Positions 1 to 64,000 of a DNA stretch of 64,000 nt are shown in pieces. The stretch spans positions 1 through 64,000 of the forward strand of contig NZ_PHQQ01000029.1 in assembly GCF_002909235.1 (NCBI RefSeq). Reading direction: 5' to 3'. Numbering within the stretch: the first letter of the stretch is position 1; each line of letters opens with the position of its first letter. Below the pieces are notes generated by a model. The model had not been told where the DNA came from, ran no database searches, and saw only the letters and a list, made by a program, of their open reading frames with translations. A program made the position numbers and the translations under genes. Origin of the DNA: Arenibacter catalasegens (GTDB lineage Bacteria; Bacteroidota; Bacteroidia; Flavobacteriales; Flavobacteriaceae).

Positions 1-58
1 TAAGTTCTACAGCTTTTTCCTTAAACTCTGCAGTGTAATTTCTTTTTTCTCTTGACAT
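1..58 (-). CDS. IS3-family transposase OrfA, N-terminal fragment cut by window edge
   Basis: The minus strand reads ATG at 58-56 followed by an open frame to the window edge, giving 19 residues that begin MSREKRNYTAEFKEKAVEL. This is the typical start of the helix-turn-helix OrfA of IS3-family transposases (HTH_Tnp_1 type), which binds the terminal repeats of the element. Only the N-terminus is visible. The frame lies immediately beyond the point where the adjacent relaxase stops resembling its family, so the IS appears to have inserted into that gene. OrfB and the far IS end lie outside the window. Confidence 0.72.
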   Translation of the reverse strand, partial: MSREKRNYTAEFKEKAVEL

Positions 59-126
59 TTTTCAAAGTTAATTTTAATAACTAAAACGCTCTTAACTCTA
101 TGTCCGGTTAAATATAGTAAGTCCAA
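1..126 (-). mobile_element. End of an IS3-family insertion sequence inside the relaxase gene
   Basis: The relaxase protein matches its family up to the residues EKRFGL and then turns into unrelated sequence. The minus strand at the junction begins TGGACTTACTATATTTAACC near position 126, about 70 bases before the transposase ATG, which suits a left IS end (IS3-family ends normally start with TG). The exact boundary is inferred, because the other end and any target duplication are not in the window. Confidence 0.6.
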
Positions 127-558
127 TAGTCCGAACCTTTTTTCAAGGTATCGTTGGGTCGCCACATTCCTTCGGTAGCTGTTGAAGATCCCGAGGACCT
201 TTCCATCATCGTCCACATTGGTCGTAATGATATGGACATGCTCGTGCCCGGTATCGGTGTGCCTTACCATAGCAAAGGGCTGTCCGCCATAGCCCATTTG
301 CGCCAAGTATTCCCTTGATACTTCTTGGAAGGTTTTGTCGTCCAGGTGTTCCCCCAGGGGAAGGTTCAGTGTAATATGGACATAACGGTTCTTGGTGGCA
401 TTGCGCTGTCCCTGGAAATGGAGTACCCTCTCGAAGAACTTTTGAGATATGTCCTGGGAGTACATATTCCCATAGCCGAGTATGCGCATGCCTTCCTTGC
501 CGAAGACATAGTTCAGCATTCCCTTACAGCTTTCCCCATATCCTATCCTTCCTATCAT
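7..558 (-). pseudogene. Relaxase/mobilization nuclease (MobA-like), truncated by IS insertion
   Basis: This encodes a Bacteroidota-type relaxase, which nicks oriT and stays covalently attached to the DNA during conjugal mobilization. The N-terminal 140 or so residues are intact. They include a tyrosine-containing segment (GMLNYVFGKEG) that could carry the nicking tyrosine, and the metal-binding histidine cluster HTDTGHEHVHIITTN. After EKRFGL the frame runs into IS3-family DNA, so the last 40 or so residues of the open frame are not relaxase and the rest of the protein is missing. Its ATG overlaps the stop of mobC in an ATGA arrangement, so the two were translationally coupled. The nuclease core may remain folded, but the gene is best regarded as disrupted. 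Confidence 0.85.
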
Positions 559-947
559 CCCGTTCGTTCCTTTATTGTAATTTCCAAAAGTGCGCCTAGC
601 AGTTCATTGGTCCTTCGTATCTCGTCCATCAAACTACTGTTGGGACTTCTTAGGTTCTTGAAGTGCGCCAGTTTTACCAATTGGTTGATGTTGCTGCCTA
701 TCCTGTTGATATGATGGGCAAGTTCCAAGGTGTCCGGCAGCCTGTCCTTTTCCTCCGATTCCCTGTCCAATACCAGCCTTCGTAGAAGAGGGCTAATTAC
801 GCCACGCTGAGAAATGTCAAGATTGTAAGATCCGGCTATTGTCTTGAGTCTCCCATATTCCGTATCGTTGAACCGGAGCATTACCTTATGGTACCGCTTA
901 CTTTTTCCCAATCGTTTTCGGCCTCTTTTCCCTTGTTCCATTTCCAT
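555..947 (-). CDS. mobC: Mobilization protein MobC (relaxosome accessory protein)
   Basis: This is a small basic protein of about 130 residues with a Lys/Arg-rich N-terminus. It has a ribbon-helix-helix-like segment (KVMLRFNDTEYGRLKTIA) and the C-terminal helical region INRIGSNINQLVKLAHF that is typical of MobC proteins. Such proteins bind oriT, help the relaxase nick and often repress their own promoter. The chosen start is the ATG at 947; a TTG at 962 in the same frame would add five residues. It overlaps the relaxase by four bases and faces an intergenic region with two inverted repeats that could be its binding site. Confidence 0.83.
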   Translation of the reverse strand: MEMEQGKRGRKRLGKSKRYHKVMLRFNDTEYGRLKTIAGSYNLDISQRGVISPLLRRLVLDRESEEKDRLPDTLELAHHINRIGSNINQLVKLAHFKNLRSPNSSLMDEIRRTNELLGALLEITIKERTG

Positions 948-962
948 TGTTTTTTTAGGCAA

Positions 963-1111
963 ACACTTCGTCAGAAGTAGACAATTCTAAGTTACTTAGA
1001 ATACAACTTGCTATCCTTTCCAAGGATAAATATAGTTGATCAATATTGAATATAACTATCTTATAATCAATATTTTAACATCTAAAAACATATAGAACCA
1101 TATCAATTTAA
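963..1111. other. Candidate oriT / MobC operator region with inverted repeats
   Basis: This AT-rich region lies directly upstream of mobC. It contains a 9-base perfect inverted repeat with a one-base loop at 984-1002 (arms ATTCTAAGT and ACTTAGAAT) and a 7-base repeat with a three-base loop at 1012-1028 (arms TATCCTT and AAGGATA). It also has two copies of TCAATATT at about 1038 and 1067. Inverted repeats next to mobC-relaxase genes are the usual layout of an oriT. The nick site is not identified. Confidence 0.5.
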
Positions 1112-1372
1112 ATGGGTACAGACAGAATATTTATCTGGTTCAATATGGAGTTGAAAAAATTAAGAAATCATGGAAAAATCCTTTTTTTTGTGGGTAGGGG
1201 CAAGAAAGGTCAAGCGGCATTTTCGCCGATTGTGCTTTCTGCGGTTCTGAGGGGGTTCAAAAACCGGAAACGGAAAGATGCTGAATGCAGATTGGCGAAG
1301 CGAGTCTGTTCTGGTGGTTTTGGAGTTGAGGGGTTTTTTAACTTCCGCAAGAACGTCGATTTGGATATCTAA
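1112..1372 (+). CDS. Hypothetical 86-residue ORF in the mobile region
   Basis: This short open frame is noticeably richer in G and C (about 1190-1340) than its very AT-rich flanks. The product is basic, with no membrane segment or motif that I recognise (for example GQAAFSPIVLSAVLRGF and RKRKDAECRLAKRV). The abrupt composition change suggests foreign DNA or a structural element rather than an ordinary gene, and translation is doubtful. It lies between the putative oriT and the tRNA-Leu attachment region. Confidence 0.25.
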   Translation: MGTDRIFIWFNMELKKLRNHGKILFFVGRGKKGQAAFSPIVLSAVLRGFKNRKRKDAECRLAKRVCSGGFGVEGFFNFRKNVDLDI

Positions 1373-1660
1373 TACTTCTATTTTAATAAAAAGCCTCTCA
1401 AAAAGTTTTGTAATACTGTGACTTTGTTAAATAGTTAATGTTTGATATGCTACCCAAGAAATCACTTTTCATGAACTGAAGGCAAAATGATTTTTTTGAA
1501 ATAAAAATTCTCTTCCAACGCAAGTTCTAATAAATAACAAGCAAATTTTTCGAAACCATTTATTCTATCCATACTAGAATGGATCCTAATTGGTAACTTT
1601 CATATTATTAATATTATTCTTGAAAATCTAATTTGTTGTACCTATGTTGTACCTGGGAAT
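1373..1660. other. AT-rich gene-free stretch with a tandem 10-base repeat beside tRNA-Leu
   Basis: No convincing coding frame is seen here. Two direct copies of TGTTGTACCT lie at 1634-1643 and 1645-1654, one base apart, close to the 3' end of the tRNA-Leu gene. Repeats like this next to a tRNA 3' end could be integrase arm-binding sites of the mobile element to the left. This is inference from position only. Confidence 0.35.
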
Positions 1661-1692
1661 AAAAAAGGCTCTAACATTTCTGTTAAAGCCTT
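1661..1692 (-). terminator. Rho-independent terminator of tRNA-Leu
   Basis: On the minus strand, AAGGCTTTAACA pairs with TGTTAGAGCCTT (12 bases with one wobble or mismatch) around a short loop. A run of T follows, just beyond the tRNA-Leu 3' end. Confidence 0.8.
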
Positions 1693-1696
1693 GCTG

Positions 1697-1776
1697 TACT
1701 CGAGGCGGGAATCGAACCCGCACTCCGAAGAACTGGATTTTGAATCCAGCGCGTCTACCAGTTCCGCCACTCGAGC
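1697..1776 (-). tRNA. tRNA-Leu (anticodon CAA)
   Basis: The minus strand folds as a cloverleaf. The acceptor arm is GCTCGAG with CTCGAGT plus discriminator A. The anticodon stem CTGGA/TCCAG encloses the loop TTCAAAA (anticodon CAA, reading UUG codons). The T arm is GCGGG-TTCGATT-CCCGC, and there is a class II variable arm. CCA is not encoded. Mobile-element genes lie beyond its 3' end, which makes it a likely integration target. Confidence 0.93.
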
Positions 1777-1868
1777 ATTCTCAATTGCGACTGCAAAACT
1801 AAAGAATATTTTCTTTATATCAGCAAAAAAATAACAACATTTATACTTCAGCAACCCAAATTAATTTC

Positions 1869-1876
1869 TAAATTTG
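1869..1876 (+). promoter_or_regulatory. Bacteroidota -7 element (TAAATTTG) of prs
   Basis: TAAATTTG matches TAnnTTTG exactly and lies about 50 bases upstream of the prs start codon. Just downstream, in the predicted 5' leader, CTCCTT (1880-1885) and AAGGAG (1891-1896) can form a small hairpin. Confidence 0.6.
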
Positions 1877-1927
1877 CACCTCCTTATTAAAAGGAGATCC
1901 AATAAACTAATAAACAATACGTTAACA

Positions 1928-2869
1928 ATGCCATATCAAGTACCGGAGCCTAAGATTTTTACCTGTACCCAAAGTACCAAGCTATCTGAAAAAATAGCAG
2001 AGTCTTTTGGTTCCAGCTTAGGCAATGTTATTTTTTCTAGATACAGTGATGGAGAGTTTCAGCCCTCCTTTGAAGAATCTATACGTGGTATGCGCGTATT
2101 TATAATTGGTTCTACCAATCCTAGTTCGGAGAACTTGATGGAAATGTTGTTGATGTTGGATGCTGCTAAAAGGGCTTCAGCAAGACATATTACCGCGGTA
2201 ATGCCATATTTTGGATGGGCAAGACAAGATAGAAAAGACAAACCTAGAGTGCCAATTGCAGCGAAATTAGTGGCTAAAATGTTAGAGGCTGCCGGTGCAA
2301 CGCGAATTATTACAATGGATCTGCATGCAGATCAAATTCAAGGATTTTTTGAAAAGCCGGTAGATCATTTATTTGCTTCCACCTTATTTTTACCCTATTT
2401 AAAAAGCCTTAATTTAAGTAATCTGACCATTGCTTCACCAGATATGGGTGGATCTAAAAGGGCCTATGCCTATTCAAAGGCGCTTAGCAGTGATGTAGTT
2501 ATTTGTTATAAGCAAAGGGCACAAGCCAATATAATTTCGCACATGGAACTTATTGGAGATGTGCAAGGGAAAAATGTGGTTTTGGTAGATGATATGGTAG
2601 ATACAGCGGGGACCTTGACGAAAGCAGCCGATTTAATGATGGAGCGTGGCGCATTAAGTGTTAGGGCAATTACTACCCATGCACTTCTTTCCGGAGATGC
2701 ATATGAGAAAATTGAAAAGTCCCAATTATTGGAGCTTATAGTAACCGACTCCATACCACTAAAAAAGGAAAGCAAAAAAATAAGGGTTATAAGCTGTGCA
2801 GAGTTATTTGCTGATGTAATGCACAGAGTACACCACAATACTTCCATTAGTTCCAAGTTTCTAATGTAA
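1928..2869 (+). CDS. prs: Ribose-phosphate pyrophosphokinase
   Basis: This enzyme makes PRPP from ribose 5-phosphate and ATP for nucleotide, His, Trp and NAD synthesis. The 313-residue length fits the family. Visible landmarks are the early FSRYSDGEFQPSFEESIRG segment, the ARQDRKDKPRVPIAAKL flexible loop, TRIITMDLHADQIQGFF and the PRPP-binding loop VVLVDDMVDTAGTLT. The start is placed at the ATG of MPYQVPEPKIF. The frame is open 18 codons further upstream, but that part overlaps the promoter and leader and does not look like family sequence. It is followed at 40 bases by rplY, probably in one transcript. Confidence 0.95.
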   Translation: MPYQVPEPKIFTCTQSTKLSEKIAESFGSSLGNVIFSRYSDGEFQPSFEESIRGMRVFIIGSTNPSSENLMEMLLMLDAAKRASARHITAVMPYFGWARQDRKDKPRVPIAAKLVAKMLEAAGATRIITMDLHADQIQGFFEKPVDHLFASTLFLPYLKSLNLSNLTIASPDMGGSKRAYAYSKALSSDVVICYKQRAQANIISHMELIGDVQGKNVVLVDDMVDTAGTLTKAADLMMERGALSVRAITTHALLSGDAYEKIEKSQLLELIVTDSIPLKKESKKIRVISCAELFADVMHRVHHNTSISSKFLM

Positions 2870-2909
2870 GGGAATAAGAGCGTAAATTAATTAATATTTA
2901 ATAAATACA

Positions 2910-3542
2910 ATGAAGTCAATTTCAATTAAAGGATCAGAAAGAGAAAGCGTAGGCAAAAAAGCAACAAAGGCCTTACGTAATGCTGGAAAGGTTCCTTGCG
3001 TGATATACGGAGGGGAAAAACCATTACACTTTTCAGCAGAAGAACTAGCGTTCAAAGATTTAGTGTACACTCCAAACGCACATACTGTTGTGGTTGAATT
3101 GGAAGGCAGTAAAAAGTTCGATGCTGTAATGCAGGATATACAATTTCACCCTGTAACCGATAGCATTTTACATGTAGACTTTTATCAGTTGTTCAAGGAT
3201 AAGGAAGTTACTATGGACATACCTGTAAGGTTGTTGGGTAATTCACCAGGAGTTAGAAATGGTGGTAGATTGTTGTTCAGAAAAAGAAAACTTAGTATTA
3301 AGGCATTACCAGATAATTTGCCAGATTTCTTTGATATCGATATTTCTAAATTAAAGATTGGCGGAAATATTTCCGTTGCTACCTTGTTAAAAGATGAGTT
3401 TACTATCCTTCACCCAGAAACGACTGTAGTTGTTCAGGTTAAAGCTGCACGTAATGCGGTCTTGACAGATGAAGAGGATGAAGAAACTGAAGAAGGAGCT
3501 GAAGCTACTGCAGAAGCATCTGCTGAAGGCGGTAACGAATAG
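2910..3542 (+). CDS. rplY: 50S ribosomal protein L25 (general stress protein Ctc form)
   Basis: This is a 5S rRNA-binding ribosomal protein of the long two-domain Ctc/TL5 type (210 residues). The N-terminal L25 domain (about 5-95) contains [13 protein letters not shown]. The C-terminal TL5-like beta domain (about 100-185) is followed by a Glu/Ala-rich acidic tail ([16 protein letters not shown]). It is downstream of prs, an order common in this phylum, and a strong terminator follows its stop codon. Confidence 0.95.
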
Positions 3543-3563
3543 ATTTTATCTAAAATAAGTGTA

Positions 3564-3600
3564 AAAAGCATCCCGTAACTACGGGATGCTTTTGTATTTT
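3564..3600 (+). terminator. Rho-independent terminator after rplY
   Basis: A 14-base perfect stem (AAAAGCATCCCGTA with TACGGGATGCTTTT, two-base loop) is followed by TTTTGTATTTT. It lies just after the rplY stop. Confidence 0.88.
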
Positions 3601-3622
3601 TATGAATTCCTGAAAGAGCATT

Positions 3623-4252
3623 ATGTTCCACGTTTTTGAATCATTTTTTAAAAGGAACAAGTCATTGATGGACGAATTGGACAGTATGAAGAAATTCTTA
3701 ATTGTGGGCCTTGGAAATATAGGGGAAGAATACTCGGAAACCCGCCATAACATTGGTTTTAAAATTCTGGATGCCTTATCCAGTACAGAAGGTTTTAACT
3801 TTGAAACTGGAAAGTTGGGGGATTTAGGAACTTTTAAGGTTAAGGGCAGGAGTATATTGTGTCTTAAACCATCTACCTATATGAACAGAAGTGGAAAGGC
3901 TGTAAAATATTGGATGGAAAAGGAAAATATTCCTCAAGAAAATATGTTGATTATTACAGATGATATTAATCTTTCTTTTGGAACAATCCGTTTAAAGACA
4001 AAAGGTAGTGATGGTGGCCATAATGGATTAAAGGATATTCAAGAGTACCTGCTCACTACCAATTACAATAGATTGAGGTTTGGTGTTGGTTCGAATTTTG
4101 GAAAGGGCAAACAAATAGATTATGTCTTGGGGGAATGGAATGAAGAGGAAAAGGATGCCTTGGTGAAACGTTATGAGCGGATTGGTGAGCTTGTCCGTTC
4201 GTTTGTATTGTCTGGGGTCAATAGAACAATGAACGAGTTTAACGGCACCTAA
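3623..4252 (+). CDS. pth: Peptidyl-tRNA hydrolase
   Basis: This enzyme cleaves peptidyl-tRNA released from stalled ribosomes. Family motifs are present: FLIVGLGNIGEEYSETRHNIGF with the catalytic His, PSTYMNRSGKAV, the DDINLSFG loop with the catalytic Asp, and GSDGGHNGLKDI. The length of 209 includes an N-terminal extension of about 21 residues before MKKFLIVGLGN. The ATG at 3623 keeps it and the internal ATG at 3686 would remove it; extended forms are common in flavobacteria, as far as I recall. It lies just after the rplY terminator. Confidence 0.93.
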   Translation: MFHVFESFFKRNKSLMDELDSMKKFLIVGLGNIGEEYSETRHNIGFKILDALSSTEGFNFETGKLGDLGTFKVKGRSILCLKPSTYMNRSGKAVKYWMEKENIPQENMLIITDDINLSFGTIRLKTKGSDGGHNGLKDIQEYLLTTNYNRLRFGVGSNFGKGKQIDYVLGEWNEEEKDALVKRYERIGELVRSFVLSGVNRTMNEFNGT

Positions 4253-4260
4253 TAAAGACC

Positions 4261-4944
4261 TTAGCGTACTTTAAATTCAGAAATGCTGTTCGTTGCCGTA
4301 TTTCCTTCCCGGTCCATGGTCACTATTCTCCAATAATAGACCGTATTTGCTACTACACTAACCTTGTAATCCGATTTTCCGGAGGTAAGTGAAGCAATCA
4401 AGGTGGTTGGTGGCGTTTCAGTTGAAAAATATACATCATATCCTTCTAGATCATTGTCCACATCGGCACCTTCCCAATCCAAAAGAACTTCATTGTTAAG
4501 GTCCTTTGATATGTTAGTTCCTGTTTTGGGTGATATAACTTCTGCAGGAAATGGAGCGTAGGTGGTTTCTACACCAGCGTTATAAAATCTCCAGGTTTCA
4601 CTTCTTGCCGTTTCCGATACTTTGGTGTTTTTGGAAATTACAAGCCAAGAATAAGGTGCGCCTTTTACTATTGCTAGTTTTGCCGAGGTTCCGCTTACTA
4701 CAATGGTTTGGGTAGTAGTATTATTCAAATTGGTAGCCCTTACCTCATAGGATTCTGTGTGGTCCGAAGTTTGCCACCTAAACTCTACTAAAGAGGTATT
4801 TGTTCCAGTAACATCCTGTCCGGTCGTACATTCAGAGTTTTTCTGTGGAAAGACCAGAAGTGAGGACAAGGGTGGTTTTGGAGAATCCTTACCTCCGCAT
4901 CCCACTAAGGCCAAAAAACACAAAAATATGGCTATTGGTTTCAT
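4261..4944 (-). CDS. Lipoprotein with fibronectin III-like repeats
   Basis: The N-terminus MKPIAIFLCFLALVGCGG is a lipoprotein signal with its lipobox cysteine at residue 16. Two beta-sandwich, Fn3-like units follow, each with the YxWxV(I)xxK/D type ending (SYEVRAT...PYSWLVISK and GYDVYFST...VYYWRIVTMD). No catalytic motif is seen. It begins four bases after the stop of the secreted metalloprotease, so it is almost certainly co-transcribed. It may be a surface accessory or binding protein, but its function is unknown. Confidence 0.8.
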   Translation of the reverse strand: MKPIAIFLCFLALVGCGGKDSPKPPLSSLLVFPQKNSECTTGQDVTGTNTSLVEFRWQTSDHTESYEVRATNLNNTTTQTIVVSGTSAKLAIVKGAPYSWLVISKNTKVSETARSETWRFYNAGVETTYAPFPAEVISPKTGTNISKDLNNEVLLDWEGADVDNDLEGYDVYFSTETPPTTLIASLTSGKSDYKVSVVANTVYYWRIVTMDREGNTATNSISEFKVR

Positions 4945-4948
4945 CCGC

Positions 4949-7900
4949 TTATTTCTTTACAACTTTAAAAGTACTATTTATCCCCACTCCAGTTACCTTA
5001 AGGATATAAATACCTGAGGGTAATCCTAAAAAGCCAATCCTGATTTCATTGCCGGTAAGGGTATAATCTTTATTGCTGATCAATTGACCATTATAATTAA
5101 AAATTTTGGTATTTACACTATTGGGGCCATTATTGAACAACAGGCTAATTTCCTCCACAAATGGGTTGGGGAATACCAAAGGCTCATCAATGAGCAATAA
5201 TTGCTCTTCAAATACACCCTGGCATGGTAAATTTGTAGATACTTTAATTTGGTTGATTCCTTTTTTTAGGTCCAATGTTATGCTTGAAGATTTGGTTTGG
5301 GTTACAATACCATTTAATTCAACATTGTATAAAAAGCCTCCTTCTAAATTCAATTGGGTTTGATTTCCATCCGCAACAAGTTTTGTAGTCACGCTCAAAG
5401 GTGGAGGTTGTGTAACAATTACTTGGAAACAATAGGGTTCATATACCTTACTACCTTCCGTTCCCATAATGCATAATTCATAAGTGCCGGCAGCAAGGCC
5501 TTCTTCAAAATAGAAATTGGTAAAATTACTGCTCTCATTAACTCCAGGTCCCGTTAGGGTAACTTCGTATGCCATGTTTATACCGGCAACCACACGTATG
5601 GAACCATTATTTTGGTTGCTACAGGATTCGCTGTTGATCTCAACTTCAAAATTATCCGCAGGGAATAAATAAACGGGACAACCGCTTAAATCTACTAGAG
5701 CTCCCAATGGGGTGTTAAGGCATAGGTCATCACCATCATCAAATACGCCATCTTTATCCTCATCTGCCCTGAAGGTACCTTCTACACAAATGTCCAAGGA
5801 GAAAGCATTTATTGACCCTCCATCCGATGCAGCGATGTCTTTTACTTCCAAAATCCAATCCCCATACGTAGATTCCCCGTTAAACGCACCTAAAGTCCCT
5901 AAGGGTCTAACGGTCCCTTGTATTGCTGCTGGTGTTGTTGAACATATAAAGCTATCCCCAGCATCATCAAAAGTGGCCAATATATCCTGATTTCCTCCAC
6001 AGGAATTGGATACTAGAATTACTCGAGTACCAGCAGGTGAGATAAGGCTTATTTCTAAATCGGCTAGGAATGTATGGGTCAGGTCCAAATTAACATTTAC
6101 ATCTGCAATGGGCAGATCGTTCAACAGTGTAATTTTAGAGGTTACTGTAGGTGCACCGATTGTTGAAATGGTAAGCGGTAAATCCTTAGCAACTTCCAAA
6201 GCACAATTCATTTCTAAAGTTGTAAAGCTAAATGCAGGGCCAAAGGTCCCCTCCCCACAACTATTTTTGGGTTTAATGCGCCAATAATAGGTGGTTTCCG
6301 GCACTAAATTAGTGGTTAAATAGGAATTAAAAATAACACTGCCCGTCTCAATAATATTGGTAAAGGAGGCTTCATCCGCTATCTCAATATCAAAGGAAGT
6401 ATAAGAAGTATTGGACTCCCACTCCAATACCGAGGCAATACGTGCATTAGTGAATCCATTGGTGGGCAACTGCAGTACTACATCAGAGAAGGCGTTATCC
6501 AGGATTTTGACATCTATGGTAACCTCTTTGCTGACTGTAGCTGAAGTGGCGATTATTGTTATGGGATAATTTCCTGGATTTACCAAATCGGTATTGGAAA
6601 AGGTAATGTCCACTATAGTATCGTTCACTATGGCAGAGCTGGGGGAAAAATCAACGGACATTCCGGGAGGCATTCCAGTGGCAGAAAAAGTTGCTTCTTC
6701 AGAAAAACCATTAAATGTTTGGTAGGTAAAGGGTGCTATCAAGTCATTGCCTTGACAAACCTCGTGTTGCAATTGGGCAAAATTCAATACAATGTCTGAG
6801 GCGGTTATTGTAAAATCTACAGCATTCACAGCTAAAAAGATATTGTCGTGTGCACTGACCATTATTCGGCCAGATGGCGTAGCAAATCCAGGGATTAATA
6901 CATCCTGTTGTCCATCGTTGGGTACGCTATCGGCCAATTTAATGGGAAAGGAGGCGCCTCCATTGGCGGAAAAATAGATATCTACCTTTTGGGTGTTCAC
7001 AGGACCTTGGTCCGTATTGGCTACATCCCAAACAACCTCTTGCCTGGTACCTGCAGTATAAATTTCATTAATGGATTGGGAGGTTATGACGAATGGCCCT
7101 GCATTGTTTATTACAGTAACCTTAACAAGGTCCGATGCTACTTGTCCTCCTCCTACGGAATTGTCCCTAACCGTAAGTGCAAAATCCAGTTCCCTTTCTA
7201 CACTGGAAACCGTTTCCCATGTGGTGTTTACGTTGGGATTGGTTTGAGTTAGGTTACCCGATACAATGCTGCTGAGTCTTGGAAAATATCTGGTAGTTTT
7301 TACTGTAGGCTTTACGGACCTAAAGTTGGCTCCGCTTAGATTAGTTGGTCCAAAGGTGTTGTGGGTTACTATTCCATCATTAATTTGCTCCCAATTGTAA
7401 GTAAGAATATCGTCCACATCCACATCTGTTGCATTCCCTGTTAATTTAAATGCTGTAGATTTTGGAATGGTGAAATTACCGGAGGACACTATAATGGGTG
7501 GGGAATTTATAATGGAAATCTCTTGTCCACAACTGGTAGTTTTAATGTATTCCAATATTTGAAAAATGCTGTAATAATGAAAATAATCGTCACCGTTTAG
7601 AGCTACATTGTTGCTGCCTGAGATTCCTGCATATCCCATGATTGTGGAGCCGCTTCCCGGTTCTGCCTGGACTAAGGTGCCTTCAGATTCAAAGGACCAA
7701 GTGTGGTTGGCCCCAAATTGATGTCCCATTTCGTGGGCTACAAAGTCGAGGTCAAAAATATCTCCTTGTGGCGTTAATGCCGAAGAATATGCGCTCCCTT
7801 TTCTGGAATCTATGCAGACCGAGGCTATAAAGCCGGCATTTCCTCCATTTTCGTCTTTTTGGAACAAATGTCCAACATCATAGTTTTCCGCTCCTATAAC

Positions 7901-8725
7901 AGTAGTTAAGGTGTTCTGTATTTCTGAATTAAGATTTGACCCATAGGGGTCGGTGTCTTTGTTGGTGTAAATGACAAGATCCGTATTGGCTACAATCTCC
8001 AAGCTGATACCCAAATCGGTTTCAAAAATTTCATTTATCCTAGTAACGGTGGCATTAATGGCGGCTAAGGCATCTGGCACGGTGCCTCCGTGAAATTCAG
8101 TATACTCCCCAGTTGCAGAGATAGCCACTCTAAATTTTCTTAGAACTTGACCGTCCACCAATTTTAGGGCAGAGGCCCCTATTTTTTTTTCCATTTGCGA
8201 TTGGGTTTCACAAATAAAATTAGTATTCATCATTAAGGCGTCCTTTCTGTTGTACACCATATATTCATCCTCGGAATTTGATAGTTTCTGCATGAAAGTG
8301 GCACTTTTGCTATCCCCGTAGACAATCATGCTTTGAATACCATTCTGGGAAACACTAAATCTTACCTTGTCTTTGGCATTGGTTAAACCCTTACCTGTAT
8401 AAGATTTTATTTGGGGATATTTCTTGGCAAGTTCTGGGGATAGTACTGAGGCTTCTTGGACAACAAACGGAATCAAGTCCCCGTTTTCATCAGGAAAATT
8501 TATTATTTTGGAAGCTTTATTGATGTTGGTTGACCTAAGTTCATTGACAAAAATATCCTTTTGCAATGAAAAAGTGGTGCCATTTTTCACATCCAAAGCT
8601 ACCGTCTGCCCCTGGGATCGGTTACTCCTAGAATCGGTTTTTTGCCAATATTTAGTTTGGCCAAATCCGCAATAGCAAAGAAAAAATATGGATATTGAAA
8701 AAACAAGACGTAATTTTACAACCAT
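4949..8725 (-). CDS. Secreted reprolysin-like zinc metalloprotease with P-domain and T9SS sorting signal
   Basis: This is a large exported protease of 1258 residues. Order: a signal peptide (about 1-23), a propeptide, a metzincin catalytic domain with HEMGHQFGANHTW near residue 330 (HExxHxxGxxH zinc site), Ig/Fn3-like beta domains, a proprotein-convertase P-domain (about 840-980), a calcium-binding Asp-rich segment (DEDKDGVFDDGDD), and a C-terminal type A sorting domain (FPNPF...GLPSGIYILKV). The sorting domain implies export and surface attachment by the type IX system. The start is the ATG at 8725; a TTG one codon earlier is less likely. A TATCTTTG -7 element lies at 8755-8748. The Fn3 lipoprotein follows in the same operon. 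Confidence 0.93.
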   Translation of the reverse strand: MVVKLRLVFSISIFFLCYCGFGQTKYWQKTDSRSNRSQGQTVALDVKNGTTFSLQKDIFVNELRSTNINKASKIINFPDENGDLIPFVVQEASVLSPELAKKYPQIKSYTGKGLTNAKDKVRFSVSQNGIQSMIVYGDSKSATFMQKLSNSEDEYMVYNRKDALMMNTNFICETQSQMEKKIGASALKLVDGQVLRKFRVAISATGEYTEFHGGTVPDALAAINATVTRINEIFETDLGISLEIVANTDLVIYTNKDTDPYGSNLNSEIQNTLTTVIGAENYDVGHLFQKDENGGNAGFIASVCIDSRKGSAYSSALTPQGDIFDLDFVAHEMGHQFGANHTWSFESEGTLVQAEPGSGSTIMGYAGISGSNNVALNGDDYFHYYSIFQILEYIKTTSCGQEISIINSPPIIVSSGNFTIPKSTAFKLTGNATDVDVDDILTYNWEQINDGIVTHNTFGPTNLSGANFRSVKPTVKTTRYFPRLSSIVSGNLTQTNPNVNTTWETVSSVERELDFALTVRDNSVGGGQVASDLVKVTVINNAGPFVITSQSINEIYTAGTRQEVVWDVANTDQGPVNTQKVDIYFSANGGASFPIKLADSVPNDGQQDVLIPGFATPSGRIMVSAHDNIFLAVNAVDFTITASDIVLNFAQLQHEVCQGNDLIAPFTYQTFNGFSEEATFSATGMPPGMSVDFSPSSAIVNDTIVDITFSNTDLVNPGNYPITIIATSATVSKEVTIDVKILDNAFSDVVLQLPTNGFTNARIASVLEWESNTSYTSFDIEIADEASFTNIIETGSVIFNSYLTTNLVPETTYYWRIKPKNSCGEGTFGPAFSFTTLEMNCALEVAKDLPLTISTIGAPTVTSKITLLNDLPIADVNVNLDLTHTFLADLEISLISPAGTRVILVSNSCGGNQDILATFDDAGDSFICSTTPAAIQGTVRPLGTLGAFNGESTYGDWILEVKDIAASDGGSINAFSLDICVEGTFRADEDKDGVFDDGDDLCLNTPLGALVDLSGCPVYLFPADNFEVEINSESCSNQNNGSIRVVAGINMAYEVTLTGPGVNESSNFTNFYFEEGLAAGTYELCIMGTEGSKVYEPYCFQVIVTQPPPLSVTTKLVADGNQTQLNLEGGFLYNVELNGIVTQTKSSSITLDLKKGINQIKVSTNLPCQGVFEEQLLLIDEPLVFPNPFVEEISLLFNNGPNSVNTKIFNYNGQLISNKDYTLTGNEIRIGFLGLPSGIYILKVTGVGINSTFKVVKK

Positions 8726-8747
8726 CAAGCGGGTTTTTGTACAAACT

Positions 8748-8755
8748 CAAAGATA
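8748..8755 (-). promoter_or_regulatory. -7 element (TATCTTTG) of the metalloprotease operon
   Basis: This is an exact TAnnTTTG match 22 bases upstream of the metalloprotease ATG. A TTG sits 16 bases further upstream (8774-8772), slightly close for a -33 element. The short intergenic region also serves the divergent ribF. Confidence 0.55.
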
Positions 8756-8777
8756 AGTTTTTTTATTATTCCAATTT

Positions 8778-9704
8778 GTGATAACAGTTCAAAGCATCTC
8801 CAATTACGACAAAGCGCACCCCACTGCCATTACTATCGGCACTTTTGATGGTGTGCATATCGGTCACCGTAAAATTTTAGAACGTCTCATTAATAATGCC
8901 AAAGTACTGAATCTAAAATCTACAGTACTTACTTTTTTTCCGCATCCCAGAATGGTGCTTCAAAAGGATGTCTCTATTCAACTTTTGAATACCATAGATG
9001 AGAAGATCAAAATAATGGAAGAAATAGGTGTAGATTATTTAATTGTACACCCATTTACCAAAGAGTTTTCTAGGTTATCCGCTACCCAATTTGTTAGGGA
9101 TATTTTGGTCAATGATTTAAAGACAAAGAAAATCATAATAGGCTATGATCATAGGTTTGGAAGAAATAGGAATGCCAATATAAATGACCTAATGGCTTTT
9201 GGAAATGCGTTGGAATTTGAAGTAGAAGAAATATCGGCCCAAGAAATCGATGATGTTTCCGTAAGTTCTACAAAAATTAGAAAGGCCTTGGAGGGGGGAG
9301 ATATGAAAACGGCCAATCTGTATTTAGGCTATAAATATATGCTTACAGGGACCGTTGTTAAAGGAAAAGGTTTGGGGCGTAAATTAAACTTTCCTACGGC
9401 CAATTTATCCATTCCCGAAGAGTATAAGCTAATACCCAAGAATGGGGTCTATGTGGTCAGTAGTGTTATAGATGACAAAACCGTTTTTGGAATGATGAAC
9501 ATCGGTTTTAATCCAACCGTGGAAGGCAAGACCAAAAGTATCGAAATTAATTTCTTTGATTTCGATCAAGATCTATATGGTAAAAAAATTCAAATAGATA
9601 TAATTGAACGCATTAGGGATGAACATAAGTTCGATTCCGTTGATGCTCTAAAGACACAGTTGAATAAGGATAGGGAGACCTCCCTTTCCATTATCTCCAA
9701 GTAA
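8778..9704 (+). CDS. ribF: Bifunctional riboflavin kinase / FAD synthetase
   Basis: This enzyme phosphorylates riboflavin to FMN and adenylylates FMN to FAD. The N-terminal nucleotidyltransferase half has TIGTFDGVHIGHRKIL and GYDHRFGRN. The C-terminal riboflavin kinase half has GKGLGRKLNFPTANL and GVYVV...GMMNIGFNPT. The 308-residue length is normal. No ATG is available near the expected N-terminus, so the start is taken as the GTG at 8778, which lies inside the short divergent promoter region; the mRNA leader must be very short or absent. It abuts the next gene with zero spacing. Confidence 0.94.
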   Translation: MITVQSISNYDKAHPTAITIGTFDGVHIGHRKILERLINNAKVLNLKSTVLTFFPHPRMVLQKDVSIQLLNTIDEKIKIMEEIGVDYLIVHPFTKEFSRLSATQFVRDILVNDLKTKKIIIGYDHRFGRNRNANINDLMAFGNALEFEVEEISAQEIDDVSVSSTKIRKALEGGDMKTANLYLGYKYMLTGTVVKGKGLGRKLNFPTANLSIPEEYKLIPKNGVYVVSSVIDDKTVFGMMNIGFNPTVEGKTKSIEINFFDFDQDLYGKKIQIDIIERIRDEHKFDSVDALKTQLNKDRETSLSIISK

Positions 9705-11021
9705 ATGTTAGATCGATTTCTTTTTAAGCAAATCGATAATAGTCCGCTCCTTATTTTTAGGATATTTTTTGGCATCTTGGTCAGTCTCGAATGCTACGGT
9801 GCCATTATTACGGGTTGGGTCAAAAAAAACCTTATAGACCCCCAATTTACCTTTAGTTTCATTGGTTTTGAATGGTTGCAGCCCCTTCCGGGCCTAGGCA
9901 TGTATTTTTATTTTTTTGTGATGGGAACTCTGGGAATTTGCATTGCTTTGGGGTATAGGTACCGTTATAGCATTATTGCTTTTACGTTGCTTTGGACAGG
10001 GGTTTACCTTATGCAAAAAACGGCCTACAATAATCACTATTATCTATTGATATTAATTGCAACAATAATGGCCTTTTTGCCCGCTAATAGGAACTATTCC
10101 CTGGACACCAGAAGTAATCCGTCCCTAAAGGCCAATAAGATGTCGGCCTGTGTAAAATGGATAATTGTTTTGCAGCTGTTTATTGTTTACACCTATGCTT
10201 CCTTTGCCAAGTTGTACGGCGATTGGTTGGATTTTAGTATTATAGAGATACTTTTTAAAAACAAAAGGAGCTATCCTTTAATTGGTGATTTCCTACAAGA
10301 ACCTGTGCTTCATAGGATAGTGGGTATTTCAGGGATTCTATTCGATTTGCTCATCGTACCCGCCCTTTTATGGAAACCTACTCGAAAATGGGCTTTTGTG
10401 GCCTCGATTTTCTTTCATTTGTTTAATTCCATTGTTTTTCAAATCGGTATTTTCCCATATTTGGCATTGGCATTCTCAGTATTCTTTTTTGAACCAGAGA
10501 TAATTAGGAAAATATTTTTCAAGCATAAAGAACCGTATCAGAAGGATGAAGTTATTGTGCCTAAGAATAGAAAGCTAGTTTTGGGTGTTTTGTTCATTTA
10601 TTTTTTAATTCAATTGGGGCTTCCTGTCCGGCATTATTTTATAAAAGACGATGTTTTATGGACAGAAGAGGGGCACCGAATGAGTTGGAGAATGATGCTG
10701 CGAAGTCGCACGGGTATTACATCGTTTAAAGTGGTGAATAGTACCACCAAAAATTCGTTTTTGGTAAATTTGGATGATTATCTAACAAGAGTACAAAAAA
10801 GTAAAGTTTCCTGCTACCCAGATTTTATTTGGCAATTTACCCAACGGTTAAAAAAGGAATACCAAGAAAAGGGCGAGGAAATTTCGGTCTATGTAAATTC
10901 CAGGGTAAGTGTCAATGGCAAACCTCACCAACAATTTATAGATCCAGAAATTGATTTTGGGAAGGTATCCTGGAGTCATTTTAAACACAATGATTGGATT
11001 TTACCGTCATTACCGAAATAA
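9705..11021 (+). CDS. HTTM-domain membrane protein (vitamin K gamma-carboxylase-like)
   Basis: This 438-residue protein has several hydrophobic helices in its first 260 residues (for example SPLLIFRIFFGILVSLECYG, YYLLILIATIMAFLPANR, FLIQLGLPVRHYF) and a more polar C-terminal part with LWTEEGHRMSWRMMLRSR. This is the layout of HTTM proteins related to vitamin K-dependent gamma-carboxylase. The bacterial members' substrate is unknown, and carboxylase activity should not be assumed. Its ATG follows the ribF stop directly, so translation is probably coupled to ribF. Confidence 0.8.
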   Translation: MLDRFLFKQIDNSPLLIFRIFFGILVSLECYGAIITGWVKKNLIDPQFTFSFIGFEWLQPLPGLGMYFYFFVMGTLGICIALGYRYRYSIIAFTLLWTGVYLMQKTAYNNHYYLLILIATIMAFLPANRNYSLDTRSNPSLKANKMSACVKWIIVLQLFIVYTYASFAKLYGDWLDFSIIEILFKNKRSYPLIGDFLQEPVLHRIVGISGILFDLLIVPALLWKPTRKWAFVASIFFHLFNSIVFQIGIFPYLALAFSVFFFEPEIIRKIFFKHKEPYQKDEVIVPKNRKLVLGVLFIYFLIQLGLPVRHYFIKDDVLWTEEGHRMSWRMMLRSRTGITSFKVVNSTTKNSFLVNLDDYLTRVQKSKVSCYPDFIWQFTQRLKKEYQEKGEEISVYVNSRVSVNGKPHQQFIDPEIDFGKVSWSHFKHNDWILPSLPK

Positions 11022-11050
11022 TAACCACAAGGGTTAAGATTTGTGTTTTG

Positions 11051-11431
11051 CTAAAAAACTTTGGCCCTATGGCAAAGTTGCAGGGGCATACCCCAAGGGT
11101 CGCGGAGCATCACCAAATGGCTTCCGTCTGCCTTTTTGATTTCCTCTGCGAAACTGGCCCCTTTGTCCAATAATCTAATTTTATCTTTTTCGGCGTTTTC
11201 GGATACAAAAGCTATATGAAAGGTGAGGGGGTGCTTTGCCTTAAAATTTGTAATTTCCTCATCAGGTCTATGGTAAAGTTCCATAATTACGCGCCCGGAT
11301 GAATCTTCCAAAAAGGTCATAAAAGGAGCTTCCGTTTGTTCACTAACTACCTTTAGACCCACATTGGTAACATACCAATCTTTAATGTCCTTGATGTTTT
11401 TTACATTTAAGGCTAAGTGTTCAAAAACCAT
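11051..11431 (-). CDS. VOC-family (glyoxalase/dioxygenase-like) protein
   Basis: This 126-residue protein has the paired beta-alpha-beta-beta-beta fold of the vicinal oxygen chelate superfamily. Likely metal ligands are the His of FEHLALNV, the Glu of IMELYHR, the His of LTFHIAF and a late residue in PLQLCHR. The family includes glyoxalases, resistance proteins and isomerases; the substrate cannot be told from sequence. It is a lone gene, convergent with the ribF-HTTM pair and divergent from serS. Confidence 0.8.
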   Translation of the reverse strand: MVFEHLALNVKNIKDIKDWYVTNVGLKVVSEQTEAPFMTFLEDSSGRVIMELYHRPDEEITNFKAKHPLTFHIAFVSENAEKDKIRLLDKGASFAEEIKKADGSHLVMLRDPWGMPLQLCHRAKVF

Positions 11432-11492
11432 AGATTTTAGAATTGCGGATTATATCTAGGCTAAATTTATGCCTAAAATCCGAAGATTAGGT

Positions 11493-11500
11493 TAAATTTG
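11493..11500 (+). promoter_or_regulatory. -7 element (TAAATTTG) of serS
   Basis: This is an exact TAnnTTTG match 20 bases before the serS ATG. No clear TTG is seen at the usual -33 distance. Confidence 0.55.
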
Positions 11501-11520
11501 CACGATAAAATTTTAAAAAA

Positions 11521-12792
11521 ATGTTGCAGTTACAGGCTATCCGTGAAGATAAAGAACAAATTATAGAAGCTTTAAAAAAGCGTAATATAGATGCCCTTCC
11601 GCTTATTGAAAACGTACTTCAATTGGATGAAAAACGGCGTTCACTGCAAACACGATTAGATAATACCCTGGCAGAATCCAATAGTATCTCCAAGGAAATA
11701 GGAGCCCTTTATAAAAGTGGAAAAGCGGCAGAAGCCAATGTTTTAAAGGAACGTACTGGTAGTTTAAAAGAGGAATCCAAGGAATTGAATGAAGAATTGA
11801 CATCAGCAGCCGGGGAGCTTCAAAGCTTATTGTACCAAATCCCAAATGTACCCCATGCTTCAGTTCCGGCGGGAAGCACAGAAGAGGATAACGAAGAGAT
11901 CTTTAGGGAAGGGGACATTCCCGTTTTAAAGGAGGGGGCATTGCCTCATTGGGACTTGGCAAAGAAATATGATATTATAGATTTTGAATTAGGGGTTAAA
12001 ATAGCCGGTGCGGGATTTCCGGTTTACAAAGGCAAAGGAGCTAGATTACAACGGGCACTTATCTCTTACTTTTTAGATAAGAATGCAGCGGCAGGATATA
12101 ATGAGATTCAAGTGCCGCATTTAGTAAATGAGGCCTCTGGTTATGGTACAGGTCAGTTGCCCGATAAAGAAGGGCAGATGTATCACGTTGGTGAAGATGA
12201 TCTTTATCTGATTCCTACTGCCGAGGTACCGGTAACCAATATCTTTAGGGATGTTATTTTAAACGAGGGCGATTTTCCAGTAACGCATACCGCATATACG
12301 CCTTGCTTTAGAAGGGAGGCCGGGAGCTATGGCGCCCATGTTCGCGGATTAAACCGTTTACACCAATTTGATAAGGTAGAAATAGTGCGTGTTGAGCATC
12401 CCGAGAAATCATATGAGGCCTTGGATGGTATGGTTGAGCATGTAAAGAATATCTTAAGGGAATTAAAATTGCCTTATAGGATCTTACGTCTTTGCGGCGG
12501 AGATTTAGGTTTTACTTCTGCTCTTACATTCGATTTTGAAGTTTTCTCAACTGCCCAAGATCGTTGGTTGGAAATTAGCTCGATATCTAATTTTGAAACG
12601 TATCAGGCAAATAGGTTGAAATTACGCTATAAGGACGAAAATGGGAAAAGCCAATTGGCGCATACCTTAAATGGTAGCTCTTTGGCATTGCCACGTGTAC
12701 TGGCGGGAATATTGGAAAATTACCAAACGGCAGACGGAATACAAATTCCTGAAGTTCTTGTTCCCTATACTGGTTTTGATAAAATAGACTAG
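11521..12792 (+). CDS. serS: Serine-tRNA ligase
   Basis: This enzyme charges tRNA-Ser (and tRNA-Sec where present). The N-terminal antiparallel coiled coil (about 1-110, Glu/Lys-rich) grips the long variable arm. The class II catalytic core follows, with motif 2 (PCFRREAGSYGAHVRGLNRLHQF) and motif 3 (NGSSLALPRVLAGILENYQ). The 423-residue length is normal. It is monocistronic behind its own TAAATTTG promoter. Confidence 0.97.
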   Translation: MLQLQAIREDKEQIIEALKKRNIDALPLIENVLQLDEKRRSLQTRLDNTLAESNSISKEIGALYKSGKAAEANVLKERTGSLKEESKELNEELTSAAGELQSLLYQIPNVPHASVPAGSTEEDNEEIFREGDIPVLKEGALPHWDLAKKYDIIDFELGVKIAGAGFPVYKGKGARLQRALISYFLDKNAAAGYNEIQVPHLVNEASGYGTGQLPDKEGQMYHVGEDDLYLIPTAEVPVTNIFRDVILNEGDFPVTHTAYTPCFRREAGSYGAHVRGLNRLHQFDKVEIVRVEHPEKSYEALDGMVEHVKNILRELKLPYRILRLCGGDLGFTSALTFDFEVFSTAQDRWLEISSISNFETYQANRLKLRYKDENGKSQLAHTLNGSSLALPRVLAGILENYQTADGIQIPEVLVPYTGFDKID

Positions 12793-12803
12793 GATCCGCA
12801 GGA

Positions 12804-13382
12804 TTAAAATTTATAGGAATATCCCAAAAGATAGTTGCCCGTATTACTGCTAAAGGTGATTTCCATATGTTTTTTTTGGTACGGCGTCGTAAAAATATAG
12901 GAGCTGCCAACACCGATTATGGCACCTGCCAAGACATCCCAAACGTCATGTTTATCCGCTTGTAATCTAGTATAGCCTGTAAACCCTGCAAGGGCGTAGG
13001 CAGCGGCACCATATTTCCAACCGTATCGTTTTTGAATAAAGGCCGCACTCTGAAAGGTGGTTGACGTATGTCCTGAAGGAAAGGAAGAATTGTTGCTTAA
13101 ATCCGGTCTTGGCTTATCTATGGCCATTTTTAATCCTATCGTTAGGGCTTGGTTTAACATAAATCCCTTGGTAAACTGCCAGGTTCCCTGTTTATCCCCA
13201 ACTGCTATGGTGCTGCCCAATGCGGATGCTGGTAGGGCAATCAGTAAAACATCACCTATGTCGGTTATAGTTTTGTCCTGAGCCGACAGCATATTGGTGC
13301 CAAAGATTATTAGGGATACTAGAAGTGCTGTCCTGGTGTACTGAGGGATTATTAAGAATCCATTGTTTAAAATAGAAATCAT
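12804..13382 (-). CDS. PAP2-family membrane phosphatase (first copy)
   Basis: This 192-residue protein has a hydrophobic N-terminal export segment (RTALLVSLIIFGTNMLSAQ) and the three acid phosphatase motifs: KMAIDKPRP (K-x6-RP), SFPSGHTS (PSGH) and YTRLQADKHDVWDVLAG (R-x5-H-x3-D). Such enzymes dephosphorylate lipid phosphates such as phosphatidic acid or undecaprenyl or lipid A phosphates in the envelope. The start is set at the ATG at 13382, because the frame upstream runs into the end of the lipid kinase gene. It is last in the sulfatase, lipid kinase, PAP2 operon. Confidence 0.88.
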   Translation of the reverse strand: MISILNNGFLIIPQYTRTALLVSLIIFGTNMLSAQDKTITDIGDVLLIALPASALGSTIAVGDKQGTWQFTKGFMLNQALTIGLKMAIDKPRPDLSNNSSFPSGHTSTTFQSAAFIQKRYGWKYGAAAYALAGFTGYTRLQADKHDVWDVLAGAIIGVGSSYIFTTPYQKKHMEITFSSNTGNYLLGYSYKF

Positions 13383-13458
13383 TTTAAAGCCGTTAACAGG
13401 TGTGCTACTTGCATACCCAATGGTTGGCATAAATAAAATGAATGAATCTAAAGATAAA

Positions 13459-14364
13459 TTAAAGTTGGAGCCCAATGTTTTTGGGGACAAGAATACCCAA
13501 AGATTTCTCCAAGACGGAAATGTTTATGTCTTTATCTTCAACCTTATGGAATTCCCCATCAATTTGCGAGTCTAAAAATAGTCCCTCATTCCTGGAAATT
13601 AGTATTGTTTTGGTTTGATAGGTTTTAATTTCCTTAAGCCAATGGGGCCTGCGGATCAACATGAGAGCACCAAACAACAGCATTTTTAGTTTGCTTATTT
13701 GGGGAACTATTAGTACGTCCAAATGCCCATCCATCAAGGAGGCTTTTGGTGTTAAGCTAATGTTGAATCCAAGTTCGTTCGAGTTGGAGATAAATATTAA
13801 AAAGGGGTTATTAATAACGTGGTTCTCATCTATGCATATCTTAACATTCCTTTTTTTGTTAAACTCGTTAAAGGATTTAAAGGAAGCGGCGAGGTAACCT
13901 ACTAAAGTTCTTTTTTTTAGGGCTTCATAGTTCTTTATGACGTTGGCGTCAAAGCCCATTCCTGTATTGCTAAAAAAATATTGTTCATTTATTCTTCCAA
14001 CATCAATAGTCACCATATCATTCTTTTTAATTACCTCAATGGCTTTTTCAATAACTTGAGGAATCATAAGATGTGAGGCAAGTCCATTGCCAGATCCAAT
14101 GGGTATTATGCCTAGTGTCACGTTAGTGCCTACCAAACAGGAGGCAATTTCATTGATGGTGCCGTCTCCACCGCAGGCCACAATAGTATGGGCCCCTTCT
14201 TTGACTGATTCCTTTGTTAAGACAATGGCCTGTTTTTTAAATTTGGAAAATTTAACGGAAAGGCTGTAATCCGTTTCTTTGAAGTAAGGCTTTAGGTAGT
14301 CAATATCTAAAATATTATTGCCAGAACCGGCCTTGGGATTGATGATAAAATGAATATTCTTCAA
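13459..14364 (-). CDS. Diacylglycerol/lipid kinase family protein
   Basis: This 301-residue DAGK catalytic-domain protein (YegS/DgkB-like) would phosphorylate diacylglycerol or a related lipid. The N-terminus HFIINPKAGSG and the nucleotide loop VACGGDGTINEIA with GIIPIGSGNGLA are diagnostic. The only suitable start is a TTG at 14364, five bases after the stop of the LtaS-like gene, which implies coupled translation. Next to an LtaS-like transferase, a kinase that recycles diacylglycerol makes metabolic sense, because LTA synthases release diacylglycerol. Confidence 0.88.
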   Translation of the reverse strand: MKNIHFIINPKAGSGNNILDIDYLKPYFKETDYSLSVKFSKFKKQAIVLTKESVKEGAHTIVACGGDGTINEIASCLVGTNVTLGIIPIGSGNGLASHLMIPQVIEKAIEVIKKNDMVTIDVGRINEQYFFSNTGMGFDANVIKNYEALKKRTLVGYLAASFKSFNEFNKKRNVKICIDENHVINNPFLIFISNSNELGFNISLTPKASLMDGHLDVLIVPQISKLKMLLFGALMLIRRPHWLKEIKTYQTKTILISRNEGLFLDSQIDGEFHKVEDKDINISVLEKSLGILVPKNIGLQL

Positions 14365-14369
14365 AATAC

Positions 14370-16346
14370 TTATTGCTTTGACTTTAGCCCTTGTTGGGTG
14401 TATAAATAATTAGCTACCTGATAAAATGCGATGGTAGTATCTAGATAATTCTTGTCCATAGGAATTAAAGATAGGTTATTATTGGCGGGATTCCATTCAT
14501 AAAAATTGGCCTTCCTTTGATCTCCCAATACCATTACTTTATTACCCTTTAAAAGTCCTAACTTTCTGTAATTACCTATAAATGCCCTTTCGTCTTCTGG
14601 TTTCATATTAAGAACATCTTTCCCGAAAAGATTACTGGTGTAATCCCAATTTAAAAACGAAAATACTGTGGGGAACATATCTATCTGCGAACAAAGCTTA
14701 TTAACTTTTTGGGGTGCAATATCCGGCAGATTACAGATCATAGCAGGTATGTGATAATTGTTGATGTCCAATTCCCCTCTTCCTGCACTACTGGCACAAT
14801 GGTCGCTCATTATAACCAGTACAGTGTTTTTAAACCAGGGTTTTGTCCTAGCGATTTTTAGAAATTCCCCTATGGCAAAATCGGTATACTTTATGGCTCC
14901 AGCCCTGCTGGTACCGGAGGGAATGTCTATTTTGTCTTCTGGATAGGTGTAGGGCTTGTGGTTGGAGGTGGTCATCACAAAATTAAAAAACGGTTTTTTG
15001 GCTTTGTGGGCCATATCGGCTTCTTTTATTACCTTCCTGTAAATGTCCTCATCGCATACACCCCAAGCATTTTCAAAGGTAACTTCTTCATCCTCAATGT
15101 TGGTTCGTGTAGTTTGTATTCCCTTATCCAATAAAAACCCTCTTCCTCTATCTACAATATTAAAGCCATTGCCGCCAAAGTAGGTGTTCATATTATCGAA
15201 ATAACCATCTCCCCCATAAAAGAAATTGCGGCTGTATCCCATATTTTCAAAGATTTCTCCAATGGTGAATAGTCCTGTATTGTTGGCCCTTTTTACAATG
15301 CTCCTTCCTTGGGTAGGGGGAATGGACAGTGTTATGGCTTCCATGCCGCGTACGGTCCTAGTTCCCGTGGCGTATAGATTGGTAAAAAATATGCTGTTAT
15401 TGGCCAGGCTGTCCAAGGTTGGTGTAATGTTGTAATCACCACCAAGGGAATTTAAGTATTTACCACTTAAGCTTTCGATACAAATAAAGATGATGTTGGG
15501 TTTGATGGGTTTATTGATGGAATCCGTATGGTGAATTGTTCGCAATATGGAATGTTCCTTTGGTTTAATAAAGGTTGCATTTTCATTGTTGAAGGATGCT
15601 TTGACCAGTTCAAAGGCCTTTTCAGTATCTATAGTGTTGTAAAATTCAGTATACGAAAGTTCGTTGTTCCGAAAGGCGGAAAAAAATGAATAGATTCCTG
15701 CCTTGGATAGTTCATTGTTGTATCTGTTGGTAAACTGTTCTGCATGTTTGTTCTTAATAAAAAAGCCTGAAATAATAGTTACACCCAAAACCACAAAAAA
15801 GGGTAGTAACTTGGCCTTAAAGTGGGCCGTACTTTTAAAGGTTTTTGAAAATGCAGCTTTTTTATAAGTGATAAAAATCAAGGTTCCAACAGCTATCAAG
15901 ATCAGGCCAACCAAATAGGGTATGGGGTAGGATTCATTGATGTTTGTGACCACCTCATAGGTGTATACCAAATAATCGACCGCAATAAAATTAAATCTAT
16001 TTTTAAATTCGTCCCAAAAAGTGATTTCGGCGAAGAAAGAAAATAGAAAAATCATTAAACCTATAGTGTAAGCTACATAAGTAATCCATCTATCTACAAT
16101 ACTTCCGTGGAACTTTTGGGGCATTAGCAGTAAATAAATGCAGTAAGGCAATGCAAAGAACGAGATGGTGCCTAGATCAAACAAAAATCCAATACCGAAA
16201 GTAGCGATTAGTGCTCCGATTGAGGTGTCAATTTCCCCAAAGCTCCATATCAGGAATACCATCCTAACTAAAAAAGACAGCGTTAGGAATATTAGGATGA
16301 AAGTTTTTAATAGTGCAAATCGGTCAGGGAATATTTTTTGCCACAT
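14370..16346 (-). CDS. LtaS/MdoB-like membrane sulfatase-family phosphoglycerol or phosphoethanolamine transferase
   Basis: This is a 658-residue protein with about five N-terminal transmembrane helices (residues about 10-190) and a periplasmic alkaline phosphatase/sulfatase-fold domain. Visible catalytic features are PNIIFICIESLSGKY (metal-binding Glu), ATGTRTVRGMEA (nucleophile Thr region), YGGDGYFDN and VLVIMSDHCAS (metal-binding Asp/His). Members transfer phosphoglycerol or phosphoethanolamine head groups from phospholipids to envelope glycans or lipid A. Substrate here is unknown. It leads an operon with a lipid kinase and PAP2 phosphatase and has a direct-repeat regulator box upstream. 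Confidence 0.88.
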   Translation of the reverse strand: MWQKIFPDRFALLKTFILIFLTLSFLVRMVFLIWSFGEIDTSIGALIATFGIGFLFDLGTISFFALPYCIYLLLMPQKFHGSIVDRWITYVAYTIGLMIFLFSFFAEITFWDEFKNRFNFIAVDYLVYTYEVVTNINESYPIPYLVGLILIAVGTLIFITYKKAAFSKTFKSTAHFKAKLLPFFVVLGVTIISGFFIKNKHAEQFTNRYNNELSKAGIYSFFSAFRNNELSYTEFYNTIDTEKAFELVKASFNNENATFIKPKEHSILRTIHHTDSINKPIKPNIIFICIESLSGKYLNSLGGDYNITPTLDSLANNSIFFTNLYATGTRTVRGMEAITLSIPPTQGRSIVKRANNTGLFTIGEIFENMGYSRNFFYGGDGYFDNMNTYFGGNGFNIVDRGRGFLLDKGIQTTRTNIEDEEVTFENAWGVCDEDIYRKVIKEADMAHKAKKPFFNFVMTTSNHKPYTYPEDKIDIPSGTSRAGAIKYTDFAIGEFLKIARTKPWFKNTVLVIMSDHCASSAGRGELDINNYHIPAMICNLPDIAPQKVNKLCSQIDMFPTVFSFLNWDYTSNLFGKDVLNMKPEDERAFIGNYRKLGLLKGNKVMVLGDQRKANFYEWNPANNNLSLIPMDKNYLDTTIAFYQVANYLYTQQGLKSKQ

Positions 16347-16373
16347 TTTAAGATCGATAGAATAAATATGTTA

Positions 16374-16408
16374 TAAAATTAGATTTGAAATCTAAGGGAA
16401 ACTTAAAG
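16374..16408 (-). promoter_or_regulatory. Direct-repeat response-regulator box and -7 element upstream of the LtaS-like operon
   Basis: On the minus strand, half-site CTTTAAGTTTC is followed directly by CCTTAGATTTC (16408-16387). After five bases comes TAATTTTA (16381-16374), a TAnnTTTN -7 element about 28 bases before the ATG. The layout is identical in spacing to the boxes before the PAP2, barrel-protein and response-regulator genes. A 17-base palindrome (AGATTT and AAATCT arms, 16379-16395) overlaps it. Confidence 0.7.
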
Positions 16409-16460
16409 TTGAGTAGTTCAGGGGAGTTTGTCCTAATGTTTAAGGTTCTTTAATTTATGA

Positions 16461-16495
16461 CTTTAGATTTTAAAGAGATTTGGAATTTAGCTTTG
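16461..16495 (+). promoter_or_regulatory. Direct-repeat response-regulator box and -7 element upstream of PAP2 (second copy)
   Basis: Half-site CTTTAGATTTT (16461-16471) is followed by the weaker AAAGAGATTTG (16472-16482), then five bases, then the exact -7 match TAGCTTTG (16488-16495). The spacing equals that of the other three boxes. The second half-site keeps only its AGATTT part, so this site may be weaker. Confidence 0.62.
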
Positions 16496-16527
16496 AATTC
16501 CAAAGTATTATTTAAATCTATTAAAAC

Positions 16528-17295
16528 TTGAAATTCATCCGTTTGGTATTCTTGGCATCTATGTGCACAATGTGTGTTGTGACACCCGTCATGGCTCAGC
16601 AATCAAGTCATGATAGTATCGCTTTTTCCAATAAGTATAAGTTTAAATACCCAAGCATAATTGTTCCGGCTTCACTAATTGCCTATGGTATTGTTGGAAT
16701 TGAAAGCGATGGATTAAAGTTGGTTAATTCTGGGGTTAAAGAAGAGGTGAATGAGCATATAGATCAGAAAATAACCATCGACAATTTCTCTCAATATGCC
16801 CCGGGTCTATCTGTATATGGGTTGAACATGTTAGGGGTAAAAGGGGAACATGATTTTTGGGATAGGACCATTATTCTTGCTACTTCGTATGTTATTATGA
16901 GTTCAAGTACCTTGGGATTAAAGGCCATAACTAAGGTAAAAAGACCAGATGGTAGTTCCTTGAATTCCTTTCCTTCAGGTCATACGGCAACGGCTTTTAT
17001 GGGGGCAGAATTTCTATATCAGGAATACAAGTCGGTTTCGCCATGGATTGGTGTAGCTGGGTATTTAGTTGCAACCGGAACAGGGATGTTTCGCGTTTAT
17101 AACGATAGGCATTGGATTACCGATGTGGTCGCCGGTGCTGGGATTGGAATATTAAGCACAAAAATTGCCTATTGGTTAATGCCATATTTTCAAAATAAAC
17201 TTTTTAAAAGGGAAAGGGAAAAGACAACAACTGCAATGTTGGTTCCTTTTTATTCCAAGGAAGCTTTTGGATTGTCATTTACTACGGCTTTTTAA
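16528..17295 (+). CDS. PAP2-family membrane phosphatase (second copy)
   Basis: This 255-residue protein has a signal peptide (MKFIRLVFLASMCTMCVVTPVMAQ) and the PAP2 motifs KAITKVKRP, SFPSGHTATAF and YNDRHWITDVVAG. It probably acts on lipid phosphates at the envelope. The start is a TTG at 16528, which gives a complete signal peptide; an ATG 11 codons later would shorten it. It is only distantly similar to the other PAP2 gene in the window. It is followed after 25 bases by a membrane protein gene and preceded by the shared regulator box. Confidence 0.87.
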   Translation: MKFIRLVFLASMCTMCVVTPVMAQQSSHDSIAFSNKYKFKYPSIIVPASLIAYGIVGIESDGLKLVNSGVKEEVNEHIDQKITIDNFSQYAPGLSVYGLNMLGVKGEHDFWDRTIILATSYVIMSSSTLGLKAITKVKRPDGSSLNSFPSGHTATAFMGAEFLYQEYKSVSPWIGVAGYLVATGTGMFRVYNDRHWITDVVAGAGIGILSTKIAYWLMPYFQNKLFKREREKTTTAMLVPFYSKEAFGLSFTTAF

Positions 17296-17320
17296 TTATT
17301 TAAACTAATCGAAACAATTT

Positions 17321-18058
17321 ATGAAAAAGGTGGCCGAAGTAACACTGGTTTTTTGGGTTATGAAAATATGTGCAACCACCTTTGGAGAAACCGCTGGAGA
17401 CCTGCTATCTATGACTTTAAAGATAGGTTATGGGTTAAGTTCTGTTATACTGCTCGGATTTTTTTTGATGACATTGATACTTCAACTAAAATCAAAAAAA
17501 TACAATCCGGTAATTTATTGGCTGGTAATCATTTCAACCAGTACGGCAGGTACTACCATTTCGGATTATATGGATAGAACTCTTGGCTTGGGATATGCAA
17601 AGGGGTCATTACTGCTCTTTTTGTGTCTCATGATCGTTTTATTGGTTTGGTGGAAGACGGAAAAGTCATTGGAAGTATCCAATATTTCAACCTTTAGACC
17701 AGAGTTGTTTTACTGGATAGCTATCTTGTGCTCCAATACTTTAGGTACTGCCTTGGGTGATTATCTCGCAGATGATTCGGGTCTAGGGTTTGCTGGTGGA
17801 GCACTGTTAATAGGCTTATTGCTACTGGGTGTGGTATTCTTGAAATTTTATACCCAAGTGTCCACTATTTTACTCTTTTGGATTGCTTTTATTTTAACCA
17901 GACCATTTGGGGCCACTTTTGGAGACTTACTAACAAAACCTCTAGAAAAGGGCGGGTTAAATCTCGGGACTATCGGTTCCTCAGCGGTATTACTTTCAAT
18001 TTTGTCCATTTTGATTATAAATGAGCTGGTACGAATGCATAAAAGGGGAATAACTTAA
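17321..18058 (+). CDS. COG4705-like integral membrane protein with four internal repeats
   Basis: This 245-residue, very hydrophobic protein has about eight transmembrane helices. It is built from four copies of a unit with a Thr/Gly-Asp signature: TTFGETAGDLLS, STAGTTISDYMD, NTLGTALGDYLA and RPFGATFGDLLT. Three of them continue into a glycine-rich GLGxAxG-type segment. The repeated Thr/Asp sites within membrane helices suggest an ion or small-molecule channel or transporter, but no function is established that I know of. It is downstream of the PAP2 gene, probably in one operon. Confidence 0.75.
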   Translation: MKKVAEVTLVFWVMKICATTFGETAGDLLSMTLKIGYGLSSVILLGFFLMTLILQLKSKKYNPVIYWLVIISTSTAGTTISDYMDRTLGLGYAKGSLLLFLCLMIVLLVWWKTEKSLEVSNISTFRPELFYWIAILCSNTLGTALGDYLADDSGLGFAGGALLIGLLLLGVVFLKFYTQVSTILLFWIAFILTRPFGATFGDLLTKPLEKGGLNLGTIGSSAVLLSILSILIINELVRMHKRGIT

Positions 18059-18117
18059 AATATTGAATTGATTACTTTGGTTATCGAATAATATAAGACA
18101 AGGGAAGTTTTGTAATA

Positions 18118-20541
18118 TTAAAACTTATACTTAAATCCAACTCTTGCTATCTGTGTTTCAAAATAATTCTCATAAATAGCTGTAAAACCATCACTTTTCA
18201 CTTCCTGCCGTAGGCCAAATGTGTTAAAGATGTCCGAGGCAGATAGTGTAAATTCTCCATGACCGTCCCAAACAATTTTCTTTATACCTGCATCAATCGA
18301 GGATCGTGATAGTTCTTTGCCTTGAGGAATATTCTTGTCCGAGTAATATAAGCCAGTAAGTTGTAGGGTCCAGTTTTTAGGCAAGGTAACTTCGTTATTA
18401 ATTTTAAAATCTCCTGCATTATCGGTTGATTTTTCAATAAGAAATGGCCTCACATAAGGGAATAATAAAGAGCCAGTATAGTTGTCTATGTGGTTTGCGT
18501 ACCAATTAAAACTGGCGGACAATTTCCAATTTCGGGTCATGTCCTGACTTAGCAGTAACTCAATTCCGGTATTTGTGGCATTACCTGTATTTTGATATAT
18601 TTTGTTTACAATATCATAATCAGGGTTGGAGTCGTCTATACTAAAAATACGCATATATTGATCCTTGGTCATTCTGTGGTACAATGCAGAAAAAAGGGAA
18701 CCGCTACCCCAGCTGTATTTATGGGCAAGTTCCATGGCGTCCGTGAATTGTGGCCGTAGATACGGATTGCCCACCTTTAGGAGTTCCGGATCGTCGTATT
18801 TTGGAAAAATCCTAAGTTCTGGTTCCCCTGGTCGGTCTACCCGTCTATTATAGAATACGGAGAACTTATTGTAATCATTGAGTTTATAAGTAAATCGCAG
18901 GCTAGGAAAAAGTTCGAAATAGTTGTAGGCGTCGTTATTTTGATAGTAGTTATTTGCGGGATCTATATCATAAAAAACATCGGTGTGCTCGGCCCGCATA
19001 CCTGCTTCAATGTCAAATTTTTCTTGTTCCAATAAATAGTTGGTGTAAAGGGCATAAAGATTTTCGCCCCAATCGGAATATGCCCCCATATTGGGATATA
19101 TAATACTATTGTTCCCAGGAGTTATAGTATAATCCACGGGTAGTCTTCTGATTCTAGCCTTGGTTCCCAATTCTATTTTTCCGTGCTTTAAAGCCCTGGA
19201 ATAATCCGCAGAGAAGCTTGTTGTATGTTCAACGGCCAAAATATTGGTGGCGTCCCTTCCCACCCTAATGGCGGAACTATCGTTCAGGAAATAGCTTTCA
19301 TCCTCCAGCCCTCTAGTGTATTGTGCATTGGCACTAAGCGTATGTCCAATCTTGGAAAATTTGTGTTTGTAATTAACGGCAACATTTATATAACTTGTAA
19401 TTTCTTCCTCCTGCCAATTGTAATACCTTTCCCGGGTATTGGTATTCAGATTTGTAAAAGCTACCTGCGAGGTGTCTATGTGTTTTTCGCGATCATACAT
19501 TCCGGAAAAGGTGATAGCATCATTTTCAGTAAGCTCCCAATCCAAGCCGCCATTAATAATTACCCTAAATTGTCTGCGGTTTTCAGGTACTTGGGAAATA
19601 GTATTTCTGCCATCATCATAATGGCGGGTAGTAAACTCATTATTTGGCAGGGCTTCCTGCACTATAAATTCCGATAGAACAAAGTAGTTCAATTTATTGG
19701 TCTTGTAATTGAAATTGAGACTGGGAATAAGTTTTGGGTTAAGGGAGAAAGAACCCAGATCGGTCTTGGTGTCCTCCTTCTTTTTATCAAATGCCCCAAG
19801 GCCAAATGAAAGTCCTACATCACCATTAAACCCGGTTTGATTTTCTTTTTTATAAATGATATTGATAATCCCTGCAAATCCATTTGCGTCGTATTTGGCA
19901 GAGGGATTATTGATTATTTCAATTTTTTCGATGTTGGTAGCTGGGATATTGCCCAGTCCTTTTTGATTTCCGTATCCCGTAAGGCTGGATTGTTTTCCGT
20001 CAATTAAAATAACGACCTTATCGCTTCCGCGAAGTATTACTTTACCTTCTTGATCAAAGCTAACCCCGGGCATAGTTTTCATGGCATCCAATACAGAACC
20101 CCCTGATTGGGCAATGTTATCACTTAGGTTAAAGGATTTTTTATTCAATTCAGAATTGGTAGTTGCCTGTTTTGCACTAACCTCTATCTCATTTAGCATT
20201 TCTGCGTCTGGGAATAGTGCTATACGGCCCAGGTCAAATACAGTGTTAAGGCCAGTTGTAATTATTTTTTGTGTTGCTCCTGCATATCCCAAATAAGAAA
20301 AATAAATAGTATAGGTGTCTACCGGGATATTCTCAATTAAGAACATACCATCATCGTCGGTAACGGCCCCTGTTACCAAAACATTATCGGAAAATCGGTT
20401 TACCGAGACATTGGCAAATGGTAAGGTCTCATTAGTGTCGGCATCTATCAATCGCCCAGTGATGCTGATGGATTTCTGTGCGGAAACTGCTGTAAGTCCA
20501 AGTAGTATAAATAGTATTAAAAGGAAGGTGTTTTTTTTCAT
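18118..20541 (-). CDS. Outer-membrane beta-barrel (TonB-dependent receptor-like) protein
   Basis: This 807-residue protein has a signal peptide ending VSAQ, a carboxypeptidase-like regulatory domain (about 24-105), a plug domain (about 130-230, with VILIDGKQSS and NPSAKYDANGFAGIINI) and a large C-terminal barrel ending VGFKYKF. It resembles the OMP_b-brl_3 group of Bacteroidota TonB-linked proteins, whose cargo is usually unknown. It lies downstream of a two-component system in the same direction but has its own promoter with the shared direct-repeat box, so it is a likely output of that system. Confidence 0.88.
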   Translation of the reverse strand: MKKNTFLLILFILLGLTAVSAQKSISITGRLIDADTNETLPFANVSVNRFSDNVLVTGAVTDDDGMFLIENIPVDTYTIYFSYLGYAGATQKIITTGLNTVFDLGRIALFPDAEMLNEIEVSAKQATTNSELNKKSFNLSDNIAQSGGSVLDAMKTMPGVSFDQEGKVILRGSDKVVILIDGKQSSLTGYGNQKGLGNIPATNIEKIEIINNPSAKYDANGFAGIINIIYKKENQTGFNGDVGLSFGLGAFDKKKEDTKTDLGSFSLNPKLIPSLNFNYKTNKLNYFVLSEFIVQEALPNNEFTTRHYDDGRNTISQVPENRRQFRVIINGGLDWELTENDAITFSGMYDREKHIDTSQVAFTNLNTNTRERYYNWQEEEITSYINVAVNYKHKFSKIGHTLSANAQYTRGLEDESYFLNDSSAIRVGRDATNILAVEHTTSFSADYSRALKHGKIELGTKARIRRLPVDYTITPGNNSIIYPNMGAYSDWGENLYALYTNYLLEQEKFDIEAGMRAEHTDVFYDIDPANNYYQNNDAYNYFELFPSLRFTYKLNDYNKFSVFYNRRVDRPGEPELRIFPKYDDPELLKVGNPYLRPQFTDAMELAHKYSWGSGSLFSALYHRMTKDQYMRIFSIDDSNPDYDIVNKIYQNTGNATNTGIELLLSQDMTRNWKLSASFNWYANHIDNYTGSLLFPYVRPFLIEKSTDNAGDFKINNEVTLPKNWTLQLTGLYYSDKNIPQGKELSRSSIDAGIKKIVWDGHGEFTLSASDIFNTFGLRQEVKSDGFTAIYENYFETQIARVGFKYKF

Positions 20542-20567
20542 TATGGTGTTCTAAATTCAAAATTGTG

Positions 20568-20602
20568 GAAAAGTAGGAGAATAATCTAAAGAGAATTTAA
20601 AG
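20568..20602 (-). promoter_or_regulatory. Direct-repeat response-regulator box and -7 element upstream of the barrel protein
   Basis: On the minus strand, CTTTAAATTCT then CTTTAGATTAT (20602-20581), five bases, then TACTTTTC (20575-20568), which differs from TAnnTTTG only at the last base. The start codon follows 27 bases downstream. The first half-site is identical to that of the response-regulator gene's own box. Confidence 0.72.
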
Positions 20603-20627
20603 CTTATCTCCTTGGGCATATTTATTT

Positions 20628-21899
20628 TTAGGAGGCTTGTGTTGTATCAAAATCTATTGAAAAACAATGATGGTCTTTTATATGCTTATAGGAAATATGG
20701 TAACCGTATAGATCACATATTTTTTTTACAATGGCCAGCCCCAAGCCTGTCGATTTTGTTTCCTTGGTTTCCCTGTAAAATCGGGTAAATAGATGTTGTG
20801 GATTGGCAATTGGCTTTTGGCCAAAATTGGATACGGTAAGAATCATGTCTTTAGCTTCAATGGTTATGGGCTCGCTATTGGAGTTATGCTTAATAGCGTT
20901 GGAAATTATGTTGTTGCACAATATCTCCGCTAAATAAGGATCCATGCTGGCCCAAATGTTGTTGGTTTTTTGAAAGGAAAGGGTAATTGAGGTTATCTCA
21001 CTAAAATTTGCGATGATTTGGTCTGTAAGACCGGTAATGTCAATATTTTCCTTGTGCGTAAATTGTTGATTCTCTAATTTGGTCAACAGGGTCAGGCCTT
21101 TGTTTAATTGTGTTAAGCGCTGTATGTCCCTTTGGATAGAGGTTAATTGTTTAAATTGTACCTCGGTTACCGTTTGATCGTTTATTATATTTTCAATTTT
21201 AGCCTGTATAATGGCAAGAGGGGTCTGTAGTTCGTGGGAGACGTCTTCTGTATATTGTTTCAAGTTTTCGTAATCGTCCTTAACTTTACCTGTCAATAGG
21301 GTAATCTCTTTATTCAATTCGGAAAATTCAAGAATTTCACTGTCCAGAAACTGTATTGGTTTTTTGGACAACAACGAAAATGTTTTCATTTGTTCCAAAT
21401 TGTGGAAAAACGGATGCCAGAGCTTCTTGTTATAGGATTTATTTAGATAAAACTGGAAAATAAAAACAAGTAGGATTATAAATATGTAAGAAAGGATTAT
21501 GGCCCATAAAATTTCCTTAGACTCAACAACAAGAACGCGGACAGATATCTTGTAAAATTTGCTGTTTATATTCTTATAGGTAGATAATTCCCTGAACAAT
21601 TCCATTTCATTTTGGGAGGGGTCGTATATGACTGTGTCTTTAGTAAATGTAGCTTGGGGGTGGTCTACCTCCACCACCTCAATTATAGGGGCCAGGGAAC
21701 TGGGGTGTTTTCCTGCAATTAGGGCGCTTTCTATTCTTGCCTCTGCTGAAAACAATTCTTCTTCCACTTCCTGCTTAAGAAGCCAACTTACGTAAAAGTA
21801 GAGCGCAAAGGTACTAATGATCATTAATAGCAAACTGGCCCAAAGAAATGTTTTGGATGCTTGTTGCAACAGCGGTATTTTAATATTCTTCTTGGCCAA
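20628..21899 (-). CDS. Two-component sensor histidine kinase
   Basis: This 423-residue membrane kinase has two transmembrane helices (about 15-37 and 140-165) flanking an extracytoplasmic sensor region of about 100 residues. The DHp domain has VSHELQTPLA (phospho-His near residue 221) and the HATPase region has NIISNAIKHN and TGLGLAIVKKICDLYGY. It starts at a TTG at 21899, four bases after the response-regulator stop, so the pair is translationally coupled. The short sensor domain resembles no ligand-binding fold that I recognise. Confidence 0.9.
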   Translation of the reverse strand: MAKKNIKIPLLQQASKTFLWASLLLMIISTFALYFYVSWLLKQEVEEELFSAEARIESALIAGKHPSSLAPIIEVVEVDHPQATFTKDTVIYDPSQNEMELFRELSTYKNINSKFYKISVRVLVVESKEILWAIILSYIFIILLVFIFQFYLNKSYNKKLWHPFFHNLEQMKTFSLLSKKPIQFLDSEILEFSELNKEITLLTGKVKDDYENLKQYTEDVSHELQTPLAIIQAKIENIINDQTVTEVQFKQLTSIQRDIQRLTQLNKGLTLLTKLENQQFTHKENIDITGLTDQIIANFSEITSITLSFQKTNNIWASMDPYLAEILCNNIISNAIKHNSNSEPITIEAKDMILTVSNFGQKPIANPQHLFTRFYRETKETKSTGLGLAIVKKICDLYGYHISYKHIKDHHCFSIDFDTTQAS

Positions 21900-21902
21900 G
21901 TT

Positions 21903-22577
21903 TTATTCTTCAGTAAATTTATAACCACTCCCGTATGCGGTCTTGATGTATTTTGCACCTTCGAATGTTAATTTTTTCCTCAGGTTGTTGATGTGCACAT
22001 AGATAAAATCAAAATTATCTGCCAAATCGCTATTATCACCCCATAAGTGTTCTGCAATAATTTCTTTGGAGAGTACCCTATTTTTATTCGTAATAAAGAA
22101 AAGTAATAGGTCGAATTCCTTTCTGGTAAGGGTCATAGGAGTGTCCATTATATAGGCGGATTTAGCCCTGGTATCTATTCGTATTTCATTGAATACAATA
22201 CTTTCATCGCCACCAAATTTACCTCGTCTCAAAACGGCTTTTATACGCGAATTAAGCTCGGCCAAATGAAAGGGCTTGGTGATATAATCATCTGCCCCAA
22301 AATCTAGGCCTTCAAGTTTATCGCTCAAGGAGTTGTTGGCTGAAATAATTATTACACCCGCTTTTTTCTTTTCTTTTTTTAGCTGTTTTAGCACATCCAA
22401 GCCACTTCCTGTGACCAAATTGATATCAAGTATAATTATGTCGTAATCATATAGCGATACTTTGTAAATGGCCTCATCATAATTGGAAGCGCATTCACAA
22501 ACATTCCCATCCTTTTCCAAATAGGTAACTATGGATTGTTGTAAAGAAGTTTCGTCTTCTGCTATTAAAAGTTTCAT
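21903..22577 (-). CDS. OmpR-family response regulator
   Basis: This 224-residue regulator has a receiver domain (acidic pocket ED at 7-8, phospho-acceptor Asp51 in IIILDINL, Lys of YITKPFHLAEL) and a C-terminal winged-helix DNA-binding domain (TLTRKEFDLLLFFI...RVLSKEIIAEHLWG...IYVHINNLRKKL...GSGYKF). The start is the ATG at 22577 of MKLLIAEDE; the frame stays open upstream but covers the promoter. It is first gene of an operon with the kinase and has a direct-repeat box in its own promoter, implying autoregulation. Confidence 0.94.
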   Translation of the reverse strand: MKLLIAEDETSLQQSIVTYLEKDGNVCECASNYDEAIYKVSLYDYDIIILDINLVTGSGLDVLKQLKKEKKKAGVIIISANNSLSDKLEGLDFGADDYITKPFHLAELNSRIKAVLRRGKFGGDESIVFNEIRIDTRAKSAYIMDTPMTLTRKEFDLLLFFITNKNRVLSKEIIAEHLWGDNSDLADNFDFIYVHINNLRKKLTFEGAKYIKTAYGSGYKFTEE

Positions 22578-22594
22578 GTACACAAGATAATGAT

Positions 22595-22629
22595 CAAAGT
22601 TACATCTAAAATCTATAGAGAATTTAAAG
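22595..22629 (-). promoter_or_regulatory. Direct-repeat response-regulator box and -7 element upstream of the regulator operon
   Basis: On the minus strand, CTTTAAATTCT then CTATAGATTTT (22629-22608), five bases, then the exact -7 match TAACTTTG (22602-22595). The regulator ATG follows 17 bases downstream. This would be the autoregulatory site. Confidence 0.74.
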
Positions 22630-22685
22630 TTTTGTTCCAGGTAATTCTTTGTATTCCCCTTAACGTCCACTTTATACATTCTACG

Positions 22686-22693
22686 TATCTTTG
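22686..22693 (+). promoter_or_regulatory. -7 element (TATCTTTG) of the TPR gene
   Basis: This exact TAnnTTTG match lies 14 bases upstream of the TTG start of the TPR gene, so any 5' leader would be very short. Confidence 0.5.
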
Positions 22694-22707
22694 AAAAAAA
22701 AGATTCC

Positions 22708-24492
22708 TTGCGACCATTTCTCTTCTTTCTTATATTTTCCTGTTGCCAATTGCTGCTTTCCCAAGAAGACTTCTTGGCAAAACAGTATTTTGAGGATGGC
22801 GCCTATGAGAAGGCGGTTGTGTTTTATGAGAAGTTGGTCGCCAAAAACCCAATGAGGACGGATTATGGTGAGGGGTTGGTTGCCTGCTACCAACAATTGG
22901 AAGCATATGATAAGGCAGAACAATTCTTGTTGAAGGCTGTAGATGGGCAAAATATTTATCCTACGATGCTGATTGAGCTGGGTTACAATTATACCTTGCA
23001 GGAAATGCCAGAAAAGGCAACCGAGTATTATAACGCAGCGCTCCAGAAAATAAATGAAAATCCGAATTTCGGCTATGGCCTTGGCTATAGATTTCAAAAA
23101 TATGCTTTGTTGGATTATGCCATTAGGGCATATTCTCTTGCAATGGAGTTAAACCCCCAATTGGATTATAATTTTCAAAAGGCAAGGATTTATGGTGAGC
23201 AGGGGAACATAGAACAAATGTATGATTCCTACTTAAAATTAATTAGTGAAGGCAGGGCTTCCCAGGCTAATGTACTTAAGAATATAAATGATTTTATTAG
23301 TTCCGATGCTGAAAACCCCAATAACATAAAATTCAAAAAGGTCGTACTTCAGAATGCTCAAAAGAACCCGGATATTTTGTGGAATGAACTGTTGAGCTGG
23401 CTTTTTGTACAGCAGAAACAATTTAAAAGTGCCTTTAGTCAGGAAAAGGCGATTTATAAAAGGGGTGCTGAAAATTCTTTGCAACGTTTACAGGGATTGG
23501 GTAAATTGGCATTGGAGGAACAAGATGAAAAAACGGCAAAGGACATATTTGAATATATTTCTCAAAATAGTGCCGATGCTGTCATGGTTTTGGATGCCCA
23601 ACTTAATCTTATCGATATAGATTTACTCGATGCTGATGAAAAAGTGCTGGACAAGGTTCAGGCTAAGTTTAATGATTTATTAAATGTTTACGGTTATGAA
23701 ATGGAAACTTTACAACTTCAAATTGCCTATTCTAAATTTTTAACGTTTAATAGAAATACCCCGGAACCCGCCATTGAAATTCTAGGTCAAAGCCTAGAAC
23801 TTCCTCTAAATAATTACGGCAAATCCTTTATTAAAAGTACCTTGGGCGATATATTGGTATATGATCAGAAATTTAATCAGGCATTGATCTATTTTTCCCA
23901 AATCCAGAAAGACCTAAAAAACGATGTCCTAGGTCAAGAGGCCAGGTTTAAGGTAGCACAAACCAGTTTCTATAAAGGGGATTTTGATTGGGCGCTGACC
24001 CAATTAAAGGTGCTTAGAGGATCAACTTCTCAATTAATGGCCAATGATGCCATGCAATTAAGCTTGTTGATTTCGGACAACTCTTTGGAAGATTCTACTC
24101 AAACAGCTTTAAAAAAATATGCCCGTGCAGACTTCTTGGCGTATCAAAATAAAAAGAAGGATGCCGTTGCTCTATTGGAGGATATCCTCCAAAACCATAA
24201 GGGGGAGAAAATTGAGGATGAGGCACTTATGAAGCAGGCTGAAATTTTAACGGAGTTAAAGGATTATGAAAGGGCAGAATTTAACTATCTTAAAATAGTG
24301 GAATTTTATGCCAATGATATTTTGGCGGATGATGCTAATTTCGCTTTGGCTGAATTGTATCGGAATATTCTAAATCAACCTGAAAAGGCAAAGGCCCATT
24401 ACGAGAAAATCATCTATAATTATCAGGATAGTTACTATTTTCCACAGGCTAGGAAGAATTTCAGGATGCTGCGGGGAGACAGTATCAATTAA
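22708..24492 (+). CDS. Secreted/periplasmic tetratricopeptide-repeat protein
   Basis: This 594-residue protein has an N-terminal export signal (RPFLFFLIFSCCQLLLSQ) followed by TPR-like helix pairs along its length, for example FEDGAYEKAVVFYEKLVAKNP, AYDKAEQFLLKAV and the C-terminal NQPEKAKAHYEKIIYNYQDS. TPR arrays scaffold protein complexes; in this phylum exported TPR proteins often act in envelope assembly, but no specific role is evident. The signal peptide begins at a TTG at 22708 and no ATG fits. It starts a plus-strand gene run with the DUF4286, rsmA and mgtE genes. Confidence 0.85.
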   Translation: MRPFLFFLIFSCCQLLLSQEDFLAKQYFEDGAYEKAVVFYEKLVAKNPMRTDYGEGLVACYQQLEAYDKAEQFLLKAVDGQNIYPTMLIELGYNYTLQEMPEKATEYYNAALQKINENPNFGYGLGYRFQKYALLDYAIRAYSLAMELNPQLDYNFQKARIYGEQGNIEQMYDSYLKLISEGRASQANVLKNINDFISSDAENPNNIKFKKVVLQNAQKNPDILWNELLSWLFVQQKQFKSAFSQEKAIYKRGAENSLQRLQGLGKLALEEQDEKTAKDIFEYISQNSADAVMVLDAQLNLIDIDLLDADEKVLDKVQAKFNDLLNVYGYEMETLQLQIAYSKFLTFNRNTPEPAIEILGQSLELPLNNYGKSFIKSTLGDILVYDQKFNQALIYFSQIQKDLKNDVLGQEARFKVAQTSFYKGDFDWALTQLKVLRGSTSQLMANDAMQLSLLISDNSLEDSTQTALKKYARADFLAYQNKKKDAVALLEDILQNHKGEKIEDEALMKQAEILTELKDYERAEFNYLKIVEFYANDILADDANFALAELYRNILNQPEKAKAHYEKIIYNYQDSYYFPQARKNFRMLRGDSIN

Positions 24493-24561
24493 TTGTCCAA
24501 AAAACCTGGCACATTTTTAAACGAAGTTGAATTTTCCCATTTGGGAAAGCAAAGAAATAGC

Positions 24562-24873
24562 ATGTATATCTATAATGTTACCATGAATATTGAAGAATCG
24601 ATTCAGAAGAATTGGTTGTCGTGGATGAAGGAGGTCCATATCCCCGAGATGTTGGCCACTGGAAAGTTTTCCAAGGCTTTAATGACCAAAGTTTTGGTAG
24701 AGGAGGAGATGGGCGGCATTACCTATTCCATTCAATATACGACCGATTCTAAAGAGATGTTACAAAAATATTACGACGAAGACGCAGAAAGACTCCGTAA
24801 AAAAGTGATGGAACTCTTTGCTGGGAAGTTTGTTGCCTTTAGGACAGAGTTGGCTATCATAAGCGAACACTAA
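24562..24873 (+). CDS. DUF4286-family small protein
   Basis: This 103-residue protein begins [31 protein letters not shown], typical of the DUF4286 family found next to rsmA in flavobacteria. The ferredoxin-like alternation of strands and helices suggests a small sensor or binding fold, but the function is unknown. The frame is open upstream to 24493, but the family normally starts at this ATG. It lies 25 bases before rsmA. Confidence 0.8.
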
Positions 24874-24898
24874 TTGTATTACTTTATTACGAAGCGCC

Positions 24899-25771
24899 AT
24901 GAGTAAAAAAGGAAAAAAACCATTTCATTCCAAAAAAGAGAAGTTTAATAGACCGTGGAAGGAGGAAAGCCCCGTAAAGGCAAAAAAACATTTAGGGCAA
25001 CATTTTTTGAAAGATGAGACTGTTGCGCAGCAAATTGGGGATACCCTTACGTTGAACGGATATCGCAATGTTATAGAAATAGGCCCGGGTACGGGAGTGC
25101 TTACCAAATATTTGTTGGAAAAGGATATCGATTTGGTGGCCATGGATCTGGATGCAGATTCCATAATTTACCTAAACCACAGTTTTCCTCTAGAACACAA
25201 TAAGGTAATGCAGCGCACGGGTGAGTTTAAGGTTTTGGAGGCAGATTTTTTAAAGTATGACCTATGGACCCTTTTTGGGGAAGAGCAGTTTGCCATAACC
25301 GGTAATTTTCCGTACAATATTTCGACGCAGATTGTTTTTAAGATGTTGGAATTTAAAGATCAGGTTCCCGAATTTACAGGGATGTTTCAAAAAGAGGTAG
25401 CGGAAAGAATTTGTGAAAAGGAGGGGAGTAAGGCCTATGGTATACTTTCCGTATTGGTGCAGGCCTTTTACGATGCTGAATATTTATTTACAGTGTCTCC
25501 AGAAGTTTTTGATCCGCCGCCAAAAGTACAGTCGGGAGTATTAAGGCTCATAAGGAAGTCCAACTTCCATTTGGAAGTGGATGAAAGATTATTCAAGCAG
25601 GTGGTAAAAGCAGTCTTTAATCAACGTAGGAAGACGATTCGTAACAGTTTAAAAACCTTCAATCTTTCTGATGTTCTCAAAGAAGATGCTATATTTGGCC
25701 TGCGTCCGGAACAATTAACGGTTGCGGACTTCATTTCGTTGACACAGAAGATAGCAAATGACACCATTTAA
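24899..25771 (+). CDS. rsmA: 16S rRNA adenine dimethyltransferase RsmA (KsgA)
   Basis: This enzyme dimethylates two adjacent adenines in helix 45 of 16S rRNA. Motifs: [12 protein letters not shown], the SAM-binding [11 protein letters not shown], the acidic MDLDADS, and the catalytic NFPYNIST (N-[LIF]-PY). The C-terminal helical domain has [13 protein letters not shown]. The 290 residues include about 27 Lys-rich N-terminal residues ahead of the usual family start. It overlaps mgtE by 14 bases. Confidence 0.95.
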
Positions 25772-27110
25772 ACTCACCGAGGAATATTTAGTTGATATAG
25801 AGCAGCTAATAGACAGCAAGCAGGATGCCCAATTGGCTGCCCTGTTAGCTGAGGTGCATTATGCGGATGTGGCGGAGATTATCAATGAATTGGACGAGGA
25901 CCACGCTACCTATCTCATAAAACTTCTCGATAGCGAAAAAACATCGGAAACCCTTACGGAGTTGGATGTTGATGTACGGGAAGCCATCCTTGCCAACCTT
26001 TCGGCCAAGGAAATAGCAGGAGAACTGGATGAGTTGGATACGGATGATGCCGCAGATATTATAGGAGAGCTTCCCAAAGGGATGGTCCAAGAGGTTATTT
26101 CGGAATTGGAGGACAGGGAGCATGCCAAGCATATTGTTGACCTGTTGCGCTATGACGAAAATTCCGCAGGGGGACTTATGGCTAAGGAATTGGTCAAAGT
26201 CAATGAGAATTGGAACGTACTTACCTGTGTAAAGGAAATGAGGGCACAGGCGGAAAAAGTGACCAGGGTGCATTCCATTTATGTGGTAGATGATGAAGGC
26301 AAACTAAAAGGTCGACTTTCTCTGAAAGATTTGCTAACCACCTCTACAAAGACCCATATTAGTGAAGTTTATATACCCAAGGTAGATGCGGTCAACGTAA
26401 ATGAAAAACCGGAGGAAGTTGCCAAAATTATGTCGAAATACGATTTGGAGGCTATTCCGGTAATCGATGAAATAGGTAGGCTTGTAGGCCGTATTACTAT
26501 AGATGATATTGTAGATGTTATAAGGGAAGAAGCAGAAAAGGATTATCAGTTGGCAGCTGGTATTTCTCAAGATGTAGAGGCGGATGACAGTATTTGGGAC
26601 CTGACCAGAGCCAGATTGCCATGGTTGTTTCTGGGCCTTTTGGGAGGTGTAGGGGCAGCAGCCATTATGGGGGGCTTTGAGACACTGATGAGCGATTATG
26701 GCGTACTATTCTTCTTTACCCCACTAATAGCGGCTATGGCCGGTAATGTTGGGGTGCAATCCAGTGCTATTATGGTGCAGGGTTTGGCCAATGATGATCT
26801 TAAAGGGAGTATTGGTGGTAGGCTTGTAAAAGAAATGTTGCTGGCTTTGCTCAATGGGTCGGTTTTGGCATCCATACTATTATTTTTTACTTGGATATGG
26901 AAAGGTAGTTTTCTTACCTCCTTGGCTATTTCCATTTCCCTGATAACGGTAACCGTAGTGGCCGGAATTATTGGAACATTTATACCGTTGTTCTTGCATA
27001 AAAGGGGCATAGATCCTGCCATTGCTACAGGGCCTTTTATTACCACTAGCAATGATATTTTTGGAATTTTAATATATTTTTCCATCGCCAAGGTTATATT
27101 GGGAATCTAG
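25758..27110 (+). CDS. mgtE: Magnesium transporter MgtE
   Basis: This 450-residue Mg2+ channel has the cytosolic MgtE N domain (about 5-125, acidic superhelix with [15 protein letters not shown]), a CBS pair (about 135-255, [23 protein letters not shown]) and five transmembrane helices (about 285-450) containing the family signature [26 protein letters not shown]. The N and CBS domains close the pore when Mg2+ is high. It is coupled to rsmA by a 14-base overlap, a common flavobacterial order. Confidence 0.95.
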
Positions 27111-27356
27111 GGCACTCCACCTTCTTTGGCGGTGGCGGGCTTTCCGCGCTACATGGTAGCCAGCTGCAATCCCTAGTGCAAAATCTTCATTTAATTTTAT
27201 TTGCAGATAAACCTCATTGGTCTTTAGGGAATAAGGGTGATTAAGTTTGGGGCAGAAGCTATTTAATCCAAAGCTATAGGTGAAATTCAATGCCATTGCA
27301 TTGGCCTTAAACGACCTAAATGGGAGCGGTCGCCACAGTTGACGTAAAGATGTCAT
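27069..27356 (-). CDS. Small hypothetical ORF antisense to the mgtE 3' end (doubtful)
   Basis: This 95-codon minus-strand frame fills most of the gap between mgtE and the XRE regulator and overlaps the mgtE 3' end by 42 bases. The central part (LNFTYSFGLNSFCPKLNHPYSLKTNEVYLQIKLN is typical) looks protein-like, but the ends do not and no family is recognised. It may be a decayed remnant or chance. A GC-rich hairpin (CCACC/GGTGG, about 27117-27135) within it could end the mgtE message. Confidence 0.25.
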   Translation of the reverse strand: MTSLRQLWRPLPFRSFKANAMALNFTYSFGLNSFCPKLNHPYSLKTNEVYLQIKLNEDFALGIAAGYHVARKARHRQRRWSALDSQYNLGDGKIY

Positions 27357-27421
27357 AAGGATGACGCTACCTAAACATCAGATCTCATTTAGTTTTGTTT
27401 TAAATTATTTAAACTCCAAGA

Positions 27422-28027
27422 ATGAAGAATAGAAATTTAGCAAAAAGGGTAAAGGAATTAAGAAAAAGAAATGGCTTGTCCCAAGAGGGGCTAACTGAAA
27501 ATTCGGGACTTAGTTTAAGAACAATCCAACGTATTGAGAACGGAGAAACCGAACCAACAGCTGATACCCTTAAACGAATAGCAAAAGCATTAAATGTTAC
27601 ACCAAACGAACTAGTAGATTGGGCAATTGTTGAGGATAAAGGTTTTTTGAAAGCTCTAAACTTATCTGCACTTACTTTTCTTTTCTTCCCCTTACTTGGA
27701 ATTCTTGTTCCGTTAATAATGTGGATTTCTAAAAAAGACAAATTGAAGGACATTAATAGAATTGGTAAGGATGTAATCAATTTCGAAATTACCTGGACAA
27801 TTATTTTTTCCCTCGGGTTTGTATGTAATGCGATCTATATGGCCTACTCCTTGAAGTCTACTGGAGTTGTTTCCATGAGCAATATAATTTCGGGTATAAG
27901 ATTTAATATGTTCTTTCTAATTTTTATGTATTTATTTAATTTTGTCTCCATAATATTCAATACGTTTTTAATTGATAAAGAAAAAGAGGTTAGATATTTT
28001 CCGAAGATTAAATTTTTGGGAAAATAA
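27422..28027 (+). CDS. Membrane-anchored XRE-family regulator
   Basis: This 201-residue protein has an N-terminal helix-turn-helix of the Cro/CI type (residues about 5-62, RKRNGLSQEGLTENSGLSLRTIQRIENGE) followed by three or four transmembrane helices (FLFFPLLGILVPLIMWI, FEITWTIIFSLGFVCNAIYMA, FFLIFMYLFNFVSIIF). The membrane part resembles the DUF4870 type. Membrane anchoring suggests a regulator that senses membrane state, or one that signals through its membrane domain. No partner gene is adjacent; its flanks on both sides are gene-poor. Confidence 0.8.
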   Translation: MKNRNLAKRVKELRKRNGLSQEGLTENSGLSLRTIQRIENGETEPTADTLKRIAKALNVTPNELVDWAIVEDKGFLKALNLSALTFLFFPLLGILVPLIMWISKKDKLKDINRIGKDVINFEITWTIIFSLGFVCNAIYMAYSLKSTGVVSMSNIISGIRFNMFFLIFMYLFNFVSIIFNTFLIDKEKEVRYFPKIKFLGK

Positions 28028-28287
28028 TATATTTCCAGTCGGCACATTGGGAAAAGGTTAAGTGGTTTCGGGGAATAGTAGAAATTCAGGCCGAAAATTT
28101 TTCCTATTGTATAAAGAAAGTGAAAGTGTCTTCAAATCTTGACTATTTACCGTCGATAATACCGCTCAATTTATTATATCCAGACTAATGGCTTATTACA
28201 ATTCATATTAAATTATGAAAAAATAGTCTTGGTTCTTGTTTCCAGTAGTAAAGTGGTCTTGTATCTTTACGGCATAATAAAAATTTT

Positions 28288-29226
28288 ATGAAAGTCCTCC
28301 ATCTAGATGTAAATCACCCATTGATCATTGAACAATTTAATGCTTTGGGGTTTCAAAATGACGAAGATTACACCTCCACTAAAGAGCAGATCGAAAAGAA
28401 AATAAGTGAATATGATGGTCTCATCATCAGGAGTAGGTTCACTATTGATGAAGCTTTTTTGGATAAGGCCACCAACCTAAAGTTTATTGGACGATTGGGA
28501 GCTGGGTTGGAAAATATAGACACCGAACATGCCAAGCGACTGGGAATTTTTCTAGCAGCTGCGCCTGAAGGAAACAGGAATGCCGTTGGGGAACATGCAT
28601 TGGGAATGTTATTGTCGCTCTTTAATAAACTTAATAAGGCGGATCAAGAGGTGAGAAATGGGAAATGGGACCGGGAAGGTAACCGTGGTATTGAACTGGA
28701 CGGTAAAACCGTAGGAATCATTGGCTATGGCAATATGGGAAAGGCCTTCGCCAAGAAGCTAAAGGGCTTTGATGTAGAGGTTATTTGCTATGATATAGTT
28801 GGCGGTGTGGGTGATGAGAACGCTAGGCAAGTAGGGATTATGGAATTAAAACAAAGGGCAGAGGTAATAAGTTTACATGTGCCTCAGACGGACTCGACCA
28901 AGAATATGATAAATGCCGAGTTTTTAAAAGATTTCCGGAACCCGCTTTGGTTGATCAATACTGCTAGGGGCAAATGCGTGGTTACAGAGGATCTTGTGGC
29001 CGCAATGAAAGAGGGTAAAATACTTGGAGCTGGTTTGGATGTCCTTGAATATGAAAAAAAGTCTTTCGAAGATATGTTTAGTGAGTCAGGATTACCAGAG
29101 GCCTTTACCTATTTGATCAATGCGGAGAATGTATTGCTTACGCCCCATGTGGCTGGATGGACCGTAGAGAGTAAAATTAAATTGGCACAGACTGTGGTAG
29201 ATAAGATAAAGGGGAAATTTTGTTAA
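28288..29226 (+). CDS. D-isomer-specific 2-hydroxyacid dehydrogenase (SerA-like)
   Basis: This 312-residue NAD-dependent dehydrogenase has an N-terminal substrate half, the Rossmann motif GKTVGIIGYGNMGKAFA, the catalytic Arg in NTARGKCVV, the Glu in LGAGLDVLEYE and the His in LTPHVAGWT. It resembles phosphoglycerate dehydrogenases without the C-terminal ACT domain. True 3-phosphoglycerate activity is possible but unproven; glyoxylate or hydroxypyruvate reductase are alternatives. A TATCTTTA -7-like element lies at 28262-28269. Confidence 0.88.
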   Translation: MKVLHLDVNHPLIIEQFNALGFQNDEDYTSTKEQIEKKISEYDGLIIRSRFTIDEAFLDKATNLKFIGRLGAGLENIDTEHAKRLGIFLAAAPEGNRNAVGEHALGMLLSLFNKLNKADQEVRNGKWDREGNRGIELDGKTVGIIGYGNMGKAFAKKLKGFDVEVICYDIVGGVGDENARQVGIMELKQRAEVISLHVPQTDSTKNMINAEFLKDFRNPLWLINTARGKCVVTEDLVAAMKEGKILGAGLDVLEYEKKSFEDMFSESGLPEAFTYLINAENVLLTPHVAGWTVESKIKLAQTVVDKIKGKFC

Positions 29227-29332
29227 GCCAGTGGTGTTAGGAGCTATTTAAGTTTTTTGGCACACATGGTTTACCTTTAATATATAGAATTGTCGTACAT
29301 TCTAAAATTAAGGAAATCAAAATAGGGCTATC

Positions 29333-29719
29333 ATGAAAAATAGAGTTACAGGATTGGGAGGTTTTTTCTTTAAGACCAAAGACCCCAATGGTATTAAACA
29401 ATGGTATAATAAACACCTTGGACTCAACACCGATCAATATGGCTGTACTTTTTGGTGGAAAGATAAGGAGGGTGGCGATTGTTCTACGCAATGGAGCCCT
29501 ATGAAAGAGGATACTCCCTATTTTAAACCCAGCAAATCTACCTTTATGATGAACTTCAGAGTGGAGAATTTGGTGGAGCTACTTAAAGTTTTAGAGGAAG
29601 AAGGAGTTACCATTGTAGGTGAAATTGAAGAGTATAATTACGGTAAATTTGGATGGATTTTAGACCCCGATGGCAATAAATTGGAATTATGGGAACCTAA
29701 TGATAAAGCGTTTCTTTGA
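29333..29719 (+). CDS. VOC-family protein (second in window)
   Basis: This 128-residue member of the vicinal oxygen chelate superfamily has paired repeats: GGFFFKTKDPNGIKQWYNKHLGL and FMMNFRVENLVELLKVLEEEGV, ending GWILDPDGNKLELWEP with the usual late metal-ligand Glu. The first metal ligand is not the usual His, so metal binding may differ or be lost. The substrate is unknown. It is unrelated in detail to the VOC gene near 11 kb. Confidence 0.82.
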   Translation: MKNRVTGLGGFFFKTKDPNGIKQWYNKHLGLNTDQYGCTFWWKDKEGGDCSTQWSPMKEDTPYFKPSKSTFMMNFRVENLVELLKVLEEEGVTIVGEIEEYNYGKFGWILDPDGNKLELWEPNDKAFL

Positions 29720-29773
29720 TTGGGAAATAATTATTACATTTAGTTCAATTATTAATCAACTAAAAAAACAACC

Positions 29774-30241
29774 ATGTCAGAAGAAAACAAGGATTTAGGC
29801 GATAAGGCAGAGGACGCTGCTAAAAGTGCCAAGGAATCGGCAAAGGAGTTTGCAAAAGATGCCAAGGAATCCGCCAAGGAATTTACAGAGGACACTAAGG
29901 AAGCTGCAAAGGACTTTGGGCAGGAAGCCAAAAAAACGGCTAATGAATTCAAGGAAGGTTTGGCAGGGGCCGGAGGAGACAACAAAAAATTACTGGCAGG
30001 AATCTTGGCAATAGTATTTGGCCAATTGGGGGTCCATAAATTTATAATGGGATATCAGAAAGAGGGAATTATAATGTTGGTGTCAACTGTAATTGGTTAT
30101 GCTACTATGTGTTTTATAATTGGTAGTTTTATAGTGATGGCTACTGCAATCATTGGTCTCATAGAAGGTATTATTTACCTTACCAAATCGGATGAAGAAT
30201 TTTATAACACTTATCAAGTAGGTAAAAAACCTTGGTTCTAA
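29774..30241 (+). CDS. TM2-domain protein with LEA-like amphipathic N-terminus
   Basis: This 155-residue protein has about 65 N-terminal residues made of degenerate Ala/Lys/Glu 11-mers (AKESAKEFAKD, AKESAKEFTED, TKEAAKDFGQ), like late-embryogenesis-abundant or apolipoprotein helices. The C-terminal TM2 domain has two membrane helices (KKLLAGILAIVFGQLGVHKFIMG and a longer second segment). The repeat half should form an amphipathic helix lying on a membrane. A stress or envelope-stability role is plausible but not shown. It is followed by its own terminator. Confidence 0.82.
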   Translation: MSEENKDLGDKAEDAAKSAKESAKEFAKDAKESAKEFTEDTKEAAKDFGQEAKKTANEFKEGLAGAGGDNKKLLAGILAIVFGQLGVHKFIMGYQKEGIIMLVSTVIGYATMCFIIGSFIVMATAIIGLIEGIIYLTKSDEEFYNTYQVGKKPWF

Positions 30242-30250
30242 GAATAGTTT

Positions 30251-30284
30251 AAAGTCAGGTTTTATGGGTCTGACTTTATTTTTG
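30251..30284 (+). terminator. Terminator after the TM2-domain gene
   Basis: AAAGTCAG (30251-30258) pairs with CTGACTTT (30270-30277), and ATTTTT follows. It lies ten bases after the TM2 gene stop. Confidence 0.72.
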
Positions 30285-30288
30285 ACAA

Positions 30289-30314
30289 TATTTATCGTAA
30301 TATTACGATAAATA
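30289..30314. promoter_or_regulatory. Perfect 26-base palindrome (operator-like) upstream of the GNAT gene
   Basis: The half-site TATTTATCGTAAT is followed directly by its exact reverse complement. The inner core is ATCGTAATATTACGAT. It starts 51 bases upstream of the acetyltransferase ATG. The size and symmetry fit a dimeric repressor operator, such as for an ArsR-type winged-helix protein, but no such gene is adjacent. Confidence 0.6.
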
Positions 30315-30364
30315 GGACATCCAATCCGGGTGGTTAGTATCTACTTGTTCTTAAAGGATTTCAA

Positions 30365-30856
30365 ATGGAAATACGACACATGAATAATAGCGATTGGCCA
30401 GTGGTAGCTCAAATATATCAGCAGGGAATGGATACGGGCGTTGCTACATTTGAGAAAGCGGTGCCTTCGCTCCAGGTGTGGGATGCCGCACATCTAAAGA
30501 TAGGAAGATTGGTGGCAGCCAATGGGGAAACCATATTGGGATGGGCTGCACTTTCCCCTGTGTCTAACAGATGCGTTTATGGCGGTGTAGCAGAGGTAAG
30601 TATTTATATTGGGCAGGGCCATCGAGGCCAAGGGGTAGGAAAATTGCTTATGCATCAATTAATTGTTGAAAGTGAAAGGGCAGGAATTTGGACCTTGCAA
30701 TCGGGAATATTTCCCGAAAATAAAGGAAGTGTGAAATTGCATCTCGATATTGGATTTCGCTTTATAGGTAAAAGGGAGCGTATAGGCCAACGTGATAATG
30801 TCTGGAAAGATAACCTGTTATTTGAAAGGAGAAGTACCGTTGTAGGGGCGCAGTAA
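30365..30856 (+). CDS. GNAT acetyltransferase, phosphinothricin/methionine sulfoximine type
   Basis: This 163-residue protein has the pattern of the Pat/MddA group: an early MNNSDWPVVAQIYQQGMDTGVATFE, ILGWAALSPVSNRCVYGGVAEVSIYI and the acetyl-CoA loop HRGQGVGKLLMHQL, followed by GIFPENKGSVKLHLDIGFRFIGKRERIG. Relatives acetylate methionine sulfoximine, phosphinothricin or related amino-acid analogues. It has a strikingly perfect palindrome in its upstream region, so expression may be controlled. Confidence 0.85.
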   Translation: MEIRHMNNSDWPVVAQIYQQGMDTGVATFEKAVPSLQVWDAAHLKIGRLVAANGETILGWAALSPVSNRCVYGGVAEVSIYIGQGHRGQGVGKLLMHQLIVESERAGIWTLQSGIFPENKGSVKLHLDIGFRFIGKRERIGQRDNVWKDNLLFERRSTVVGAQ

Positions 30857-30894
30857 AGCATTTTATGCCTAATAAAGATGGCTTAAGGAGATTT

Positions 30895-32718
30895 CTAGAT
30901 CGGGCCTCCATCATCCTGCTGCCCTTCTGCCAACTTCCGCTCCAATTCTGCCTGAAACTCTTCCATTACTGGCTTCACCGTACTTTCTGGTAGATCGGCT
31001 ATCTTAATATACATTAATCCGTCCACTGAATTGTTAAATAAGGGGTCTACATTAAATGCAACAACCTTGGCATTTTGTTTAATATATTTTTTGATCAATA
31101 CCGGAAGTCTTAAGCTTCCCGGTTCCACTTCTTCAATTAGTTTATCAAACTTATTAAGATCGGCTTCGCTTTCATCAAATATAAAATCTTTGTCGGCATC
31201 GTTGAGCTTTACCTTAAATTCCTTTTTGGGTCTAATGTATTGTGCTACATAGGGGTCCCAATAATTACTTTTCATAAACTCTATCATCAAGGACTTTGAA
31301 AAGTTGGAAAACTGATTACTTATACTAACACCGCCAATTAAAAATTGGTGGTCAGGAAATCGCAAGGTAGTATGTACAATTCCTTTCCATAAAAGGAAAA
31401 GTGGCATTGGTTTTTGTTGATATTGCTTAATAATATAGGCCCGGCCCATTTCTATTGATTTGGACATCATGCTATATAATTCAGGCTCAAATCGAAAAAG
31501 ATCTTGTAAATAAAACCCGTCTATACCGTGTTCCTCAAATATTTCGGAACCCATTCCCATTCGGTAAGCCCCTACAATTACTTTTTCCTCATCGTCCCAA
31601 AGGAAGAGGTGGCGATAATAACTGTCAAATTTATCCAGGTCAATGGAATTGTTGGTTCCTTCACCAATCGCTCTGAAGGTAACTTCGCGCTGCCTGCCTA
31701 TCTCTTGTAAAATAAAGGGCATGTCCAAAGCCTTGGCCAAAAAGACTTCGTAATTTTTGCTTTGTAACAGTCTACAATCTTTCTCCCTTAATAGCTCAAT
31801 TTCCTCCTGTATAATCTCGGTACTTACAGCAGTGGCAATCTTTCGAGGTGCTTTAGGAATTTTTAAACTGTTGGGAATAGAGTCCAACAACCTTTCCTTT
31901 TCATAGGCATTGGAAAGCATATATGTTTTGCGGCGCAATAGATCCGAAAATTCTGCTAAATTTTCCTGTTCGTTCTGAGTTTGTACAGAAATGGGTTGCC
32001 CAATACGCACTTTAATGATCCTGTTCTTCTGGCTGGTAACTTCGGAGGGTAATTTAGCGGTACGAAATATATCGCTTATTTTGGATAAATGATAAAATAA
32101 TCGACTGTTTTTTGCATGAAAATAAATGGGCACTACAGGCACTTCAGCTCTTCTTATAAGTTTCAAGGCAGCTTCTTCCCATGGCCTGTCCACTATTAAT
32201 TTCCCATCTTTATAGGTAGATACTTCGCCTGCAGGAAAAATACCCAAAGGATGGCCGTCCCTCAAATGCTGCATAGCACTCTTAAACCCAGAAATGCTGC
32301 TTTTGGCATCCTTATGGGTTTCAAAAGGGTTAACGGGAAGAATATAGGGCGACATAGGTTCTATCCTATTCAATAGGAAGTTGGCAATTATCTTGAAATC
32401 AGATCTGTAATTTAAAAGTAATTTTAACAGTAGTACACCGTCTATCCCACCAAGGGGATGATTGGAAATAGTAATATAACAACCTTGTTTTGGCAATCGT
32501 TTAAAATCTTCCTCTGGAATCTCAAATTTTATCTGATAATGGGCCAAAATGGCATCCAGAAAAGCAAGTCCTTCCAAATGCTTATGGTCGTCATAAAAAC
32601 GGTTAATACTGGAAATTTTGGTTATCCTCATGAGCAACCAACCAATAAATGTTCCCAGAAAGCCGTATTTATCCAGATTAATAGCCTTGGCTACTTCCTT
32701 TGCGGTTACTAAACCCAT
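30895..32718 (-). CDS. olsF: Bifunctional aminolipid synthase, fused acyltransferase plus GNAT-like domain (OlsF-like)
   Basis: This 607-residue fusion has an N-terminal PlsC-type acyltransferase domain (about 60-290), with the modified HPLGGIDG block I near residue 86 (HxxxxD) and FPAGEVS near 161. The C-terminal domain (about 310-520) is like the OlsB/GlsB N-acyltransferases (FLWDDEEKVIVGAYRMG, FYLQDLFRF, MGRAYI). OlsF of Flavobacterium johnsoniae and Serratia makes ornithine lipid with this architecture; glycine lipid systems use two separate proteins. The product could be ornithine or glycine lipid. It is a phosphorus-free membrane lipid enzyme. Confidence 0.78.
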   Translation of the reverse strand: MGLVTAKEVAKAINLDKYGFLGTFIGWLLMRITKISSINRFYDDHKHLEGLAFLDAILAHYQIKFEIPEEDFKRLPKQGCYITISNHPLGGIDGVLLLKLLLNYRSDFKIIANFLLNRIEPMSPYILPVNPFETHKDAKSSISGFKSAMQHLRDGHPLGIFPAGEVSTYKDGKLIVDRPWEEAALKLIRRAEVPVVPIYFHAKNSRLFYHLSKISDIFRTAKLPSEVTSQKNRIIKVRIGQPISVQTQNEQENLAEFSDLLRRKTYMLSNAYEKERLLDSIPNSLKIPKAPRKIATAVSTEIIQEEIELLREKDCRLLQSKNYEVFLAKALDMPFILQEIGRQREVTFRAIGEGTNNSIDLDKFDSYYRHLFLWDDEEKVIVGAYRMGMGSEIFEEHGIDGFYLQDLFRFEPELYSMMSKSIEMGRAYIIKQYQQKPMPLFLLWKGIVHTTLRFPDHQFLIGGVSISNQFSNFSKSLMIEFMKSNYWDPYVAQYIRPKKEFKVKLNDADKDFIFDESEADLNKFDKLIEEVEPGSLRLPVLIKKYIKQNAKVVAFNVDPLFNNSVDGLMYIKIADLPESTVKPVMEEFQAELERKLAEGQQDDGGPI

Positions 32719-32804
32719 GCCTTAGTGTAGTTTGGTCAGCGCTAAGATAGGAAAATCACTACACCTATTCCTATTATAACGTACCAACAAATAAATTCAT
32801 ATTC

Positions 32805-34055
32805 CTATTGCACTACCAATTGCACTGTTTCCTTGCCACGTTGTTCAAGCAATATCTCCTTGCCATTTTGGAGAGATGTTAAAGCTTCTGTATCAAAATG
32901 CCTAATGGTATACAAGGAAACACCTTCATGGTGTACTACCTTAAACCTACTTTTCAATTGGTTCAAAAGCTCCTCTAATTTGCCAAATTTATTATCGACA
33001 CAGACTGAAAAACTTATCGCTGAATTCTGGATCAGGTCTACTTTCATCTGATGATCGTGAAGCATTTTAAACAATTCGCTTATGCTGTCCTCTACTATAA
33101 ACGAGAAATCCAGAGAAGAAAGCTTCATTAGGACTTGGTTCTTCTTGACTATAAAGCAAGGCACTTTGGGTTCTATACCCACTCCTTTTCCAACGGTTGT
33201 GCCCTTGTCCTTAGGATTGATAAAGGATTTTACATGCAAAGGTATTTCCTTCCTCTGCAGGGGTTGTAAGGTTTTTGGGTGTATTACGGAAGCACCATAA
33301 AAAGCAAGTTCTATAGCTTCACGATAAGAAATTTTGTTTAACAATTCGGTTTTTTCAAAATATCTGGGGTCAGCGTTCAAAACCCCTGGTACATCTTTCC
33401 ATATGGTCACCTCCTCTGCATTTAGGCAATAGGCTAAAATGGCAGCGGAGTAGTCGGAACCTTCCCGGCCCAAGGTGGTTGTAAAATTGTTGTCATCACT
33501 GCCCAAAAAGCCTTGGGTAATATTTAATTTGCGCTGATCTACCTTTTCAGTAACATTTGTTTGGGTTTTCTCCCAATTTACTATGGCATCGCGATAATCA
33601 TCATTGGTTTTGATCAAGGATCGCACGTCCAACCATTGATTGGCTATGCCTATTTCATTGAAGTAGGCACTGAGAATGGTAGTGGACACCAATTCTCCAT
33701 AACCAACAACTTGATCATAGATAAAGCCGTATTTAGGAGATTTGTTCCAGACCAAAAACCCTTGCACCTCATCAAAAAGAGTTTTGACACTTGCAAATAC
33801 GGGGTGCTTATCATTAGGAAATAGGTCATGCAGAATAGTTTCGTGGTACTGAATAACTTCATGTACTGCCGAGGGCAACAACGATTTATCCTTGAAATAG
33901 GCGTTTACAACATTTTCCATGGCATTGGTGGTCTTGCCCATTGCAGAAACTACCAACAAGGTATTTTCATGACCAACCTCTTTTAAAACGTTAACAACGT
34001 TCTTTACACTGTCAGCATCTTTAACTGATGCTCCTCCAAATTTAAAAACCCTCAT
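32805..34055 (-). CDS. lysC: Aspartate kinase
   Basis: This 416-residue enzyme phosphorylates aspartate at the head of lysine, threonine and methionine synthesis. The N-terminus MRVFKFGGASVKDADSV and TTLGREGSDYSAAILAYCL with VTIWKDVPGVLNADPR are diagnostic. A C-terminal ACT-type regulatory region (about 300-400) suggests amino-acid feedback. The start at 34055 is supported by the ATGA overlap with the upstream acetyltransferase stop. A monofunctional form without homoserine dehydrogenase. Confidence 0.93.
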   Translation of the reverse strand: MRVFKFGGASVKDADSVKNVVNVLKEVGHENTLLVVSAMGKTTNAMENVVNAYFKDKSLLPSAVHEVIQYHETILHDLFPNDKHPVFASVKTLFDEVQGFLVWNKSPKYGFIYDQVVGYGELVSTTILSAYFNEIGIANQWLDVRSLIKTNDDYRDAIVNWEKTQTNVTEKVDQRKLNITQGFLGSDDNNFTTTLGREGSDYSAAILAYCLNAEEVTIWKDVPGVLNADPRYFEKTELLNKISYREAIELAFYGASVIHPKTLQPLQRKEIPLHVKSFINPKDKGTTVGKGVGIEPKVPCFIVKKNQVLMKLSSLDFSFIVEDSISELFKMLHDHQMKVDLIQNSAISFSVCVDNKFGKLEELLNQLKSRFKVVHHEGVSLYTIRHFDTEALTSLQNGKEILLEQRGKETVQLVVQ

Positions 34056-34531
34056 AGTATATTTAAAAATGTTTGAATTCCTTTTTCGTCCAAATGAACT
34101 ACATTCCAATCTCTCAAGACCTTGGCACCCCTGCTTTCGTAAAATGAAATTGCCGGATCGTTCCAGTCCAGGACCTCCCAGTTAATGCGTTTTACGCCCA
34201 GTTTATGTCCATGTTCCACAACCTTGGTCAATAAGGCGGCACCTAGCCCGCTTCCTCTCATTGATTCGGTAACAATTAAATCTTCCAAATGGATAATGGG
34301 GCCTTTCCAAGTGGAGTACCTGTTATATATCAGGGCCATCCCTACCACATCGCCGTTAGATTCCGCAACATAGCAATGAAATAACTTGTTGGTGCCAAAT
34401 CCATCCCTCTGTAAATCTTCAACACTTACCTCAACCGCATTGTCTTCTTTTTCGAAAACGGCCAACTCTTTTATCAATTTGTGCACTTGAGCCATATCCT
34501 TGGCTTCGGCATCTCGAATGATGTATTCCAT
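34052..34531 (-). CDS. GNAT N-acetyltransferase (diamine/thialysine acetyltransferase-like)
   Basis: This 159-residue acetyltransferase has MEYIIRDAEAKDMAQVHKLIKELAVFEK, the acceptor segment GPIIHLEDLIV, the acetyl-CoA loop MRGSGLGAALL and INWEVLDWNDPAISFYESRGA. The pattern is that of the spermidine/thialysine acetyltransferase group. Its stop overlaps the lysC start by four bases, so it is the first gene of a two-gene operon; a link to lysine-pathway metabolites is an inference from context. Confidence 0.86.
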   Translation of the reverse strand: MEYIIRDAEAKDMAQVHKLIKELAVFEKEDNAVEVSVEDLQRDGFGTNKLFHCYVAESNGDVVGMALIYNRYSTWKGPIIHLEDLIVTESMRGSGLGAALLTKVVEHGHKLGVKRINWEVLDWNDPAISFYESRGAKVLRDWNVVHLDEKGIQTFLNIL

Positions 34532-34644
34532 AATTGTTACAAATAAAACACAAAGTTATAAATTTAAAAAATCAATATATTACGAAAACGTTGTAGTTTC
34601 ACAAATTAACCGATATTTGTGCTCAAATAAACAATGCTTTAGCT

Positions 34645-35652
34645 ATGTATAGAAAAAATACTACCCTAGGGGAATTCATTATTGAAAACCAATCCTCTTT
34701 TCAATATTCCTCAGGGGAGCTTTCTAAACTTATAAATGCAATTAGATTGGCGGCAAAGGTCGTTAGCCACGAGGTTAATAAGGCGGGCTTGGTCGATATT
34801 ATTGGTGCTGCCGGGGATACCAATATTCAAGGAGAAGACCAACAAAAATTGGATGTTTTGGCCAACGAAAAGTTTATTCAGACATTAATTAATCGGGAAA
34901 TCGTTTGTGGCATCGCTTCTGAAGAGGAAGATGATTTTATTAGTATCAATAGTAGTGACAAGAAGCACCAAAATAAATACATTGTTTTGATTGATCCCTT
35001 GGATGGGTCTTCCAATATAGATGTGAATGTTTCGGTGGGGACCATATTCTCCATTTATAGAAGGGTAACCCCTATTGGTACACCCGTAGCCTTGGAAGAT
35101 TTTTTGCAGCCTGGGAGGGCTCAAATTGCAGCCGGTTATATTGTGTACGGAACCTCTACCATGCTGGTCTATACTACGGGTGATGGTGTAAATGGTTTTA
35201 CTTTAAATCCAGCACTGGGAACTTTTTATCTCTCACATCCCAATATGGAATTTCCGGAAACCGGTAAAATCTACTCTGTAAACGAAGGTAATTATGTGCA
35301 TTTCCCTCAAGGTGTCAAGGATTATATTAAATATTGCCAGAAAGAGGAAGGGGATAGGCCCTATACCTCAAGATATATAGGTTCTTTGGTGTCCGATTTT
35401 CACAGAAATATGATCAAGGGTGGTATCTATCTTTATCCCAAGAGCAGTGTGGCGGCCGAAGGTAAATTGAGGTTACTTTACGAGTGCAACCCTATGGCTT
35501 TTATTGCCGAGCAAGCCAATGGGATTGCAAGTAATGGATTTAAACCTATCTTGGATTTAAAGCCCACAGAATTGCATCAAAGGGTACCCTTCTTTTGTGG
35601 AAGTAGAAAAATGGTTGAAAAGGCCGAGGAATTTATGCAGGCCGCAAAATAA
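34645..35652 (+). CDS. fbp: Fructose-1,6-bisphosphatase, class I
   Basis: This gluconeogenic enzyme of 335 residues has the metal site EEEDDF, the [26 protein letters not shown] signature and the late catalytic [21 protein letters not shown]. It has its own promoter, with TTG at about 34590 and a near-consensus -7 (GATATTTG), and a perfect terminator hairpin. It converges on a TerB-like gene. Confidence 0.96.
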
Positions 35653-35653
35653 G

Positions 35654-35676
35654 AAAAGGAGCCCTGGGCTCCTTTT
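35654..35676 (+). terminator. Terminator after fbp
   Basis: AAAAGGAGCCC pairs with GGGCTCCTTTT (11 bases, one unpaired base plus opened inner pairs as loop). It can work in both directions, between fbp and the convergent TerB-like gene. Confidence 0.8.
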
Positions 35677-35700
35677 CAATTATATAATCAGAATGTAGAT

Positions 35701-36129
35701 CTAGTGTTTTAAAAGATATAAATAATCCTCAAAATCAATTTTTCCAGTAAAAATATCTATAGATCGTTTAATAATCAAATTGGCACTTTCAGACCTATAC
35801 CCCAAACCAATGGCGTATTTTGTTATCAGAGCCCGCTCCTCTTCATCAATGACATTGTCAACAAAAATAATTCTGAACAAATCAAATAATCTCTCCAGGC
35901 GTTCTTCAGAACTGGCAGGTGGGTTAATTGGATATTTATTGTCCGATTTCATAACCTCCTGGTATTCGGATTCGGTAATGTCAAGTTTATTGGCGAAACG
36001 GTCCAATAATTCTTTTTCTTTGGTGTTTATTGCACCGTCAATGGCGGCTAAAGTGGTAATGGACGCAAAATGCGCTAAATTTCTTCTGTGTGTACCAGTA
36101 CTATATAAATCTACATAAGACATACTCAT
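35701..36129 (-). CDS. TerB-like all-helical protein
   Basis: This 142-residue helical protein has the paired acidic pattern typical of TerB-like domains: TTLAAIDGAINTKEKELLDRFANKL and FDLFRIIFVDNVIDEEERALITKYAIGLG, each with an Asp-Gly/Asp-x-Ile-x-x-x-E loop. TerB-like proteins are associated with membrane-linked stress and metal response; the function is not established. The start may be the ATG at 36129 or two codons later. It is convergent with fbp. Confidence 0.7.
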   Translation of the reverse strand: MSMSYVDLYSTGTHRRNLAHFASITTLAAIDGAINTKEKELLDRFANKLDITESEYQEVMKSDNKYPINPPASSEERLERLFDLFRIIFVDNVIDEEERALITKYAIGLGYRSESANLIIKRSIDIFTGKIDFEDYLYLLKH

Positions 36130-36573
36130 AGTTTTTATTTAGAACAAAGATAAATTTTTTAGAAAAGTTTATTTAGAAATTTCTTTAATTATTTCATCTA
36201 CGGCATTGTCCTAGGTTTTGCACCGCTGAAAAATAATGGATACTTAAGTAATTTAGAAATATTTATATCCCCCATAGCCAAAAGGACCAACTAAACTGCT
36301 ATGGTGATCTTTCAATCATAAAAGGAGCTTTGGCTGTTATCTATTAACTCATAATCTACTTTCGGATCCTAAGGCCAGCTCCAAAAGAAATGAGAAAAAG
36401 TAACTTGGGCAGTGAACTTCAATGTTAATTCGTCGGTAATAGGTGTAAAGTTAAAATTAAGATAACAGTAATAAATAGGCTTAATTTTATATGCCTATGA
36501 AAAAGGGGGTATTTTTTATTTATTGTGATATCTTTGACTGTACTAATAATTTACGTTCTAGAGAACTCCTAAC
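36130..36573. other. Intergenic region with promoter of the hybrid kinase
   Basis: No coding frame is supported. An exact -7 element TATCTTTG lies at 36529-36536, 37 bases before the hybrid kinase ATG. I see no other structure in the remaining AT-rich sequence. Confidence 0.5.
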
Positions 36574-38616
36574 ATGTCCTTTAAATTTTCAAAAAAAGAA
36601 CTAATATATCCTGTTGCTGTTTTTGCAGTTTTAATGATTGTTGTTACTCTTTTATGGAATCATTCATTGAATTCGGACAGAGAATTACTTAAAAGGGAGC
36701 TAGAGGTTAATGGACTTCTACAATCCCAATCATTTTTATCTTCTGGTCAAAATAGTATATTGGCCTTGGAGAATCTTATGGAACGTATGGAAATGAGCCA
36801 TGGGGATTATTTTCAATATTGGGAAGAGGATGCGCTACTTATTCTAAAGCAAAATCCATCCTTTAAATTTGTAGAATGGATAGATAGTTCACAAGTTATC
36901 AGAAAAATTTTGCCTTTAAAAGGAAATGAGGCCGCTTTGGGTTTGGACATTTCGAGAAATCCTCGGCAAGCGGAATGGATGAGGCATGTGAAGGATTCTT
37001 CTACCAATTTAACATCATGGACAGCCTTAACGCAGGGAGGCCATTCCTTTTTGGTAGATGTCCCCGTCTTTTTTGGAGGGAAGTTTCAAGGAACTATTAC
37101 AGCTGGAATGGATTTTACTGCGCCCTTTAATGAACTGGCAATAGGTATGAAAAACTACGCTATTGAAATTAAGGATGATAAGGGTGCCACTTTCTATACC
37201 TATAATAACCCAACACCGAGTGACTTTAGTGAAGACCTTATTTTTGTTAGGTCCTATGAGGTGGATGAATTTGATCAGCAAAATTGGACCTTTTATTTAA
37301 TGCCTCGCAGTAAAGCTATATTGGCAGAAAGGAAAATGTCGTCTAACAGTATTTTAATTTTTGGGATATTAATATCCCTGCTTATGAGTGCATTGCTTTA
37401 TTTTTATCAATCTTCCAGAATTGAAAACAAACGCTTTCGGGAATTAAATTTAAAACTTAAAAACACCAATAAAAGTATTAGGGATGAGCGGATAAAGGCG
37501 GAGCGGGCGTCCAAGGCCAAAACGGAGTTTGTGTCCAATATGAGCCATGAGATCAGAACCCCTTTAAATGCCATAATGGGTTTTATTGAGGTTTTAAAAG
37601 AGTCGAAAATTGATAGTTCTTTAATGGAGTATCTATCCTTGATGGATGTCTCTTCGAAAAAATTACTTTTGTTGGTGAACGATATTTTGGAAATAGACAA
37701 AATAGAATCTGGCCAAATAACGTTTAAAAAAGATGTCTTTTCCCCATCTGAGGAACTTAGGAATATTATTAGTATTTATGGTCCCAGTATTGAGGCTAAA
37801 GGGCTTTATGTGCGCTCCGATATGGATTCGGGTACAAAAACCCACGTTATAGGCGATGTTGGAAAATTTGGCCAGATCCTTACAAATCTTTTAAAGAATG
37901 CCTTAAAATTTACCGAGGAAGGCGGAATAGATATTACCTACGAGGAATATATACTCAAAAATGACCTTAATATTAGTATAGGTATAAAGGATTCTGGAAT
38001 AGGAATTCCAAAAAACAAGCTTAAAACCATTTTTGATAGGTTTACGCAAATAGATTCTGGTATTACAAAAAGACATGAAGGTAGCGGTCTTGGGTTATAT
38101 ATTACCTATCTTTTAATAGAACTGCTGGAAGGTCACATTGAAGTTGACAGTACAGAAGGTGTTGGTTCGGAGTTTATGATAACTTTCAGTTTTCCTATAA
38201 CGGAGGTACAACCGGAAATAATAGCGCCATTAGCAAATATTATAGATTTAAGTGGATTTAAGGTTTTAATTGTCGACGATAATAGGATAAATGTGTTAGT
38301 GCTCAAGAAGACCTTGGATACCTTTGGTATAAACACTTATTGGGTAGGCAATGGAAAGGAGGCCGTAGTTGCGGTAGCCGAAAACGAATATGATTTGGTC
38401 TTTATGGATATCCATATGCCAGAAATGGATGGTTTTGAGGCTACTGTGGAAATAAGGAAGTCCAATAAGGACATTATTATTATAGGTTTCTCTGCAGATG
38501 TTACCAAGGAAACGATCCAAGGGGCCATGGAAGTTGGAATGAACGACTACTTTACGAAACCAATTTCGTTCGATAAACTTAGGCAGAATTTATCCAATTA
38601 CCTTGTGAGGGTGTAG
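36574..38616 (+). CDS. Hybrid sensor histidine kinase / response regulator
   Basis: This 680-residue protein has an N-terminal membrane helix (about 12-30), a periplasmic sensor (about 31-245) in which PAS/CHASE-like segments are seen (FLVDVPVFFGGKFQGTITAGMD), a second helix (about 255-275), a DHp domain with NMSHEIRTPLNAIMGF (His near 322), HATPase boxes (LLKNALKFTEEGG, EGSGLGLYITYLLIELLEG), and a C-terminal receiver with Asp near 610 in LVFMDIHMPEMDGFEA and the Lys of FTKPISFDKL. No output domain is present, so it must pass the phosphate to another protein. It is a solitary gene. Confidence 0.92.
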   Translation: MSFKFSKKELIYPVAVFAVLMIVVTLLWNHSLNSDRELLKRELEVNGLLQSQSFLSSGQNSILALENLMERMEMSHGDYFQYWEEDALLILKQNPSFKFVEWIDSSQVIRKILPLKGNEAALGLDISRNPRQAEWMRHVKDSSTNLTSWTALTQGGHSFLVDVPVFFGGKFQGTITAGMDFTAPFNELAIGMKNYAIEIKDDKGATFYTYNNPTPSDFSEDLIFVRSYEVDEFDQQNWTFYLMPRSKAILAERKMSSNSILIFGILISLLMSALLYFYQSSRIENKRFRELNLKLKNTNKSIRDERIKAERASKAKTEFVSNMSHEIRTPLNAIMGFIEVLKESKIDSSLMEYLSLMDVSSKKLLLLVNDILEIDKIESGQITFKKDVFSPSEELRNIISIYGPSIEAKGLYVRSDMDSGTKTHVIGDVGKFGQILTNLLKNALKFTEEGGIDITYEEYILKNDLNISIGIKDSGIGIPKNKLKTIFDRFTQIDSGITKRHEGSGLGLYITYLLIELLEGHIEVDSTEGVGSEFMITFSFPITEVQPEIIAPLANIIDLSGFKVLIVDDNRINVLVLKKTLDTFGINTYWVGNGKEAVVAVAENEYDLVFMDIHMPEMDGFEATVEIRKSNKDIIIIGFSADVTKETIQGAMEVGMNDYFTKPISFDKLRQNLSNYLVRV

Positions 38617-39159
38617 TGCTTTTATCCTAGGCTACTTTATCTGTTTTAATTAATCCGCTTCAATAATTTCAGGATGATTGTACTTCAAGTTGCGTAGCTA
38701 AATTTTTAATTCAACCTATACTGTAAAGCGTTAATGGAATTTTTGTACCACTATAGAACAGTCTGCTAACAATCACATTGGCTAATTTAAAAGTAATATC
38801 TAAGTTATGATCAGGACGAAACGGTGCTATTCCTATTTTTTTGAAGATTATTACCAACAATATCAGCCTTAATGGTTAATTTCTCAATCCCTAAATCAAA
38901 ATACAGCAAAAAAAACCGATGCGACCATCGGTTTAGTTTAGCTAATTCAAATTATAAGAACGTATCCTTTTTTAGGTTACTGTAAAATAACACTAAATTG
39001 TAATTTGGTGTGTTAAGCTAAGACAGTCAATCGGTTAGGTTGGTGTTAAATATTAAACCATTTGCAGCAAAGCCAGTCTAATCTAAAAAAAATACTACTT
39101 TAGTACACCACCAAAAATGAATAATCAGGTGTACTTGCCGTTAACCAACAATTTTTATT
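38617..39159. other. Gene-free 543-base region with a minus-strand terminator
   Basis: No coding frame is supported. The region between 38935 and 39159 lies ahead of a strong minus-strand hairpin-plus-T terminator yet has no gene, so it may encode a small RNA. The left half (38617-38880) shows no recognisable structure. Confidence 0.4.
38908..38934 (-). terminator. Minus-strand rho-independent terminator with no known gene
   Basis: AAACCGATG (38913-38921) and CATCGGTTT (38926-38934) form a perfect 9-base stem with a CGAC loop. On the minus strand the stem is followed by a further run of T. No minus-strand gene precedes it within at least 225 bases. Confidence 0.7.
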
Positions 39160-39672
39160 ATGATAAAAAAAATTTTAATAGGCCTTGGTGCTGTATTGAT
39201 TTTGATTCAATTTATCCGCCCAGACAAGAATGATTCTGATGATACTGCTTACAGTATGTTCAATAAATATGAGGTTTCTGAAGATGTGAAGTATGTCTTG
39301 GATGTCTCCTGTATGGATTGCCATTCCAATAAAACGGAATATCCCTGGTACTCCAATGTTCAGCCTGTGGCCTGGTTTTTAAATGATCATGTGGTAGACG
39401 GCAAAAAACATTTAAATTTTTCAAACTTCACAAAATTGCCTTTGGCTATTCAATATCACAAATTCGAGGAGATTGTTGAAATGGTGGAAGAGAAGGAAAT
39501 GCCAATACCCTCATATACCTATTTAGGACTTCATCCAGAAGCCAATCTTACCCAGGGGCAACAGGATAAAATTATGGATTGGTCTAAGGCTCAAATGGCA
39601 TATTTAAAGGCTAGTTATCCGGCTGATAGTTTGGTAAGGAAGAAAAGGCCCGAGAAATCCCCTTCAAAATAA
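39160..39672 (+). CDS. Haem-binding domain protein (c-type cytochrome-like)
   Basis: This 170-residue protein has an N-terminal membrane anchor (IKKILIGLGAVLILIQFI) and a single CMDCHS haem-attachment motif (CxxCH) near residue 51. WYSNVQPVAWFLNDHVVDGKKHLNFS and a late MPIPSY segment, which may supply the axial Met, follow. This is the haem-bd (DUF1924-like) pattern seen in many Bacteroidota proteins. It is probably exposed in the periplasm, in electron transfer or haem sensing. The C-terminus is Lys-rich. Confidence 0.85.
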   Translation: MIKKILIGLGAVLILIQFIRPDKNDSDDTAYSMFNKYEVSEDVKYVLDVSCMDCHSNKTEYPWYSNVQPVAWFLNDHVVDGKKHLNFSNFTKLPLAIQYHKFEEIVEMVEEKEMPIPSYTYLGLHPEANLTQGQQDKIMDWSKAQMAYLKASYPADSLVRKKRPEKSPSK

Positions 39673-39975
39673 AATTTCAGGACACGACCTTAATAGGCAG
39701 CTTTTGAAGGCAGATTGGCCCTGTGTGTGTCTTTGGTAGGCAACATTGGAGTTATCTATATTTGAACTTAAGAGTTACCCAACATTTCTTCAATTATAAT
39801 ATATTAATATTTTGGAATCTTGGTCCTTTTTTATCAAAGGGCAACGTAATGGTCACCGCTTTTGGCAGTGACCATATTTTTTGTCCAGGCAGTAGTGGAA
39901 AAATAAATTTCTTTTTTTTCATTAAAACCTAGGGTGGTCCAATTAGTTTACGTCATATCTAATATAACAGGCATA
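39673..39975. other. Intergenic region before fecR-like gene
   Basis: The only clear element is the terminator-like hairpin at 39849-39882. A short frame in it has no protein-like features. Confidence 0.4.
39849..39882 (+). terminator. Terminator-like hairpin upstream of the FecR gene
   Basis: ATGGTCAC (39849-39856) pairs with GTGACCAT (39868-39875), with an internal GC/GC pairing, and ATTTTTT follows. It lies 177 bases after the haem-binding gene, so it may end a long 3' untranslated region or a separate short transcript, or act on the FecR leader. Confidence 0.62.
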
Positions 39976-41127
39976 ATGATTCCATCGGATATAGAAAAAG
40001 GTATACAAAGATACCTAGCGAAAACGGCAAGTGAACAAGAATTGAAAGAATTGGAGTATTGGTTACAGGACCCGTACAACAAAGAAAGCTTCAATGACTA
40101 CGTTTTATTGCACCATGCCATTAATATGGGACTTAATAAGGTTGATAATCAACCTATTAAGAATCGCTTGCTTGGTAAAATTAGGAAAAAGAAATCTGGA
40201 ATATACAGGTTGCAACCGCGAATGCTGCTTAAATTAGTTGCTGTAGTATTTTTACTCCTTGGATTTGGTTATTTTTTTGAACAAAAATTCAATGAAACTA
40301 ATGTAGAGGAATTAATAGACGCCAACCAGATTACACTTCAGTTGGATAATGGAAATATAGAGGTCATTAGTGAAGATGGTAAGCGAAAGATAATTGATGC
40401 AGAAGGAAATGAGGTTGGAGTACAAAAAGGAAATACACTTAACTATAATGAAGGCGTTGATTCGGAAAAACTAATACATAACCAGCTAAATATTCCCAAT
40501 GGAAAGCAATTTGAATTGGTCCTGTCAGATGGCAGTAGTGTATTTCTTAATTCAGGATCTTCCATAAAGTATCCAGTTAAATTCTTGCCGGGCAAGACCA
40601 GAGAGGTAGTCTTGACTGGAGAGGCCTATTTTGCCATTGCAAAAGATAGCATTGATCCATTTATTGTGAATATAAACGATTTAAAAGTACGGGTTTTGGG
40701 TACAGAATTCAATCTTTCCTCTTACCCTGAAGATACACTGGTTACTACAGTTTTGGTCAATGGATCGGTTGGGCTTTACAACGGTGATGTTTATGGGCCG
40801 TCAACTACCACTTTTATGAAGCCCGGTTTTAGGGGGGTTTATGACCATTCCAGTGGTAACATATCTCTGGACGAGGTAGACACTAGTCTGTATACCAGTT
40901 GGAAATCGGGAAAAATGGTGTTCAGAAGTATGCAGTTTAAAAATATCATTAAAAAATTGGAGCGCACTTACAATGTTAGGATTGTAAATAATAATAAAGA
41001 ACTGGGCGAACAGTATTTTAGTGCCAGTTTCGACAAGGATGAGCTAATGGAACAAATCTTCGCTTCCTTTAGAACAAGCTATAGGTTTGCCTATACGATT
41101 GAAAATGATAAAATAACCATAAACTAA
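39976..41127 (+). CDS. FecR-family anti-sigma factor
   Basis: This 383-residue protein has a cytoplasmic N-terminus (DIEKGIQRYLAKTASEQELKELEYWL) that would bind an ECF sigma factor, one membrane helix (about 81-100), a periplasmic FecR domain (FELVLSDGSSVFLNSGSSIKYP and REVVLTGEAYFAIAKD) and a C-terminal DUF4974 segment (FRSMQFKNIIKKLERTYNVRIV). It is set to sense the STN domain of the SusC encoded next. The ATG at 39976 is chosen over a GTG at 39934. Its sigma factor is not adjacent; the nearest is at 52.4-53.0 kb. Confidence 0.9.
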   Translation: MIPSDIEKGIQRYLAKTASEQELKELEYWLQDPYNKESFNDYVLLHHAINMGLNKVDNQPIKNRLLGKIRKKKSGIYRLQPRMLLKLVAVVFLLLGFGYFFEQKFNETNVEELIDANQITLQLDNGNIEVISEDGKRKIIDAEGNEVGVQKGNTLNYNEGVDSEKLIHNQLNIPNGKQFELVLSDGSSVFLNSGSSIKYPVKFLPGKTREVVLTGEAYFAIAKDSIDPFIVNINDLKVRVLGTEFNLSSYPEDTLVTTVLVNGSVGLYNGDVYGPSTTTFMKPGFRGVYDHSSGNISLDEVDTSLYTSWKSGKMVFRSMQFKNIIKKLERTYNVRIVNNNKELGEQYFSASFDKDELMEQIFASFRTSYRFAYTIENDKITIN

Positions 41128-41181
41128 ACTAGATTACCAGATGAATTAAAAAAAATAAACCGCAAATAAATTCAAAAAAAA

Positions 41182-41207
41182 CTGGAAGATGCGCGAACAT
41201 CTCCCAG
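41182..41207 (+). ncRNA. Leader stem-loop upstream of the first susC
   Basis: CTGGAAGATG and CATCTCCCAG form a 10-base stem with one mismatch around the loop CGCGAA, 51 bases before the SusC ATG. A related hairpin with the same CGCGAA loop lies before the second susC (46995-47024). Confidence 0.5.
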
Positions 41208-41258
41208 CAAGAAATTTTAGAGTAAATAAATACTCATCTAAATAATCAATACAAAAAT

Positions 41259-44200
41259 ATGAAAATCCTTTTTAAAATTAGGGGTAGGCAGCTATGCCCC
41301 CCGGAATTTAGTTTAAAAATGAAGTTAACTACCATTTTACTCTTCATTGCACTATTTAATATTAGGGCTAATAACTATGCCCAAAATACGCGAATAAGCC
41401 TGGATCTTAAAGAGGTCTCCATTGAAAAAGTCTTAAATGAGATTGAGGCCCATACAGAATTTAAATTTCTGTATAATTTAAAAGATGTGGATATCAGTAA
41501 ACTTGTTACCCTTAAGGTTAACAAAGAAAAGGTTAGGAATATATTGCAAACGCTTTTTCTCAATACTAATGTGTCCTATGAGGTATTGGACAAACATATT
41601 ATCCTAAAAAGAAACGAGAAGAAATACATTAAAAGTGTCCCCATTAAATCCGATACTCCGGTACAATCGGAAGTCCAAGGAATTGTTAAGGACAGCGATG
41701 GTATAATCTTAGCGGGTGCAAATGTGGTTATAAAAGGAACAACCAAAGGGGTGGTTACCGATTTTGATGGCTATTTTAGTATTGCTGTACCCAATTCGCA
41801 AACTGTTCTTGTCTTCTCCTATATAGGAATGGAGACCAAGGAGGTTGTAGTGGGGAACAACACTAATTTAGATGTTGTGATGGACCCTTCTGCCCAAAAA
41901 ATGGACGAGGTAATTGTTACCGCACTGGGAATGAAGCGAGAAAAAAGAGCTTTGGGATACTCTGTAGGAGAGGTCGATGGCGAAGAAATGAACTTGGTAC
42001 CTCAAGAAAATGCCTTGGGTGGATTGAGTAGTAGGGTTTCTGGTTTGGATATTCGAAGATCTGGGAACGACTTAAATGCGGAAACCCATGTGTATATCAG
42101 GGGTAGAACTTCTTTGTCTGGAAATGATGAGCCTTTGGTTGTTGTAGATGGTTCACCTGTTGGGAGTACTGCTGTTTTGGGCAATATAAGCGCTATGAAT
42201 ATTAAGAGTGTTTCCATATTAAAAGGAGCAAGTGCAGCTGCACTTTACGGTTCCAGAGCAGGTAACGGGGTAATCCTTGTTACTACTAAATCTGGTGAGG
42301 GTCTTAAAAAAGGGATTGGGGTTTCATTCTCATCTACAGTCACTTTGAATACGCCCTATAAATATTTTGAAACTCAGGATAGATTTACCAACGGGCAAAG
42401 GGGAATTTTTGATGAAGCCACATGGCAACACTGGTACGGCCCAGAAGAAGGCGGCTCAGCGGTACAATGGAATAGCAATGGTGAAGCAGTACCATTAAAG
42501 TTTTATAAGAACCCCCAGAAAGATTACTTTAGAACGGGAGTAACCACAATAAACGATGCAAGTATAAGTGGGAATTATGATAAGGGTAACTTTAGATTAG
42601 CAATATCCCATTTGAAAGGAGAAGGTTACTCTCCAGGCACCGAACTTCAAAAGCTTGGTTTCCGACTAAATACAGCCTATAAAATAACGGATAATGTAAC
42701 CGTTTCCACCAATTTTGATGTTTCGAACCCCAATTCTGATAATAATCCAATTCGATATCTAAGTGGTGATAATCAATATTTTGATTTATTCAATATCGCA
42801 CCACATATAAATATCAATGACCTAAACGGAGATTATTGGGAAACACCGAACGTTGCACAACGCAAGGTTACAGATGGTTACAACAACCCTTGGTTTTCCG
42901 CCAATGAACGGAAAAACAAATTTGACAAACTAAGTGGTTTTGGGAATATTAAGCTAGACTGGGAAATTACCTCCAATTTCAAAGCTATGGGGCGTGTAGC
43001 TTATAGTGGTAATTACAATAAAGAGGAAACTTTAAAACCATGGTCTTTTCAAGGATTTGGTGGTGGAACAACAAAACCAACAGGGGCGTATAACCTAGAT
43101 AATAGTAGTTCTAAGGAAACTAACGTAGATGTTTTGTTTTCCTATGATAAGAAATTTGGAGATTTCCGTATATCTCCTTCTGTAGGCGGAAATATATTGA
43201 ATAGTGAAGTTAACACCTATAGTTCTGGAGGTGACAATTTGGTGCTTCCTGGGTTGTTTACCCTATCCAATGTAACCAGAGGAGGTCTAGAATACAATAG
43301 CGGAACTTTTAAAAAGGCGGTATACAGTGTTTATGGGATGGCTACATTGAGCTATAAAAATATGCTCTACTTGGATTTAACGGCACGTAACGATTGGTCC
43401 AGTACCCTTCCTAAGGAGAACAGTTCTTACTTTTACCCTTCCGCTTCTGGAAGTGTTCTGGTTTCTGAAATGTTCCAAATGCCATCTTGGATTTCGTTGC
43501 TTAAATTACGCTCTGGATGGGCTGAGGTAGGAAAAGATACTGATCCTTATTTAATCCACCCAACTTTAACCCAGGGATATTGGGGCAATGATTTCACCTA
43601 TTCACTTCCAAGCAGTATGCCAAATACCAAGCTAAAGCCAGAAATAGCTACTTCTTATGAGGTAGGTGCGGATTTAGGTTTCTTTAAGGGTAGATTGGGA
43701 CTGGAGGCTACCTATTACAAGACTCAAAACAAAAACCAAATTTTAAATGTGAATGTCTCTCCACTTACAGGGTATACCAGTACCACCATTAATGCAGGGA
43801 ATGTGGAAAATTACGGATTTGAATTTGGATTAAATATGGTTCCTATTAGAACGGAAGATCTTGAATGGAACATGAACTTTAATTTCACCACACAGGAAAG
43901 TAAACTTGTAGAATTGGTTGACGGTATTGACCTTGTTAGGTTTGGTGGAGGAACTGATGGTGGTGCTCATACAAAAGTAGGAGGAATCATTGGAGATATG
44001 TATTCCCCTTATATAAGAAAGGTAGAGGAAGGTGAGTATGCGGGATGGAATATATTGGATTCCAATGGCAGATGGGATGTCGATAGAAATCGGGAAAACC
44101 AAATTAAGGTTGGAAATTTCAATAACGATTTTGCTGTTGGGATGAACACTTCTATTCGATATAAGAACTTTACGCTATCCGCTAGTTTCGACTGGAGGCA

Positions 44201-44828
44201 GGGTGGAGATTTCTACTCCGAATCTATGAAAAGAATGGCACGTTCGGGAAAAATAGAGGACTGGCAAAATGGGATCAGTTCAAGTACTTATTCAGGGATC
44301 TTAGATGCTAATTCTTATGCGGATGGGGCAACATTAGCCAATGAAATCAAATCAAACCCTATTTATAGAGATAATGATGTTTGGGTTGGTGGACGAAATG
44401 AAGAGTTAGGTGGATTTGAATTTAACGGAAATTATAACGGAGCTTTCTTTCCAGGGGTAATAGACAATGGCGATGGTACCTATACCGAAAATTTTGGGGA
44501 TGCTGGCACAAAATTATTTGATGCCTATAGAGTAGTAGAGTCTAGCGGTAGTTTTTGGAGAACCGGATACGCTTTTATGTATGATGCATCCTTTGTTAAG
44601 TTAAGGGATATTACCATGACCTATGCATTGCCTGCTCAAGTAGCTAAATTTATTTCGGCAGATAATGTGGCCATTTCCGTTTATGCCAAAAATATTATGC
44701 TTTGGACCGCAGCCGGTATCGGAATCGACCCTGAACTAGCCTATGACCAAGGAGCTCAAGGGTTTGAAGAATGGAATGTGGCCCCTTGGACCGCCCCAGT
44801 AGGCCTTAGACTAAACATAAGTTTCTAA
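41259..44828 (+). CDS. SusC/RagA-type TonB-linked outer-membrane transporter with STN signalling domain
   Basis: This 1189-residue transporter has an export signal after a basic CPP-containing leader (about 1-40), an STN domain (about 45-125, ISLDLKEVSIEKVLNEIEAHTEF), a carboxypeptidase-like domain (about 135-225), a plug (VYIRGRTSLSGNDEPLVVVDG; ILKGASAAALYGSRAGNGVI) and a 22-strand-type barrel. SusC proteins import large substrates with a SusD lid. The STN domain means it can signal to FecR. It is followed by its SusD partner after 12 bases. Confidence 0.94.
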   Translation: MKILFKIRGRQLCPPEFSLKMKLTTILLFIALFNIRANNYAQNTRISLDLKEVSIEKVLNEIEAHTEFKFLYNLKDVDISKLVTLKVNKEKVRNILQTLFLNTNVSYEVLDKHIILKRNEKKYIKSVPIKSDTPVQSEVQGIVKDSDGIILAGANVVIKGTTKGVVTDFDGYFSIAVPNSQTVLVFSYIGMETKEVVVGNNTNLDVVMDPSAQKMDEVIVTALGMKREKRALGYSVGEVDGEEMNLVPQENALGGLSSRVSGLDIRRSGNDLNAETHVYIRGRTSLSGNDEPLVVVDGSPVGSTAVLGNISAMNIKSVSILKGASAAALYGSRAGNGVILVTTKSGEGLKKGIGVSFSSTVTLNTPYKYFETQDRFTNGQRGIFDEATWQHWYGPEEGGSAVQWNSNGEAVPLKFYKNPQKDYFRTGVTTINDASISGNYDKGNFRLAISHLKGEGYSPGTELQKLGFRLNTAYKITDNVTVSTNFDVSNPNSDNNPIRYLSGDNQYFDLFNIAPHININDLNGDYWETPNVAQRKVTDGYNNPWFSANERKNKFDKLSGFGNIKLDWEITSNFKAMGRVAYSGNYNKEETLKPWSFQGFGGGTTKPTGAYNLDNSSSKETNVDVLFSYDKKFGDFRISPSVGGNILNSEVNTYSSGGDNLVLPGLFTLSNVTRGGLEYNSGTFKKAVYSVYGMATLSYKNMLYLDLTARNDWSSTLPKENSSYFYPSASGSVLVSEMFQMPSWISLLKLRSGWAEVGKDTDPYLIHPTLTQGYWGNDFTYSLPSSMPNTKLKPEIATSYEVGADLGFFKGRLGLEATYYKTQNKNQILNVNVSPLTGYTSTTINAGNVENYGFEFGLNMVPIRTEDLEWNMNFNFTTQESKLVELVDGIDLVRFGGGTDGGAHTKVGGIIGDMYSPYIRKVEEGEYAGWNILDSNGRWDVDRNRENQIKVGNFNNDFAVGMNTSIRYKNFTLSASFDWRQGGDFYSESMKRMARSGKIEDWQNGISSSTYSGILDANSYADGATLANEIKSNPIYRDNDVWVGGRNEELGGFEFNGNYNGAFFPGVIDNGDGTYTENFGDAGTKLFDAYRVVESSGSFWRTGYAFMYDASFVKLRDITMTYALPAQVAKFISADNVAISVYAKNIMLWTAAGIGIDPELAYDQGAQGFEEWNVAPWTAPVGLRLNISF

Positions 44829-44840
44829 AAAAAAATAAAG

Positions 44841-46577
44841 ATGACTAGAATAAAGAATAATATAATTGCACTGTTACTGCCAATGGTAGTACTTTTTGCT
44901 ACATCGTGCTCCGAATCTTTGGAGGAGATAAATGTAAGCCCTAATAGTTTGCCGGATACTGAGATAGACATTAAATTCGTTCTTACCGGTATTTTGTCCC
45001 AATCTGCAACGATGACTTCTGAGCTTAATATGGGTGCGGCAGAGATTACTGCTACCACCCAATATTTGCAACGTGATTTTACGAGTTACGACCGATTTAA
45101 TTTTAATTGGCAGGCTTCGAGTTATGCTGGCTATTACGAACCTTTAAAAGATAGTAAATATATCTTCGATCGGGCAGAGAAGGAAAAGACAGGGAAGGTA
45201 AAAGATTACTATCAGGGGGTTGCACTAATCATGAAATCTTATTGGTATGGGATGTTAACGTCTCTTTTTGGTGATTTGCCTTATACGAATGCCCTATTAG
45301 CAGAAAATGGAGGGGAGGAATTTTTTAAACCCGTATATGATGATCAACTGACCATTTTTAAGGGAATAATAAATGATTTGGCAGAAGCAAATACCCTTCT
45401 AAAGGGAGCCGGGGTCATTCAAGAAGTTGCTGATGCAGACCTTGTATATCATGGGGATGCCTTGAAGTGGAGAAAGTTTGCAAATTCTTTACGCCTAAGG
45501 TATTACATGCGTTTATCAGAAAAGGGAGGTATCGATATTAATCCAGCTGCAGAAATTTCAGCTATAGTAGGGAATAGTGCTGAGTATCCTATTTTAGCAA
45601 ACAATGACGACAATGCGGGCATTGCATTTGTGGGAACTAATAGCGATAACAGTTGGTACGGAGGCCCCTTAAGAAGTAGTAACCGCTCTGAATTTTATCG
45701 TAGAAAACCATCAGCTACCATTGTTGATGATTTGACCGCCCTGGGCGATCCAAGACTAACATCTTGGGTGAGACCAGTAGATGTTCAAATTTTTGAGGGG
45801 GCCACCGATGAAATTGTAGAGGAAAGTGGCGTGTTAAAACGATATACCACTGTAGATGTTAACGCAATAAATAATGATGGAAATAAGGAGAACGATTTGA
45901 ATACCTCCCTTTTTGTTGGTTTGCCAGTTGCCTTAACGGATCCTAATCAATTTCAGAAATTTGCGGATGGTATCAATGCTAATGAGGTAATTGCGACTCT
46001 AGATGGAAGCGTCTATCTTGCTGCGGCATCTAACCCTCATGCTTCGTATCTAACTGAAATGTACGCAGAGGATGCCAATCCAATGGTAAAGTCAGTACTA
46101 ATGAATGCTGCTGAGGTACAATTTATCTTGGCTGAGGCAAGTGTTCGAGGGTGGGTATCTAACAGTGCCTTAGATTATTACAATAGTGGTATTCAATTGT
46201 CAATGGGGCAGTATGGAATTTCGGACGGAGATCCATCTGCGGTGTATGATAAAGCGAACAACACCCTTATTCCTTTTGATCAAGGAGTGTATATGGCACA
46301 GGCACAACAAATCTTTAATGATGCCTCAGATAAAATGGAGCCTATTATGCACCAAAAATGGATTTCTCAATGGCTTACTCCTGAATCATGGTTCGATTGG
46401 CGTAGAACAGGACTTCCAAATTTAAGTGTCAACATTATAGCAGGGACTAAGGGACAAGAGATTCCTGTTAGGTTTTATTATGATGATCCTTTTAATGAAG
46501 AGAATATGTTGCAAGCAATTGGTAAATTGCAGCCTGCTGAAAACGATCAGTGGTCTAAAATGTGGCTACTGCAATAG
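44841..46577 (+). CDS. SusD/RagB-family lipoprotein, partner of first SusC
   Basis: This 578-residue surface lipoprotein has a lipobox (LFATSC, about residue 23) and the SusD-like helical fold, with paired TPR-like helices (YYQGVALIMKSYWYGMLTSLFGDLPY, LKWRKFANSLRLRYYMRLSEKGG). The C-terminal region has MHQKWISQWLTPESWFDWRRTGLP. It resembles the SusD-like_2 group. It should cap the SusC barrel and choose the substrate. No carbohydrate-active enzyme gene is adjacent, so the ligand, possibly a peptide, is unknown. Confidence 0.92.
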   Translation: MTRIKNNIIALLLPMVVLFATSCSESLEEINVSPNSLPDTEIDIKFVLTGILSQSATMTSELNMGAAEITATTQYLQRDFTSYDRFNFNWQASSYAGYYEPLKDSKYIFDRAEKEKTGKVKDYYQGVALIMKSYWYGMLTSLFGDLPYTNALLAENGGEEFFKPVYDDQLTIFKGIINDLAEANTLLKGAGVIQEVADADLVYHGDALKWRKFANSLRLRYYMRLSEKGGIDINPAAEISAIVGNSAEYPILANNDDNAGIAFVGTNSDNSWYGGPLRSSNRSEFYRRKPSATIVDDLTALGDPRLTSWVRPVDVQIFEGATDEIVEESGVLKRYTTVDVNAINNDGNKENDLNTSLFVGLPVALTDPNQFQKFADGINANEVIATLDGSVYLAAASNPHASYLTEMYAEDANPMVKSVLMNAAEVQFILAEASVRGWVSNSALDYYNSGIQLSMGQYGISDGDPSAVYDKANNTLIPFDQGVYMAQAQQIFNDASDKMEPIMHQKWISQWLTPESWFDWRRTGLPNLSVNIIAGTKGQEIPVRFYYDDPFNEENMLQAIGKLQPAENDQWSKMWLLQ

Positions 46578-46601
46578 TATACTTTTTTAACAATATTTTA
46601 C

Positions 46602-46642
46602 CCAGGCTTGGTTGCAAATTGCATCCAGGCCTGGTTTTTTTT
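46602..46642 (+). terminator. Terminator after the first SusD
   Basis: CCAGGC (46602-46607) pairs with GCCTGG (46629-46634), with further inner TGG/CCA and GC/GC pairs, and eight T follow. Confidence 0.8.
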
Positions 46643-46734
46643 GAGGTATTCCTGACCTAAATATGTTATTTTTTAGGGAGCCAATAATTATTTTTAGGTA
46701 AAATTTTGAATAAAGTAAAAATTAATTGTTATTA

Positions 46735-46818
46735 TTGCTTAATCGTTAAAGCGATATTGTTGTAGATTAGGTCCGGATTTAACAATAAGTTAATATTAAT
46801 TTGCTTAATCGTTAAAGC
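46735..46818. promoter_or_regulatory. Two direct copies of an operator-like near-palindrome
   Basis: TTGCTTAATCGTTAAAGC occurs at 46735-46752 and again, identical, at 46801-46818, 66 bases apart. Each is an imperfect palindrome (GCTTAA-TCG-TTAAAGC) with a central CG, like LacI-family operators. It lies about 250-330 bases before the second susC and is absent before the first. Confidence 0.62.
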
Positions 46819-46994
46819 TATTTTGTTCTGAAACACTTAACATTGTATCGGAAATTGGAGAGGGAAGATGGAGTACTAATACAATTATTATCTAAGCTGA
46901 TACTTAAAATCCGATTGCATAAAATAATAGTAGAACCAACCTGTAAATTGAAAAATATATGAAATAGACCAAATGAATACCAACACATTATAAT

Positions 46995-47024
46995 AATTGG
47001 AAAATACGCGAACACTTTCCGATT
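46995..47024 (+). ncRNA. Leader stem-loop upstream of the second susC
   Basis: AATTGGAAA pairs with TTTCCGATT (one wobble) around a loop containing CGCGAA, 40 bases before the SusC ATG. Several pairs differ from the first susC hairpin by compensatory changes while the loop core CGCGAA is kept. Confidence 0.5.
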
Positions 47025-47064
47025 AAGAGTAATTAAATACCCAACAAATAATCCACACTAAATT

Positions 47065-50000
47065 ATGAAAAACCTTATTAATGTTAGGAGTAGGCGGTCT
47101 TGCCCTCCTAAAAACAATTTAAAAATTAAGCTTACTATTTTGCTGTTCTACGGTGCTCTTTTCAATATTAGTGCACACGTGTATGAAAATAGCGAGTCCA
47201 TACTTTTTGGACCTGAAATCATTAGTAGCGAATTAGGAGCCTTAGAAATTGCTGCGCAACAAATTGAAATATCCGGAACTGTAAAAGATGTTGACGGAGA
47301 GGTGTTGCCAGGAGCAAACATTGTTTTAAAAGGAACATCAAAAGGGGTGGTGTCAGATTTTGACGGAAACTTCACTATTGCTGTTCCCAATGCACAGGCC
47401 GTTCTTGTGTTTTCATACATAGGTATGGAAACCAAGGAGGTGGCAGTTGGAAATCAAACTTCCTTGGAGGTGTTACTCGATTATGCCGCTGAAAAAATGG
47501 ACGAGGTCGTGGTTACGGCTTTAGGTATGAAACGAGAAAAAAAGGCTTTGGGCTATGCTGTTGCGGTAGTAGAGGCTGAAACATTAAATCAGCAGCCCAA
47601 TACAAATGTATTGAGCGGCCTATCTGGTAAAATGTCTGGCGTTCAAATAAACGAAATGGGGGGTGACATTAATGCTAAAATGAATGTGATTATTAGAGGT
47701 CAGACCTCTTTGACAAGCAACAACGAGCCCCTGCTTGTTATTGATGGCTCACCTGTGGGCAATACTGATGCGATGGCTGATATAAGCTCTTTGGATATAG
47801 CCAGTGTTTCGGTACTAAAAGGAGCGAGCGCTGCTGCCCTATATGGTTCAAGAGCTGGTAACGGGGTAATTCTTATTACTACTAATTCTGGTGAGGGCGC
47901 TAAAAAAGGCATCGGAGTTTCGTTCACACAGAGTACAACTCTTAGTGTACCCTATAATTATTTTGAATTACAGAACACCTTTACTACGGGTCAAAAGGGT
48001 CAGTTTAACGAATCGTCTTGGCAGTATTGGTATGGTGCAAGAGCAGGTGTTGAAGCAGTGCAATGGAATACCGATGGGCAACCCCAACCTTTAGTAATGT
48101 ATGATAATAGTTTACGAGATTTCTTTCAAACAGGGCTATCGACCCAAACGGATGCCAGTATAAGTGGAAATTATGATCGTGGCAGTTTTAATTTTTCCAT
48201 TAACCACATGAAAAGTGATGGAATTACTCCTGGAATGGAGTTGAAAAGACTTGGATTTTCGTTGGCGACTAGCTATAAGATAACGGACAAGGTAAAATTC
48301 ACTACCAATATTACTATTTCTAAGCCTACATCAGATAATTTACCATTAACGAACAATGGAAGTGATGATATTTATATGGATATTTTCGCTAACGCACCGC
48401 ATGTGAATATTAATGACCTAAAAGATTATTGGGAAGTAGAAGGTTCGCAACAAAGGAGAGCTGGAGCTCTTCCTAATAATCCATGGTTCTCTGCCTATGA
48501 AAGAGACAGAACCTTAGATCAGATCCGTGGCTTTGGAAATGTGCGGTTGGATATTGATCTTTTGCCTGGTTTAACAGCTATGGGCCGAGTATCATTTAGT
48601 GCTAATAATGAGAAGATTGAGTCAATTTATCCTTGGTCTTATGACGGATTTGGTAGTTCTGCCGTAAAACCATTTGGGGCATACGAACAAACGAAGCTCG
48701 ATGAAAGAGAGACCAATGTAGATTTCTTATTCTCTTATGATAAAAAAGTAGGTGACTTTAGAATTAACCCTTCTGTTGGTGGAAACTATTTGAATAGCAG
48801 AAATACAAGCCTTTATGGAGGTGGTGATGTTCTTACATTACCGGCCTTATATACTCTGTCCAATGTAGCCAGGCCGGGGCTGGGTTATAACTCAGGCGTA
48901 TTCGAAAAGGAAATTTACAGTCTGTACGGATTGGCATCCTTAAGTTTTAAGGAAATGGTTTACCTAGATTTAACGGCACGTAACGATTGGTCGAGTACAC
49001 TACCAAAAGAAAATAGATCTTATTTCTATCCGTCGGCCTCGCTAAGTATGTTAATTTCAGAAATGACTCAGATGCCTAGTTGGGTATCCTTGTTCAAACT
49101 TAGAACGGGTTGGGCAGAAGTTGGAAAGGATACAGATCCGTATTCAATAAATCCAATATTGAATCAAACTTTTTGGGGTAACGATATTCAATACTCCGTA
49201 CCGGGTAGTTTGCCGAACACTGCGCTTAAGCCAGAAGTAGCGACTTCTTATGAAGTTGGGGCCGACTTAGGTTTCTTTAATAATCGGATTGTATTTGAAG
49301 GAACTTGGTATAAGACACAAAATAGGAACCAAATTATTGGGGTAACAACATCGCCTATGTCTGGTTTTAGTAGTGCTACGATTAATGCTGGTAATGTTGA
49401 GAACACTGGAATAGAATTGGCTTTGAATACGGTGCCTGTGCGAACAGCGAATTTAGAATGGAATTTAGGTGTTAACTTTACCAAACAGGAAAGTAGATTA
49501 GTAGAATTAGTAGAAGGTATTGATAGAATTGGTGTAGGTAACGCGGGAAGCTTAACACAACAGACCTTTGTTGGCGGTGTTATTGGCGACCTTTATTCAA
49601 CCAGCGTGTTAAGAGTCGAATCAGGCGAATACGAGGGCTGGCCCATACTCAATAATAATGGGGGCTTAACATTTCAGAAAGACAACGCACTTAAACCAAA
49701 GGTGGGCAAGAGTACGAATGACTTTACCATGGGATTGAATACTTCTGTAAAGTATAAGAATTTCACATTGTCAGCTAATCTTGATTGGCGACAAGGTGGT
49801 AATTTCTACTCCGAAACCATGAAGAGAACATCACGTTCTGGTTGGGTTGATAAATGGCAAGGTGATGCCGGTACTTTTAGCGGAATTTTGGGTTCCAATT
49901 CTTTTAACGGTGATGGAACTGCTCTTGCTAATGAAATTAAATCGAATCCTACCAAATACCAAGCTGATAATGTTTGGGTAGGGGGAAGAGATGCTCAAAC

Positions 50001-50433
50001 AGGTGGTTTTCCTTATAACGGGTTTGACAATGGTTCTTTTTGGCCTGGGGTAGTAGATAATGGCGATGGTACTTATGCCGAGAACTTTGGTGGTCCTGGA
50101 ACCGTGTTGTTCGATGCTTATAAAGTCGTGGAACCAGGTGGTGGATTATGGGATGTGGGATCTTCCTTTATGTATGATCTCTCTTTTGTTAAGTTAAGAA
50201 ATATTACGCTCACCTATGATCTGCCTCAAAAATTTGCCTCAAAAATTTCGGCTCAAAGGATTTCATTCTCTGTTTTTACAAAGAATATTATGATATGGAA
50301 TGCAGCTGATATTGGTATAGATCCTGAACTTGCCTATTATCAAAATGGCGGTTCATACGACATAGGAAAAGAAAAATGGAACGCCCTCCCATGGGTTGCT
50401 CCCGTAGGATTTACAATTAATTTGACATTTTAA
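47065..50433 (+). CDS. SusC/RagA-type outer-membrane transporter without STN domain
   Basis: This 1122-residue paralogue of the first SusC is alike along plug and barrel (shared YLDLTARNDWSSTLPKEN, LRTGWAEVGKDTDPY-type and FVKLRNITLTYDLP-type segments). The N-terminal leader is also related (RSRRSCPPKNNLK). The STN domain is replaced by a short unrelated stretch before the carboxypeptidase-like domain, so it should not signal to FecR. Probably from a tandem duplication of the SusCD unit followed by loss of STN. Its SusD partner follows after 11 bases. Confidence 0.94.
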   Translation: MKNLINVRSRRSCPPKNNLKIKLTILLFYGALFNISAHVYENSESILFGPEIISSELGALEIAAQQIEISGTVKDVDGEVLPGANIVLKGTSKGVVSDFDGNFTIAVPNAQAVLVFSYIGMETKEVAVGNQTSLEVLLDYAAEKMDEVVVTALGMKREKKALGYAVAVVEAETLNQQPNTNVLSGLSGKMSGVQINEMGGDINAKMNVIIRGQTSLTSNNEPLLVIDGSPVGNTDAMADISSLDIASVSVLKGASAAALYGSRAGNGVILITTNSGEGAKKGIGVSFTQSTTLSVPYNYFELQNTFTTGQKGQFNESSWQYWYGARAGVEAVQWNTDGQPQPLVMYDNSLRDFFQTGLSTQTDASISGNYDRGSFNFSINHMKSDGITPGMELKRLGFSLATSYKITDKVKFTTNITISKPTSDNLPLTNNGSDDIYMDIFANAPHVNINDLKDYWEVEGSQQRRAGALPNNPWFSAYERDRTLDQIRGFGNVRLDIDLLPGLTAMGRVSFSANNEKIESIYPWSYDGFGSSAVKPFGAYEQTKLDERETNVDFLFSYDKKVGDFRINPSVGGNYLNSRNTSLYGGGDVLTLPALYTLSNVARPGLGYNSGVFEKEIYSLYGLASLSFKEMVYLDLTARNDWSSTLPKENRSYFYPSASLSMLISEMTQMPSWVSLFKLRTGWAEVGKDTDPYSINPILNQTFWGNDIQYSVPGSLPNTALKPEVATSYEVGADLGFFNNRIVFEGTWYKTQNRNQIIGVTTSPMSGFSSATINAGNVENTGIELALNTVPVRTANLEWNLGVNFTKQESRLVELVEGIDRIGVGNAGSLTQQTFVGGVIGDLYSTSVLRVESGEYEGWPILNNNGGLTFQKDNALKPKVGKSTNDFTMGLNTSVKYKNFTLSANLDWRQGGNFYSETMKRTSRSGWVDKWQGDAGTFSGILGSNSFNGDGTALANEIKSNPTKYQADNVWVGGRDAQTGGFPYNGFDNGSFWPGVVDNGDGTYAENFGGPGTVLFDAYKVVEPGGGLWDVGSSFMYDLSFVKLRNITLTYDLPQKFASKISAQRISFSVFTKNIMIWNAADIGIDPELAYYQNGGSYDIGKEKWNALPWVAPVGFTINLTF

Positions 50434-50444
50434 ATAGATAAAAA

Positions 50445-52178
50445 ATGAAAAAGATATATAAAACTTTAAGATGGTCCATTCTATCAATGAGTATGCTTGC
50501 CGTGTGCTCTTGTAGTGATTCGCTAGACGAGACCAATATTAGCTCCAATACCCTGCCGGAGAGTAAGATAGACGTTAGATTTGTTCTAACGGATGTGCTA
50601 ACCTCTACAGCTAAAAATGAGGTAGAAACCAATTACAAAGCTAGAGAGGTAAGTGCTGGGAGCCAATACCTGCAGCGTGATAATGTTGACTTCTATAGTT
50701 TCTATTTTGTTTGGGATACCAAAAATTTTAATAGTTTCTACCCGATCTTAACTAATAGTCAATATATTTATGACCGTGCGGAAACGGAGAAGGAAGGTGA
50801 TGAAAAAAAGTATTACCAAGCGGTATCCCTTATTATGAAGTCATATACGTATGGTTTTTTGACTTCAACCTTTGGTGATATCCCATACTCAGAAGCCATA
50901 AAAGGCGAGGAGAGAGGTGATGCCTTTGTGCCGAAATACGATGCGCAAGAAGATGTTTTCTTGGGCATATTATCAGACCTTTCAACAGCAAATGATATGC
51001 TAAAAGGTGTTGGCACCATTGGTATTGCGTCTAACGCAGACGTGGTTTTTCAAGGTGACGGTCAAAAGTGGCGAAAATTTGCCAATTCATTACGCTTGAG
51101 ATATTGTATGCGTTTATCAGAAAAAACACTTACAGGCTTGGATCCTTCGGCGGAGATAGCGTCTATAGTCAACAATCCTACTGAAAACCCTATTATGACG
51201 GATATTAGTGATAATGCTGCGGTAAAATGGGTAGGCTCTGCTTCTGACAACAGCTTTCCTGGGGGACCACTTTCGTATACTTTTCGATCAGAATTCTATA
51301 GAAGAAAACCTTCTGCTACTATTGTTAAGGATCTTATCGAATTAAAAGATCCAAGATTAACGACTTGGATAAGACCGGTAGATGTTCAAATTTTTCCTGG
51401 TGCTACTGATGGTGTGGAGTTGGTTGATGGTAGGGTAGGGCGAAACACTACGGTAGATATTGCTGCTAGAAATGCCGATTCAGATTTGACCAATGATGTC
51501 AATACTTCGTTGTTCGTTGGACTTGGGGTTGCGCTAAGTGCACCCAATGATTATAACATGGGAAATACGGTTACCGATGTTCGTTCCGGTATTACAGCGC
51601 TGGATCCAGATATATATTTGGGAGATTCATCTAACCCACATATCTCTTATCTAACCAATATATATTCTGAGAATGCGAATGAACTGTCTGCAGCTATGTT
51701 TATGAGCAGCGGCGAAACCCAATTTATTTTGGCGGAAGCGAGCGAACGAGGTTGGATTGGTGGTAACCCTGTGGATTACTACCTTAGCGGAATTGAACTT
51801 TCTTTTGATCGCTGGCAAATTGCTGACGGTGCCAGCTCAGCGGTATACGATGAAGGCAGCGATTCTCTAGTGGCTTTTGATAAGGCCGCTTATATGGCCA
51901 ATGCCCAATCAATTTACACCAATGCAACAGATAAAATGGTGCCTATTATGCATCAAAAATGGATTGCAGGCTGGTTGACAGGTGAAGCTTGGTTTGACTG
52001 GAGAAGGACAGGCTTGCCAGAATTGGAAAAGAATGTCATTCAGGGTGCAAAAGGGCAAGATATACCTAAAAGACAAATCTTGTCGGATCCCTTTAATGAA
52101 GCTAATTTAACCCTAGCTACTGGCAGATTGCAACCTGCTGTGAATGATCCATGGTCCCTAATGTGGTTATTACAATAA
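50445..52178 (+). CDS. SusD/RagB-family lipoprotein, partner of second SusC
   Basis: This 577-residue lipoprotein (lipobox MLAVCSC) is the paralogue of the first SusD. The same core segments recur (SLRLRYCMRLSEKTL, SEFYRRKPSATIVKDL, RPVDVQIFPGATD, AWFDWRRTGLPELE), while loops that would touch ligand differ. The two pairs may therefore bind related but distinct substrates. A strong terminator follows. Confidence 0.92.
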   Translation: MKKIYKTLRWSILSMSMLAVCSCSDSLDETNISSNTLPESKIDVRFVLTDVLTSTAKNEVETNYKAREVSAGSQYLQRDNVDFYSFYFVWDTKNFNSFYPILTNSQYIYDRAETEKEGDEKKYYQAVSLIMKSYTYGFLTSTFGDIPYSEAIKGEERGDAFVPKYDAQEDVFLGILSDLSTANDMLKGVGTIGIASNADVVFQGDGQKWRKFANSLRLRYCMRLSEKTLTGLDPSAEIASIVNNPTENPIMTDISDNAAVKWVGSASDNSFPGGPLSYTFRSEFYRRKPSATIVKDLIELKDPRLTTWIRPVDVQIFPGATDGVELVDGRVGRNTTVDIAARNADSDLTNDVNTSLFVGLGVALSAPNDYNMGNTVTDVRSGITALDPDIYLGDSSNPHISYLTNIYSENANELSAAMFMSSGETQFILAEASERGWIGGNPVDYYLSGIELSFDRWQIADGASSAVYDEGSDSLVAFDKAAYMANAQSIYTNATDKMVPIMHQKWIAGWLTGEAWFDWRRTGLPELEKNVIQGAKGQDIPKRQILSDPFNEANLTLATGRLQPAVNDPWSLMWLLQ

Positions 52179-52207
52179 TCTATAGCCAAGTCGTTTGAGA
52201 TAGTTTT

Positions 52208-52247
52208 CCAGACCTGTATGCCGTGCGCATGCAGGTCTGGTTTTTTT
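52208..52247 (+). terminator. Terminator after the second SusD
   Basis: CCAGACCTGTATGC (52208-52221) pairs with GCATGCAGGTCTGG (52227-52240), one wobble in 14 bases, and seven T follow. Both SusCD pairs end in a CCAGxC-type stem. Confidence 0.86.
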
Positions 52248-52368
52248 GTGAAATATTCTTGTTGATGGTAAAGACTATTGGATTATATACTAAATCTTGG
52301 TGCGGATGCATCCTTAGTTTAGGTTACAATCTTCCCTTTAGTGTAGTAGAAGTAGAATTGATCTTGGA

Positions 52369-52959
52369 TTAGGCCAATTTAGCCATAGAGAGGAACATCA
52401 AAACCAATTTCTTTATTTTGACCTCCGTTCCTTTTCTAATTATGTTGTAGGCATTGGTAATTTGGTATTCAACTGTTTTAATGGATATATTTAAATATTC
52501 AGCTATTTCGATATTGGTTAAACCATCTTGCTTACTCAGTAAAAAAACCTGCTTGCATTTTGTGGGTAAATGCTCCACTTCCTTTTTTATGAGCCTTATT
52601 TTATCTTCTAGAAGTTGACTATTGGTATCGTCCACTGCAATATTTACCGCATTCCAATATGCCTCATCCAATGAAGTGGTGGGTTTATTTTTTCGGATAT
52701 TGTCAATAAATTCATTGTAAACCGATTTGTACAAAAGGCCCTGAAACGATTCCCTGATATTTATATTTTGTCTGCGTTCCCACAATCGTAGAAATACATT
52801 TTGCACTATATCTTGAGCCTGTGGGTAGTCATTGCTAAGACCATAGGCGTACATCAAAAGTTTTTGGTGGTATTTGTCCATTACCAGGATAAAGGCCTTC
52901 TCCTCTCCGGCTATGAGTTGTTCAACTAGAACTACGGTATTTTGATTTGTATTGGTCAT
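52369..52959 (-). CDS. ECF RNA polymerase sigma factor (FecI-like)
   Basis: This 196-residue sigma-70 family protein has region 2 (YGLSNDYPQAQDIVQNVFLRLWERR) and region 4 (VEHLPTKCKQVFLLSKQDGLTNIEIAEYLNISIKTVEYQI), the Bacteroidota ECF pattern. It probably works with the FecR encoded at 40-41 kb, because no other anti-sigma factor is in the window. It lies convergent with and 11 kb from that gene, with the two SusCD pairs in between, an unusual split. Confidence 0.92.
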   Translation of the reverse strand: MTNTNQNTVVLVEQLIAGEEKAFILVMDKYHQKLLMYAYGLSNDYPQAQDIVQNVFLRLWERRQNINIRESFQGLLYKSVYNEFIDNIRKNKPTTSLDEAYWNAVNIAVDDTNSQLLEDKIRLIKKEVEHLPTKCKQVFLLSKQDGLTNIEIAEYLNISIKTVEYQITNAYNIIRKGTEVKIKKLVLMFLSMAKLA

Positions 52960-53322
52960 TAGGGGGATGATTGTCCAGGTTCTAAAATTGGTGCAAGGAA
53001 CTTAAAAACTAAGGATCCAAAGTTGCTTCATTGTTAATAAATCAATATATATATAGGTAAATATTATCTATATGATAGGTTAATATACTTAATTTTTGAT
53101 TTTAAAAAAAATATATTCAACTTATCCTAGATTTTCCTAATTCTATGAATTTATATTTGGTAAGGTTACGCTTGGATTGGGCATAGAACTCCCCAACTTG
53201 CTGATCGAGAAAACCTGTTCAAAGACGCACTTTGATTGGGTGTAAATTTGCCTATATCACAAAAATAGCATTAAGGTTCCTTAATGCTATTTTTGATATT
53301 TTTTCAGCTAATGTTGTACTAA
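52960..53322. other. AT-rich region upstream of the sigma factor
   Basis: No coding frame is supported. An exact TAAATTTG (-7-like) at 53243-53250 precedes a strong hairpin, but nothing is encoded between. The terminator at 53261-53294 belongs to the dehydrogenase gene to the right. Confidence 0.45.
53261..53294 (-). terminator. Terminator after glutaryl-CoA dehydrogenase
   Basis: AAAAATAGCATTAAGG (53261-53276) pairs perfectly over 16 bases with its complement at 53279-53294. It lies 29 bases beyond the dehydrogenase stop on the minus strand and ends in a T run on both strands. Confidence 0.85.
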
Positions 53323-54498
53323 TTAAAAAGCAGGAAGGCCTGTGATGTCGGCACCGGTAATTAATAAGTGAATATCGTGAGTGCCCTCATAGGTGATAAC
53401 ACTTTCAAGATTCATCATATGGCGCATAATACTATATTCTCCTGTGATTCCCATAGCACCCAGAACTTGTCTGGCCTCACGCGCTATCTTTATGGCCATG
53501 TCCACATTATTGCGTTTGGCCATTGAGATTTGGGCCGTGGTGGCACGTCCTTCGTTTTTTAATTGCCCTAATCGAAAGGCCAGCAATTGTGCTTTGGTGA
53601 TTTCCGTAATCATCTCCGCCAATTTTTTTTGTTGGAGTTGGGTAGCGGCAATGGGTTTCCCAAATTGTATACGTTCTTTGGCGTACCTTAAAGCGGTATC
53701 ATAACAATCCATTGCTGCGCCAATGGCACCCCAGGCTATCCCGTAACGGGCAGAATCCAAACAACCCAATGGTGCTCCAAGACCACTTTTCCCGGTCAAC
53801 AGATTTTCCTTGGGAACTTTTACGTTGTCAAAAATTAATTCTCCTGTGGCGGATGCGCGTAAAGACCATTTATTATGGGTCTCAGGGGTAGTAAAGCCTT
53901 CCATTCCCCGTTCCACAATAAGGCCATGTATACGGCCCTCTTCGTTTTTTGCCCACACTATGGCTATGTCCGCAAAAGGTGAATTGGATATCCAGAGTTT
54001 GGCTCCATTTAGAAGAAAATGATCTCCCATGTCCTTAAATCTGGTTTCCATCCCACTTGGATTGGAACCATGATTTGGTTCTGTTAACCCAAAACATCCC
54101 ATAAATTCCCCAGAAGCTAGTTTGGGGAGGTATTTCTTTCGTTGTTCTTCACTGCCGTATGTGAAAATAGGATACATTACCAAAGAAGACTGTACAGAGG
54201 CGGTGGAACGTACTCCGCTATCACCTCGTTCTATTTCTTGCATAATGAGGCCGTAACTTATTTGGTCCAATCCGGCCCCGCCATACTCCTCTGGGATATA
54301 AGGTCCAAAGGCACCAATTTCTGAAAGCCCTTTAATAATTTGTTTTGGAAATTCTGCCTTTTGGGCATATTCTTCTATTATGGGAGATATATCGCGTTTA
54401 ACCCATTGTCTGGCTGCATCACGTACCAATTTATGTTCTTCAGATAAAAGATCATCTAAATTGTAATAATCGGGTGCTTCAAATAAATCTGGTCGCAT
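53323..54498 (-). CDS. gcdH: Acyl-CoA dehydrogenase, glutaryl-CoA dehydrogenase type
   Basis: This FAD enzyme of 391 residues probably oxidizes and decarboxylates glutaryl-CoA to crotonyl-CoA in lysine and tryptophan breakdown. It has GVRSTASVQSSLVMYPI, CFGLTEPNHGSNPSGM, RIQFGKPIAATQLQQKKL and the catalytic Glu in VITYEGTHDIHLLITG. The YEGTHD motif and SVQSSLVM are those of glutaryl-CoA rather than short-chain enzymes. The start is the ATG at 54498; the frame continues to 54528, but a -7 element (TACTTTTG) at 54523-54516 lies there. Confidence 0.86.
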   Translation of the reverse strand: MRPDLFEAPDYYNLDDLLSEEHKLVRDAARQWVKRDISPIIEEYAQKAEFPKQIIKGLSEIGAFGPYIPEEYGGAGLDQISYGLIMQEIERGDSGVRSTASVQSSLVMYPIFTYGSEEQRKKYLPKLASGEFMGCFGLTEPNHGSNPSGMETRFKDMGDHFLLNGAKLWISNSPFADIAIVWAKNEEGRIHGLIVERGMEGFTTPETHNKWSLRASATGELIFDNVKVPKENLLTGKSGLGAPLGCLDSARYGIAWGAIGAAMDCYDTALRYAKERIQFGKPIAATQLQQKKLAEMITEITKAQLLAFRLGQLKNEGRATTAQISMAKRNNVDMAIKIAREARQVLGAMGITGEYSIMRHMMNLESVITYEGTHDIHLLITGADITGLPAF

Positions 54499-54515
54499 AG
54501 AATGGGTTTTAGAAT

Positions 54516-54523
54516 CAAAAGTA
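54516..54523 (-). promoter_or_regulatory. -7 element (TACTTTTG) of gcdH
   Basis: This exact TAnnTTTG match on the minus strand lies 17 bases before the gcdH ATG and inside the longer open frame, which decides for the shorter start. Confidence 0.5.
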
Positions 54524-54573
54524 AACAAATTAAGGATTATTTTTTAAAAATATAACACGCGGAAGTATTATTG

Positions 54574-55287
54574 TTACATTTTTAAATAATAATCTTTGGT
54601 AAGCTCAATGTATTCCTGGGTGTATTTGTGTCGCTCTAATTCAATAGTCAGATCGTTCGTGCTAACCGATATATTCCCAAACTGGAATTCAATTAAACTG
54701 CGCTTTAATTCCGAATCAGGATTTCCTTTTACTCTTGTTATCCGTTTTGGGAATAGGTTAAAAATACGCGCCTTTTCCAAAAATACTTGCTCTTCCTTGT
54801 AGGGAATAATAGTTGAAAAGGTCCCATTATTGGACATTAACTTAGCAACGCCACTCAATAGTTCCTCAAAAGGTAAGGATTGATTCTGCCTGGCCAAATC
54901 TCTGGATTCATCTCCACTTGAGACCATTTCTGAATAGAATGGTGGATTGGAAACAATAAGGTCGTATTCGTCGTCCAGTTCATCAACAAACTCATCTAGG
55001 GCGGCGTGGTAACAGAATAAGCGATCGGCCCAATCAGAGCTTTCAAAATTGTCCATGCATTGCTCATAGGCGTCTTCATTGATCTCTATGGCGTCAACAG
55101 TATCGGCATTGCTTCTTTGTGCTAACATCAAAGCAATAACACCAGTTCCAGAGCCTATATCTAAAATTGACTCAGGTTGGTGCTGTAGCGAAGTCCATGC
55201 CCCCAACAAAACTCCATCGGTTCCCACTTTCATGGCACAGCGATCCTGATGAATTTGGAATTGTTTAAACTGGAAAGGTTTGGTCAT
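54574..55287 (-). CDS. trmN6: tRNA1(Val) (adenine-37-N6)-methyltransferase
   Basis: This 237-residue SAM methyltransferase modifies A37 of tRNA1(Val). It has the PFQFKQFQIHQDRCAMKVGTDGVLLGAW start, SAM motif ILDIGSGTGVIALMLAQRS, and the NPPF catalytic motif (LIVSNPPFYSEM) typical of N6-adenine methyltransferases. The length suits the YfiC family. It may share a transcript with its neighbours on the minus strand, although 42 bases separate it from the sulfatase. Confidence 0.9.
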   Translation of the reverse strand: MTKPFQFKQFQIHQDRCAMKVGTDGVLLGAWTSLQHQPESILDIGSGTGVIALMLAQRSNADTVDAIEINEDAYEQCMDNFESSDWADRLFCYHAALDEFVDELDDEYDLIVSNPPFYSEMVSSGDESRDLARQNQSLPFEELLSGVAKLMSNNGTFSTIIPYKEEQVFLEKARIFNLFPKRITRVKGNPDSELKRSLIEFQFGNISVSTNDLTIELERHKYTQEYIELTKDYYLKM

Positions 55288-55329
55288 AAAAATTTTGATT
55301 TTAAGTTCGCCTTTAGAAGACGGTTTTAC

Positions 55330-56757
55330 TTACTCTATTTTTCCTGCCTCTCTATTTTTGGTGCCTTCCAGATCCAGCAAGGAATCTCCCAATTCGTGCC
55401 GCATTTCATTGGCTAGTAGCTTTATTTTGTCAACTACTTCAAGGTAATTCTCTGCTACATTGTTGGTTTCACTAATGTCTGATGTAACATCATAAAGTTC
55501 TATTTCATCCATTTCTATCATTTTATATTCCCTGGGGAGTCCATCCTTCCCGGGTTCTTGGCCGTCCATGGTCCTATAGGTATGTGGAAAGTACATTTTC
55601 CATTTTCCATAACGCACGCCCATAAGTTCGTTTACTCTATAGTAAAAGAAATAAGCTTCTTGTGGGCTCTCCTCGCTTTCCCCAGAGAAAAGGGACCAGG
55701 CGCTTTTGCCGTCGATGGTTAAATTGGGAAGTCGGGCGCCAGTAATTTCTGCAATGGTGGGTAAAATATCGATGGCCATTACCGGTACGTCTATTGTTTT
55801 TCCGGGGGTTAGCTTGTTGGGGTAGCGCATAATAAAGGGTTCCCGTTGTGCGCCTTCCCATGCCGTACCTTTGCCTTCCCTAAATGGTAGTGCACTGCCA
55901 GCATGGTTGCCATAGGACAACCAAGGCCCATTGTCCGATGTAAAGATTACTACCGTATTATCTTCCAAGCCATTCTTTTTTAAGGCAGCCAAGATCTGGC
56001 CCACGGACCAGTCGATTTCCATTATTACATCTCCATATAGGCCCCTTTTCGATTTTCCTTTGAATTTATCGGAAACAAAAAGTGGTACATGTGGTTGTGG
56101 GTGGGGTACATATAAGAAGAAAGGATTGTGTTTGTTTCTATTGATAAAATCTACACTTCTTTCCGTTATTTGCGTGGTAAGTTGGGACTGATCGGTAAGC
56201 GTGTCCAGTACAATTTCATTTTCATATAATGGAAGAGGGCCAAAATTGAATACTGTGCCTTGTTGTGGGTGGTAAGGCCACATGTCATTAGAGTAGGGGA
56301 TGCCAAAAAATTCATCAAAACCATGTCTTGTAGGCAAGAATTGTGGACTATCGCCTAAGTGCCATTTCCCGAAAATTGCCGTTTTATATCCAATGCGTTT
56401 AAGCATTTCTGCTAAAGTCATCTCAGAAGAATTTATTCCGATAGGGCTACCCGGGCCAAGTGCATTGTGTATCCCAATTCGGTTAGGGTAACAACCTGTT
56501 AATATACCGGCTCTGGAGGCAGAACAAATAGGTTGTGCTGAATAAAAGCTGCTAAGTCTTATCCCTTCTTGGGCCATTTGGTCCAAATTGGGGGTTTCAA
56601 TGTTGGGGGAGCCAAAAACACCTACATCTTGATACCCTTGATCATCGGTGAAAATTAGAATTATGTTAGGCGGAATCTCTGGTTTCGATTCCTTTTTCTC
56701 TTCTGCACAGGAAAATATAATTAAGATAAAGAGAACTAAGGGTAAATTTTTGAACAT
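55330..56757 (-). CDS. Sulfatase lipoprotein (arylsulfatase A-like, S1 family)
   Basis: This 475-residue lipoprotein (lipobox IIFSC, Cys17) is a formylglycine sulfatase: metal site PPNIILIFTDDQGYQDVG, the modified CSASR motif near residue 78 (C-x-A-x-R, Cys to be converted to formylglycine), then FGKWHLGD and VVIFTSDNGPWLSYGNHAGS. It would remove sulfate esters from algal or other sulfated glycans on the cell surface or in the periplasm. A separate maturase is needed and is not in this window. Not near the SusCD pairs in an obvious locus. Confidence 0.9.
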   Translation of the reverse strand: MFKNLPLVLFILIIFSCAEEKKESKPEIPPNIILIFTDDQGYQDVGVFGSPNIETPNLDQMAQEGIRLSSFYSAQPICSASRAGILTGCYPNRIGIHNALGPGSPIGINSSEMTLAEMLKRIGYKTAIFGKWHLGDSPQFLPTRHGFDEFFGIPYSNDMWPYHPQQGTVFNFGPLPLYENEIVLDTLTDQSQLTTQITERSVDFINRNKHNPFFLYVPHPQPHVPLFVSDKFKGKSKRGLYGDVIMEIDWSVGQILAALKKNGLEDNTVVIFTSDNGPWLSYGNHAGSALPFREGKGTAWEGAQREPFIMRYPNKLTPGKTIDVPVMAIDILPTIAEITGARLPNLTIDGKSAWSLFSGESEESPQEAYFFYYRVNELMGVRYGKWKMYFPHTYRTMDGQEPGKDGLPREYKMIEMDEIELYDVTSDISETNNVAENYLEVVDKIKLLANEMRHELGDSLLDLEGTKNREAGKIE

Positions 56758-56894
56758 TATTTTGGTTTTAGATGGAAGATTGCAGAACAGTTTTTGATAA
56801 AGCTAAAATAATATTTTGAATCGTTATGGTCCAATAAAGTATTGGTGCCGCACAACTTATATTGCACGGTCAGAGTTTGTATTGGTTACCTCGC

Positions 56895-57482
56895 TTATTG
56901 CGCTTTATAATAATTGTTTTTAATGGAATCCATCATTTTTTTTCCTTCAGAAATAGAGGTGACCACGTTCCACTGATTGTCGGAAATCAAAGGTTTTAAA
57001 GGTTGGTCCAACTTCGGGATTTTCGGAAATACCAGTTCAAGCTTTTTGTCCCACACTTTGTAATATTTTAAAAGGTCATCAGGATATACAACCTTACGTT
57101 TGGTGCCTTCATCTATGCCTCTAAAGGGTTGTGGGATATTCAAATACCCGTAATCATCCGTGAGCTGTTCGCCAACATGGATGTCACGTATGGCAACTTC
57201 AAAATCGTAGGCCGTTGTGAGGCAATTGGAATTAAAACTGTGGTTTACGTACCGTGCATTGTCCCAACAAAGGATAAACCTACCCTTGTTGTCCCTAAAG
57301 GTGTAGGTGTCTAAAATGGTCTGATAAAGGGGTTCCAGGGATTCAAGTTCAGTTGGTGTAAATTCGCGATCTAACCTGTCCAACACCCAAGTGATAGTCC
57401 CTGCAGGAATAAATTCAGTGGCCACCACACCATAACCAACTTCCTTGTTAATGAATTGTAATTCTGTTTTAGGATGAATCAT
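56895..57482 (-). CDS. SET-domain protein (putative protein-lysine methyltransferase)
   Basis: This 195-residue protein has SET motifs: GYGVVATEFIPAGTITWVLD, ARYVNHSFNSNCLTTAYDFEVAIRDIHVGEQLTDDYGYLN (the NHSxxxNC and GEQLTDDYG blocks are cofactor and active-site features). SET methyltransferases are mostly eukaryotic; bacterial ones are known but scattered. The target is unknown. A cysteine-rich post-SET zinc site is not apparent. It is flanked by a sulfatase and rimM. Confidence 0.84.
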   Translation of the reverse strand: MIHPKTELQFINKEVGYGVVATEFIPAGTITWVLDRLDREFTPTELESLEPLYQTILDTYTFRDNKGRFILCWDNARYVNHSFNSNCLTTAYDFEVAIRDIHVGEQLTDDYGYLNIPQPFRGIDEGTKRKVVYPDDLLKYYKVWDKKLELVFPKIPKLDQPLKPLISDNQWNVVTSISEGKKMMDSIKNNYYKAQ

Positions 57483-57674
57483 TTTATGCTATAAAATAAT
57501 TGCATTAATATTGATTGGTTTACGTCTTAAATTGTTTCCGCCAGCCAATATATTTTGTCACTATTTAAAGTGGGTAAAATATTTTGGATTTGGCGCAATT
57601 AATAAGAATTGCAATAGAGAAAGATAAGTAAAATTATCTTTCGTTTTTCAACTGAAAAATAAAAGGAGTGTAGT

Positions 57675-58202
57675 TTAGGACAAATAAAGATCGATCAGGC
57701 CTTCCGGTGTGTCAACAAAAATGGTATTGTTTTCACGGTCAACCTTAACTATGATCTCATCCCTAACGGGTATAAGTAATTGTATATCGCCTTTTTCAAC
57801 CTCAAATAGGGCTTGGGAAGTGGTATCGTTGATGCTTTGGATGATTCCTATATTCCCATGGGCCTTATCTTCCATAGCGAAACCAATTACCTCGTGGTAA
57901 TAGAACTTATTACCTTTTAATTTGGGCAAAAACTTGAGGGGTAGGTAAATCTCGGAGCCCATTACTTTATCTGCGTCCGATTCATCGGCAACCTCTTCAA
58001 ATCGTACCCGTAATAAACTGGATTTGTGAAGCTGACTTTTTTCAATAAAAAATGGAACCAGATTGTTTCCAAGAGAAACGAATACTGATTCCAATTTTTC
58101 GTACAATTCGGGTTCATCGGTATCCAATTTAATGAGTACCTCACCCTTAAAACTATGTTTAGAAACGATTTTACCGAGGTAGAAACATTCTTCCTTTGTC
58201 AT
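57675..58202 (-). CDS. rimM: Ribosome maturation factor RimM
   Basis: This 175-residue protein helps 30S head assembly by binding S19. The N-terminal domain begins CFYLGKIVSKHSFKGEVLIKLDTDEP; the C-terminal PRC-barrel has YYHEVIGFAMEDKAHGNIGIIQSI and IPVRDEIIVKVDRENNTIFVDTPEGL. It is 13 bases after rpsP on the same strand, the usual order. trmD and rplS, which often follow, are not here. Confidence 0.94.
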   Translation of the reverse strand: MTKEECFYLGKIVSKHSFKGEVLIKLDTDEPELYEKLESVFVSLGNNLVPFFIEKSQLHKSSLLRVRFEEVADESDADKVMGSEIYLPLKFLPKLKGNKFYYHEVIGFAMEDKAHGNIGIIQSINDTTSQALFEVEKGDIQLLIPVRDEIIVKVDRENNTIFVDTPEGLIDLYLS

Positions 58203-58215
58203 CGTTTCTAATTAA

Positions 58216-58803
58216 CTATTCTTTTTCTTTAGTCTCCTCTGGAGCTTCAGCTGGTGCAGCGGCCTCTTCAGCTACTACTTCAGGTGCAGCCTCTTCGGCA
58301 ACTTCTTCTACTATAGGAGCAGCTTCTTCAATTACTTCTTCAGCAGGTGCCTCAGCTTCAACAGCAGCAGCAATACGTTTTTCGTTAACCTCTTTCTCAG
58401 CTTTTAAAGCTTTAGCTCTAGCGTCGGCTTCTGCTTTTGCAAGACCATCTACCTTAGAACCTACGATATTTGATTTTTCTTCCAACCAAGCGTTGAATTT
58501 TTCTTCAACTTGCTCTTCTGTCAAGGCGCCTTTACGTAAACCACCTAATAAGTGATGCTTTAAAAGTACTCCTTTGTAAGATAAAATTCTTTTTGCTGTT
58601 TCAGAAGGTTGTGCGCCATTCTGTAACCATTTTACAGAACCGTCAACATCCAATTCTATAGTTGCAGGGTTTGTGTTTGGATTGTAAATACCTAATTTTT
58701 CCAAGTATTTACCGTCTCTTTTAGCACGGGAATCCGCAGCTACTACCCAGTAAAATGGTTTTCCTTTTTTACCGTGTCTTTGTAATCTAATTCTAACTGG
58801 CAT
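58216..58803 (-). CDS. rpsP: 30S ribosomal protein S16 with long acidic extension
   Basis: The S16 core occupies about residues 1-85 (PVRIRLQRHGKKGKPFYWVVAADSRAKRDGKYLEKLGIYNP). The remaining 110 residues form a linker helix plus an Ala/Glu/Pro-rich acidic tail (AEEVIEEAAPIVEEVAEEAAPEV). The total of 195 is about twice the usual length; such tails are common in flavobacteria. It heads the rpsP-rimM operon behind a strong promoter. Confidence 0.95.
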   Translation of the reverse strand: MPVRIRLQRHGKKGKPFYWVVAADSRAKRDGKYLEKLGIYNPNTNPATIELDVDGSVKWLQNGAQPSETAKRILSYKGVLLKHHLLGGLRKGALTEEQVEEKFNAWLEEKSNIVGSKVDGLAKAEADARAKALKAEKEVNEKRIAAAVEAEAPAEEVIEEAAPIVEEVAEEAAPEVVAEEAAAPAEAPEETKEKE

Positions 58804-58875
58804 ATCACATTAATTTGTAGGGTGCCCGACCCTTGGTTATTAATTCTTTTTCGCTTTTATAAGTTTAAGCGGGTG

Positions 58876-58905
58876 CAAATATACGCTATTTCTATTATTT
58901 GGCAA
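58876..58905 (-). promoter_or_regulatory. Consensus Bacteroidota promoter of rpsP
   Basis: On the minus strand TTG (58905-58903) is followed by 19 bases and TATATTTG (58883-58876), an ideal -33/-7 pair. The rpsP ATG is 73 bases downstream of the -7 element. Confidence 0.8.
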
Positions 58906-59026
58906 TAAATATTTTGCAAATATTGTAGTAAAGGCCGAGGTTGATAACTCTTAACAAATAGCACTTTAATTATGGCCGTCGTTTTTGTAATTTTAACCCA
59001 CTTTTTTAACCGCTAGGAAATTTCAT

Positions 59027-62000
59027 ATGTACCTGATTTTTGACACTGAAACCACTGGATTGCCCAAGCGTTGGGATGCGCCATATACGGATACCGACAA
59101 TTGGCCACGCTGTATCCAAATAGCTTGGCAATTGCACGATGACATGGGTAATTTGATCGAAAGTCAGGATTATTTGGTGCAACCGGACGGATTTAATATT
59201 CCTTATGATGCGGAACAAATTCACGGTATTTCTACAGAATTGGCCCAACAAAGGGGTATTCCAATAGGTGAAGTATTGGAAAAATTTAATGAGGCACTTT
59301 CAAAGACAAATTTTGTAGTGGGTCAGAATGTGGGATTCGACCTTAATATTATGGGGGCCGAATTCCATCGGTACCAGGTTGAGAATTCATTACAAGAATT
59401 GCCAGTGTTGGATACCTGTACCGAACATACGGCGCAACTATGTCAGATTCCCGGGGGGCGTGGCGGTAAGTTTAAATTGCCAACCTTAACGGAACTACAT
59501 CAATTTCTGTTTGGGGAGCCTTTTGGGGAAGCGCATAATGCTACGGCCGATGTGGAAGCAACCACGCGTTGTTTCTTGGAGTTGGTCCGTAAAAAGCAAT
59601 ACACGGCCGAGCAATTGGATGTTAAGCCGGATTATTTTAAAAATTTCTCCGAGGCCAATCCGCAGGTAATTCAGTTGATCGGTTTAAAGCACATCAATCT
59701 AAAAAAAGCATCTAAGAAAATAGCGGATGCTCTTTGGGAGAAGGATACAGGTGGAATTTCCAAGGAAGAGATCAAAAAGAATTTGGCAACTTTGGAATCG
59801 GCCAACTTTGCCCATCTTCACAATCATACACAGTTTTCTATTTTACAGTCAACAATCAGTATTCCTGCTTTGATTTCGGCAACTGCAAAAGCTAAAATGC
59901 CTGCGGTAGCGATGACGGATCATGCGAATATGATGGGGGCCTTTCATTTTGTTAGTGGGGTGATCAATCATAACAAAGGAGTGGTGGCCAGAAACGAAGA
60001 AAATATAAAGCGCTATGAGGCTACAATAAATGGTTCGTTGGAAGAGGGCCAAGAACCCTTGGAAGAACTTCCGGAACCAGAGCTGGAAATTACTCCAATA
60101 ATAGGCTGTGAATTTCAAGTATGTGAAGATCATACCAATAAATCCCAAAAGGATAACGGGTATCAAATAGTGATGCTGGCCAAAAGTAAAAACGGGTATT
60201 TAAATTTGGCTAAAATGTCGTCAATTGCCTTTGTAGATGGCAAGTATTATGTTCCGCGTATTGATAAAAAGGTGATTGAGCAATACAAAGAAGATATTAT
60301 TGTGCTAACCGGTAACCTTTATGGGGAAGTGCCCAGTAAGGTGCTAAATGTTGGAGAGAACCAGGCCGAAGAAGCCTTGCTTTGGTGGAAGGAGACTTTT
60401 GGGGATGACCTGTATATGGAAATTATGCGTCACGGCCAAGAAGATGAAGACCGTGTAAACCAGGTGTTGATCCAGTTTGCCCAAAAGCATAATGTTAAGT
60501 TAGTAGCAACCAACAATACCTATTATCAGGAAAAAGAAAATGCCCATGCCCACGATATTTTGCTCTGTGTAAAAGATGGTGAAAAACAGGCTACTCCCAT
60601 AGGTCGTGGTCGGGGATATCGATATGGCTTGCCCAACAAGGAATATTACTTTAAGTCCTCTGACGAAATGAAGGAGCTTTTTAAGGATATTCCAGATGCC
60701 ATAACCAATATTCAGGAAGTTATAGATAAGGTAGACACCTTTACCCTTGCCCGTGATGTCTTATTGCCAGCATTTGATATTCCGGAAGAATTCATATTTG
60801 AAGAAGATCTACTGGATGGAGGGAAACGTGGGGAAAATAAATACCTCCGCCATTTGACCTATGAGGGAGCAAAAAAGAGATATGGTGAAATAACACCGGA
60901 AATTGACGAGCGGCTCGATTTTGAGCTCAAGGTCATTGAGAAAACCGGATATCCAGGTTATTTCTTGATTGTTGAGGATTTTATTAGGGCAGCACGTGCT
61001 ATGGATGTGTCCGTTGGCCCAGGTCGTGGATCTGCAGCAGGTTCTGCGGTTGCCTATTGTTTATGGATAACCAATTTGGATCCTATTAAGTACGATTTAC
61101 TTTTTGAGCGTTTCCTAAATCCAGATCGTGTGTCCATGCCCGATATCGATATTGATTTTGATGATGAAGGCCGTGGTCGTGTAATGGATTATGTGATCAA
61201 TAAATACGGTGCCAATCAAGTGGCTCAGATCATCACCTATGGTACCATGGCGGCAAAATCATCCATTCGGGATACTGCTCGTGCCTTAGATCTACCTTTG
61301 GGGGATGCCGACCGTATGGCCAAGCTGATTCCCAATATGTCCAAGCTGAAAAAGATTATTGGGGTCGATGAAAAAACGCTAAAAGCCAAATTTAATAGTG
61401 AGGAGCTTGTAAAGATCAACGAGTTGTTAGCTATTTCAGAAGGTGATGGCTTGGAATCCGAAACCCTTAACCAAGCTTATATATTGGAGGGTTCTGTTCG
61501 TAACACCGGGATCCATGCTTGTGGGGTGATTATTACGCCAGATGACATTACCAAGTTCGTACCTGTGGCCTTGGCAAAAGATTCCGACATGTATTGCACC
61601 CAGTTTGATAACTCGGTGGTGGAAAGTGCGGGCCTGTTAAAAATGGATTTCTTGGGATTAAAAACCTTGACCCTTATCAAGGATACCGTAAAAATTGTAA
61701 AAGCCAAACACGGCGTGGAGTTAGATCCAGAGAATTTTCCTTTGGATGATGTAAAGACCTACGAGCTGTTCCAGCGAGGAGAAACAGTTGGGGTGTTCCA
61801 GTATGAATCCCCCGGGATGCAAAAGCACATGCGGGCACTAAAACCTACTGTTTTTGCAGATTTAATTGCCATGAACGCTTTGTATCGTCCCGGCCCAATG
61901 GAATACATACCTAGTTTCATTGGCCGTAAACACGGTACAGAAGAAATTAATTATGACCTTGATGCCTGTGAAGAATATTTAGCGGAAACTTACGGAATTA

Positions 62001-63463
62001 CCGTGTATCAGGAGCAAGTGATGCTCCTTTCGCAAAAGCTGGCGGATTTTACCAAAGGTGAGGCCGACGTTTTGCGAAAGGCCATGGGTAAAAAGCAAAA
62101 GTATGTTCTCGATAAAATGAAACCCCAGTTCATAAAACAGGCTTCGGAGAAAGGACATGCAGTGGATAAGTTGGAAAAAATTTGGAAAGATTGGGAAGCT
62201 TTTGCAGCTTATGCCTTTAATAAAAGTCACTCCACCTGCTATGCTTGGATAGCTTACCAGACAGCTTATTGCAAGGCACATTACCCTGCAGAATACATGG
62301 CGGCCGTACTGTCCAATAACATGAACGACATAAAGCAGGTTACCTTCTTTATGGAAGAATGTAAGCGAATGGGATTGGATGTTTTGGGGCCGGATGTAAA
62401 TGAATCCTACTACAAATTTGCAGTAAACGATGCCGGAGCAGTACGTTTTGGTATGGGGGCCGTAAAAGGAGTTGGTCGAGGAGCAGTCGAAACCATTGTG
62501 GAGAATAGAAAGGAAGGAGGACATTTTAAATCTGTTTTTGATCTGGCCAAACGCATAGATCTTAGGGCTGCTAATAAGAAAGCTTTTGAAAATTTAGCGG
62601 TTGCTGGCGGTTTTGATTCCTTTGGGGATACCCATAGGGCGCAATATTTTTATGATGAAGGAGACGGAATTACCTTTTTGGAAAAGGCGATGAAATATGG
62701 GGCAAAATTCCAAGAGAACGAAAATTCCTCCCAAGTAAGTTTATTTGGTGAGGCTAGTGACGTGCAGATCCCGGAACCGGTAGTGCCCCCATGTGAAGAA
62801 TGGGGAACCATGGGAAAACTGCGAAGAGAAAAGGAAGTGGTAGGCATCTATATTTCAGGTCACCCCTTGGACGATTTTAACTCGGAAATAAAGGCTTTTT
62901 GCAATGCAAGTCTTTCTAATTTAAATGATTTGGAAGCCATAGTAAATAGGGAAGTATCTTTTGCAGGGGTAATTTCCGATGTGCAGCACAGGGTTTCCAA
63001 AAATGGTAAGGGATGGGCTATGTTTACCATGGAAGATTATACGGATAGTTTCGAATTTAGAATGTTCGGGGAAGAGTATTTGAAATTTCGTCATTTCTTG
63101 ATGATCAATTCTTTTGCCTATGTTAAAGTATTTGTTCGTGAAGGTTGGGTAAACAGGGATACCGGTAAAAAGGGAGATCCTAGGATGCAGTTTAATATGA
63201 TTATGATGTTGCAGGAGGTAATGGAGACTTTTGCCAAAAAACTTACCATTAAGTTGGATATATCCCAGTTAAAGGAGGAAAACATTTTAGATCTTAAGGA
63301 TACCCTAGTATCTCATCAGGGCAACCATCCTTTAAGTTTTGTGGTATATGAGATGGAGGAGCAGATAAAAGTAAACATGACCTGTAGAAAACAAAAAATT
63401 CAAATATCAAGTGAACTTCTCCTACAGCTAAATGAAAAAGATGTACATTACAAGTTGAATTAA
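59027..63463 (+). CDS. dnaE: DNA polymerase III alpha subunit fused to DnaQ-type 3'-5' exonuclease
   Basis: This 1478-residue replicative polymerase has an N-terminal DEDDh exonuclease (about 1-185; IFDTETTGLP, GQNVGFDLN, HNATADVEAT), absent from most DnaE. The PHP domain begins at about 260 (FAHLHNHTQFS, AMTDHANMMGAFHF). The palm carries GPGRGSAAGSAVAYCL and PDIDIDFDDEGRGRVMDYV (catalytic Asp near 704), then the fingers (PRFMNALYRPGPM-type segment), a helix-hairpin-helix region and an OB domain near 1310 (VSFAGVISDVQHRVS). Proofreading is thus built in. A TAATTTTA -7-like element lies upstream. Confidence 0.95.
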   Translation: MYLIFDTETTGLPKRWDAPYTDTDNWPRCIQIAWQLHDDMGNLIESQDYLVQPDGFNIPYDAEQIHGISTELAQQRGIPIGEVLEKFNEALSKTNFVVGQNVGFDLNIMGAEFHRYQVENSLQELPVLDTCTEHTAQLCQIPGGRGGKFKLPTLTELHQFLFGEPFGEAHNATADVEATTRCFLELVRKKQYTAEQLDVKPDYFKNFSEANPQVIQLIGLKHINLKKASKKIADALWEKDTGGISKEEIKKNLATLESANFAHLHNHTQFSILQSTISIPALISATAKAKMPAVAMTDHANMMGAFHFVSGVINHNKGVVARNEENIKRYEATINGSLEEGQEPLEELPEPELEITPIIGCEFQVCEDHTNKSQKDNGYQIVMLAKSKNGYLNLAKMSSIAFVDGKYYVPRIDKKVIEQYKEDIIVLTGNLYGEVPSKVLNVGENQAEEALLWWKETFGDDLYMEIMRHGQEDEDRVNQVLIQFAQKHNVKLVATNNTYYQEKENAHAHDILLCVKDGEKQATPIGRGRGYRYGLPNKEYYFKSSDEMKELFKDIPDAITNIQEVIDKVDTFTLARDVLLPAFDIPEEFIFEEDLLDGGKRGENKYLRHLTYEGAKKRYGEITPEIDERLDFELKVIEKTGYPGYFLIVEDFIRAARAMDVSVGPGRGSAAGSAVAYCLWITNLDPIKYDLLFERFLNPDRVSMPDIDIDFDDEGRGRVMDYVINKYGANQVAQIITYGTMAAKSSIRDTARALDLPLGDADRMAKLIPNMSKLKKIIGVDEKTLKAKFNSEELVKINELLAISEGDGLESETLNQAYILEGSVRNTGIHACGVIITPDDITKFVPVALAKDSDMYCTQFDNSVVESAGLLKMDFLGLKTLTLIKDTVKIVKAKHGVELDPENFPLDDVKTYELFQRGETVGVFQYESPGMQKHMRALKPTVFADLIAMNALYRPGPMEYIPSFIGRKHGTEEINYDLDACEEYLAETYGITVYQEQVMLLSQKLADFTKGEADVLRKAMGKKQKYVLDKMKPQFIKQASEKGHAVDKLEKIWKDWEAFAAYAFNKSHSTCYAWIAYQTAYCKAHYPAEYMAAVLSNNMNDIKQVTFFMEECKRMGLDVLGPDVNESYYKFAVNDAGAVRFGMGAVKGVGRGAVETIVENRKEGGHFKSVFDLAKRIDLRAANKKAFENLAVAGGFDSFGDTHRAQYFYDEGDGITFLEKAMKYGAKFQENENSSQVSLFGEASDVQIPEPVVPPCEEWGTMGKLRREKEVVGIYISGHPLDDFNSEIKAFCNASLSNLNDLEAIVNREVSFAGVISDVQHRVSKNGKGWAMFTMEDYTDSFEFRMFGEEYLKFRHFLMINSFAYVKVFVREGWVNRDTGKKGDPRMQFNMIMMLQEVMETFAKKLTIKLDISQLKEENILDLKDTLVSHQGNHPLSFVVYEMEEQIKVNMTCRKQKIQISSELLLQLNEKDVHYKLN

Positions 63464-63584
63464 GGGGCTGCTAGTTGAATTTAGATGTTGGGAATCCCTC
63501 TGTCTATAAAAACAATAGGTTTTGTCAATTCAACCATAGTCAAAACGAATATAATGTTAGTAAGGAAAAGGCAAAATAATTGTC

Positions 63585-63592
63585 TAAATTTG
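63585..63592 (+). promoter_or_regulatory. -7 element (TAAATTTG) of trxA
   Basis: This exact TAnnTTTG match lies 23 bases upstream of the trxA ATG. No -33 TTG is at the usual distance. Confidence 0.55.
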
Positions 63593-63615
63593 TATAATAT
63601 TTAAAAAAAACAAAC

Positions 63616-63933
63616 ATGGCATTAGAAATAACAGATGCTACTTTTGATGAGGTAGTTTTAAAAAGTGATAAACCAGTAGTAGTAGATTTTTGGGCAGCTT
63701 GGTGTGGTCCTTGTAGAATGGTAGGTCCTATCATTGACGAGGTAAGTACCGAATACGATGGTAAAGCCATTGTTGGTAAGGTAGATGTAGATGCCAACCA
63801 AGAATTTGCAGCTAAATATGGAGTTAGAAATATTCCTACAGTATTGGTATTTAAGAATGGTGAAATAGTGAACAGACAGGTTGGTGTTTCCCCTAAAAAG
63901 GTGTATACCGATGCTATAGACGCATTGCTATAG
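63616..63933 (+). CDS. trxA: Thioredoxin
   Basis: This 105-residue thioredoxin has the redox site WAAWCGPCRMVGPIIDEV and the cis-proline loop VRNIPTVLVFKNGE. It reduces disulfides of cytoplasmic enzymes such as ribonucleotide reductase. It has its own -7 element and a terminator at the window end. No signal peptide. Confidence 0.96.
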   Translation: MALEITDATFDEVVLKSDKPVVVDFWAAWCGPCRMVGPIIDEVSTEYDGKAIVGKVDVDANQEFAAKYGVRNIPTVLVFKNGEIVNRQVGVSPKKVYTDAIDALL

Positions 63934-63978
63934 AACTCACTGAATCCCGAAGAGGGAACATACTATAGATGATAAAAA

Positions 63979-64000
63979 AAATCCTGCTTTTAGCGGGATT
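63979..64000 (+). terminator. Terminator after trxA, cut by window edge
   Basis: AATCCTGCT pairs with AGCGGGATT (one wobble) around a TTT loop. The expected T run lies beyond the window. Confidence 0.6.

Follow-up and report, generated by a model that had tools for sequence, protein, structure and literature searches.

Tandem 11-base repeats joined to a -7 element precede the genes of a PmrA-like regulator and its envelope-lipid neighbours in Arenibacter catalasegens

A gene cluster of Arenibacter catalasegens carries a recurrent promoter box, built with an 11-base period followed by 5 bases and the -7 element TAnnTTTR, upstream of a two-component operon and of neighbouring genes for envelope and lipid proteins. 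The boxes, their geometry, conservation and target genes, and their co-occurrence with the kinase are direct results of computation. We consider it very probable that a self-regulating activator of the PmrA type takes the place of the -33 element, both at its own operon and at a local envelope-lipid module; its binding, phosphorylation, activation, signal and lipid chemistry we infer. The window, which is the whole stretch of DNA analysed, comprises 64,000 nucleotides of contig NZ_PHQQ01000029.1, and coordinates refer to it.

The original prediction had placed four promoters with identical direct repeats in this cluster. All four 35-mers were found where it had put them, letter for letter, but their half-sites are not identical in sequence and have only length and geometry in common. 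The box at 22595-22629 (minus strand; CTTTAAATTCT CTATAGATTTT N5 TAACTTTG; 33.0 bits) lies upstream of the response-regulator/kinase operon, as expected for autoregulation, and was matched in pattern scans of the own genome. The listed open reading frame of the regulator starts at 22679; the likelier start is the ATG at 22577, downstream of the box. Upstream of the outer-membrane barrel gene, the box at 20568-20602 (minus; CTTTAAATTCT CTTTAGATTAT N5 TACTTTTC) reached 33.9 bits with 0 mismatches, and the box upstream of the sulfatase/lipid-kinase operon at 16374-16408 (minus; CTTTAAGTTTC CCTTAGATTTC N5 TAATTTTA; 26.8 bits) was likewise a pattern match in the own genome. The fourth predicted site, at 16461-16495 (plus; CTTTAGATTTT AAAGAGATTTG N5 TAGCTTTG) upstream of PAP2 gene b and DUF347, is weak, scoring 12.6 bits against 26.8-33.9 bits for the other three owing to a poor second half-site, AAAGAGATTTG. 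A fifth site had been overlooked: CTTTAATTTAT CTTTAGATTCA TTCAT TTTATTTA, with TTCAT as the N5 spacer, at 13430-13464 (minus; 24.1 bits) before the second PAP2 gene, PAP2 a. It overlaps the lipid-kinase gene by that gene's final six bases, and A. hampyeongensis L034 keeps a counterpart at 18411.

In the 5.45 Mb genome, matches to a strict pattern were confined to the cluster. The first consensus, allowing up to 3 mismatches, gave three matches in the whole genome, all within the window (13464, 20602 and 22629), compared with none for the same consensus read backwards and 0.00 for window shuffles. A relaxed consensus gave five matches at up to 3 mismatches, four of them in the cluster (backwards pattern, 2), and four at up to 2 mismatches, all in the cluster (backwards pattern, 0). 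The weak site at 16461 was absent from all of these consensus matches. The regulon detected in the A. catalasegens genome is the local cluster only.

We then turn to relatives. The original prediction implied that a weight matrix would be enriched upstream of envelope genes and that the boxes would be conserved in orthologous promoters, and both expectations were borne out. With a 35-base matrix, 80 orthologous loci contained 326 sites at 14 bits, compared with 16 for the reversed matrix and 0-4 for permuted ones. The 35 seed sites of the matrix were taken from genomes to which 10 of the 80 loci also belong; a recount in the 70 loci without seed sites gave 283 sites versus 14 reversed and 0-2 permuted. 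Of the sites, 187 precede genes for the regulator, the outer-membrane barrel, the sulfatase or PAP2a, and loci from more than 30 named genera keep the boxes before orthologous genes. A site was present within 100 bases upstream of the regulator gene in 60 of 76 orthologues, and before 40 of 47 barrel genes, 30 of 31 sulfatase genes and 40 of 65 ORFs labelled PAP2a; at 14 bits, 13 loci with a regulator gene had none before that gene. Genes in second position of an operon rarely had one (histidine kinase, 0/80; DAGK, 1/32), DUF347 genes had one in 5 of 18 cases, and none of the 19 flanking housekeeping genes in this count had one. ORFs with weak matches (below 30% identity or 50% coverage; regulators below 60%, kinases below 43%) were counted as 'other', and a separate class planned for barrels below 35% identity came out empty. 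With PAP2b orthologues limited to 45% identity or more, five were covered, and their best upstream sites scored 16.3 (L034), 14.1 (L068), 34.3 (L070), 30.8 (L074) and 36.0 (L092).

The spacing of the box is exact. Pairs of half-sites occurred 244 times at a distance of 11, whereas any other distance between 5 and 40 was seen 0-14 times, apart from 22, whose 60 cases represent a third half-site. The -7 element lies exactly 5 bases downstream in 176 of the 244 pairs. When the regulator promoters were tested without any motif, period 11 was found in 73% of 86 close loci (other periods, 1-9%) and in 22% of 102 distant loci (0-7%); this test fixes the period and not the gap, as gaps 1-2 bases off scored 42-71%. 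A pattern arising by chance or from repeats in AT-rich intergenic DNA would fit the abundance of single 9-base half-sites (3432 at 7 bits) and a look-alike 34-mer that recurs in 5 of 14 genomes with a match but no kinase. Such an origin is contradicted by the exact spacing and by the backwards, permuted and shuffled controls, which are far lower, and we regard its probability as negligible.

Whether the bound regulator would activate or repress cannot be told from box position alone. Repression, in which the regulator would cover the -33 region and block polymerase until a signal frees the promoter, would suit boxes that overlap this region, and autoregulated operons are frequently repressed. 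The 5-base spacing to the -7 element is, in contrast, what is expected if the regulator must contact polymerase; repressor sites usually differ in position, and members of the PmrA family are known activators. In addition, the -33 region (columns 3-8 of the aligned sites) retains no TTTG. We therefore consider repression unlikely and favour activation.

The PmrA-like assignment concerns an OmpR/PhoB-family response regulator of 224 amino acids (21903-22577, minus), in which the Pfam domains Response_reg (PF00072, 89.9 bits) and Trans_reg_C (PF00486, 70.5 bits) both exceed their cut-offs. Its closest PDB chains are BasR/PmrA 8jo2 and 4s04 (E 2e-38), although it scores below the PmrA equivalog cut-off (NF007928, 166.4 versus 330 bits). 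The PmrA residues that contact bases are Val192, His195 and Asn196 according to an excerpt of PMC4660055; Val192 and Asn196 correspond to V194 and N198 here, and His195 is replaced by N197. PmrA boxes, as described in an excerpt of PMC10927774, read YTTAAK or TTTAAG-N5-TTTAAG, and the boxes in our cluster have the same design of a hexamer direct repeat with an 11-base period (CTTTAR-N5-CTTTAG). Such tandem repeats stand before the regulator's own gene and neighbouring genes.

Three lines of evidence suggest that the boxes are bound by the neighbouring regulator: the operator at its own gene, the pairing of its recognition helix with the half-sites, and co-occurrence with the kinase. With the relaxed pattern, sites were found in 16 of 16 kinase-positive and 14 of 133 kinase-negative genomes (Fisher 1.2e-13), the 16/16 being partly by construction since this pattern was drawn after viewing sites in the loci of kinase-positive genomes. 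Three or more sites occurred in 12 kinase-positive genomes and in no kinase-negative one, and 11 of the 62 sites in kinase-positive genomes lie outside 15 kb of the kinase. In two congeneric genomes the module has been deleted whole. A different regulator or an alternative sigma factor could read the boxes, the two-component genes being merely targets. This would accommodate the two kinase-less genomes that retain a site at a stub promoter. The other matches in these two genomes, all with 3 mismatches, number 3 and 1, compared with 1 and 3 for the backwards pattern. The sites follow the kinase/regulator pair, the half-sites change together with the neighbouring regulator's recognition helix, and the -7 part of the box (columns 28-35 in 295 sites: T.92 A.98 n n T.92 T.99 T.81 A.50/G.40) matches the housekeeping consensus TAnnTTTG of Bacteroidota given in an excerpt of PMC7366714. 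Another reader of the boxes is thus very unlikely, and we retain the neighbouring regulator.

Phylum-wide, the class of the recognition helix predicted the half-site in 100 of 103 held-out promoters, compared with 30-52 after permutation. The set comprised 165 of 188 promoters, with helix classes Y[SN]H (11), DVH (8) and NSH (4) left out, and was reduced to 139 by removal of near-duplicates; of these, 36 remained without a call at 7 bits. With the helix excluded from tree building, the tree shows two changes of helix group and five of helix class, and with so few independent changes the pairing could largely reflect shared descent. Nor is the residue code strict, as L195 combines a YTH helix with CTTTA boxes; a strict residue-to-base code is weakened by L195, L028 and L154 as well as by the small number of group-level and class-level changes. 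For the outlying YVH regulators L194 and L205, no box was found.

The sensor histidine kinase (423 amino acids, 20628-21899, minus; HisKA and HATPase_c) exceeds the cut-off of the NCBIfam PorY family model NF052314 (407 versus 350 bits). PorX/PorY of Porphyromonas gingivalis is encoded by separate 'orphan' genes, PorX having a PglZ domain (excerpt of PMC4800418), whereas the kinase here is directly behind the OmpR-type regulator gene. A regulator homologue adjoins the kinase in 188 of 194 loci, a set that includes some genomes twice. In four of the remaining six, the kinase is within 100 bases of a contig start; the others are L016 and L112, whose contigs are equally long, the latter with the regulator ~5 kb from the kinase. 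A true PorY acting on PorX and type IX secretion, with the envelope cluster incidental, would agree with the family score and with a PorX-like PglZ protein (open frame of 514 amino acids) encoded on another contig (C45:97451). We judge this highly improbable. A type IX secretion reading of the PorY label is disfavoured by the OmpR-type regulator gene ahead of the kinase and by the presence of boxes before envelope-lipid genes. No named target family is known to be part of this secretion system, the scan having covered 10 of the 15 other-target clusters (the rest are of a single protein each). A model of the sensor domain (pLDDT 75.6) had no PDB relative at E <0.001 and gave no clue to the signal.

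The protein families encoded by the target genes suggest envelope-lipid remodelling as the role of the module. The barrel protein (807 amino acids, 18118-20541, minus) has CarboxypepD_reg-like and Plug domains (PF14905, PF13715, PF07715). The membrane sulfatase-superfamily transferase (658 amino acids, 14370-16346, minus; PF00884) resembles LtaS and VP1736: it matches 3lxq at E 3e-74, and among the best 50 of 311 fold matches at E <=0.001, Foldseek ranked 3lxq first, followed by LtaP, PbgA and LtaS, and EptA and MCR were absent. It falls below the LtaS equivalog cut-off (NF053595, 43.4 versus 970 bits), its fold resembling LtaP/LtaS. An assignment as an EptA-type phosphoethanolamine transferase is unsupported; PF00884 was the one Pfam domain detected, and the N-terminal domain of the EptA type, Pfam EptA_B_N, was not among the matches. 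The second gene of this operon encodes a YegS/BmrU-type lipid (diacylglycerol) kinase (13459-14364, minus; PF00781, PF19279; TIGR00147, 121.1 bits versus a cut-off of 118.65). PAP2 phosphatase a (12804-13382, minus; PF01569) probably starts at an internal Met (MISILNN...) of an ORF listed from 13490. PAP2 phosphatase b (16528-17295, plus; PF01569) is followed by a DUF347-repeat membrane protein (17321-18058, plus; four stretches of PF03988).

From the regulator to PAP2 a, the cluster (~12.8-22.6 kb) very probably forms one self-contained signalling and envelope module. The kinase would sense an envelope signal and phosphorylate the PmrA-like regulator, two molecules of which would bind head-to-tail on the two 11-base half-sites (CTTTARAWT-N2). 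As the half-sites end 5 bases upstream of the housekeeping -7 element, half-site 1 would stand in for the -33 element, and the bound regulator would recruit RNA polymerase to the regulator-kinase operon, the barrel gene, the sulfatase/lipid-kinase operon and PAP2 a, and more weakly to PAP2 b/DUF347. The products probably transfer the head group of a phospholipid onto an acceptor in the envelope, phosphorylate the leftover diacylglycerol and trim lipid phosphates, a chemistry that may be likened to PmrAB- or ColRS-type responses. The cluster is compact and belongs to a marine bacterium, and the fixed-geometry box is kept in dozens of relatives.

PmrAB/BasRS of Enterobacteria and Acinetobacter shares with this system an OmpR/PhoB regulator and targets that modify envelope lipids, here as judged by protein family. 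It differs in that our host belongs to Bacteroidota, the box is fused to a -7 TAnnTTTR instead of a -10 element, the transferase resembles LtaS/VP1736 rather than EptA and the kinase is of the PorY family. ColRS of Pseudomonas controls a similar set of targets, PAP2 (PP0900) and the diacylglycerol kinase DgkA, but ColR binds a 16-base T-tract core instead of an 11-base direct repeat (excerpt of PMC2689224), and the lipid kinase here is of the YegS type. By gene content, the pairs mcr-1/hpap2 and mcr-3/dgkA also link a head-group transferase to PAP2 or diacylglycerol kinase (excerpt of PMC7559476), although these are plasmid genes with MCR/EptA-type transferases. Among the titles and abstract openings of the open-access papers retrieved, we found no description of operators of OmpR-type regulators at Bacteroidota lipid genes.

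If confirmed, the system would provide a sensor-regulator pair with predictable targets, show how an OmpR-type regulator works at promoters of a type that lacks a -35 element, and offer a series of naturally occurring recognition helices together with the half-sites that match them. For these kinases, the name PorY may steer annotation wrongly to type IX secretion. It is tempting to speculate, with somewhat less than even confidence, that 'PorY family' kinases of Bacteroidota are mainly sensors for a PmrA-like regulator with one promoter design (two 11-base half-sites, ~5 bases and TAnnTTTG, replacing the -33 element), in which the half-site letters would follow the helix residues at PmrA Val192 (V: TTTA; T/Q/A: TTCA) and His193 (H: A at base 5; Q: C, giving TTCC), and the P. 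gingivalis PorY-PorX pair would be a rewired or additional partnership. If true, DNA recognition within one regulator family would follow a readable code.

Family searches identified the regulator (21903-22577, minus strand) as an OmpR/PhoB response regulator and its neighbour (20628-21899, minus) as a histidine kinase of the NCBIfam PorY family (407 bits against a cut-off of 350). They are followed by an outer-membrane beta-barrel with Plug and CarboxypepD_reg domains (18118-20541, minus), a membrane sulfatase (14370-16346, minus), a YegS-type lipid kinase (13459-14364, minus), two PAP2 phosphatases (PAP2a, 12804-13382, minus; PAP2b, 16528-17295, plus) and a DUF347 protein (17321-18058, plus). 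The best named kinase match, at 91% identity, is from A. hampyeongensis, which places the window's genome close to Arenibacter. Direct reading of the window located all four 35-base sites of the original prediction where it had placed them, with the sequences it described, and a pattern scan added a fifth at 13464-13430 on the minus strand. Scored with a matrix derived from relatives, the barrel and regulator sites reached 33.9 and 33.0 bits, the sulfatase site 26.8 bits and the newly found PAP2a site 24.1 bits, while the PAP2b site was weak (12.6 bits). Across all 82 contigs of the genome (5.45 Mb), three matches to the first consensus at up to three mismatches and four to a relaxed consensus at up to two all lay inside the window, and the backwards pattern had none in either case; at up to three mismatches the relaxed consensus gave five matches, one of them outside the window, versus two for the backwards pattern. 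Since the matches fall nearly all in the window, the regulon detected in this genome is the cluster itself.

We then surveyed the kinase in 149 family genomes including that of the window, 33 of which had a match at E ≤1e-20 and 16 of these at ≥35% identity, which we call orthologues. Thirty-five sites from 16 loci (that of the window and 15 orthologous ones) seeded the matrix, which was run at a threshold of 14 bits over 80 named loci with flanks of up to 10 kb (1.56 Mb), 10 of which contained seed sites. This gave 326 sites, compared with 16 for the reversed matrix and 0, 2, 4 and 4 for column-permuted ones; the 70 seed-free loci alone gave 283, compared with 14 and 0-2. Together with the backwards-pattern scans, these controls put the four-promoter observation far above chance. 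The boxes are retained at orthologous loci, at least one site being present in 69 of the 70 seed-free loci and, counting the window, in 80 of 81. The 14 loci of distant kinases (about 28-34% identity) yielded just two weak matches at up to six mismatches.

The consensus of 295 sites, CTTTARAWT-N2, CTTTAGAWT-N2, N5 and TAnnTTTR, carries 32 bits in total. Half-sites scored at 7 bits in the 80 loci were spaced 11 bases apart in 244 cases, compared with 0-14 cases for any other distance between 5 and 40 apart from 22, whose 60 cases reflect a third half-site; runs of three or more consecutive 11-base half-sites were seen at L088:19532-19554 and L103:16782-16804, two loci around kinase relatives. 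The best -7 element starts exactly five bases past half-site 2 in 176 of the 244 pairs, and 35 pairs have none. A motif-free test, using repeat identity alone upstream of the regulator gene, found period 11 in 73% of 86 close loci versus 1-9% for periods 7-10 and 12-15, and in 22% of 102 distant loci versus 0-7% for other periods; it sets the period and not the gap, as gaps one or two bases off five still gave 42-71% in the close set. The -33 and -7 elements are expected to lie 19-21 bases apart, and half-site 1 falls in the -33 region. The sites do not retain TTTG there (matrix columns 3-8). PMC7366714 describes a Bacteroidota promoter with a -7 TAnnTTTG and, around -33, a TTTG that was not found in Flavobacterium.

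As the original prediction had anticipated, sites are enriched before envelope genes. With a threshold of 14 bits and a limit of 100 bases ahead of the open reading frame, we found a site before the sulfatase in 30 of 31 cases, the barrel in 40/47, the regulator in 60/76, PAP2a in 40/65, PAP2b in 7/13 and DUF347 in 5/18, compared with 0/19 for flanking housekeeping genes. The near-absence of sites before the kinase (0/80) and lipid kinase (1/32) fits their second-in-operon position. Start codons lie mostly 15-30 bases past the -7 element, with PAP2a starting farther; at 13 loci the regulator gene is present with no site before it at 14 bits. Other reading frames had a site in 97 of 962 cases. 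Targets outside the families named above form 15 clusters, and the four biggest, with 45, 20, 12 and 7 proteins, have representatives of PepSY-like, outer-membrane efflux (OEP), glycosyltransferase family 2 and PMT types (Pfam scan of one protein from each of 10 of the 15 clusters); LptF/G occurs once. The 45 PepSY-like proteins of relatives (PF11396 in one representative), none of which is among the window cluster's genes, include tandem genes each with its own box (L080:16480-17616 and other loci).

Regulators vary in their recognition helix, and their own promoters vary too. In a phylum survey of 296 genomes, 69 with a kinase match at E ≤1e-70, taken with the family loci, YVH helices go with CTTTAR half-sites, YTH and YQH with CTTCAG/CTTCAA, YAH with TTCAAAATT and Y[SYT]Q with TTCCnAAAT. 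When each of 139 non-redundant promoters was held out in turn and assigned to a class and to a TTTA, TTCA or TTCC group, 103 could be called, 89 of them correctly in class and 100 in group, versus 19-41 and 30-52 in 15 label permutations and 53-71 and 72-87 in 10 permutations within the non-YVH classes. Most class errors arose within the three TTCA classes (YTH correct in 7 of 13 calls, YAH in 6 of 11), and three promoters (L195, L028, L154) disagreed at group level. On a helix-free tree the helix group changes twice, and the helix class and operator group five times each, so the independent helix-operator events are few. CTTCAG/CTTCAA half-sites in a similar promoter design also precede regulator, barrel or DUF347 genes in distant Bacteroidota (L160:3756, L167:3474, L175:3479 and 1483).

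At up to two mismatches, sites occur in all 16 genomes with a kinase orthologue (62 sites) versus 14 of 133 without (15 sites; Fisher 1.2e-13), a co-occurrence that is partly built in because the relaxed pattern followed sites seen in 16 loci, mostly of these genomes; the 70 seed-free loci are the cleaner test. Three or more sites were found in 12 genomes with the orthologue and none without, and the backwards pattern matched 13 times across the 149 genomes. Fifty-one of the 62 sites lie no more than 15 kb from the kinase gene, the sole site of one genome (G037) lying farther away. Thirteen genomes of the window's genus were compared, and 5 carry the kinase (60-100% identity). Two loci of this genus (L115:1553-1808 and L124:1230-1482) have lost the stretch that starts at regulator codon 22 and reaches roughly codon 150 of PAP2a. 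Between the TPR and SerRS genes they retain the regulator promoter, a stub of 21 codons and the PAP2a end; because the whole stretch is deleted, the module was lost as a unit. In a further congener a regulator-type box (G159:C1:478690-478723) lies on a contig that has no kinase match and may be a third remnant of the deleted module. A 34-mer that resembles the box and hardly varies, CTTCARAATTACTTTAGAATGTACSGYAARCTTT, turns up both in kinase-bearing and in kinase-less genomes (G029, G049, G072, G084, G100, G111, G117) and is perhaps a piece of conserved coding sequence.

Although the PorY name suggests type IX secretion, the gene context of the kinase differs: in P. gingivalis, porY is an orphan gene whose product acts on PorX (PMC4800418), whereas here a regulator homologue lies immediately upstream of the kinase in 188 of 194 loci, a sample with some genomes twice and some kinases under the family cut-off. 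The only PglZ (PorX-like) match in the window's genome (G000:C45:97451-98032) and the kinase that ranks second with the PorY model (126 bits; C45:123581-124435) are separated by about 26 kb on one contig, and a PorX partnership between these two is possible. The sensor-domain model had no PDB relative at E <0.001.

The nearest PDB sequences to the regulator are BasR/PmrA (8jo2, 4s04/4s05; E 2e-38). In PmrA boxes a hexamer is directly repeated every 11 bases, as TTTAAG-N5-TTTAAG in A. baumannii and as YTTAAK in Salmonella (PMC10927774). In the PmrA-DNA structure, Asn188, Asn196 and Arg210 provide specific base recognition and Thr187, Val192 and His195 make hydrophobic base contacts (PMC4660055); in a HMMER alignment Val192 and Asn196 correspond to the same residues in the window regulator (V194, N198), whereas His195 is replaced by N197. 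Sequence and promoter design thus argue for a regulator that may act in a PmrA-like manner, although it is not PmrA proper that we propose, its score with the PmrA equivalog model (166.4 bits) being below the cut-off of 330.

The best fold match of the sulfatase model (pLDDT 70.7) was 3lxq, the uncharacterised Vibrio VP1736, followed by LtaP, PbgA and LtaS; EptA/MCR were absent among the best 50 fold matches listed. ColRS governs the same kinds of enzyme, its targets resembling the cluster's PAP2 and lipid kinase (PMC2689224), and mcr genes are found linked to PAP2 or dgkA (PMC7559476). Altogether, the reading of the predicted boxes as sites of self- and neighbour-regulation holds on the computational tests run, within the limits given above. 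An LtaS-like-fold transferase, a lipid kinase and PAP2 enzymes fit a head-group/diacylglycerol cycle, in which head-group transfer by the sulfatase would leave diacylglycerol that would then be phosphorylated.
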